A stretch of 38,502 nucleotides of DNA from Candidatus Omnitrophota bacterium. GTDB taxonomy: Bacteria; Omnitrophota; Omnitrophia; Omnitrophales; Aquincolibacteriaceae. A program made the translations under genes and the position numbers. This document shows, in pieces, positions 1-38,502 of the stretch (position 1 is the first letter of the stretch; every line of letters begins with the position of its first letter). The stretch is from contig JACPXL010000038.1 of the NCBI GenBank assembly GCA_016196555.1, positions 1 to 38,502 on the forward strand, written 5' to 3'. The notes under the pieces were generated by a model. That model saw only the letters and a list, made by a program, of their open reading frames with translations, was not told the DNA's origin and did no database searches.

Positions 1-447
1 ATTCCCATCGATCTCGATCAGGTTTGTGATTTGATTAAAAAGCGCCATGCGCGCGGGAAGACATTCAGTATTATCGCCGTTGCCGAAGGGGCCCATCTAA
101 AAGACCAAGGGTTGGTGGCCAACGACAAATTGGACCAGTTTGGACATATGCGCTTAGGCGGTATCGGGCAATTTATTGGTGCATTAATCGAACAAAGAAC
201 CGGTTATGAAACTCGTGTGACTGTTCTGGGACATATTCAGCGCGGCGGATCACCCTCCGCATTTGACCGGGTTCTTGGTACTAGGTTCGGCGTGAAAGCT
301 GTGGAATTGGTAAAAGCAGAAAAATTTGGCCATATGGTAAGCCTTCAGGGACGCAATATTGTCGATGTCTCTCTTGCCGATGCCATTGGCCAGCTTAAAA
401 CTGTTCCGCCTGAGCTTTACGAAATGGCCCAGCTTTTTTTTGGCTAA
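1..447 (+). CDS. pfkA: 6-phosphofructokinase, C-terminal part (truncated by window start)
   Basis: Frame 1 is open from base 1 (IPIDLDQVCDLIKKRHARGKTFSIIAVAEGA...VTVLGHIQRGGSPSAFDRVLGTRFG); GHIQRGGSPSAFDR is a typical PfkA motif. Confidence 0.9.
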   Translation: MPIDLDQVCDLIKKRHARGKTFSIIAVAEGAHLKDQGLVANDKLDQFGHMRLGGIGQFIGALIEQRTGYETRVTVLGHIQRGGSPSAFDRVLGTRFGVKAVELVKAEKFGHMVSLQGRNIVDVSLADAIGQLKTVPPELYEMAQLFFG

Positions 448-456
448 AGGAATATC

Positions 457-1056
457 ATGGCAAATAAAACAATGACAGCCTCCATCAATGAAAATTTAGA
501 ATCCATTATTAAAGAACATCGCGAAGCGGTGGAGAATAGTTTTACGGACTCTCAGCTCGCGGTTCTTGAGAAGATTTCGCGGGAAATTCTCAAAGCATTT
601 ATGGCAGGCCATAAAATTCTTTTATGCGGGAATGGAGGAAGCGCCGCGGATGCTCAGCATATTGCTGCTGAATTTATTGCGCGCTTCAAACGGGACCGGA
701 AAAGTCTTCCCGCGATTGCTTTGACGACCGATACCTCCATCCTCACGGCCGTGGCAAATGATTATGATTATGAAAAAATCTTTTCCAGGCAGATCGAGGG
801 ATTGGGCAGCAAAGGAGATATTTTGATTGCCATCTCCACCAGCGGAAATTCTAAAAATGTTTTAACTGCGGTAAAACAAGCGCAAAATCAGGGGCTTGTG
901 ACCATTGGTTTTACCGGTCCCGCCGGATCATTGCCCGGGATGGTCGACATTTGCTTTCATTCTCAAACAAAAAAGACTCCTCATATTCAAGAAATTCACA
1001 TCACGGCGCTTCATGCCATTTCGGAAGTCGTTGAAGACGTCCTCTTCGGTTCTTAA
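457..1056 (+). CDS. gmhA: D-sedoheptulose-7-phosphate isomerase (SIS domain)
   Basis: CGNGGSAADAQHIAAEFIARF, ISTSGNSKNVL and IQEIHITALH motifs; ATG start with upstream AGGAA. Confidence 0.9.
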   Translation: MANKTMTASINENLESIIKEHREAVENSFTDSQLAVLEKISREILKAFMAGHKILLCGNGGSAADAQHIAAEFIARFKRDRKSLPAIALTTDTSILTAVANDYDYEKIFSRQIEGLGSKGDILIAISTSGNSKNVLTAVKQAQNQGLVTIGFTGPAGSLPGMVDICFHSQTKKTPHIQEIHITALHAISEVVEDVLFGS

Positions 1057-1558
1057 TCTCAAGCGAAAGATTATCCGCCGTTCCCAAATCCAGGAGCTTG
1101 TCCGGCGTCTTCGCAATACCCGCAAGAGAATCGTTTTCACGAATGGAACTTTTGATTTTATTCATCTCGGCCATATTCGCTATTTGGCCCAGGCAAAAAG
1201 TTTCGGCGATGTTTTAATTGTTGGAGTCAATACGAATGCTTCGGTGAGAAGTTATAAAGGACCGAATCGTCCTATTAATCCGGAAGGAGACCGGATACAA
1301 GTGCTGAGCGCGCTTGAATGTGTCGATTTTGCAGTTTTATTCTCAGAGCCGAGTCCGCTAAAACTCATTTTGGAAATACGTCCTCATGTGCTCGTCAAAG
1401 GTTCGGATTGGAAGAAAAACCAAATTGCGGGTGCGCGTGAAGTTGAATCTTGGGGTGGCAAAGTGAAGCGGATAAAACTTGTTCCTGGACGTTCAACGAC
1501 AAAATTAATCGAAGGAATTAAGGCGAAGCCAACGCTCGAAAAAATCCCCAATGCCTAA
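1013..1558 (+). CDS. D-glycero-beta-D-manno-heptose 1-phosphate adenylyltransferase-like (RfaE2 / HldE C-terminal domain type)
   Basis: VFTNGTFDFIHLGHIRYLAQAK (HxGH nucleotidyltransferase motif) and VKGSDWKKNQI...; start uncertain, overlaps the gmhA 3' end. Confidence 0.85.
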   Translation: MPFRKSLKTSSSVLNLKRKIIRRSQIQELVRRLRNTRKRIVFTNGTFDFIHLGHIRYLAQAKSFGDVLIVGVNTNASVRSYKGPNRPINPEGDRIQVLSALECVDFAVLFSEPSPLKLILEIRPHVLVKGSDWKKNQIAGAREVESWGGKVKRIKLVPGRSTTKLIEGIKAKPTLEKIPNA

Positions 1559-2237
1559 TCGAATGATGGATCCCGCAAAGCCCGCAATTTTTAAAAATTT
1601 CCGCCTTTATGCAGTCACGGATGTTAAATCTCCGGATGAATCCTGGTTTGAAAAAGTCCGCGCTGCTTACGAAGGCGGTGCGGATATTGTGCAGCTGCGC
1701 TCTAAGACCTTATCGGACCGCGAGCTTTATCATTGGGGATTGAAGTTCCGCAAAATTGCCGATGAATTTGGAAAATTATTTTTTGTCAATGATAGGCCCG
1801 ATTTAGCAATTGCAGTATCGGCAGACGGAATTCATGTCGGACAGAATGATTTTTCGACTCATGTTCTGCGGGAAATGTTTCGCCAGGCTGGAGTTTCCAT
1901 GTGGATTGGAAAATCCACCCATAGCATGGATCAAGCTATTGCTGCGGGAGCCGAAGGAGCGGATTATATTGGCGTGGGGCCTGTTTTTTCGACGCCTACA
2001 AAAAAAGATTATATCCCTGTGGGGCTTTCTTTGGTCCGGAATGTGGCGGAAAACTCCGGCATTCCATTTGTTTGTATCGGTGGAATTGATTTAACGAACG
2101 TAGACATGTTGTTAGAAGCCGGTGCGCATAGAATCGCAGTGGTGCGGGCCATTTTTGAGGCGAAAGATGTTTATGAAGCAACCAGAAAATTACGTGCAAG
2201 AATCGAAACCTTCGAAAAGTCCCATGCCGGAGCTTAA
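1551..2237 (+). CDS. thiE: thiamine-phosphate synthase
   Basis: LYAVTD, GADIVQLRSK, FVNDRPDLAIAVSADGIHVGQ, YIGVGPVFSTPTKKD and CIGGI motifs. Confidence 0.88.
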   Translation: MPNRMMDPAKPAIFKNFRLYAVTDVKSPDESWFEKVRAAYEGGADIVQLRSKTLSDRELYHWGLKFRKIADEFGKLFFVNDRPDLAIAVSADGIHVGQNDFSTHVLREMFRQAGVSMWIGKSTHSMDQAIAAGAEGADYIGVGPVFSTPTKKDYIPVGLSLVRNVAENSGIPFVCIGGIDLTNVDMLLEAGAHRIAVVRAIFEAKDVYEATRKLRARIETFEKSHAGA

Positions 2238-3141
2238 TTCACCGCTTGCGGTGGTCGGAACGGTTGCCATTGACGCCGTCAAAACTCCTTTTGGAGCGCG
2301 CGACCGTGTTTTTGGAGGATCGGCCTCTTATTTTTCCTATGCCGCCAGTTTTTTTACGCCGGTCAGTCTTATTGCGGTTGTGGGCCAGGATTTTCCGGAA
2401 GAGTATAGAAAAATTTTAAAAGAACATCCGATTGATCTCAGCCATTTAGAAGTGATTAATGGAAAAACTTTTTCCTGGAAAGGGGAATATGGAACAGACC
2501 TGAATACGGCCCATACTCTCGATACTCAACTCAACGTTTTGCTCGATTTTAAACCGAAGTTAATGTTTAAAACACTTCCCGAATATATTTTTTTAGCCAA
2601 TGTAGATCCTTTAATTCAGGCGGATGTGCTTGATCAATTAGAAAAACCCAAATTGAAATTTGTGGCTTGCGATACCATGAATTTTTGGATTGCCAATAAA
2701 CGCAAAGAAGTTTTGGAAGTGCTGGCTCGAGTGGACGCGGTGGTTTTAAATGACGGCGAAGCGCGCCAGCTTACAGGTGAGCCCAATCTCATTCGTGCAG
2801 GGCAGAAAATCAAAGAATTGGGGCCTGGATACGTCATTATTAAAAAAGGGGAGCATGGTGTTCTGCTTTTTTACGAGAGCCATTTTTGTGCATTGCCAGC
2901 TTATCCTTTGGAAGAAGTTTATGATCCTACCGGAGCGGGGGATACTTTTGCCGGCGGTTTAATGGGGCATTTGGCTTCAACCGGCGATTTGAGTTTTGAG
3001 AATATGAAAAAAGCGATTGCAACAGCCAGCATTCTCGCCTCCTTTACGGTGGAGGATTTTGGGCTTGAAGCACTGCGCCGTATTCAGCGTTCCGACATCG
3101 ATCAGCGCCTCGCCTTATTCCGTAAAATCAGCAGCTTTTAA
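2224..3141 (+). CDS. PfkB-family carbohydrate kinase
   Basis: PLAVVGTVAIDAV...FGGSASYFSYAA and C-terminal DPTGAGDTFAGGLMGHLA; start chosen at ATG 2224, overlapping thiE by 14 bp. Confidence 0.85.
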   Translation: MPELNSPLAVVGTVAIDAVKTPFGARDRVFGGSASYFSYAASFFTPVSLIAVVGQDFPEEYRKILKEHPIDLSHLEVINGKTFSWKGEYGTDLNTAHTLDTQLNVLLDFKPKLMFKTLPEYIFLANVDPLIQADVLDQLEKPKLKFVACDTMNFWIANKRKEVLEVLARVDAVVLNDGEARQLTGEPNLIRAGQKIKELGPGYVIIKKGEHGVLLFYESHFCALPAYPLEEVYDPTGAGDTFAGGLMGHLASTGDLSFENMKKAIATASILASFTVEDFGLEALRRIQRSDIDQRLALFRKISSF

Positions 3142-3148
3142 ACCTCTT

Positions 3149-3219
3149 GCGGGATTAGCATAGTGGTAATGCACGAGCTTCCCAAGCTTGTGAGACGGGT
3201 TCGATTCCCGTATCCCGCT
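3149..3219 (+). tRNA. tRNA-Gly (anticodon CCC)
   Basis: Acceptor GCGGGAT/ATCCCGC, anticodon arm CGAGC-TTCCCAA-GCTTG, T-arm ACGGG-TTCGATT-CCCGT. The encoded CCA is absent directly downstream (TTCGATC follows). Confidence 0.93.
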
Positions 3220-3313
3220 TCGATCTTATGATCGAATGCGGCGCCGTGCGGTTTTAAGGATAACCGTTGCGGCGTTCGATACGGGAATCGATTAGAACTT
3301 CCCGTATCCCGCT
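3201..3313. repeat. palindromic tRNA-derived module: inverted and direct copies of the tRNA-Gly T-arm/acceptor around two nested hairpins
   Basis: TCGATTCCCGTATC (3201-3214) is the reverse complement of 3278-3291; TTCGATC-TTAT-GATCGAA at 3219-3236; CGCCGTGCGGTT/AACCGTTGCGGCG stem at about 3242-3274; third, direct copy TTCCCGTATCCCGCT at 3299-3313 followed by CCA. Confidence 0.8.
3203..3228 (+). repeat. att-like direct repeat, copy 1 (overlaps tRNA-Gly 3' end)
   Basis: 26 bp perfect match to 8549-8574. Confidence 0.85.
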
Positions 3314-3440
3314 CCATTACTTCCGTTTGTGGAAATTAATTTATTGCGACGAGTGATGAAAAGTGATACTCTTTGCGGGTCGGTTTCCTCTTATTTCCGC
3401 CATGACACTTTCATAATTAGCATCTACGGGAGGCTATTGT

Positions 3441-5204
3441 ATGATCCCATCGAAAGAAAAGGAAAGCGTTGTCTTACGGATTGCCGGTGCCGCCGGGGAT
3501 GGTATTGCTTCCTCCGGCGAGGTCTTCGGCAAGATCTGCTCCCGCCTTGGTCTTCACGTCATGGCCTACAACGCCTATCAGTCGGCAATTCGCGGTGGCC
3601 ATGTCTGGCTCCAGCTTCATGTCGGTTCTGAGAAAACGTTAAGCCACGGGGAGGCGCCCGACGTCTTGGTTCTCTTGAATCGTACAAGTCCCGAAGTGCA
3701 CGTGCCGCAAGTGAAAAAAGGCAGCGTGGTTTTCTACAATACCTCCCAAATTCCTTCTGACTTCACAAAAATGCGCCAGGACGTTACCTTTTATGGCATC
3801 CCTTTTCGAGAATTAGTAACGGAGCCCGGCGTCGAAGCGGTGATGGCCAATACCATGCTCCTGGGAGGCGTCGTTGGAATCCTCGGACTCGATCCGAAAA
3901 TCGGCCTTGATTTTATTGCCGATCGTTTCCGAAAAAAAGGTGAACAGGTCATCGGTTTGAATCAGCGTGTCTTCCAAATCGGCATGGATTGGGTGAAGAA
4001 GAATGCAGCACCGCTTAATGTCTCGCTTCATGGCGACGGGAAAAAACGAATGTTTCTGACGGGTAATCACGCGTTCGGCATGGGGCTTCTGGCGGGCGGA
4101 CTCAAATTTTATGCGGGATATCCGATGTCCCCTTCGTCCGGTATTCTGCACTATGTGGCGGCGAAGGCCAAAGCTCATCAAATGATCGTCAAGCAAACGG
4201 AGGACGAGATCGCCGCCGTGAACTTTATTATCGGAGCCGCCCATGCGGGCGTGCGCACTGCGACGGCAACTTCGGGCGGCGGATTTTCACTGATGGTCGA
4301 AGGTGTCGGTCTGGCCGGAATGTTGGAAGAGCCAATTGTCATCATTAATGTTCAGCGCGGCGGGCCTTCCACGGGTATTCCGACCAAACAGGAACAGGGC
4401 GACTTGAATCTTCTGCTCGGTGCCGGGCAAGGAGATTTTCCTCGGATCATCCTTGCGCCTAAAGATACCGAAGACGCCTTTTATACCGCTTGGCGCGCCT
4501 TGAATCTTGCGGAAAAATACCAAACGCCGGTTCTTATCCTCTCCGACCTTTTCCTCTCCGAACATTTCCAAACAGTCGATCCCTTCCGATTTGATTTGCC
4601 GATTGAACGCGGTAAATTGCTTCGATCGGTTAAGGGCGAATACAAACGCTTTCTCATCACCGAAGATGGTATTTCTCCGCGGCTCCTGCCCGGAGCCACG
4701 CAGGGGATGTATTGCTCGGCAAGTGATGAACACGATGAGTCCGGCATTGTGATCAGCGACGTGTTGGCAGGACTTCCGAGTTCGCTCGAAATTCGAAATA
4801 AGATTCATGCAAAGAGGATGAGAAAATTGGACGTGATGCGAAATGAGGATATGCGTCTACCGACCCTCACGGGAGAACCGGAGGCGGAACTCACCCTGAT
4901 GGGTTGGGGTTCGACTTACGATGCGATTGAAGAGGCCTGCCAGTATTTTGCGCACGAGGGAATCGCGGTGAATCACCTCCATTTTACGGATATTTATCCC
5001 CTTCCCATCCAAGGGGTACTCGATATTCTGAATTCCTGTCATGAGATTATCGGTGTGGAGACAAATTATACGTCCCAGATGTGCCGCTTGATCCGTACCG
5101 AGACGGGCTATCATGTTAAAAAGACCGTGAACCGCTATGACGGCGAACCCTTCACCGGCGAAGATATTTATCGCCGGGTGAAAAAAGAGATCATGTATGT
5201 CTGA
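3441..5204 (+). CDS. 2-oxoacid:ferredoxin oxidoreductase, fused gamma-alpha subunit (KorA/PorA-like)
   Basis: N-terminal gamma domain (IAGAAGDGIASSGEVFGK...YNAYQSAIRGGH) fused to alpha domain (GYPMSPSSGILHYVA, QTEDEIAAVNFIIGAAHAGVRTATATSGGGFSLMVEGVGLAGM...NVQRGGPSTGIPTKQEQGDL). RBS GGGAGG upstream. Confidence 0.9.
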   Translation: MIPSKEKESVVLRIAGAAGDGIASSGEVFGKICSRLGLHVMAYNAYQSAIRGGHVWLQLHVGSEKTLSHGEAPDVLVLLNRTSPEVHVPQVKKGSVVFYNTSQIPSDFTKMRQDVTFYGIPFRELVTEPGVEAVMANTMLLGGVVGILGLDPKIGLDFIADRFRKKGEQVIGLNQRVFQIGMDWVKKNAAPLNVSLHGDGKKRMFLTGNHAFGMGLLAGGLKFYAGYPMSPSSGILHYVAAKAKAHQMIVKQTEDEIAAVNFIIGAAHAGVRTATATSGGGFSLMVEGVGLAGMLEEPIVIINVQRGGPSTGIPTKQEQGDLNLLLGAGQGDFPRIILAPKDTEDAFYTAWRALNLAEKYQTPVLILSDLFLSEHFQTVDPFRFDLPIERGKLLRSVKGEYKRFLITEDGISPRLLPGATQGMYCSASDEHDESGIVISDVLAGLPSSLEIRNKIHAKRMRKLDVMRNEDMRLPTLTGEPEAELTLMGWGSTYDAIEEACQYFAHEGIAVNHLHFTDIYPLPIQGVLDILNSCHEIIGVETNYTSQMCRLIRTETGYHVKKTVNRYDGEPFTGEDIYRRVKKEIMYV

Positions 5205-6057
5205 GGCGAAACAGTTCGACAGCGCCACCCATCCGGATTGGTGTCCTGGCTGCGGCGATTTCGGACTGCTTGCCGCACTTAAAAAAGCCTATGCGGGCCT
5301 GAATATTGACCCAAATCAAATGATGACCGTCTCAGGCATTGGTTGTTCCTCGAACCTTCCCGGCTTCATTAATACCTACGGCCTGCACACCTTGCACGGC
5401 CGCTCGCTTCCGATCGCACAAGGCGTTAAGCTTGCCAATCACCGAATGACGGTTGTCGCCGTCGGAGGAGACGGCGACGGTTACGGCATCGGTGTCGGCC
5501 ATCTGGTTCATGCGATGCGGCGCAATATTGACATCACCTATGTCGTGATGAACAACGCCATCTACGGACTCACGACCGGTCAAACATCCCCCACAAGCGG
5601 CCTTGGGATGAAAACCAAGTCCACTCCTTTTGGAAATCCGGAGCTGCCGATCAATCCGCTCACCTTGGCGCTCGGCAGCGGCTGCGGGTTTGTGGCGCGC
5701 GCGTATACAGGACATATTCCGCAGCTGGTCGAGATCCTCCAAAAAGCCGTTCAGCATCAGGGCTTTGCGCTCGTGGACACCTTTAGTCCTTGCGTCACGT
5801 TTAATACGATCAATACACACGAGTTCTACAAAAAAAATACGAAAGACATCAACAAGGCAGGGCATGATGTTTCCGATATCCACGCCGCGTTTCACGAAGC
5901 CATGCGCGAGGATTACATTGCGACCGGCATCTTCTATCAAAATGAACGTCCCTGTTACGAGGAAAGCGAGCGCGAAACACTTGCCAAGCCGCTCGTCGAT
6001 CACGAACTTGGCCTTTCGCTTGATCAGCACAACAAGCTTACTGCCGAGTTCGTCTAA
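5197..6057 (+). CDS. 2-oxoacid:ferredoxin oxidoreductase, beta subunit (TPP-binding)
   Basis: WCPGCGDFGLLAALKKA, GIGCSSNLPGF, HGRSLPIAQGVKLAN, VVAVGGDGDGYGIGVGHLVHAMRRNIDITYVVMNNAIYGLTTGQTSPT; overlaps the alpha subunit by 8 bp. Confidence 0.92.
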   Translation: MSEAKQFDSATHPDWCPGCGDFGLLAALKKAYAGLNIDPNQMMTVSGIGCSSNLPGFINTYGLHTLHGRSLPIAQGVKLANHRMTVVAVGGDGDGYGIGVGHLVHAMRRNIDITYVVMNNAIYGLTTGQTSPTSGLGMKTKSTPFGNPELPINPLTLALGSGCGFVARAYTGHIPQLVEILQKAVQHQGFALVDTFSPCVTFNTINTHEFYKKNTKDINKAGHDVSDIHAAFHEAMREDYIATGIFYQNERPCYEESERETLAKPLVDHELGLSLDQHNKLTAEFV

Positions 6058-6252
6058 TCCACAAAGATCGCCAGGCGTCCTGCAAATCAACAGTGTGGGC
6101 GGTTTCCGTTCGTAGGTTGTCCGCGATTTCAAGCGATTGGCATCTCAAAATGCCTCGCGTGACAGTCCCATAACGTCTAGCCATCGCCGTCAAAGATGAA
6201 ATCACCACGGAGGATTTGAAGAGAACAACACTCAAAGAGGAGGGAAGCCCAC

Positions 6253-6723
6253 ATGATTCCGCCGCGTCTTAAAAAATTCCTCCAGGATCAACAGACCGCT
6301 TATAAAGTCATCCCCCAAAGCCAGATTCCGGACATGCCGCAGGAGAAAGCTAAAGTGGTCATGGTCAAAGCAGCCGGCAAAGATGTCATGGTGGTTTTAC
6401 CTTCCACGGCGGTGCTCGATCCTTTTAAGCTTGGCATTCTTCTGGACATCGAATCCATCCGCTTGGATTCGGATGAAGAGGTCTACAAACTCTTTCCCGA
6501 CTGTGAACCCGATGCGCTTCCTGCGCTGGGTCTTCCTTACGACATTCCATGTTTTATCGACGAGACCTTGCTGGACGGGGAAGAGGTATTCTTCCCCGGT
6601 GGAAATCATGAGGATGCCATTTGCATCAATTCTGACGAGTACTGGCGCGTGGCGCAGGGTGAGGTCGGTGATTTCCGTCAGCGAGGCATTTCGAAGCATT
6701 CAACCTTCGAGAATAATATTTGA
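6253..6723 (+). CDS. YbaK/EbsC-type aminoacyl-tRNA deacylase domain protein
   Basis: MPQEKAKVVMVKAAGKDVMVVLPSTAVLDPFKLG...ALPALGLPYDIPCFIDETLLDGEEVFFPGGNHEDAICIN resembles the YbaK/ProX editing-domain core. Confidence 0.75.
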   Translation: MIPPRLKKFLQDQQTAYKVIPQSQIPDMPQEKAKVVMVKAAGKDVMVVLPSTAVLDPFKLGILLDIESIRLDSDEEVYKLFPDCEPDALPALGLPYDIPCFIDETLLDGEEVFFPGGNHEDAICINSDEYWRVAQGEVGDFRQRGISKHSTFENNI

Positions 6724-6967
6724 TCATGGCGCTTTGACGACAGGGCCTTACAAGGGCGGGTATTGGGAAGTGTTGAAGTGCTTTATCAAAGGTCATCACT
6801 CGCATTCCACAGAATCACGACGTACGGAAGCGCCACCATTAAAGTGGTTTAGAATTGATGTAGCAGAAAACACTGCAAAAATCTTATCGATGGGCGCTCC
6901 CCCCTAAAAATCCTACAGTTGCAAAATAGAATCTCCGGGTGTAAAACACCCCAAGCAGGAGGTTCAA

Positions 6968-7237
6968 ATGTCTGGCAAAAGACTCACCGAAGAGCAGATT
7001 ATTCCCATCTTAAAGAGGCACGAAGCAGGAACCTCGACACAGGATTTGTGCCGGGAAGTGGGCGTTAGTACGGCTACACTTTACAAATGGAAGGCCAAGT
7101 ATGGGGGCTTAGAGATTTCGGATGCCCGCCGTTTGAAAGGCCTGGAAGAAGAGAATCGAAAGCTAAAGAGGCTGGTGGCTGATCAAGCGCTGGAGGATAT
7201 CCAGGCGTATAAGGAAATTGCCCGGGGAAACTTCTAA
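6968..7237 (+). CDS. IS3-family transposase OrfA (HTH protein)
   Basis: LTEEQIIPILKRHEAGTSTQDLCREVGVSTATLYKWKAKYGG...LEEENRKLKRLVADQALE. Confidence 0.92.
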   Translation: MSGKRLTEEQIIPILKRHEAGTSTQDLCREVGVSTATLYKWKAKYGGLEISDARRLKGLEEENRKLKRLVADQALEDIQAYKEIARGNF

Positions 7238-7320
7238 AGCCCAAGAGGCGCCGCAAAGCGGCAGAGCATTTAGTCCGCGATCTTGGGCTTAAAAAAGCAA
7301 AGGCCTCTAAAGTCACGGGG

Positions 7321-8100
7321 ATGGCCAGAAGCGGACATTATTACCAGTTCAAACTGAGGCATGAGGAGTCTGGAATCGTAAACAGGATGAAAGCGTTGAT
7401 CGAGCAGCAAAACACGATTGGGTGCGAGATGATGCATGAGGTCTTGATGCGTGAGGAGTTGCTCAAGAACCACAAAAGGACGGAGCGGATTTACAAGGAA
7501 CAGGGCTTTTCCCTGAAGATCCGTAAGCGGAAGCGCAGGATATCCCAAGTTCGTTTGGAGTTACCCAAAGCAACGAGACCCAATCAGCGGTGGTCAATGG
7601 ATTTTATGCATTGTTCGCTGTGGTCAAGCAGGAAGTTTCGATTACTTTGTCTGATTGGTCAATTCACGAAAGAGTGTCCTGTCATCGAGGTGGATTATTC
7701 TCTGCCTGGATTACGGGTCACGAGAGCCTTGGAGTGGCTTTTGATTACGCGACAAAGACCAGAAGCAATTACGGTGGATAACGGGCCGGAGTTCGCAGGA
7801 AAAGCGCTTGATCAGTGGGCGTACAAAAACAAAGTGAAACTAGATTTCATTCGGCCTGGCAAGCCGGTGGAAAATACTTATGTCGAATCTTTCAATGGCA
7901 AAGTACGGTATGAGTGCTTGAATCAACATTATTTCACAAGCTTAGAAGAAGCAAAAAGAACGATTGAAGCGTGGCGGGTTCGATACAATGAGTTCAGGCC
8001 GCACAAGACCTTAGGCGGCCTCACGCCTCAATCTTTCGCAGCAAAATTTCAGGATCAAAACAACAAACACACCCTGGAAAATTCTACCTTTTCACTGTAG
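7321..8100 (+). CDS. IS3-family transposase OrfB (rve integrase core); probably made as OrfAB by -1 frameshift near 7225-7231
   Basis: DDE residues in WSMDFMH, TVDNGPEF and YVESFNGKVRYECLN; C-terminal YNEFRPHKTLGGLTPQSFA. The same frame is open upstream to the frameshift site. Confidence 0.92.
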   Translation: MARSGHYYQFKLRHEESGIVNRMKALIEQQNTIGCEMMHEVLMREELLKNHKRTERIYKEQGFSLKIRKRKRRISQVRLELPKATRPNQRWSMDFMHCSLWSSRKFRLLCLIGQFTKECPVIEVDYSLPGLRVTRALEWLLITRQRPEAITVDNGPEFAGKALDQWAYKNKVKLDFIRPGKPVENTYVESFNGKVRYECLNQHYFTSLEEAKRTIEAWRVRYNEFRPHKTLGGLTPQSFAAKFQDQNNKHTLENSTFSL

Positions 8101-8145
8101 GACAAATGGGGGGAGCGCCGATGCACACAATATTAAGAGGGGAAA

Positions 8146-8454
8146 ATAGGACAAAATAAGAAGCTGGAGCCGGTTCACCCCGGCGAAGTTCTGGATCAGG
8201 AATTTCTTGCACCATTGGAAATTAACCAGTACCGCTTAGCCAAGCGTATTCATGTGCCTGCGCGCAGAATCAATGAAATTGTGCAGGGGAAACGGGCTGT
8301 TTCCGCCGATACGGCGTTAAGATTGAGCAAATATTTTGGAACTTCCGCCAAATTCTGGCTGAATCTTCAAGCGCAGTATGATCTTGATATCCAGGAAGAA
8401 AAAATAATCTCTAAGCTCGAATCGGCTATTAAACCATTCAAACATGCGGCTTAA
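8146..8454 (+). CDS. higA: HigA-type antitoxin / XRE-family regulator; start codon unclear, possibly defective
   Basis: KKLEPVHPGEVLDQEFLAPLEINQYRLAKRIHVPARRINEIVQGKRAVSADTALRLSKYFGTSAKFWLNLQAQYDL is typical HigA. No ATG/GTG/TTG lies between the in-frame stop at 8134 and the conserved N-terminus. Confidence 0.75.
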   Translation: MGQNKKLEPVHPGEVLDQEFLAPLEINQYRLAKRIHVPARRINEIVQGKRAVSADTALRLSKYFGTSAKFWLNLQAQYDLDIQEEKIISKLESAIKPFKHAA

Positions 8455-8548
8455 TTATGCGGGAATTTAAGTGGCAAAATAAGCGGCAGAAATTCTCTGA
8501 ACGCGCGTAACTTATTATTTCTATTAAGATTATAAAAAATCTACTCAA

Positions 8549-8574
8549 GATTCCCGTATCCCGCTTCGATCTTA
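8549..8574 (+). repeat. att-like direct repeat, copy 2 (truncated tRNA-Gly 3' end)
   Basis: Identical to 3203-3228; no tRNA 5' part precedes it. Confidence 0.85.
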
Positions 8575-8629
8575 CTTATGGCTGAAAAATTTTATTAACA
8601 GATTTATAGTTGCAAATAGGAGCGTCCCC

Positions 8630-9415
8630 GTGAACGGCCCCATTGCTCTTCTCACCGATTTTGGTTTAAAAGACCACTATGCCGGAACTCTCAAAGCAGT
8701 TATTGCGACAATCAATCCCAAGGCTGTAGTGATTGATCTTTCCCATGAAATTGGTCCGCAAAATATTCGCCAAGCCGCTTTTTTACTGAAAATCGCCTAT
8801 TCAGCTTTCCCTAGGGGTTCTATTTTTGTCTGCGTGGTGGATCCCGGAGTCGGAACGTCACGGACTATTTTATGTGTCCGCACGGCCCATTATTATTTTC
8901 TAGCCCCTGACAATGGATTATTGAGTCCTGTTTTGAGCGTCGAGAAACCTATCGAAATCCGGCAGGTACAAAACCGCAAATATTTTTTTAAGCAGCCCTC
9001 ATCTTCGACTTTTCACGGGCGTGATATTTTTTCGGCCGTGGCCGCTCATTTAGCGCGGCAAAAATCTGTTTTTTTAAAACTTGGGGGTCCGGTGCGGCGA
9101 ATTCGTTCTTTAGATATTCCTGAAGTCAAAAAATCAAAATCGGCGGTCCAAGGTGAAATTCTCTACTTTGACTATTTTGGCAATGCGATGACGAATATTG
9201 AAAAACAATCCGCCAGTCAGGATTTTTGGCAAAAAGCCGTTCTTTCTGTGAAGGGTAAAAAATTGGGAACGCTGCAAAAGACCTATGGGAGTTCTCCGAA
9301 GCGCTTGGTAGGAATTTTTAGCAGTTCAAATTATCTTGAAATCGCCTTTCCTAACGGTTCGGCCCGCCAAAAAGGCAAACTTACAATTGGAGACCAAGTC
9401 ATTGCGAAAGTCTGA
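8630..9415 (+). CDS. S-adenosyl-L-methionine hydroxide adenosyltransferase family protein (DUF62)
   Basis: IALLTDFGLKDHYAGTLKAVI, VIDLSHEIGPQNIRQAAFLL, CVVDPGVGTSR and LAPDNGLLSPVL motifs. Confidence 0.9.
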   Translation: MNGPIALLTDFGLKDHYAGTLKAVIATINPKAVVIDLSHEIGPQNIRQAAFLLKIAYSAFPRGSIFVCVVDPGVGTSRTILCVRTAHYYFLAPDNGLLSPVLSVEKPIEIRQVQNRKYFFKQPSSSTFHGRDIFSAVAAHLARQKSVFLKLGGPVRRIRSLDIPEVKKSKSAVQGEILYFDYFGNAMTNIEKQSASQDFWQKAVLSVKGKKLGTLQKTYGSSPKRLVGIFSSSNYLEIAFPNGSARQKGKLTIGDQVIAKV

Positions 9416-9962
9416 CTCTAAACATTACAAAGTAAAAACGCGGAAAGTTATTTTTTCAAAAGGGCCGGTTCATTTGGTTGATTGTGATGTCCGCATGAAA
9501 AACGGCAAGATTTTATCCCGTCAAGTTCTTGAACATCCGGGTTCTGTGGTCATTATTCCGAAAGCGGCGCGCGACCAATATTTTTTGGTCCGGCAATTTC
9601 GCTTTGCCGTCCGTGATTGGTTATGGGAATTCCCAGCGGGAGGAATCGATGAGGGGGAATCTCTGGAAGATGGCGCTATGCGGGAATTGATGGAAGAGAT
9701 TGGTTTCCGGCCTCGGCAATTGACCAAATTATTCGATTTTTTCCCCACCCCGGGGATTTCCGGAGAGCGGATGCATCTTTATCTGGCTGAGGATTTGGTC
9801 CCGCAATATGCTCAAGGCGATGAGGACGAGGAAATTGAAGTGCGGAAATTCTCTTCTCGTGAAATCGAGGCCATGATCCGCCGCAGGAAAATCATCGATG
9901 CAAAAACCATCGCAGGCTTTCTTTATCTGCAATACCTTCACAAGAAATCAAAAAAAAATTAA
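9402..9962 (+). CDS. NUDIX hydrolase (ADP-ribose pyrophosphatase-like)
   Basis: NUDIX box GGIDEGESLEDGAMRELMEEIGF, preceded by LVRQFRFAVRDWLWEFPAG; start uncertain. Confidence 0.88.
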   Translation: MRKSDSKHYKVKTRKVIFSKGPVHLVDCDVRMKNGKILSRQVLEHPGSVVIIPKAARDQYFLVRQFRFAVRDWLWEFPAGGIDEGESLEDGAMRELMEEIGFRPRQLTKLFDFFPTPGISGERMHLYLAEDLVPQYAQGDEDEEIEVRKFSSREIEAMIRRRKIIDAKTIAGFLYLQYLHKKSKKN

Positions 9963-9987
9963 ACTTAATCCCGGTTATCGGGTTTGG

Positions 9988-9993
9988 TATAAT
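9988..9993 (+). promoter_or_regulatory. candidate -10 element (TATAAT) for tRNA-Thr
   Basis: TATAAT 14 nt before the mature tRNA 5' end; -35 weak. Confidence 0.5.
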
Positions 9994-10007
9994 CACGGCT
10001 TCTTCGG

Positions 10008-10083
<76 letters not shown>

Positions 10084-10085
10084 TT

Positions 10086-11531
10086 TTATTTTCGGCGGCG
10101 CAGATGCGAGGGGAGGATTTTTAGAAGGTCCCGGTATTTAGCGACAGTGCGGCGTGCAATCAAAATTCCATCCTGCTTCAAAATCTCCACAATTTTTTCA
10201 TCGCTATAAGGCCGGCTCGAAGGTTCCTGGCTAACCAGGGCACGGATTTTTTCCATGATGCTTTTTTGAGATTCCGATTCTCCAAAAAGAGTTTCTAATT
10301 TGGTCGAAAAGAAACTTTTATAAGGAATCGTACCCTGAGGAGTGGATATGTATTTGCCCTGAATCGCCCGGCTTACGGTCGATTCGTGAATGCCGAGAGT
10401 TTCGGCAATATCCTTTAAGCGCAGGGGATGCAGATGAGAGAATCCCTTAGCAAAAAATTCCGGCTGGACATTGACAATGGCCTCGGTGATGGCGCGGATG
10501 GTGGATTGGCGCTGTCCGAGGGACTTAATGAAATTAATCGCATTTTGTAATTTTTCTCTCAGAAAAAGCCGGGTCTTCTCATCCAGTCCTTTTTGCTGCA
10601 GCAGCCTGCGATAATAAGAATTAATTCTAAGCTCCGGAATTGTTTCATCATGAATTTCAATTTTATACACATTGTCATCATCTTCTTCGTTAAAGGATAC
10701 GGTAGCATCCGGTTTTACCGCGATCGGCTCTTCCACATAAAATGTCCGTCCGGGTTTTGGCTCCAAATGCATAATGATTTGAGATGCTTTTTTGACTGTT
10801 TCAGCATCAACCGATAGGATTTTTGCAAGTTCCTGCCAATTTCTTTTTTCAAAGAGAGGAAGATAATCCGTGACAATGCGTTGAGCGACGACGGCTTCCG
10901 GGCCTTTGCGTTTTAACTGAAGGAGTAATGCTTCCTGAAGGTTTCGGGCGCCAATTCCCGGAGGATCCAGCTCTTGAATGAGTTCTAAGGTTTTTAGAAC
11001 TTCGGAAGGTGAAGTATTGACAGCAGTTGCAATTTCTTCAACCGTACACCTTAGGTAGCCCTCCTCATCGATGTTGCCGATCAATTCCGTTGCAATTTTC
11101 TTTTGGGCCTCGGTTAAATCTAAAAAGCCGACTTGCCACTCCAAAAAATCACTCAAACCTTCTGGTTTTGTGATCAGGCTTTCCTGAAAGTCTTTATGCT
11201 TTTTTAACTCCGCCGGGTCCCCTTGAGAGATGTCCTGATATTGGATCTCTTGGAAATTATCTGCCAGAAGGTCTAAATGATCAAAAGACTCTCCAACCTG
11301 TAATTCTTCGGGATTTTTTTCTATCTCGGCTGGGGTTGCTTCAACCGATTCTTGATTTTCCGCATCCGTAGAAGCGCCGGCAGTTTCTTCCAGCATGGGG
11401 TTTTCGGACAATTCGGTTTCAATGGCTTGATGTAATTCCGCAAGGGGAAGCTGAAGTAGCTTTAAGTACTGCCGTATCTGGGGGGAAAGCGCTAATTTGT
11501 GAGTTTGGACTTGCCGGAGGTGCTGATCCAT
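10086..11531 (-). CDS. rpoN: RNA polymerase sigma-54 factor
   Basis: Region I QLALSPQIRQYLKLLQLPLAEL..ENPMLEE; core LDPPGIGARNLQE; HESTVSRAIQGKYISTPQGTIPYKSFFS; RpoN box ARRTVAKYRDLLKILPSHLRR. Confidence 0.96.
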   Translation of the reverse strand: MDQHLRQVQTHKLALSPQIRQYLKLLQLPLAELHQAIETELSENPMLEETAGASTDAENQESVEATPAEIEKNPEELQVGESFDHLDLLADNFQEIQYQDISQGDPAELKKHKDFQESLITKPEGLSDFLEWQVGFLDLTEAQKKIATELIGNIDEEGYLRCTVEEIATAVNTSPSEVLKTLELIQELDPPGIGARNLQEALLLQLKRKGPEAVVAQRIVTDYLPLFEKRNWQELAKILSVDAETVKKASQIIMHLEPKPGRTFYVEEPIAVKPDATVSFNEEDDDNVYKIEIHDETIPELRINSYYRRLLQQKGLDEKTRLFLREKLQNAINFIKSLGQRQSTIRAITEAIVNVQPEFFAKGFSHLHPLRLKDIAETLGIHESTVSRAIQGKYISTPQGTIPYKSFFSTKLETLFGESESQKSIMEKIRALVSQEPSSRPYSDEKIVEILKQDGILIARRTVAKYRDLLKILPSHLRRRK

Positions 11532-11595
11532 GGAAAAACAATAGCACGAACGTAAATTGTTGTAAAGCTAGCTTATTCCAGAACTTATAAAGAGA

Positions 11596-11623
11596 TTGAC
11601 AGAAAATGATTAATTCCTATAAT
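11596..11623 (+). promoter_or_regulatory. consensus sigma-70-type promoter upstream of accD
   Basis: TTGACA (11596-11601), 16-bp spacer, TATAAT (11618-11623) in the rpoN/accD divergent intergenic region. Confidence 0.75.
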
Positions 11624-11695
11624 CAAACGAATTATGTCACAGCCAAGTTTTGAACGCCTAATGCATTCATATCATAAGGTCAATTAAGGGGTTCC

Positions 11696-12529
11696 ATGAG
11701 CGTTGCGGCCGAACCCATTACCAGCGGATTGAAGAAAAAGAGTGTCCCCGCTGGGCTTTGGACAAAATGTCCCGGTTGTGAACATGTTATTTTTAATAAA
11801 GCCCTCCGCGATAATTTCTCCGTCTGTCAAAAATGCAATTATCATTTCATCGTTGGAGCCCAAGAGCGTATTCAGCAGCTGCTGGTTCCAAAAAGTTTCA
11901 AGGAAATTAACGCCGATTTGACCAGTCAGGATCCGCTTCATTTTGAGGCGGTCAAATCCTATTTAGAAAAACTCAAACAGGACCAAAAGAAAACCGGGCT
12001 TAAAGACGCTTGCCTTACCGGAGAAGGGACTCTCGGTACACGGCAGGTTGCCTTTGGAGTCACGGATTCACGTTTTATTATGGGTTCGATGGGTTCTGTG
12101 GTCGGCGAGAAAATAACGCGCTTAGTCGAATACGCCCTTGATAAAAAACTCCCGCTGGTCATTATTTCGGGATCCGGAGGCGGTGCGCGCATGTATGAAG
12201 GTGCTTTGAGCCTTATGCAAATGGCGAAAACATCAGCTGCGCTTACCCGTTACAATAAATCCCATTATCCTTACATTTCAGTTTTAACCAATCCCACGAT
12301 GGGAGGTGTCATGGCGAGTTTTTCCTCTCTGGGTGATGTGATTATTGCGGAGCCGCGCGCTTTGATCGGATTTGCTGGTCCGCGTGTCATCGAACAAACC
12401 ATACGGCAAAAACTTCCGCCCAATTTTCAAACTTCAGAATTTCTTCTGGATCACGGCATGATCGACCTGGTCGTGGACCGCCGCGAATTAATCAATACCA
12501 TTAGCCTTCTTATCGATTATTTTGATTAA
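11696..12529 (+). CDS. accD: acetyl-CoA carboxylase carboxyltransferase beta subunit
   Basis: Zn ribbon CPGCEHVIFNKALRDNFSVCQKC; SGSGGGARMYEGALSLMQMAKTSAAL; PTMGGVMASFSSLGDVIIAEPRALIGFAGPRVIEQT. Confidence 0.96.
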   Translation: MSVAAEPITSGLKKKSVPAGLWTKCPGCEHVIFNKALRDNFSVCQKCNYHFIVGAQERIQQLLVPKSFKEINADLTSQDPLHFEAVKSYLEKLKQDQKKTGLKDACLTGEGTLGTRQVAFGVTDSRFIMGSMGSVVGEKITRLVEYALDKKLPLVIISGSGGGARMYEGALSLMQMAKTSAALTRYNKSHYPYISVLTNPTMGGVMASFSSLGDVIIAEPRALIGFAGPRVIEQTIRQKLPPNFQTSEFLLDHGMIDLVVDRRELINTISLLIDYFD

Positions 12530-12540
12530 AGGAAAATAAT

Positions 12541-13644
12541 ATGGCGACAGTCACTTTAAAAGATGTTTCCAAAGTTTATCCGGGCGGAATCGAAGCCGTC
12601 AAAAGCGTCAGTCTGAATGTAGAAGACAAAGAATTTGTTGTGCTTGTAGGACCTTCAGGCTGCGGCAAATCCACGACGCTGCGCATGGTGGCGGGTCTTG
12701 AAGATGCGAGCGGTGGAGAAATTATGATCGACAAGCGCATTGTCAATGACGTTCCTGCTAAAAACCGTGACATTGCCATGGTTTTTCAAAACTATGCTTT
12801 GTATCCGCATATGACCGTTTATGAGAATCTTGCTTTTGGTCTTAAATTAAGGCGTTATCCAACCAAAGAAATCGAACGCCGGGTCCAAGAAGCCGCGGAA
12901 ATTCTCGGATTGGGAGTTATGCTGAAGCGTAAACCCAAAGAGCTTTCCGGTGGAGAGCGGCAAAGAGTTGCGGTGGGGCGCGCGATTGTGCGCAAGCCCA
13001 AAGTATTTCTCTTTGACGAGCCTTTGAGCAATTTGGATGCAAAACTCCGTGTTCAAATGCGCATGGAACTTCAGAAAATTCACAATCGCCTGCAGTGCAC
13101 CATGATTTATGTGACTCATGATCAAGTGGAAGCCTTAACACTCGGGGACCGAATTGTGGTGATGAAGGACGGAACGATTCAGCAAGTTGCGGACCCTGTT
13201 TCTCTTTATGAAAATCCGACCAATCAGTTTGTGGCGGGATTCATCGGCTCGCCGCCGATGAATTTTATTAAAGGGAAAATCATTGCCCAAAATGGGGATT
13301 ATCTTTTCTACGATCGTGGAATCAAGCTGCGCATTCTTCCCCAAAATTATGCCAAAATCGCGCCCTTCCGTGATCAAGACGTTGTTTTTGGAATACGTCC
13401 GGAAGATATTTACGACAAAATTTTTGCTCAAGATGCCCGGCCGGAATTTACTACTACGGCGACGGTTGAAGTCGTCGAGCCGATGGGTTCCGAAATTTAT
13501 CTCTACCTCAATGCCGGAAACAATAATTTCGTCGCCCGTGTATCCAATCAGGATACGGCGACAGTCAATCAGGACCTTCAGGTTGTTTTTGACATGAGCA
13601 AAGCCCACTTTTTTTCTCCTAAGACGCAGCTCGCCATCTTCTAA
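12541..13644 (+). CDS. ABC transporter ATP-binding protein, MalK/UgpC (CUT1 sugar importer) type
   Basis: Walker A GPSGCGKST, signature LSGGERQRVAVGRAIVR, FLFDEPLSNLDAKLR, C-terminal TOBE-like region (GIRPEDIYD). Confidence 0.92.
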   Translation: MATVTLKDVSKVYPGGIEAVKSVSLNVEDKEFVVLVGPSGCGKSTTLRMVAGLEDASGGEIMIDKRIVNDVPAKNRDIAMVFQNYALYPHMTVYENLAFGLKLRRYPTKEIERRVQEAAEILGLGVMLKRKPKELSGGERQRVAVGRAIVRKPKVFLFDEPLSNLDAKLRVQMRMELQKIHNRLQCTMIYVTHDQVEALTLGDRIVVMKDGTIQQVADPVSLYENPTNQFVAGFIGSPPMNFIKGKIIAQNGDYLFYDRGIKLRILPQNYAKIAPFRDQDVVFGIRPEDIYDKIFAQDARPEFTTTATVEVVEPMGSEIYLYLNAGNNNFVARVSNQDTATVNQDLQVVFDMSKAHFFSPKTQLAIF

Positions 13645-13649
13645 TCCGC

Positions 13650-15095
13650 ATGGGTTCTGCAACCCAGAAACAGATTAGCATTGCGGCAACGGTCCTTATC
13701 ACCTTCGTTTTAACCTACCAGATTATTTATTCTTTATCGTTTTTAAAAACCACGACATGGCCTGAAATTTATTTGAGCCGAATCGCCATTTGTTTGGTTG
13801 GATTTTTCTTTTCAATCTTAGGGGCGTGGATGGCTTTCCGATTGCCGGGCGGAATTGTGGCCGCTCTTTTTGCGTCTCTGATGGTTTTTTTTGTGGGATG
13901 GATTGCCCGTTCTTCCGTTTATGTTTGGTGTCTGGCCGGATATGCTGCGCTCTGCGTGCTCCTTTTTCGAATCGATCAGTTTTATCAAAATCTTGTCGCA
14001 GTGACGGTGGTTGACCGTGAGAAGGACCAGAATGAAAAAAATGACTTAGAGATTTCTTATAAAATCAAAGGCGAAGGCATTAGCATTTTTTTCGAGAAAT
14101 ATTCGACTTATTATAATCTCCGCAAATTGGCCGAAGAACTTTCCACCACACTTTCCGTTTCCCAATTAGCTCAAATCGTGGTCAGCCGGACTACGGATTT
14201 TATCCGCAAAGGGGACATTGTCCTTTTGACGCTTGCGGATCCGGGAGGGAAAAATTTACCGGTCATTGCATCAAAAGAAATTCATGACGGGCATCCGGCA
14301 CCGGGACTTGAAGGAGATTTCTTCGATCTTTGGTCTGTAAAAAATCGTAAGCGACTGATCGTGGTTGATGCCCATGAAGATTTCCGGTTTGATATCAGCT
14401 TGGCAGTGCGCCAGGTTGGACCGAGGAGTTTGGTCATTGCCCCGCTTCTTCATGAGGGCCATGTCATAGGGACCCTCAGAATTCATTCGGCTCAGGACCA
14501 TGCATTTACCAATGATGATTTGCGTGTTCTGGATACGATCGCCGTTCTTGCATCTTCGGCCCTTTCCAACGCACTTCTCTATGAACAGACTAAAGAATTG
14601 GCCATCCGGGATTCATTGACAGGACTTTTTGTGCAGCGTTACTTTTATGAACGGCTTCGGGAAGAGCATCGCCGTTACCTTTTAAACCAAAGACAGCTTT
14701 CACTTCTGATGTGTGATCTGGATGATTTTAAGGATTGTAATGATAAATTTGGTCACGCGGTAGGAGATATGGTGCTGGTCCGTTTTGCGGAAGCGGTGCG
14801 TGCAATTCCCGAACAGTCCATGGTCGTCGCGCGTTATGGAGGCGAAGAGTTTGCCATTCTACTGCCTGAAACAAGCAAAGAGGAGGCCCTGAAAATTGCG
14901 GAACAATTGCGTAAAACGGTTGAAACTTCACCGCTTAATGTACGGCGTGAAAAAATAGTCGTGACGGTATCCATCGGAGTCGCCAATATTCCAGGGGATA
15001 CGCTTGATGCGGATGACCTTGTAAAAAAAGCAGATCAGGCGCTTTACGCTGCTAAGCGTGCAGGAAAGAACCGGGTATGCTCAAACAAATCTTAA
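13650..15095 (+). CDS. membrane GAF-GGDEF diguanylate cyclase
   Basis: N-terminal hydrophobic segments; GAF-like middle; DSLTGLFVQRYFYERL...CDLDDFKDCNDKFGHAVGD...ARYGGEEFAILLPE. Confidence 0.9.
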   Translation: MGSATQKQISIAATVLITFVLTYQIIYSLSFLKTTTWPEIYLSRIAICLVGFFFSILGAWMAFRLPGGIVAALFASLMVFFVGWIARSSVYVWCLAGYAALCVLLFRIDQFYQNLVAVTVVDREKDQNEKNDLEISYKIKGEGISIFFEKYSTYYNLRKLAEELSTTLSVSQLAQIVVSRTTDFIRKGDIVLLTLADPGGKNLPVIASKEIHDGHPAPGLEGDFFDLWSVKNRKRLIVVDAHEDFRFDISLAVRQVGPRSLVIAPLLHEGHVIGTLRIHSAQDHAFTNDDLRVLDTIAVLASSALSNALLYEQTKELAIRDSLTGLFVQRYFYERLREEHRRYLLNQRQLSLLMCDLDDFKDCNDKFGHAVGDMVLVRFAEAVRAIPEQSMVVARYGGEEFAILLPETSKEEALKIAEQLRKTVETSPLNVRREKIVVTVSIGVANIPGDTLDADDLVKKADQALYAAKRAGKNRVCSNKS

Positions 15096-16447
15096 TTTTT
15101 ATCGGCCTTTTACTGTTTTCGGTGATGGTAGGCCTTCAGGCCCACCAGCTTTTTATTTCTTTCTATGTTCTCTTTCCTATGCTTCTATTGCCGCTTTTTT
15201 ACTTTGTTGAAAGCCGTTCAAAAATTTTTATTGCCGCCACGGGCAGTGTCATGTTGGTGCTTTATGGCCTCGGCCTGAGTTATCAGCCAAGTTTAGAAGT
15301 GTCCGTTTTTGGAGTTTTGATTCTAGGAATTTGTGGCGCATTGGTTCTTTATAGAGCCCAATGGATGAAAATGTTTAATGTGGAAAAAGTGCAAGCGGGG
15401 GCCATTCATGAAGATTTGAAAGCACTCAAAGCAAAACAAGTGCTGCGCCTGGACAGTCTTCATCATCTTGAAAAGCAAGTTTCCAGCCTTATGGATTTAT
15501 TCGAAATTGCCCGCGATTTTAGTGAATGTTTGAGTTTTGGCAGCATGGCCGATTTGCTTTATAAAAAAGTTGTTCCTGAACTTCCGGTGGGCAAAATAAG
15601 ACTCAGCCTTTTAAAAAAAGATGAGTCGGGTCATTTGATTCCAGAATGGATTTTTACTATTTCCCGGGACGGCGTTTTTAGCCAGCAGGAAAAAATAACC
15701 GAAGATGAAGAAAATGTACTGAAGCCGCATCAAGGCCGGTACGAAATGATCAAGAAAGACAATCTCTGGATTTTTCCTCTGGCCGTCGGGGAAGAAGTCT
15801 CTGCCATTTTTAGTGTGGAAGGGGCTGACCCATCAGATCTCGCAAAATTTGAGGTTTTGGTCGCCCATTTGATCCTGCTCGTCAAAAAGATTCGTCTTTA
15901 TGAAACCGTTAAAGAATTGTCGATTCGCGATGGTTTAACCGGTGTTTTTGTCCGCCGCCACTTTTTGGAACGCTTTGAAGATGAGCTGAAACGATCTCTT
16001 CGGCATGGGCTGCCGATGGCCCTCTTAATGTTAGACATTGATCATTTCAAAAGATATAATGACGGCTTTGGACATTTAGTCGGTGATGCCACCTTGAGAG
16101 AAGTCGCTTCTCTGTTGCGGAAAAACCTGCGAAATGTCGATATTGTAGCGCGTTACGGCGGCGAGGAATTTGTGGTTGTGATTCCGGAGACCAAACGCGA
16201 AACCGCCTATGAAGTTGCCGAACGTATTCGTTCAAGCGTAGCGCGGCATCAATTTAAGCTCTTTGATTCTCGCAGTCAGGTGACCGTAAGTATCGGAATT
16301 GCTTTGTTCCCGGACGATATTAAAAGTGAACTTCAAACGCGGTCGGTTAAAGATCTGGCCTCAGAGTTGATCAATCGCGCGGATCGTGCCTTATATCGTG
16401 CCAAAGAAGACGGGCGAAACCGGGTGGTCTTGTTTGGGAATTTATAA
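15077..16447 (+). CDS. membrane GGDEF diguanylate cyclase (second, tandem)
   Basis: N-terminal TM region; DGLTGVFVRRHFLERFEDEL...LDIDHFKRYNDGFGHLVGD...RNVDIVARYGGEEFVVVIPE. Confidence 0.9.
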   Translation: MLKQILIFIGLLLFSVMVGLQAHQLFISFYVLFPMLLLPLFYFVESRSKIFIAATGSVMLVLYGLGLSYQPSLEVSVFGVLILGICGALVLYRAQWMKMFNVEKVQAGAIHEDLKALKAKQVLRLDSLHHLEKQVSSLMDLFEIARDFSECLSFGSMADLLYKKVVPELPVGKIRLSLLKKDESGHLIPEWIFTISRDGVFSQQEKITEDEENVLKPHQGRYEMIKKDNLWIFPLAVGEEVSAIFSVEGADPSDLAKFEVLVAHLILLVKKIRLYETVKELSIRDGLTGVFVRRHFLERFEDELKRSLRHGLPMALLMLDIDHFKRYNDGFGHLVGDATLREVASLLRKNLRNVDIVARYGGEEFVVVIPETKRETAYEVAERIRSSVARHQFKLFDSRSQVTVSIGIALFPDDIKSELQTRSVKDLASELINRADRALYRAKEDGRNRVVLFGNL

Positions 16448-16460
16448 CTTGGGCTTCTCA

Positions 16461-18761
16461 ATGAATTTATTTAAAAAAATTGTTTCATGTGCTCTTTTAC
16501 TGCTGATCGTTATAGCGCCATCTTCTCTGGCCGAAGACAAAAAAACGCCTCCTCCCGCGCCCCGCGAATTTGCCCTTAAAAAACTTTTTGAAACCCAAAA
16601 ATACGATGTCGAAGCTGTTGCCGATAGCATCGAATACAGCCGGGACATGAAAAAAGTGATTGCGAAAGGCAATGTTGTTCTTACTTATCGTGATACTAAA
16701 CTTACTTCGGACTATGCTGAGATTGAAACAGAAACCAAAGTGGCTTATGCGCGAGGTCATGTGATTGTTTTCCGCAATGAAGAGCCGACTGCGCATGGCA
16801 ATGAAATCGAATATGATTTCGAGCATGAGAGTGGAAAATTTCCCGATGGGCGCCTTCTTGCAACGCCCTGGTTTGCAAAAGGGGAAGACATACAGCAAAT
16901 CCGTAAGGGTTTAGCCGTTGTCAATCAGGGTTCGATTACGACGTGCGACCGAGAACGGCCTCATTACGATATTCGTGCTAAAAAGGTCACCATTTATTCC
17001 GGGGATAAAATGATTGCGCGCAATGTGACCATTTACGCTTTAGGTAAACCGATTTTTTGGTGGCCCTATATGGTCATTCCGCTCAAACAAAATCATTATC
17101 CCATCAGTGTGACTGCCGGTTACAACTCCCGTTTTGGAGGTTTTGTTGAAGTGAGTAAAGGAATTGCTATCAATAAAAATATTTCGGGAGAAATTCAGGC
17201 AGATTGGCGCGCCCGCCGAGGTGTCGGAGGCGGTGCGGAATTGGATTATGATTATGGAATCTGGGCCACCGGTGTTATGAAGGCGTATATCACGCAGGAT
17301 AAAAGGGCCCCGAAGCCTAGGGCCGAACATCCCTTTGATGAATTAGAAAATCGGGAGCGAGGCATGATCAGCTGGCGCCACCGGACCGATCTTGACCCTT
17401 ATTCTAATATTCAACTCCGCTACAACCGGCTTGCGGATGAATATTTCCTTCAGGAATTTTTCCAGCACGAACATCGCGCGGAAGTGGAGCCTCAATCCTT
17501 TGTGACCTTGACGAAAAATTCCGAACATTATGGATTCCTGGCCCATTTTGAAAAGAAAATGAATACTTTTGAATCGCTGGTCGAGCGGCTTCCGGAATTC
17601 CGCTTTGACTGGAAAAATCAGCCATTTTTTAATCCTCGGATTTTTTATGACAGCCAAACCAGTTTTGCTAATTTAAACAAAAGATTTTCACGCTCCGACT
17701 ACAATGAAGACGTGGTCCGTACAGACAGCTTCCATGAATGGTCTGCTCCCATGAAATGGAAGGAAATCAAATTCACGCCTTATATTAATGGCCGTGGGAC
17801 TTATTACAGCCGTGAAAAAGAGTCCGATCAGGATCAATTTCGTGCCATTTTGGGAATGGGTGCGGACTTAAGGACGCAATTTTATAAAACGATTCCCGTG
17901 ACATGGCGCCGTGCAGGGATTGAAATTAATCATTTACGGCATGTGATGGAGCCCAGTGTTCAATTCCAGCACTTGAACTCCTCCGTAAGCGATGAAACGC
18001 TTAGTCGATTTGATTCCATTGACCGGCTTGATGATGCCAATATTGTGACCTTTGGACTCGAAAATCGTTTTCAGACCAAACGGGTAGTTGCCGGCAAAAT
18101 GCGGCGTGTCGATTTTGTCAGCCTCAATACTTTCTTGAATTATGAAATGCATCCGGACGGCCGGACTCGCGTCGGACTTTTTGAGCCTTTTGAAGAGCCG
18201 GGCCGTACTTCCAGCAATTTTACGATTCTCAGTCAGGAAATTGTTTTGCGCCCTTATGAATGGCTTCAATATGAATTGAGGACCGATTATGACATGGAGC
18301 GCGATGCCTTTCGAATTTTGAACCAAGATTTGCTGATGAAGGTCCGCCGCTTGAAAATTATTTTCGGCCATCGTTATACCAATAGCATCGGTGAACTGCA
18401 GGGAAGCAGCCAATTTGTTTTTGACGGGCGCTGGGTCATCAATCCTCTTTGGACTGTGGGAGGATATTTGCGCTGGGACTCCGAAACTCAAGATCTTCAG
18501 GAATGGCAGCTTTCGGCAACGCGCGATTTACACGATTTCCTTTTTGATTTTGGATATAACGTGCGCAATTCCGATATTTCAAACTCCAATAAAACTTTGT
18601 TTTTCAATCTCCGCATGAAAGCATTTCCCTTCATTCACATCCGCGGCGGCGGAAATTACTCTTCATTTGGGGAACCTCGAATCGGGGACACCATCGCAGG
18701 CGCCAATCAATCCCCCATATCTCAGCAGCGCCCGGAAACTTATGAGTTTGGCTCCGCGTAA
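16461..18761 (+). CDS. lptD: LPS assembly outer-membrane protein LptD/OstA
   Basis: Signal peptide; OstA-like N-domain (VEAVADSIEYSRDMKKVIAKGNVVLTYRDTKLTSDYAEIETETKVAYARGHVIVF); long alternating beta-barrel C-terminus. Confidence 0.85.
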   Translation: MNLFKKIVSCALLLLIVIAPSSLAEDKKTPPPAPREFALKKLFETQKYDVEAVADSIEYSRDMKKVIAKGNVVLTYRDTKLTSDYAEIETETKVAYARGHVIVFRNEEPTAHGNEIEYDFEHESGKFPDGRLLATPWFAKGEDIQQIRKGLAVVNQGSITTCDRERPHYDIRAKKVTIYSGDKMIARNVTIYALGKPIFWWPYMVIPLKQNHYPISVTAGYNSRFGGFVEVSKGIAINKNISGEIQADWRARRGVGGGAELDYDYGIWATGVMKAYITQDKRAPKPRAEHPFDELENRERGMISWRHRTDLDPYSNIQLRYNRLADEYFLQEFFQHEHRAEVEPQSFVTLTKNSEHYGFLAHFEKKMNTFESLVERLPEFRFDWKNQPFFNPRIFYDSQTSFANLNKRFSRSDYNEDVVRTDSFHEWSAPMKWKEIKFTPYINGRGTYYSREKESDQDQFRAILGMGADLRTQFYKTIPVTWRRAGIEINHLRHVMEPSVQFQHLNSSVSDETLSRFDSIDRLDDANIVTFGLENRFQTKRVVAGKMRRVDFVSLNTFLNYEMHPDGRTRVGLFEPFEEPGRTSSNFTILSQEIVLRPYEWLQYELRTDYDMERDAFRILNQDLLMKVRRLKIIFGHRYTNSIGELQGSSQFVFDGRWVINPLWTVGGYLRWDSETQDLQEWQLSATRDLHDFLFDFGYNVRNSDISNSNKTLFFNLRMKAFPFIHIRGGGNYSSFGEPRIGDTIAGANQSPISQQRPETYEFGSA

Positions 18762-18787
18762 TAACTGCGCAGTGGCGAAAGGTTGAT

Positions 18788-20083
18788 ATGAAAATCGGCA
18801 TTATTGGTTCAGGATATGTAGGGCTTGTGACGGGCGTTTGCTTCGCCCATTTGGGGCATCGCGTTATTTGTGTGGATAATGATGTCAAAAAAATCGCCAT
18901 GCTCAAAAAAAATCACGTCCCTATTTATGAGCCGGGCTTGGAAGAAATGATACGTGAAAATGTTGCTGCCAAACGGTTGAGTTTTACCACTCGCATTTCG
19001 CAGGCTGTAAGCCAATCCGAAGTCCTTTTTATTTGTGTCAACACGCCGCCCAAAGAAAATGGAGAGGCCGATCTTTCCTTTGTTGAAACGGTTTCAAAGG
19101 AAATCGCTCTTCATTTGAAAGAATACCGTTTAATCGTGGAAAAAAGTACAGTCCCGGTTCAAACCGGCGAATGGGTTGAAAAGACGATTCGCAACTATCA
19201 GCCGCGGCGTGCTCTTTTTGATGTGGCCTCCAATCCGGAATTTTTACGGGAAGGTTCCGCGATCCAGGATTTTCTCAAGCCTGACCGCGTGATCATCGGC
19301 GTTTCCAATTCCAAATCGGAGAAAATTCTCCGGAAGCTTTATGGGCCTCTAAAAGCCCCTATTCTTGTGACGGACATTAAAAGCGCTGAGATTATTAAAC
19401 ATGCCGCAAACTCCTTTTTGGCCACGAAGATATCTTTCATTAATATGGTGGCCCGCATATGCGATGCCGTGGGCGCGGATGTTGAAAAGGTGGCGCAGGG
19501 AATGGGCCTTGATCCGCGAATCGGCCCCAGTTTTCTTAAAGCCGGGATTGGCTTCGGAGGCTTTTGCTTTCCGAAGGATCTTTCTGCATTTTTGAAGCGG
19601 GCAGAAAAATTAGGCGTTGGTTTTGAGCTTTTGAGCAGCGTGCTTGCGATCAATGAACAGCAAAAACAGTATTTTGTTCAAAAAATCGAGAATCATCTTT
19701 GGAATTTGAATCACAAAACCCTGGCGATTTTAGGGCTCTCGTTCAAACCGGATACGGATGATATGCGTTTTGCGCCTTCCATTGATATTATCAAAGCCCT
19801 CGAACGCGAAGGAGTTCATATCCGGGCGTATGATCCGCAAGCGATGAAAAAAGCTAAGAGTATTTTCCCCAAAATCGAATTTACCGCCAATCCTTATGCC
19901 GCCATGAAAAATGCAGATGCGCTTGTGATCGTGACGGAGTGGGACGAATTTTCAAATTTGGATTGGAAAAAAGTCAAAAGACTTCTCAAACACCCTATCG
20001 TTTTTGATGGCCGGAATCAATTGAATCAGGCTGAGATGAAAAAGTTGGGATTCCAATATCACGGCATCGGCCGTCCCCGATAA
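18788..20083 (+). CDS. ugd: UDP-glucose 6-dehydrogenase
   Basis: MKIGIIGSGYVGLVTGVCFAHLGH, VEKSTVPVQTGEW, NPEFLREGSAIQDFLKPDRVIIG, GIGFGGFCFPKDLSAF, LGLSFKPDTDDMRFAPS. Confidence 0.95.
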   Translation: MKIGIIGSGYVGLVTGVCFAHLGHRVICVDNDVKKIAMLKKNHVPIYEPGLEEMIRENVAAKRLSFTTRISQAVSQSEVLFICVNTPPKENGEADLSFVETVSKEIALHLKEYRLIVEKSTVPVQTGEWVEKTIRNYQPRRALFDVASNPEFLREGSAIQDFLKPDRVIIGVSNSKSEKILRKLYGPLKAPILVTDIKSAEIIKHAANSFLATKISFINMVARICDAVGADVEKVAQGMGLDPRIGPSFLKAGIGFGGFCFPKDLSAFLKRAEKLGVGFELLSSVLAINEQQKQYFVQKIENHLWNLNHKTLAILGLSFKPDTDDMRFAPSIDIIKALEREGVHIRAYDPQAMKKAKSIFPKIEFTANPYAAMKNADALVIVTEWDEFSNLDWKKVKRLLKHPIVFDGRNQLNQAEMKKLGFQYHGIGRPR

Positions 20084-20084
20084 T

Positions 20085-20807
20085 ATGAAAGGGATTATCC
20101 TCGCCGGGGGAACGGGAAGCCGCTTGAGTCCTCTGACCAAAGTAACCAACAAGCACCTCCTTCCGGTTTACAATAAACCCATGATTTATTACCCGGTACA
20201 GACCTTGGTCCAAGCCGGAATTCGCGATATTTTGCTGGTTGCCGGAGGGAATTCGGCCGGGGAATTTCTTCGCCTTCTCGGCAATGGAAAAGAATTTGGA
20301 CTGAAGCATATTAATTATACCTATCAAGAAGGCGAGGGGGGGATTGCGGCTGCCTTGTCGCTTGCTGAGCATTTTGCGGACGGGGAAAAAGTGATTGTTA
20401 TTTTGGGCGACAATATTTTAGAAGGAAATATCAAAGATTCTGTTAAAAAATTTGAAAAGCAAAAATCGGGAGCAAGGCTTTTGCTCAAAGAAGTGGAAGA
20501 TCCGGAGCGCTTTGGCGTTGCTGAATTAAAAGGCAAAAAAATCGTCAGCATCGTTGAAAAACCGAAAAGGCCTAAAAGTTCTTATGGGGTTGTTGGGGTT
20601 TATATGTATGACGCGCGGGTTTTCGATATTATCCGCACGCTGAAGCCCTCCAATCGCGGCGAACTGGAAATCACCGATGTGAATAATCATTATTTAAAAG
20701 CCGGCCATCTCGAGTATGACATTTTGAAGGGGTATTGGACCGATGCCGGCACATTTGAGTCCCTTTTCCGGGCCAATCGATTGATTTGGGAGAAAATTTC
20801 CTCATGA
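20085..20807 (+). CDS. rmlA: glucose-1-phosphate thymidylyltransferase-like nucleotidyltransferase (short form)
   Basis: MKGIILAGGTGSRLSPLTKVTNKHLLPVYNKPMIYYPVQTLVQAGI...GDNI...YWTDAGTFESL. Confidence 0.88.
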   Translation: MKGIILAGGTGSRLSPLTKVTNKHLLPVYNKPMIYYPVQTLVQAGIRDILLVAGGNSAGEFLRLLGNGKEFGLKHINYTYQEGEGGIAAALSLAEHFADGEKVIVILGDNILEGNIKDSVKKFEKQKSGARLLLKEVEDPERFGVAELKGKKIVSIVEKPKRPKSSYGVVGVYMYDARVFDIIRTLKPSNRGELEITDVNNHYLKAGHLEYDILKGYWTDAGTFESLFRANRLIWEKISS

Positions 20808-21781
20808 AAACGGTTGTGATAACCGGCGGCTGCGGTTTTATCGGGTCTTGGTTTATTAAGCGGTTTTGGAAAACTCATCCCGATTGGAAAATTGTGAATT
20901 TGGATAAATTGACTTATGCCGGCAATCGGGAGAATTTGCGCGAGCTTGAAGGCAAAGAACGTTATGAATGGGTTCAAGGGGACATTTGTGATCGTGAAGC
21001 AGTTAGCTTGGCTCTTCGTGGGGCGAACGCGGTCATTCATTTTGCGGCCGAAACTCATGTGGACCGATCGATTGAAAACTCCGAAGATTTTTTAATGACC
21101 AATGTAATTGGAACACGCAATATGGTCGAAGCAGCGAAAAGGTGCAATATTGAAAAGTTCATTCACATTTCAAGCGATGAAGTCTATGGGTCCATTGCGG
21201 AGGGTTCGGTAAACGAAGAGGCCCCCTTAGCGCCCAATAGTCCTTATGCCGCTTCAAAGGCCGCAGGCGATCTTCTGATTCGGTCCTATTGGAAGACTTA
21301 TCGTTATCCGGTGATGACTATCCGCTCGAGCAACAATTTTGGACCATTTCAATTTCCAGAAAAAGTTATTCCGCTTTTTATTACGAATCTTTTAGACGGC
21401 AAGAAAGTGCCTTTATATGGAAATGGTAAAAACCGGCGGGACTGGATTTTTGTCGACGACACTTGCCGCGGCATAGAATTAATTTTTGATAAAGGTGTCG
21501 GCGGAGAAATTTACAATATCGGTGCCGGAAATGATATGACCAATATCGATTTAACCGGCGCGATTTTAAAACAGATGTCTTTGACTAATGACCGGATTCA
21601 ATATGTCACTGACCGCTTGGGACATGATTTTCGTTATAGTGTTGATTCCGCCAAAATTCAGAAATTGGGATTTCGGCCTGCGCTTTCCTTTGCGGAAGGG
21701 TTACAGCAGACGGTGACTTGGTATACTGAAAATGAATCGTGGTGGCGTCCCTTGAAACGGGATAAGTTTACGATTAAATAA
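20804..21781 (+). CDS. rmlB: dTDP-glucose 4,6-dehydratase
   Basis: ITGGCGFIGSWFIK, LDKLTYAGNRENL, HFAAETHVDRSIENSEDF, HISSDEVYGS, PYAASKAAGDLL. Confidence 0.9.
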   Translation: MKTVVITGGCGFIGSWFIKRFWKTHPDWKIVNLDKLTYAGNRENLRELEGKERYEWVQGDICDREAVSLALRGANAVIHFAAETHVDRSIENSEDFLMTNVIGTRNMVEAAKRCNIEKFIHISSDEVYGSIAEGSVNEEAPLAPNSPYAASKAAGDLLIRSYWKTYRYPVMTIRSSNNFGPFQFPEKVIPLFITNLLDGKKVPLYGNGKNRRDWIFVDDTCRGIELIFDKGVGGEIYNIGAGNDMTNIDLTGAILKQMSLTNDRIQYVTDRLGHDFRYSVDSAKIQKLGFRPALSFAEGLQQTVTWYTENESWWRPLKRDKFTIK

Positions 21782-21800
21782 TGCGGTAAAAAGCGAAGCC

Positions 21801-22715
21801 ATGAAGATTCTTATTACGGGTGCCGGTGGAATGCTGGGTTCTGATTTGGCCGAAGCATTTCGATCGAACTTCGTGACGGTTGGAGTTGTGCGGCGTCCGG
21901 TGGATTATTTGTCCATCCCATTTTGCGTGCGCGATCTTACACGGCGCCAGGAAACCCTGGAGATTATGAGCCGGGAATCTCCGCAAATTATTTTTCATTC
22001 GGCTGCGATGACGGATGTCGATGGTTGTGAAGTCCACCGCCATAATGCGCTTCAGAATAACTTGGAAGCGACAAAAAATGTGGTGGAAGCGGCCAATCAA
22101 ATCGGAAGTTTGACCGTCTTTTTTAGCACGGATTATGTTTTTGATGGTAAGAAGCCTGGAGAATACGACGAAGCCGATGAAGGGCATCCATTAAATGTGT
22201 ATGGTGAAACAAAATGGCTGGCCGAAAATTATATCCGCCAGAAGGCAAAACGCTTTATTATTTTCCGGACTTCCTGGCTGTATGGATTGCGCGGCAAATC
22301 GTTCCCGAAAACGATTCTGGAACTTTCGTCTTCGCAAAAGACCTTGTCTGTCGTGACAGACCAAAAGGGAAGACCAACATATACACGGGATATCGGAAAG
22401 GCGTTTGTCGATTTACTGGGCAAAGACCCTGCTTCCCTGGAAAAGGTTGAAAATGAAACGTTTCATCTGGCTGGGAGTTCTGCGGTAACGTGGGCCGATT
22501 TTGCCCGGGGAATTTTGCGCCTTGCCAAACATGAGGATGTGGAAGTTCAAAATGTGACTTCAGATTTTTTTAAACGCCCGGCACAACGACCTGAGAATTC
22601 AGTGTTATCGGTGAAAAAGGTTTTTCAGAAATTGAATTTAAAACTTCGCGGATGGGAAGAGGCAATACCCAATTTTATAGAAGAGCTTAAAGGAAAAGGT
22701 GTTTATGTCCCCTAA
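21801..22715 (+). CDS. rmlD: dTDP-4-dehydrorhamnose reductase-like SDR
   Basis: MKILITGAGGMLGSDLAEAF, IIFHSAAMTDVDGCE, VFFSTDYVFDGKK, NVYGETKWLAE, RTSWLYG. Confidence 0.88.
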   Translation: MKILITGAGGMLGSDLAEAFRSNFVTVGVVRRPVDYLSIPFCVRDLTRRQETLEIMSRESPQIIFHSAAMTDVDGCEVHRHNALQNNLEATKNVVEAANQIGSLTVFFSTDYVFDGKKPGEYDEADEGHPLNVYGETKWLAENYIRQKAKRFIIFRTSWLYGLRGKSFPKTILELSSSQKTLSVVTDQKGRPTYTRDIGKAFVDLLGKDPASLEKVENETFHLAGSSAVTWADFARGILRLAKHEDVEVQNVTSDFFKRPAQRPENSVLSVKKVFQKLNLKLRGWEEAIPNFIEELKGKGVYVP

Positions 22716-24036
22716 GAAAACAGGTAAACAGCCAAGTGCCGTACTCAAACAAAAAATTCTTCGTCGAAAGGCCCAGATTGCTGTCATTGGTTTAGGGTAC
22801 GTGGGACTGCCGCTCGCCCAAGCATTTGCCGAAGAAGGTTTTCGTGTGACCGGCATTGATATTGACCAAAACCGTGTTCAAGCCATCAGCCGCGGTGTTT
22901 CTTATATTTCCGATCTTTCTTCCGCGAGGCTTAAAAAAATGGTGAAGCTTGGCAGGCTCAGGGCTGTTGCGGATCCCGCTTTTCTTAGCGGTATGGACGT
23001 GGTGATTGTTTGTGTTCCTACTCCGCTTAACCGGGTCAAAGATCCGGACATATCATTTATTGTGGAAGCCACGAACTCGATTCAAGCTCATTTATCTTCT
23101 GGGGAACTTGTCATTCTGGAAAGTACAACGTATCCGGGTACAACCGAAGAAGTTATTTTGCCGGCGCTTGAAAAATCCGGTTTGAAAGTTGGAAGTGACT
23201 TTTTCCTCTGTTTTTCGCCCGAACGTATTGATCCAGGGAATGAAAGATTCAAAACTCAGAATATTCCAAAGGTTGTAGGTGGAATTACGCCGGCTTGTAC
23301 AAAACTGGGTGCGGTTCTTTATTCTCAGATCACACCTCAGGTCGTTCCCGTCAGTTCATCCCGCACGGCCGAAATGACCAAACTTTTAGAAAATACTTTT
23401 CGAATTGTCAACATCGGTCTAATCAATGAACTTGCCCGTGCTGCGGGAAATTTAAAAGTCAATATTTGGGAAGCCATCGATGCTGCCAAAACCAAACCGT
23501 TTGGGTTTATGCCTTTTTATCCTGGCCCCGGAATCGGCGGGCATTGCATCGGCGTGGATCCGATTTATCTTTCATGGAAAGCCCGGCTTCACGGCAATGA
23601 CTTGCACTTTATCGAGTTGGCCCGCCGCGTCAACGCCGAAATGCCTCGCTATGTCGTCGAACAGGCCGTTTACGCTTTGAATCGTTATTGCGGAAAGGCC
23701 ATCAGCCGTTCGAAGGTCATGCTTTTGGGCATCAGTTATAAAAAAGATGTCTCGGACACCCGGGAATCTCCCGCTCTTGAAATTCTCTCAGAATTAAAAG
23801 AATTGGGCGCAAAGATCAGTTATCATGACCCTTTCATTCCCAAGGTGGATTATGAGGGAATTAAGCTAAAAAGTGTTCCTCTTGCTCCCACAGCATTGAA
23901 GCAACAGGATCTGATTATTCTGTGTACGGATCACAGCACGCTTCCTTATGCCAAAATTGTTGCAAGCGGTACTGTGATTTTTGATACGCGCAATGCCTTG
24001 CGGAAATTTAACTCGAAAAACATTGTGAGGTTGTAA
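22705..24036 (+). CDS. nucleotide sugar dehydrogenase (UDP-N-acetylglucosamine 6-dehydrogenase, WbpA/TuaD-like)
   Basis: IAVIGLGYVGLPLAQAFAEEGF, ESTTYPGTTEE, FCFSPERIDPGNERF, FYPGPGIGGHCIGVDPIYLSWKA, LGISYKKDVSDTRESPALEI. Confidence 0.9.
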   Translation: MSPKKTGKQPSAVLKQKILRRKAQIAVIGLGYVGLPLAQAFAEEGFRVTGIDIDQNRVQAISRGVSYISDLSSARLKKMVKLGRLRAVADPAFLSGMDVVIVCVPTPLNRVKDPDISFIVEATNSIQAHLSSGELVILESTTYPGTTEEVILPALEKSGLKVGSDFFLCFSPERIDPGNERFKTQNIPKVVGGITPACTKLGAVLYSQITPQVVPVSSSRTAEMTKLLENTFRIVNIGLINELARAAGNLKVNIWEAIDAAKTKPFGFMPFYPGPGIGGHCIGVDPIYLSWKARLHGNDLHFIELARRVNAEMPRYVVEQAVYALNRYCGKAISRSKVMLLGISYKKDVSDTRESPALEILSELKELGAKISYHDPFIPKVDYEGIKLKSVPLAPTALKQQDLIILCTDHSTLPYAKIVASGTVIFDTRNALRKFNSKNIVRL

Positions 24037-24994
24037 TGGCTTCTAAAATTCGCTGTTTAGTCACCGGAGGCGCCGGCTTTATCGGCTCTCATGTCGTCGA
24101 AACTCTTTTAAAACATCGCTATGCGGTACGTGTGTTTGACAATTTATCAACCGGGAAAAAGTCGAATTTTAACTCTTTGGGCGGAGATTTAGATTTCGTT
24201 AAAGGAGATTTACGCCGCGAATCCGATGTTCGTAAGGCAGTCAAGGGCATGGATTATGTTTTTCATATTGCAGCCAATCGGGCTGTTCTTCGTTCGGTAG
24301 ACAATCCATTGGAAACAAATGAAGTAAATGTTACCGGAACATTAAAACTTCTTGTGGCGGCCCGCGATGCGAAGATCAAACGACTGATTTTCTCGTCCTC
24401 CTCGTCAATTTATGGAGATACCGACAAATTTCCTTCGCGGGAAGGGGATACCCCAGACCCTCAGTCACCCTATGCGGGTTCAAAAATCATGGGCGAATAT
24501 TATTGCCGTCAGTTTACTTCGCTTTATGGGCTGAGCACAGTCAGTCTCCGCTATTTCAACGTTTTGGGCCGCGGCAAAATCCGGAGTCGCGCTATTCCGC
24601 CGTGATTCCAATTTTTATCGATTGCCTTCTCAAACGCAAATCGCCCGAAATTCACTGGGATGGAAAACAGTCCCGAGATTTTTCCTACGTGGACAATGTG
24701 GTGCAAGGCAATCTTCTTGCCATGCGCACGCCGGGTATTTCCGGCCAAGTTTTTAATATCGCATGCCATGAAGAATATTCAGTGCTCGACATTTTTAATT
24801 CCTTGAAAAAAATCCTTAACGTCCATAACGTAAAACCTATGTTCAAACCCAAGCGTGCCGGAGATGTGCGGCGGACTTACGCGGAAATTTCAAAGGCAAA
24901 AAAAATGCTCCATTTCAAAGTTCAAACCCGTTTTCAGGAAGGGTTGAAGAAAACGGTAAACTGGTTTCTAACCGAAAGATATCATAGTGGCTAA
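24036..24994 (+). pseudogene. UDP-glucose 4-epimerase-like extended SDR, interrupted by a single frameshift
   Basis: 24036-24605 encodes the N-terminal SDR; the 24503-24994 frame continues it ([50 protein letters not shown]). Adding one T to the 24562-24565 run restores [21 protein letters not shown]. Confidence 0.88.
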
Positions 24995-25967
24995 GAAAAA
25001 CGTTGTCATTACAGGCGGTGCCGGTTTTATCGGCTCTCATTTGACCGGACGATTTCTTGCTGAAGGTTTTAATGTGACGGTTATTGATAACCTCATTACC
25101 GGAAACGCAAAAAATTTGCAACATTTGATGAATAATCCGTCACTTCGGTATATTCAGCAGGATGTCAGCAAACCTATTGAGGTGAAGGAAGACATTCATT
25201 TCATTCTTCACTTTGCTTCACCGGCAAGCCCGCTCGATTATTTGAATTTCCCGATTCAAACCCTGAAAGTAGGGTCGCTTGGAACGCACAACGCGCTTGG
25301 TCTTGCAAAGGCAAAAAAAGCTGCGTTTTTGCTGGCTTCCACTTCGGAAGTTTACGGCGATCCGCTGGTGCATCCGCAAAAAGAAACTTATTGGGGGAAT
25401 GTCAATCCTGTCGGCCCGCGCGGCGTTTACGATGAAGCCAAGCGTTTTGCCGAAGCTATCACCATGGCCTATTTCAATGTTCATAAAGTGAATGTGAAAA
25501 TTGTCCGGATCTTTAATACTTACGGACCTCGTATGCGAATCAACGATGGAAGGGCCATTCCTGCCTTTATTTCGCAGGCGTTGGCAGGAGAATCGCTGAC
25601 GGTTTTTGGGGATGGATCTCAGACACGAAGTTTTTGCTATGTGGACGATTTGGTCGCAGGAATTGAAAAGTTGCTTTTTTCGAATTTGAATGAGCCCGTC
25701 AATATTGGGAATCCCAATGAAATGACGATTCTTGAAATGGCGCAGACAATACTGCGCATGACCGGAAGCAAAAGTAAAATTGACTATCGGCCGCTTCCGC
25801 AGGATGACCCCAAGGTCCGCCAGCCGGATATTACCAAGGCAAAAACCAAACTGGGATGGGAACCGAAGATTCTTCTCGAAGACGGGCTTAAATCGACCAT
25901 TAAATATTTTAGAGAAAATCTCGCCGATTTTGTTCCGGCCTCGAAGACTTCGGCTTCAAGCAAATAA
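24987..25967 (+). CDS. UDP-glucuronate decarboxylase-like SDR (UDP-xylose synthase)
   Basis: [19 protein letters not shown]...[33 protein letters not shown]...[42 protein letters not shown]. Confidence 0.9.
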
Positions 25968-25979
25968 TTTTTGCGCAGG

Positions 25980-26963
25980 ATGGATCACTTGAGACTTGTG
26001 CTCGTGACAGGTGCTGCCGGTTTTTGCGGACGGCATCTTTGCTCACAGCTTATTAAAAACGGCTATAAGGTCATGGGATCCTATCATCGAGTCCCTCCGC
26101 CTCGGAAAAGCCCACACCCCTTTGTCTATTTAGATATTTGCGACCGCGCATCCGTCGATTCAGTCATTGAAAAATGGAAGCCGGATTATGTCTGTCATCT
26201 AGCGGCGCAAAGTGTCCTTCGGTTTTCATGGAAAATGCCGGATAAAACTTTGGAAGTGAATGCGGCCGGTACCATATTTCTCTTGGATGCAATTCGTAAA
26301 TTTGTCCCCAAAACCCGTTTTCTTCAAGCTTCTTCGATTCAAGTTTATGGCCATATGTTTTCATCGGGTAAGCCGGTGAAGGAAACGGATTTGCTATGGC
26401 CTTCGGATCCTTATGCTGCCAGCAAGATGGTGGCAGAATTCGCCTGTCTTGAATTTGCCAGCCGGTTTGGCCTTGATGTCGTGATAGGGCGCGCATTCAA
26501 TCATGTGGGGCTTGGTCAGCCGACGCATTTTGTTTTTCCCGATTGGTGCCGGCAAATCGCAATGATTGAAGCGGGACAAAAAAAACCTGTCCTCGAAGTC
26601 GGTAACCTTAAGAACCGGCGTGATTTTCTCCATGTAAGTGATGTGGCACGGGCTTACGAAGTCATATTGAGGAAGGGGAAATCCGGGAGTGCGTACAATA
26701 TTGCGGGTGGGACTTTATATTCTCTTGAGGAATGTATGAAATTTCTTATGAACAAGGCGTTTGCCTCGATTGAAGTTAAAGTGGCGCCAGCCCGTGTCCG
26801 GCAGGATATTTCTCCGGACATGCACGGGGATCCAAGCCGGCTTCGTGCTCTTGGCTGGAAGCCGGAGCTCACCGTGTTTGACGCCATTGAAGAATTGCTT
26901 AATTTTTGGCGCTTAAGAATACGCATGGGGCGCGGGCTTCATGAGGAAACAACTTACCGATAG
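25980..26963 (+). CDS. GDP-mannose 4,6-dehydratase / RMD-like extended SDR
   Basis: LVTGAAGFCGRHLCSQL, CHLAAQSVLRFSWKMPDKTLEVNAAGTIFLLDAIR, ASSIQVYG, PYAASKMVAEF. Confidence 0.8.
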   Translation: MDHLRLVLVTGAAGFCGRHLCSQLIKNGYKVMGSYHRVPPPRKSPHPFVYLDICDRASVDSVIEKWKPDYVCHLAAQSVLRFSWKMPDKTLEVNAAGTIFLLDAIRKFVPKTRFLQASSIQVYGHMFSSGKPVKETDLLWPSDPYAASKMVAEFACLEFASRFGLDVVIGRAFNHVGLGQPTHFVFPDWCRQIAMIEAGQKKPVLEVGNLKNRRDFLHVSDVARAYEVILRKGKSGSAYNIAGGTLYSLEECMKFLMNKAFASIEVKVAPARVRQDISPDMHGDPSRLRALGWKPELTVFDAIEELLNFWRLRIRMGRGLHEETTYR

Positions 26964-26975
26964 GACGGAGTTTTA

Positions 26976-27692
26976 ATGCCGGAGATTTATCTTTCAGTCA
27001 TTATTCCAGCTTACAATGAAGCTGATAGAATTACTCCGACCCTTGACAAAATCATTAAATTTTTAAAAACCCAATCTTATCCATCCGAAATTATTTTGGT
27101 TGATGATGGCAGCAAGGACCAAACAGTTGCTGTTGCGGCCGAACGGCTGGCTGATTTTCCCCATTTTATCTTGGAAAACCAAACTAATCATGGAAAAGGA
27201 TTTGTAGTCCGGCAGGGAATGATGAAAGCCACTGGCAAATACATTCTTTTTTCCGACGCCGATTTATCAACTCCGATTGAAGAAATAACAGGTTTTATCA
27301 AAGAGCTCGAACAAAGCTATGATGTGGTCATAGGTTCCAGAGCGCTGCCAGGCTCGAATGTTGAGATTCATCAGCCTTTTTGGCGGGAAAATATGGGAAG
27401 GATTTTTAATTTTGCCGCTCGTTTGCTAAGTTTTCGAGGAATCAAAGATTCTCAATGCGGTTTTAAATGTTTTAAGCGAGAAGCTGCCAAGCGTCTTTTT
27501 TCCATGCAAAAGCTGAGCGGATTTAGTTTTGACGTGGAAATTGTCTATTTAGCACAGCGATTAAATTATCGGATTCTGGAAAAGCCTGTGACATGGCGGA
27601 ATTCTCCGCAAAGCCGGGTGAATGCCATCAAAGATTCGTGGTCCATGCTGCAGGACCTTTTTCGCATTCGTTGGATGCATCGCGGGCTTTGA
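26976..27692 (+). CDS. family 2 glycosyltransferase (dolichyl-phosphate glucosyltransferase/ALG5-like)
   Basis: LSVIIPAYNEADRI, EIILVDDGSKDQT, NHGKGFVVRQGMMKATGKYILFSDADLSTPIEEI, DSQCGFKCFKREAAKRLF. Confidence 0.9.
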   Translation: MPEIYLSVIIPAYNEADRITPTLDKIIKFLKTQSYPSEIILVDDGSKDQTVAVAAERLADFPHFILENQTNHGKGFVVRQGMMKATGKYILFSDADLSTPIEEITGFIKELEQSYDVVIGSRALPGSNVEIHQPFWRENMGRIFNFAARLLSFRGIKDSQCGFKCFKREAAKRLFSMQKLSGFSFDVEIVYLAQRLNYRILEKPVTWRNSPQSRVNAIKDSWSMLQDLFRIRWMHRGL

Positions 27693-29386
27693 TGGAAAAG
27701 CGTGTGTTTACCTCATCCGGTCTTGGGTTGCTGGGGATTCTTTTTATCGGGCTTCTTCTGCGTATCAGTGCCTTTCAGTTCGGTCTGCCGCATCTTTATC
27801 ATGCCGACGAACCTATCGTCATCAACCATGCCCTGGCCTATGGGACGGGTGATTTGAATCCTCATTTTTTTAAAATCCCACCGCTTATAAGTTACGCCGT
27901 CTTTCTAGCCCTTGGTTTTTCTTATTTAATCGGGAATTGGGCTGGGGTTTTCCATAGTTTGCAGGATTTTGAATTTCTGTTTTATCGCGATCCAACTTTA
28001 GTCTATCTCATTCCACGTCTTGTCTTCGGTGTGCTGCTTGGCACGGCGACAATTTTTCTTCTATACCGGCTCATCAAAACTCATTTCGGGGAATCTCATG
28101 GTTTGATCGCAGCATTTTTATTTTCAATATGCTTTTTGCATGTTCGCGACTCCCATTATATTTACGCCGATATTCCTCTCGTCGTTGTCCTCGTCGCGGC
28201 ATTTTTCCCAATTTGGAAGCTTATTGATAAAGAGAATCAATACAGGATTCATTTGTCCTGCGGGGCTATGATTGGGCTTGCGACGGCGGTTAAATACAAT
28301 GGAATTGCGTTGGTGGTTCCGTATCTTGCGGCCAGTTTTTTAGCCGCACATAAACGTAAAATTTTTCTCGGTAATCTTATTGCGGGAATAGGCGCAGCGG
28401 TTGTTTTTACCGCTTTAAATCCTTATTGGGTGCTGGATTTTCAGACTTTTTGGAATGAAATTTCGGCCCAATCCCTTTCTCATGGCTTTGTCGGCTGGGC
28501 CCATCATTTTCGATATTCTCTTACGGGAGCCTTGGGGATGTCCCTGCTTCTTACAGCCGTGGCCGGAATGATGCTTTTCCACCGTTATGAACGCAAGCGT
28601 ATTGTGACGGCAAGTTTTATCGTCTTTTATTATTTATTGATTACGCTCAAAGGACAAGCCTATGATCGCTATGTCTTGCCTTTGATTCCTTTTTTGATTT
28701 TCTTTGCAGCGGATTTTTTATGGTTTACCGCGCATCGCATCGCCCGCTATCGACTGCCTTTGTTATGGGCCATCACATTGATTGTTGCGGCAGAGCCGCT
28801 GTATGCTTCTGTTTTGTTTGACCGGGTCATGGCAGCATGGGATACACGCACCCTTGCCAAGGAATGGGTTGAGACGAACGTACCTTCAGGAACTGCCGTT
28901 GCGATCGCGTGGGAATTCCATGCGCCAAGATTACGTTTTTCGGAAAATCAAATTCGAGAAAAAATGACCTTAATTGAAAAAAATCCTCATTTTTCAAAAA
29001 TTCAGCAGCGCCGGCTCAATTTCCTGTTAGAGCATTCAGTGAAACCGGCTTATGAACTTTATTTTTTAAAAGATAATCCGGGAGAGGTTTCCGGCTTTTT
29101 GTTTGCGCAGCCTGGAATTCCTTATGATTTGAATGAATTGCGCCGCGTGGGAGTAAAATACGTCATTCTGCCGGGATTTGCGAATCAACGAAGTCCGCAG
29201 CAATTGATTTTTGAGGAAAGTCTGCAGCAATCCGCTGTTCTTGTCGCCGCATTTAGCCCGTACCGAAGTTCAAAGCTCCAATTTTCGCTGGATCCCTATC
29301 CTTTGACAGCCGGTCCTTTTCTTCTCTCTGATCTTATGCAGAGGGAAAGAAGCGGCCTCCTAATCAGAATTTATCAGCTGAACTAA
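27692..29386 (+). CDS. multi-pass membrane glycosyltransferase, GT39/ArnT-like
   Basis: Many hydrophobic helices; LRISAFQFGLPHLYHADEPIVINHALAYGTGDLNPHFFK resembles the GT39 first-loop motif; ATGA overlap with the upstream GT2. Confidence 0.8.
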   Translation: MEKRVFTSSGLGLLGILFIGLLLRISAFQFGLPHLYHADEPIVINHALAYGTGDLNPHFFKIPPLISYAVFLALGFSYLIGNWAGVFHSLQDFEFLFYRDPTLVYLIPRLVFGVLLGTATIFLLYRLIKTHFGESHGLIAAFLFSICFLHVRDSHYIYADIPLVVVLVAAFFPIWKLIDKENQYRIHLSCGAMIGLATAVKYNGIALVVPYLAASFLAAHKRKIFLGNLIAGIGAAVVFTALNPYWVLDFQTFWNEISAQSLSHGFVGWAHHFRYSLTGALGMSLLLTAVAGMMLFHRYERKRIVTASFIVFYYLLITLKGQAYDRYVLPLIPFLIFFAADFLWFTAHRIARYRLPLLWAITLIVAAEPLYASVLFDRVMAAWDTRTLAKEWVETNVPSGTAVAIAWEFHAPRLRFSENQIREKMTLIEKNPHFSKIQQRRLNFLLEHSVKPAYELYFLKDNPGEVSGFLFAQPGIPYDLNELRRVGVKYVILPGFANQRSPQQLIFEESLQQSAVLVAAFSPYRSSKLQFSLDPYPLTAGPFLLSDLMQRERSGLLIRIYQLN

Positions 29387-29387
29387 A

Positions 29388-30167
29388 TTAATTTTGAATG
29401 GCGATGGTTGATTGCGGCGAAGAAGCGCCGTGATAAGTGTCGCGTGCGGCGGGCTGATACTGCTTTGAATTCCGATACTTCCAAAACATAATCGCTTCCC
29501 ATAGTGCAAATCCCATAATCCGAAGATTGACGGACGATTTTCCGGCCTGGCGGCCGCGATGATTGGAGGGCACTTCTTTGATGCGGTATTTGAGATCGTG
29601 GGCTTTGATAATCATTTCTGGTAAAACAAAAAGAGATTTGCTCCGAAGGTCAACGCGGTCGAGAAATTTTTTAGACCAGGCTTGCGACCAGTTATAGTCG
29701 TTAATGCGGAGCTTAAAAAGATAATTGAGAAGAAAAATATAAATTACAGAAAGAAAAAATCGGAAAAGTTGATAGGCGTTTCTTTGCCATCGCACGCCAA
29801 GAACCAAATCTGTTTCTCCGGAAAGAAGCGGCTCGATAAAAGCGGGGATTTCAGCGCAATCGAACTCTTCATCGGCCCCGATATACATAAGAAAATTCCC
29901 GCGTGCCTTCGTAATTCCGTCTTTTAGAGAGCGGGTGTAGCCTTGATTTTGGTCGTGGAGAATTAAATGAGTTTTAGGATATTTTTTGACTTCTTCCGTA
30001 AGGACCCGGCGGGTCCCGTCTTTGCTTCCGTCTTCGATGAGAATAAGTTCCCAGTTCCAATCCGGATGCTCAGACAAAATCTGATAAAGATTTTTAAGCA
30101 TGCGGGCAATGTTGAGTTCTTCATTGTAAACAGGAGTAATGAAGCTGACTTTTATTTCGGAACTCAT
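29388..30167 (-). CDS. family 2 glycosyltransferase (DPM1-like)
   Basis: VSFITPVYNEELNIARMLKNL, ELILIEDGSKDGTRRV, NQGYTRSLKDGITKARGNFLMYIGADEEFD. Confidence 0.9.
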   Translation of the reverse strand: MSSEIKVSFITPVYNEELNIARMLKNLYQILSEHPDWNWELILIEDGSKDGTRRVLTEEVKKYPKTHLILHDQNQGYTRSLKDGITKARGNFLMYIGADEEFDCAEIPAFIEPLLSGETDLVLGVRWQRNAYQLFRFFLSVIYIFLLNYLFKLRINDYNWSQAWSKKFLDRVDLRSKSLFVLPEMIIKAHDLKYRIKEVPSNHRGRQAGKSSVNLRIMGFALWEAIMFWKYRNSKQYQPAARDTYHGASSPQSTIAIQN

Positions 30168-30288
30168 GACGGTGGTTTTTTTATTCTTCCTTGTTTTGTC
30201 TTGCTCGTTTGTTATAATTTTGTCTTTAGCTCTGCGAAACAGGCTGTATATACCATATTTTTAAAACCCAAACAAGGTGTGATATCCG

Positions 30289-30450
30289 ATGATCCGCAAT
30301 AAAAAAGTTGCGGATGATGCAAGCCAAGACCGGACGGTTGAGATTGCCCAGCGTCTTGGAATCGATGTTGTTATTCGTCATGAAAAAATCTTGGGTATGG
30401 TGGAAATCAAAAAACATGTTACCGGGAAGCGCTAAAACGCGGGGCGGCGG
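30289..30450 (+). pseudogene. remnant of a family 2 glycosyltransferase
   Basis: [27 protein letters not shown] then, after +1 A at the 30383-30388 run, [20 protein letters not shown]; this is a GT2 signature with no intact N- or C-terminus around it. Confidence 0.78.
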
Positions 30451-30691
30451 GTTCTCGAATCGGTTCCATTTGCCCAAAATTCAAATTATTTAAAGGAATT
30501 CAAAAAATAGAACCACCGGCCCCAGGCATTCCCTCAGCCGTATCGCTATAATTCATTTCATTATAATAAGTTATAGCTATGAGCTTTGCCTTGCAATAAT
30601 CTCTGCACCATTGTAAAATGCCTCATTTTACCTGGCGTTTCTTTGCGAAGAGCTCGTCCATACAATCCTGTTTTAAAGGTAGGAAAATATT

Positions 30692-31711
30692 TTGATAAAA
30701 GCCCGTTGTTTGGTTACCGGGGGAGCTGGTTTTATCGGTAGCCACTTAGTTGAACTTCTCCTTCAAAAAGGCCACCGTGTCGCGGTCCTCGATAATTTTT
30801 CCACCGGCCGCCGTCAAAACCTCAAACATCTTGAAGCGAATCGACGACTTGCCGTCCATACTGTTAACATCAGTGATTTCAAAAAAACCGCCCCATTTTT
30901 CAAAGGTGTAAACTGGGTCTTTCATTTGGCCTCTCTGGCCGATATTGTGCCGTCAATTGAAAGACCTCTGGATTATTACGGTTCTAATGTAACGGGAACG
31001 GTTTCTGTTCTTGAGGCAAGCCGTCAGGCCGGTGTTAAACGTTTTGTCTATGCTGCTTCATCTTCTTGCTATGGTTTGGCCAAGATTTTTCCAACCCCTG
31101 AAACTGCGGAAATTGCGCCGGAATACCCCTATGCATTGACCAAAAATTTGGGAGAACAATGCGTTCTTCATTGGGGAAAAGTCTATGGTCTTCCAACCGC
31201 GGCACTCCGGCTTTTTAATGTGTATGGGCCGCGTGCCCGCACCAGCGGAACTTACGGTGCGGTTTTTGGAGTTTTCCTTGCTCAAAAATTGCACGGCAAA
31301 CCTTTTACCATCGTGGGAGATGGAACGCAAACCCGCGATTTTATTTATGTCACCGATGTCGCGCGAGCTTTTCTCGCAGCCGCCAGTTCTGAAGTGCGGC
31401 AAGAAGTTTTTAATGTGGGTTCCGGCCGGCCTGTCAGTGTGAATCGCATTGCGAAGCTCTTGGGCGGCCCCGTGGTATTTGTTCCGAAGCGTCCGGGTGA
31501 ACCTGACGTGACGCATGCTGACATTACAAAAATCCGCCGGAATTTAAAATGGGAGCCCACAATTTCGATCGAAGAAGGAGTGCGCTGTCTTATGGAACGT
31601 ATTCAGGATTTCAGCCGAGCTCCGGTATGGACGCCTAAAACAATTAACACTGCGACCAAAGCTTGGTTTACCTACTTAAATAATAAAGAGAAACAGCCGA
31701 TTACTCTATGA
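30692..31711 (+). CDS. NAD-dependent epimerase (UDP-glucose/UDP-GlcNAc 4-epimerase-like extended SDR)
   Basis: [34 protein letters not shown]...FHLASLADIVPSIERP...AASSSCYG...YPYALTKNLGEQ...LRLFNVYGPRA. Confidence 0.9.
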   Translation: MIKARCLVTGGAGFIGSHLVELLLQKGHRVAVLDNFSTGRRQNLKHLEANRRLAVHTVNISDFKKTAPFFKGVNWVFHLASLADIVPSIERPLDYYGSNVTGTVSVLEASRQAGVKRFVYAASSSCYGLAKIFPTPETAEIAPEYPYALTKNLGEQCVLHWGKVYGLPTAALRLFNVYGPRARTSGTYGAVFGVFLAQKLHGKPFTIVGDGTQTRDFIYVTDVARAFLAAASSEVRQEVFNVGSGRPVSVNRIAKLLGGPVVFVPKRPGEPDVTHADITKIRRNLKWEPTISIEEGVRCLMERIQDFSRAPVWTPKTINTATKAWFTYLNNKEKQPITL

Positions 31712-33279
31712 GTATGAATTTACCTAACGAAGCTGCAACCCCGCGTAAAGTTGACCATTTTAGCGAAAAGATCAAGACGCTTGATGATTTAGCAGAAATC
31801 ATCAAAGGATTGAAAGCCAGCGGCCAAAAAGTCGTTATGTGCCATGGTGTTTTTGACCTTCTGCACCCGGGACATATTCATCATTTCTACGCGGCGAGAA
31901 AAAACGGGGACCGGCTGATCGTGACGATTACACGGGATGAGCATGTCGGCAAAGGCCCGGGCCGGCCGGTATTTAATCAACGGCTGCGTGCAGAATCTGT
32001 TGCGGCCATCGAGTGTGTGGATTATATCGCCGTGAACGAATGGCCGACTGCGATCGAAACCATCCGTAAATTAAAACCGGATTTTTATGCCAAAGGAAGC
32101 GACTACGCAAATTCCAATGACGATGTGACGGGCAACATTCACCTTGAAAAGGCCGCCATTCAAGAAGTAGGCGGCAAGCTGGTTTTTACGGACGAAGTTT
32201 CTTTTAGTTCCAGCCATATTCTCAACACTCATTTTGATGTTTATTCGGACGAAGCGCGTAATTTTCTAAAATCTTTCCGTGAAAAGTATACGGCCGATGA
32301 TATCGTTGATCGTTTAAAAAATCTGAGTAAATTAAAAATTCTGCTTATTGGAGATACCATTATCGATGAGTATCATTATTGCCAAGCCATGGGAAAATCT
32401 CCAAAAGAAACTTTTGTCACCACGCGTTTTGTCAGTGAAGAATCGTTTGCCGGCGGCGTGTTGGCCTGTGCGAATCATGCGGCGGGATTTTGCGAACAAG
32501 TGGATTTGATCACGTGTTTGGGAAGTAAAGATCCACGTGAAGATTTCATTCGCAAGCACCTTAAGCCAAATGTTCGTCCTACCTTTTTATATCGCGACGA
32601 TGCTCCAACGATCGTTAAAAGACGTTTTGTGGACCCTGTATTTCTATCGAAAATGTTCCAGGTTAGTTTTCTTAAAGACAGCCGATTGCCGTCTGCAGTT
32701 GATAAATCGTTGCGTGATCAGCTGGAAAAAATTCTGCCGAATTATGATGCCGTGCTGGTTGCCGATTATGGGCATGGGCTCTTAAGTCCAGAAACGATCA
32801 ATTTATTAGCGGAAAAGGCACCTTTTTTAGCGGCTAATACTCAAACGAACAGCGCGAATCTCGGTTATAATTTGATTACGAAATATCCCCGCGTTGATTA
32901 TATTTGCATCGACGAACCGGAAATTCGCTTAGCCATGCATGACCGCGGTACTCGTCTGGAAGATCTTATTATGCGGGTTCACCGCCAGATCAAAAATCAA
33001 AGGGTGATGATTACGCGCGGGCATTTAGGGGCCATTGCCTATTCGGAGAATGATGGATTTTTTGAAACGCCGATTTTTTCGAACGAGATTGTGGACCGGG
33101 TTGGAGCGGGGGACGCCTTTTTTGCTGTGACGGCGCCATGTGCAGCTCAAAACTTTCCTACCGATCTCTTGGGGTTTGTGGGAAATCTCGTTGGTGCCCT
33201 TGCTGTTCGTATTGTTTGTAATCGTTCTTTCATTGAACCTATACCCCTTTATCGTTTCATTCAGACCGTGCTGAAATGA
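31708..33279 (+). CDS. bifunctional nucleotidyltransferase (N-terminal) - PfkB/HldE-type kinase (C-terminal), reversed domain order relative to HldE
   Basis: N-terminal VVMCHGVFDLLHPGHIHHFYAAR (HxGH) and YAKGSDYANSNDDVTG; C-terminal LLIGDTIIDEYHYCQAMGKSPKETF...GGVLACANHAAGF...DRVGAGDAFFAVTA. Confidence 0.88.
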   Translation: MSMNLPNEAATPRKVDHFSEKIKTLDDLAEIIKGLKASGQKVVMCHGVFDLLHPGHIHHFYAARKNGDRLIVTITRDEHVGKGPGRPVFNQRLRAESVAAIECVDYIAVNEWPTAIETIRKLKPDFYAKGSDYANSNDDVTGNIHLEKAAIQEVGGKLVFTDEVSFSSSHILNTHFDVYSDEARNFLKSFREKYTADDIVDRLKNLSKLKILLIGDTIIDEYHYCQAMGKSPKETFVTTRFVSEESFAGGVLACANHAAGFCEQVDLITCLGSKDPREDFIRKHLKPNVRPTFLYRDDAPTIVKRRFVDPVFLSKMFQVSFLKDSRLPSAVDKSLRDQLEKILPNYDAVLVADYGHGLLSPETINLLAEKAPFLAANTQTNSANLGYNLITKYPRVDYICIDEPEIRLAMHDRGTRLEDLIMRVHRQIKNQRVMITRGHLGAIAYSENDGFFETPIFSNEIVDRVGAGDAFFAVTAPCAAQNFPTDLLGFVGNLVGALAVRIVCNRSFIEPIPLYRFIQTVLK

Positions 33280-33878
33280 CAAACGAAGCCCAGGCTTATT
33301 TTGCATCCCTTGGACAATGCCTTGCCAATGTGGAGGCTTGGAATAAAGCGCTTAAGCCCATAGAGCTTACTGCGGCATTGAAGCTTTCTTTGAAAGAAAT
33401 TTACAGCACCAAATCCACTGGAGGAAAAGTTATTTATCTAGGTAATGGAGGAAGTGCCAGCATTGCCAGCCATCAGGCGGTCGATCTTTGGAAAAATGGC
33501 GGGATTCGTGCGATTGCCTTCAATGATTCTTCTCTTTTGACTTGTGTGGCAAACGATTACGGTTATGAGCATGTTTTCGAAAAACCGATTGAGATGTTTG
33601 CTGATCAGTCGGATTTGTTGATCGCAATTAGCTCTTCAGGAGCTTCTCAGAATATTCTGCGTGCGGTCGATACTGCGAAGGCCAAAGGTTGTTTTGTGAT
33701 TACTATGTCCGGTTTCCGTACGGATAATCCTTTGCGGACCAAAGGAAATTTAAATTTTTATATTCCTTCGCGCTCTTACGGATTTGTTGAAATTTCTCAT
33801 TTGACTTTATGTCACTATCTTGCGGACCGGATCATGACACAGAAAGAAACGCCGGCGCCTGTTGCGGGGAAAAAATAG
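33276..33878 (+). CDS. SIS-domain phosphosugar isomerase, GmhA-like (divergent)
   Basis: YLGNGGSASIASHQAVDLWKNGG, CVANDYGYEHVFEKPIE, ISSSGASQNILRAV, VEISHLTLCHYLAD. Confidence 0.85.
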   Translation: MTNEAQAYFASLGQCLANVEAWNKALKPIELTAALKLSLKEIYSTKSTGGKVIYLGNGGSASIASHQAVDLWKNGGIRAIAFNDSSLLTCVANDYGYEHVFEKPIEMFADQSDLLIAISSSGASQNILRAVDTAKAKGCFVITMSGFRTDNPLRTKGNLNFYIPSRSYGFVEISHLTLCHYLADRIMTQKETPAPVAGKK

Positions 33879-33880
33879 CT

Positions 33881-34951
33881 ATGGATGAATTTAATATTGA
33901 CGGTCATAAATTGATGTATCACCCGGACAGGGTGCATGATTGGTTGCAGGGTAAGACGGTCTATCCGCTCTACGTTGAAATTTCTCCGGCAGGCGCTTGC
34001 AATCATCGCTGTACCTTTTGTGCTGTCGATTACATTGGATATAAAACGCGTTATCTCGATAAAGATATTTTAAAGAACTGTTTGACCAATATGGCGGAGC
34101 ACGGCGTTAAAAGTGTGATGTATGCGGGAGAGGGCGAGCCTCTTTTATTTAAAGGCCTGGCCGAAGTGATTGTTCACACAAAAAAGGTAGGCATTGATGT
34201 GGCGATCACAACGAATGCTGTTGCATTGACGGACAAGTTTATGAACGAAGCTTTGAGTTCGATTAGCTGGATTAAAGCGAGTGTGAATGCCGGCGCTGCT
34301 GAGACCTATGCAAAAATCCATCAAACCAATGCGGTTGATTTTGAAAGAGCGCTTGGTAATCTCGAACGTGCTGTTCAGCTGAAACGTAAAAATAATTATC
34401 AAACCGCGCTGGGTATTCAATGCCTTCTTTTGCCCGAAAATGCACATGAAATGCCGGGGCTCGCGCGGCGCGCAAAATCCATGGGACTCAATTATCTCGT
34501 AGTCAAACCTTATTCCCAGCATTTGATGAGCGAAACACATCTTTATGAAGGCATTAATTATCAGCAATTTCAATTTTTGGATGAGCAGCTTGCCGCAATC
34601 AATGGGGACGGGTTTAATGTGATCTTTCGCCGTAAAACAATGGCCAAGCTCGAAGAACCAGGGCATTATTATACAGTTTGTCAGGCGACACCGCATTTTT
34701 GGGCTTATATCATGGCCAGCGGGGATGTGTATGGATGCAGTGCTTATCTGGAAGATGATCGGTTTTGTTATGGGAATATCAATCAGTCTTCATTTTCCGA
34801 AATCTGGGAAGGGGAGAAACGCAAAAAAAGCATCGATTATGTCCAGCACGAGCTCAATATTTCCGAATGCCGGAAAAACTGCCGCATGGACGAGGTCAAC
34901 CGCTACCTTTGGGACATCAAGCACCCCAAACCGCACGCTAATTTCATTTGA
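33881..34951 (+). CDS. radical SAM protein with SPASM-like C-terminus
   Basis: CNHRCTFCAVDYIGYKTRYLD (CX3CX2C), YAGEGEPLLFKGL; C-terminal Cys-rich GDVYGCSAYLEDDRFCYGNINQSSFSEIWEG...CRKNCRMD. Confidence 0.9.
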   Translation: MDEFNIDGHKLMYHPDRVHDWLQGKTVYPLYVEISPAGACNHRCTFCAVDYIGYKTRYLDKDILKNCLTNMAEHGVKSVMYAGEGEPLLFKGLAEVIVHTKKVGIDVAITTNAVALTDKFMNEALSSISWIKASVNAGAAETYAKIHQTNAVDFERALGNLERAVQLKRKNNYQTALGIQCLLLPENAHEMPGLARRAKSMGLNYLVVKPYSQHLMSETHLYEGINYQQFQFLDEQLAAINGDGFNVIFRRKTMAKLEEPGHYYTVCQATPHFWAYIMASGDVYGCSAYLEDDRFCYGNINQSSFSEIWEGEKRKKSIDYVQHELNISECRKNCRMDEVNRYLWDIKHPKPHANFI

Positions 34952-35904
34952 AACCTTCCGCATCTTCTCTGCAACCAGCAATTTTAAAAGACCTTTGCCG
35001 GCGCATGCTGCTCATTCGCTTGGTGGAAGAAAAAATCGCCCTTCTTTATCCTGAACAGGAAATTCGCTGCCCTACTCATCTTTCAATCGGACAAGAAGCT
35101 GCCGCCAGCGGCGTTTGTGCTGCACTTAAAAAAGCGGATTATGTTTTTAGTACGCATCGCTGCCACAGCCATTACTTGGCAAAAGGCGGTGACGTGAAGC
35201 AAATGTTTGCTGAGCTTTACGGAAAAGCGACTGGATGTGCGAAAGGAAAAGGCGGATCGATGCACTTGGTCGATCCAGATCAAGGAATGATGGGCGCCTC
35301 TGCGATTGTAGGTGGGACCATTCCCATTGCAGTAGGGGCTGCTCTCGCGGCTCAATTTCAAAAAAACGGGCGTGTCTCCGTCGCATTTTTTGGCGATGCC
35401 GCCACCGAGCAGGGTGTTTTTTCGGAAAGCCTTAATTTCGCAGCGCTTAAAAAGCTTCCTGTGCTTTTTGTTTGTGAAAATAATTTTTTTGCCACGAATA
35501 CTCCTCTGAGTGATCGGCAAGTTTTGCAAAACATTTCGGAACGGGGAAATGCATACGGTGTGCCGGGAGTTTGTCTTGAAGGGGATGACGTAGTCCCTAT
35601 TTATCAAACTGCCGTGACAATGGTTGAGCGTGCAAGGCGAGGAGAAGGTCCTTCGATTCTGGAATGCCGTTCCTATCGCTGGAAAGAACATGTCGGCCCT
35701 AACGAGGACTTTAATTTAGGATACCGGACCCAGCAAGAACTCGAATCTTGGAAATTACGCTGTCCGATTCTGCAGATTGAAAAGAAACTGGGCGATATAA
35801 ATCAGATGCGCAGCGAAATTTCAGCCGAAATAGACGAAGCGGTGCGTTTTGCCAAAGAAAGCCCGGCTCCGAATGCTCAAGAGCTCTTAACCGAGATCAA
35901 TTAA
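34948..35904 (+). CDS. TPP-dependent dehydrogenase E1 component, alpha subunit
   Basis: MLLIRLVEEKIALLYPEQEIRCPTHLSIGQEAAASGVC...YVFSTHRCHSHYLAKGGDVKQMFAELYGKATGCAKGKGGSMHL...GDAATEQGVFSESLNFAALKKLPVLFVCENN. Confidence 0.93.
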   Translation: MKPSASSLQPAILKDLCRRMLLIRLVEEKIALLYPEQEIRCPTHLSIGQEAAASGVCAALKKADYVFSTHRCHSHYLAKGGDVKQMFAELYGKATGCAKGKGGSMHLVDPDQGMMGASAIVGGTIPIAVGAALAAQFQKNGRVSVAFFGDAATEQGVFSESLNFAALKKLPVLFVCENNFFATNTPLSDRQVLQNISERGNAYGVPGVCLEGDDVVPIYQTAVTMVERARRGEGPSILECRSYRWKEHVGPNEDFNLGYRTQQELESWKLRCPILQIEKKLGDINQMRSEISAEIDEAVRFAKESPAPNAQELLTEIN

Positions 35905-35905
35905 T

Positions 35906-36964
35906 ATGCCCCGTACCATCACCTATCGCGAAGCCATTTCGGAAGCCTTTGTTCAGGCTTTTGAACAAGACCCGACTCTTTTTATGATGGGGTGCGGCAT
36001 TACGGACCCCAAAGGTACTTTTGGGACTACGCTGGAAATTACCAAGCGTTTTGGATCGCCTCGAGTTTTTGATGTTCCGCTTTCAGAAAATGGAATTACC
36101 GGATTTGCTATCGGCGCTGCTATCGCCGGAATGCATCCGGTTGTAGTTCATCAGCGAAATGATTTTTTACTTCTTACTATGGATCAAATCGTCAATCATG
36201 CGGCAAAGTGGAAATATATGGCAGGCGGAAGGCTTTCGGTTCCGCTCGTAATTCGTTCCATAGTCGGACGCGGATGGGGACAGGCGGCCCAGCATTCGCA
36301 AAATCTGCACGCCATGTTTGCTCATGTGCCAGGGCTCAAAGTGGTGATGCCCTCCGATGCGCATGATGCCAAAGGTTTAATGATGACGAGCCTAGCTGAA
36401 AAATCAACCGTAATTTTTATCGAACATCGATGGCTGCATGAAATGTCCGGCGAAGTTCCGGCGGAACCGTATCGAATTCCTTTGGGACAAGCCGCGATTA
36501 AAAAAGCAGGAGGCGATATTACGTTTGTTGCGATTTCTCACATGGTGCCCGAGGGGCTCAAAGCCGCAGCTTTGCTTGAAAAAGACGGGATTTCGGCCGA
36601 GGTTTGTGATCTGCGCACTCTATCTCCAATTGATTGGGAGACCGTTTTTGCTTCGGTCCGTAAAACCGGCAGGTTGGTTGTAGCCGATACCGGCTGGCGG
36701 AGTTTTGGTGCAAGCGCGGAAATCTCAGCCCAAGTTTATGAAACTTTGGGGAGTGCTCTTAAAGCGCCCATTCGAAGAGTCACGCTTCCGGATGGCCCGA
36801 CACCCTGCAGTGCTGCGCTTGAAAAAATTTATTATCCGGATGCGGATGTTCTTGCCAAGGCGGCCAAAGAATTGATGGCGGCCGGATCCAAAGCCCCTAA
36901 AGCATTTACAGAACCTTCTGAATACTCGTCCGCGCCGCGTAAAGAATTCCTGGGACCGTTTTAA
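35906..36964 (+). CDS. TPP-dependent dehydrogenase E1 component, beta subunit (transketolase-like)
   Basis: TYREAISEAFVQAFEQDPTLFMMG...FDVPLSENGITGFAIGAAIAGMHPVVVHQRNDFLLLTMDQIVNHAAKWKYM...VVMPSDAHDAKGL. Confidence 0.93.
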   Translation: MPRTITYREAISEAFVQAFEQDPTLFMMGCGITDPKGTFGTTLEITKRFGSPRVFDVPLSENGITGFAIGAAIAGMHPVVVHQRNDFLLLTMDQIVNHAAKWKYMAGGRLSVPLVIRSIVGRGWGQAAQHSQNLHAMFAHVPGLKVVMPSDAHDAKGLMMTSLAEKSTVIFIEHRWLHEMSGEVPAEPYRIPLGQAAIKKAGGDITFVAISHMVPEGLKAAALLEKDGISAEVCDLRTLSPIDWETVFASVRKTGRLVVADTGWRSFGASAEISAQVYETLGSALKAPIRRVTLPDGPTPCSAALEKIYYPDADVLAKAAKELMAAGSKAPKAFTEPSEYSSAPRKEFLGPF

Positions 36965-36968
36965 TTTT

Positions 36969-37718
36969 ATGGGAACTTCTGCCGCAAATTCACTTTCGAT
37001 TATCATTCCGGCGTTAAATGAAGAAAAAAATATTCGTGAGGCTTGTCTGGGAGTGGCGGCGCTGGCGGAGCAGCACCTTTCCGATTATGAGATTTTAGTT
37101 TTTGATGATGCGAGTCAGGACAGGACGGCCGATGTGGTGCGGGAATTACAAAAACATAATTCAAAAATTTTGCTTTTTCAAAACCCTGTGAATCGAGGGC
37201 TTGGCTATAATTACTGGGCGGGGATTGATAATGCACGGTGCCCTTATGCTTTAATGGTTCCGGGTGACAATGAAGTGATTAGCGAATCTCTGCATGAAAT
37301 TTTTCAGAAAATAGGGACCTCCGACATCATCATTAGTTACTCGACCAACCCCAAATTACGTCCGCTAAGCCGCCAGATTGTTTCAAATCTCTTTACCGGC
37401 ATTCTCAATCTGCTTTTCGGGCTTAAGGTTCGTTATTACAACGGACCTTGTGTGATTCGTACCGATTTTGCCAGAAAATTCCGGGGGGCAACCACTAGCT
37501 TTGCCTATATGGCGGTGTTATTGATTAAATTGCTTAAATCAGGCGCGAGTTACCAGCATTTGACTTTTACTCTACAGGCCAGGAAATACGGAAGAACTAG
37601 CGCCTTTCGCTTGAAAAATATTATCAACGTGATTAACGATATTCTGCAGCTTTTTTGGAAAATTCAGGTCCGAAATGCCCGGTTGACACAGAGTAACACT
37701 GGGGTGGCTTCTTGCTAA
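36969..37718 (+). CDS. family 2 glycosyltransferase
   Basis: LSIIIPALNEEKNIREACLG, EILVFDDASQDRTADVV, NRGLGYNYWAGIDNARCPYALMVPGDNE. Confidence 0.88.
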   Translation: MGTSAANSLSIIIPALNEEKNIREACLGVAALAEQHLSDYEILVFDDASQDRTADVVRELQKHNSKILLFQNPVNRGLGYNYWAGIDNARCPYALMVPGDNEVISESLHEIFQKIGTSDIIISYSTNPKLRPLSRQIVSNLFTGILNLLFGLKVRYYNGPCVIRTDFARKFRGATTSFAYMAVLLIKLLKSGASYQHLTFTLQARKYGRTSAFRLKNIINVINDILQLFWKIQVRNARLTQSNTGVASC

Positions 37719-37779
37719 CATATGCGGTATACTTCAGTTGTACGCCTAAAAGCCGAAAATGTATTGTTAACTGGAACTC

Positions 37780-38502
37780 ATGAAAATCCTATTTATCCAT
37801 AAAGAAGAAGACCCGATTGATCCCATGCAGATTGAGCTTTTGTCTGCGTTGGCCAAGCGTGACGGGCATGAAACCTTTCTTAATATTCTGCAGCATAAAA
37901 ATCTTTCGGACGATCTTCGCAAAATCCGGCCTGATATTGTCGCCTATACCGGCAAAACAGGGGAACATAAAACGCTTTTTAAGGTCAATCGCTTTATTAA
38001 AGATACTTATGGCGACAAAATATTTACGATTATGGGCGGGCCGCATCCGACATTCAATCATAGCGGCATTCAGCTTTATGGAGAAACTGATGAAGAGTTT
38101 CAAGCCTTTCGCCAAAAACGAAGCACGCTCAAAACGCATGCGGACATGCAGCGCCATGTGGTGACAGAAAAGTCTTTTCTAGATGCCCTGTGTATTGGAG
38201 AAGGCGACGATGCTTGGCCTGAATTCTTGCGTGCCCTTGGCTCCAAACAATCATTTGATGATCTCCCTAATATCATCACCCGCTCCAACCGGAAAAAATA
38301 TCCCGAACCTGTTTTCAGGGAACGCCGAATCGACCTCGATGATCTGCCTTATTACGATCGTAAGTTAGTTTATGACAAAACCTTTCTTCGGACATTTCCC
38401 ATGCGAAGTTTTATGTCAAGCCGGGGGTGTCCCTTTCGGTGTACCTATTGCTTTAATTATGATTGGAACAAAATCTACCGCGATGCCGGTAAAATGAAAA
38501 AA
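37780..38502 (+). CDS. B12-binding domain radical SAM protein (truncated by window end)
   Basis: MKILFIHKEEDPIDPMQIELLSALAKRDGHET...VAYTGKTGEHKTLF...MGGPHPTFN...CIGEGDDAWPEFL...MSSRGCPFRCTYCFNYDW. Open to the window end, so absent from the ORF track. Confidence 0.9.
   Translation, partial: MKILFIHKEEDPIDPMQIELLSALAKRDGHETFLNILQHKNLSDDLRKIRPDIVAYTGKTGEHKTLFKVNRFIKDTYGDKIFTIMGGPHPTFNHSGIQLYGETDEEFQAFRQKRSTLKTHADMQRHVVTEKSFLDALCIGEGDDAWPEFLRALGSKQSFDDLPNIITRSNRKKYPEPVFRERRIDLDDLPYYDRKLVYDKTFLRTFPMRSFMSSRGCPFRCTYCFNYDWNKIYRDAGKMKK

Follow-up and report, generated by a model that had tools for sequence, protein, structure and literature searches.

In E. coli, the tRNA-linked repeats (TLRs), which include the tyrT repeats, lie in tRNA or rRNA operons, and 18–19 bp at their 3′ end exactly repeat the terminal 3′ sequence of the RNA gene located just upstream (PMC8144298). 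They occur with 22 genes at ten loci, with one to five repeats per locus. They have been known since 1978 and their function is unsettled, with the exception of the rRNA-operon members studied in that work (PMC8144298). REP sequences (RAYT/Y1) are short extragenic palindromes, sometimes paired or in tandem, that are probably mobile (PMC3733652).

The window, which is the whole stretch of 38,502 nucleotides analysed from a Candidatus Omnitrophota genome, contains a palindromic module directly behind a tRNA-Gly(CCC) gene. A sequence-only reading had proposed three roles for it: a folded single-strand recombination site, a minimal tRNA-targeting element, or an RNA switch on tRNA-Gly maturation. 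The module is one member of an apparently undescribed family of DNA repeats made of two hairpins, hp1 and hp2. The literature search, with subscription papers mostly outside its reach, returned no published description of this Omnitrophota family.

By their features, the E. coli TLRs are the closest known system. The Omnitrophota repeats are likewise found in a tRNA operon, with one to several repeats per locus and a closing copy of the tRNA end. A copy of the 3′ end of the upstream tRNA is present in the window (3299–3313) and in 22 of the 46 units that lie directly behind tRNAs. Unlike TLRs, the Omnitrophota units have one covarying two-hairpin core common to different tRNAs, start at the discriminator base, and also occur reversed or away from tRNAs. 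Only tRNAs reached the Rfam threshold in the window; RtT gave no match at its gathering score, nor at E ≤ 5 in 3100–3400. The resemblance to REP sequences lies in features of mobility and in extragenic palindromes arranged as pairs or tandems. REP sequences are palindromes of 20–40 bp, whereas the Omnitrophota unit is a double hairpin of ~62 bp, is tRNA-specific and is not found beside RAYT genes. In place of the REP tag GTAG/CGTC, it carries GTAC, CTAC, CGAC, TGAC or ATGC, depending on the tRNA.

With tRNA-integrated islands, the family shares the direct repeat of the tRNA 3′ end, the intact upstream tRNA and tandem accretion. Unlike these islands, its elements measure about 60–250 bp and contain no integrase gene. 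Recognition seems to be structural, unlike that of island att sites, because the sequences of the hp1 arms differ at each tRNA. In integron attC sites and at the ends of IS200-IS605 elements, folded single strands with extrahelical bases serve as recombination substrates. The likeness of the units to these is a resemblance only, read from sequence, and their consensus has no apparent integron-type end boxes.

The module behind tRNA-Gly(CCC)

The features of the locus are listed in Table 1. As the sequence-only reading had described, the segment TCGATTCCCGTATC (3201–3214) is inverted without mismatch at 3278–3291, and TTCCCGTATCCCGCT is repeated directly further downstream. The hairpin hp1 and the bulged stem of hp2 (about 3241–3275) were both found as well. 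The latter is matched by model R1 with 43.2 bits (3236–3278). The 3′ end of tRNA-Gly(CCC) has no encoded CCA because hp1 starts at the discriminator base T3219; CCA is absent behind the proximal copy of the tRNA end and present behind the distal one.

Table 1 Features of the tRNA-Gly(CCC) locus, with positions in the window
Feature	Position	Strand	Basis
tRNA-Gly(CCC)	3149..3219	+	ARAGORN; Rfam RF00005, 66.7 bits
Proximal copy, T-stem/acceptor 3′ strand of tRNA-Gly, TTCCCGTATCCCGCT	3205..3219	+	
hp1, hairpin TTCGATC-TTAT-GATCGAA, left arm from the tRNA discriminator base	3219..3236	+	Direct reading; 124-unit placement rule
Linker TGCGG and hp2 (13-bp-class hairpin, bulged T, TTAAGGAT loop)	3237..3278	+	Covariance model
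Inverted T-arm copy GATACGGGAATCGA, able to pair with 3201–3214	3278..3291	+	
Distal copy TTCCCGTATCCCGCTCCA, CCA-bearing tRNA 3′ end	3299..3316	+	Alignment with empty sites of relatives
5.3-kb segment between second and third tRNA-end copies	3317..8548	+	GC, Pfam, synteny
Third copy: tRNA 3′ end, hp1 left arm and part of the hp1 loop	8549..8574	+	26 bp = 3203–3228

The stability of the fold exceeded that of shuffled controls, both as RNA and as single-stranded DNA of either strand. RNA folding gave z = −8.1 for 3149–3320 and z = −5.5 for 3217–3313, and folding of the two DNA strands gave z = −6.2 and −7.5. None of the shuffles was equally good in any of these cases.

Several relatives have no module at tRNA-Gly(CCC). 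Their site reads CCCGCTCCA, in which the acceptor leads straight into an encoded CCA. In the window, as in two relatives (G003 and G007), CCCGCT precedes the module, and a CCA-bearing acceptor end is located further downstream. This arrangement looks like an insertion with a duplication of ~15 nt. The distal copy would then probably be the original end of the tRNA gene, which the module has shifted by 94 bp.

A covarying repeat family

When 200 nt downstream of the tRNA genes in the window's own genome were inspected, many of these genes proved to be followed by the two-hairpin unit, and a covariance model of hp2 was built from 12 copies. hp2 is the core of the repeat family. In the alignment of the model, 12 of the 13 pairs changed on both sides and 96.8% of the cells were paired. 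Neither the observed share of paired cells nor the covariation score was reached by any shuffle; in slid controls, pairing was 32–55%. The non-Watson-Crick cells in the hairpins comprised G-T and A-C in a ratio of 49 to 27, an asymmetry too weak to tell RNA from DNA, and the G-U share of the pairs in tRNA (~3.6%) lies close to that in the hairpins.

At E ≤ 5, the model found 9 matches in the own genome (1.69 Mb), all nine just 3′ of tRNA genes and on the same strand. Besides Gly(CCC), the unit lies behind seven other tRNA genes, namely Arg(TCT), Lys(CTT), Lys(TTT), Ser(CGA), Met, Leu(TAA) and Gln(TTG); tRNA-Met has two tandem units. A truncated unit is present at Arg(TCG). The minimal unit of ~62 bp consists of hp1, a linker AC, hp2 and the end NNGC. 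Within one genome, hp2 similarity between units of different tRNAs is only about 62%, which gives no indication of a recent burst. The retention of structure by old copies suggests a local function. When the copies were clustered, neither the genome nor the tRNA gave a clear grouping signal. In the same genome, tRNA-Pro CGG and TGG (L041 and L045) are followed by long AT-rich perfect hairpins that start from the tRNA end, for example TAATTTTTGG..CCAAAAATTAT, without hp2.

The units found in relatives extend the family beyond this genome. At E ≤ 0.01, the model had matches in 29 of 58 genomes, the own genome included. With a threshold of E ≤ 1e-4, 28 of 386 genomes sampled over the phylum were matched, and all 28 belong to the order of the window. 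A scan of GTDB species genomes with an exact pattern, which is strict and would therefore miss diverged copies elsewhere, yielded 15 stretches. Thirteen were confirmed by the model, all from Candidatus Omnitrophota MAGs, and 11 of these 13 contain a tRNA on the stretch. The remaining two (Planococcaceae and Fibrobacter) are chance occurrences, in which the model finds nothing. Within the genomes searched, the family is confined to one Omnitrophota order.

Placement at tRNA ends and arrays

The placement rule was derived from 124 distinct units. A tRNA is located within 500 nt on the 5′ side of 82 of them (within 30 nt for 47, and up to 500 nt for a further 35), proportions that represent a biased census because some loci were picked as array-like, the nine out of nine of the own genome being unbiased. 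Up to 38 of the 124 units have no recognisable tRNA just upstream, partly as a result of contig ends and tRNA fragments, and units are also found in intergenic positions with no tRNA found beside them.

The arms of hp1 are 8 bp long in 79 of the 124 units, and the loop is usually 4–5 nt. The left arm starts right after a C, usually in the context GC/A (the slash marks the junction). For tRNA genes, this junction coincides with, or directly adjoins, the step from acceptor position 72 to discriminator 73. An AC follows the right arm, the outer bases of which are complementary to the end of the particular tRNA. The corresponding sequences are GCAC..GTAC at Leu, Lys and Arg, CAG..CTAC at Gln, and CCG..CGAC or CCA..TGAC at Ser and Met.

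Reversed units occur at the 5′ ends of tRNA-Arg genes, in three different genes with different anticodons (in G018, G011 and G016). They sit behind GGGCGC/A, which is complementary to the 5′ acceptor strand and has the sequence of the 3′ strand. The reversed units of L080 and L131 have an inverted copy of the local flank behind them, as observed at some tRNA 3′ ends.

Occupancy differs between syntenic loci. At the tRNA-Gln/ABC-permease locus, one unit is present in G018 and G016, two tandem units in G006, and none in G011 and G020; G025, G023 and G019 have other hairpin-bearing sequences. The hp1 arms of G016 and G018, read directly, differ at two pairs (TTC/GAA vs CAC/GTG), and hp2 shows several differences with pairing mostly retained. 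This pattern may result either from in-place selection on the structure or from replacement by diverged units.

Larger arrays have a period of about 130–250 nt and contain, in order, the tRNA 3′ part, hp1, hp2, the inverted T-arm and one or two more hairpins, before another copy of the tRNA end. The 22 direct tRNA-end copies found downstream (p ≤ 0.005) compare with ~0.2 expected by chance, and a significant inverted copy of the flank was found in 11 of the 46 direct units, against the same expectation. The tRNA-end copy that closes the arrays is 15–20 nt long; behind Met, Gln and Ser, the 62-bp tandem units have no tRNA copy. The downstream copies at L196 (Val) and L043 (Arg) also take in the sequence of the hp1 left arm. 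Copies within one array are near identical; those from different loci are not. Contigs of relatives often stop inside or just behind arrays (L101, L107, L109 and L013), which suggests that longer arrays were collapsed in assembly.

Other structured segments were observed in this context. Behind tRNA-Leu(TAG) of the own genome (L006, 1636–1712), an 18-nt tRNA-end copy follows the hairpins GAGAACCGTCAAGGTTCTC and CCCCGCGCATAGGCGCGGGG, without hp1-hp2. Both hairpin types recur in the arrays L097, L098, L102, L105 and L106. A second recurrent segment, GGGAGC, a hairpin and GCGGGTGGCCGACC ... GGCGCC, is found in L013, L084, L101, L104, L108, L109, L110 and L204. It separates the inverted T-arm from the tRNA-end copy that follows, and in L204 (G025) lies directly behind tRNA-Gln.

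Probable mobility and alternative explanations

With a probability of roughly 0.6, the module is a copy of an order-specific, tRNA-targeting and non-autonomous mobile repeat family, the folded form of which is recognised and selected. Among the three suggestions of the sequence-only reading, the minimal tRNA-targeting element is the best supported, through the many tRNA genes concerned, the fixed target position, the empty sites and the reversed copies at tRNA-Arg 5′ ends; the covariation, the duplication of tRNA ends and the differing syntenic occupancy are further observations on its side. None of the three outcomes that the sequence-only reading had named as refuting was observed: the module does occur elsewhere, its stems covary, and the fold is more stable than shuffled controls. 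The minimal unit would enter right after the last acceptor base (GC/A, between positions 72 and 73), with the target recognised through the acceptor-strand sequence. Insertion would duplicate the tRNA 3′ end, and therefore a working tRNA would remain upstream and the original CCA-bearing end would shift downstream. Repeated or unequal events would lead to tandem arrays. The form recognised and selected would be the fold, in which hp1 extends the acceptor helix and hp2 carries the bulged T. Against this explanation are the divergence of hp2 between the tRNAs of one genome, the units for which no tRNA is recognisable just upstream, and the finding that no transposase or recombinase tracks the units.

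Movement of the mobile repeat would be enzymatic, presumably on a single-stranded substrate and by a putative enzyme acting in trans. The idea of a folded single-strand recombination site is compatible with the strong covariation, the conserved bulged T and the duplication breakpoints in hp1; the enzyme was not found. Mobilisation by RAYT/Y1 was considered and rejected, as the presence of units is uncorrelated with Y1 transposases, and no model match at E ≤ 1 was obtained in 30 Y1 loci. No tyrosine recombinase tracks the presence of units either; the unit-rich genomes G019 and G015 have just two tyrosine-recombinase matches each, as expected of XerC/XerD. At L183, a C-terminal tyrosine-recombinase fragment (G000:C13:2658-2876) lies ~1 kb upstream of a tRNA-Cys/tRNA-Leu pair, with a unit on tRNA-Leu.

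A function at the RNA level is unlikely, yet has several observations in its favour. In such a case, hp1 and hp2 would form a structured 3′ trailer of tRNA transcripts, with hp1 stacking on the acceptor stem and pairing the discriminator; the trailer would control 3′ maturation or free a small RNA, in a TLR-like manner. The same-strand position of the units behind tRNAs, the strong covariation, the structure retained at syntenic tRNA-Gln loci despite sequence change, and the location within a Lys-Leu-Gly tRNA cluster are all consistent with it. Against it, the occupied tRNAs vary by species, and intergenic copies lie away from tRNAs. The reversed copies at tRNA-Arg 5′ ends are outside the tRNA transcript. 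Two specific functions were also rejected. A CsrA sponge, an idea drawn from the GGA-like loops, has no partner in the own genome and nearly all family carriers, where PF02599 is absent; an intrinsic terminator (GC-rich hairpin and T run) has no site in 3050–3450. The proposed RNA switch on tRNA-Gly maturation is weakened by the same reversed copies, by the lack of specificity of the unit for tRNA-Gly, and by the small share of direct units with a significant inverted T-arm copy (11 of 46).

It is also doubtful, on current evidence, that the element represents a novel type of single-strand mobile repeat with target choice through base pairing, in which hp1 would provide, in its right arm, a guide complementary to the last bases of the tRNA gene. 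A few changes of guide bases would then readdress variants of one element to other tRNA acceptor ends.

The 5.3-kb segment raises the question of an integrase scar, in which the units would be att remnants of islands at tRNA 3′ ends, with hp1 as core site and the short modules as deletion derivatives. The segment contains, according to Pfam, 2-oxoacid:acceptor oxidoreductase alpha/beta genes, a tRNA-editing-domain gene and an IS3-family element, and its GC reaches 0.54 vs 0.42–0.48 in the flanks. As the order PfkB - tRNA-Gly - NUDIX is conserved in several relatives, which lack the segment at this locus, it is an additional insertion. A 26-bp direct repeat including the tRNA 3′ end borders it on both sides (3203–3228 and 8549–8574) and ends within the hp1 loop; the insertion therefore arose after or through hp1. 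This repeat, bordering an insertion of different GC, and the hp1 left arm within the downstream copies of L196 and L043 speak for a scar. An origin of the whole family by this route is nonetheless improbable, since hp1 differs at every tRNA and one recombinase would not read that by sequence. Pfam found no integrase domain in the five main ORFs of the segment (the 79-aa ORF at 8215–8454 was left out). Twenty stretches behind other occupied tRNAs, each no longer than 20 kb, contained no long island, and all the other tRNA-end copies in them are within about 500 bases; hp2 is conserved where the island is absent. Local slippage during replication, duplicating tRNA ends in tandem at hairpins without mobility, would account for array copies that are near identical within a locus and dissimilar between loci, but it is highly improbable as it cannot create one hp2 consensus shared by numerous unrelated tRNA loci and by the reversed units at tRNA-Arg.

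The arrangement of the Omnitrophota family is related to that of TLRs; its core is defined and covaries strongly, the point of insertion at the acceptor end is exact, and naturally empty sites exist, which opens the origin of such repeats to testing. Should the complementary bases of hp1 and tRNA ends reflect guided targeting, very small elements would have a new means of reaching conserved RNA genes.
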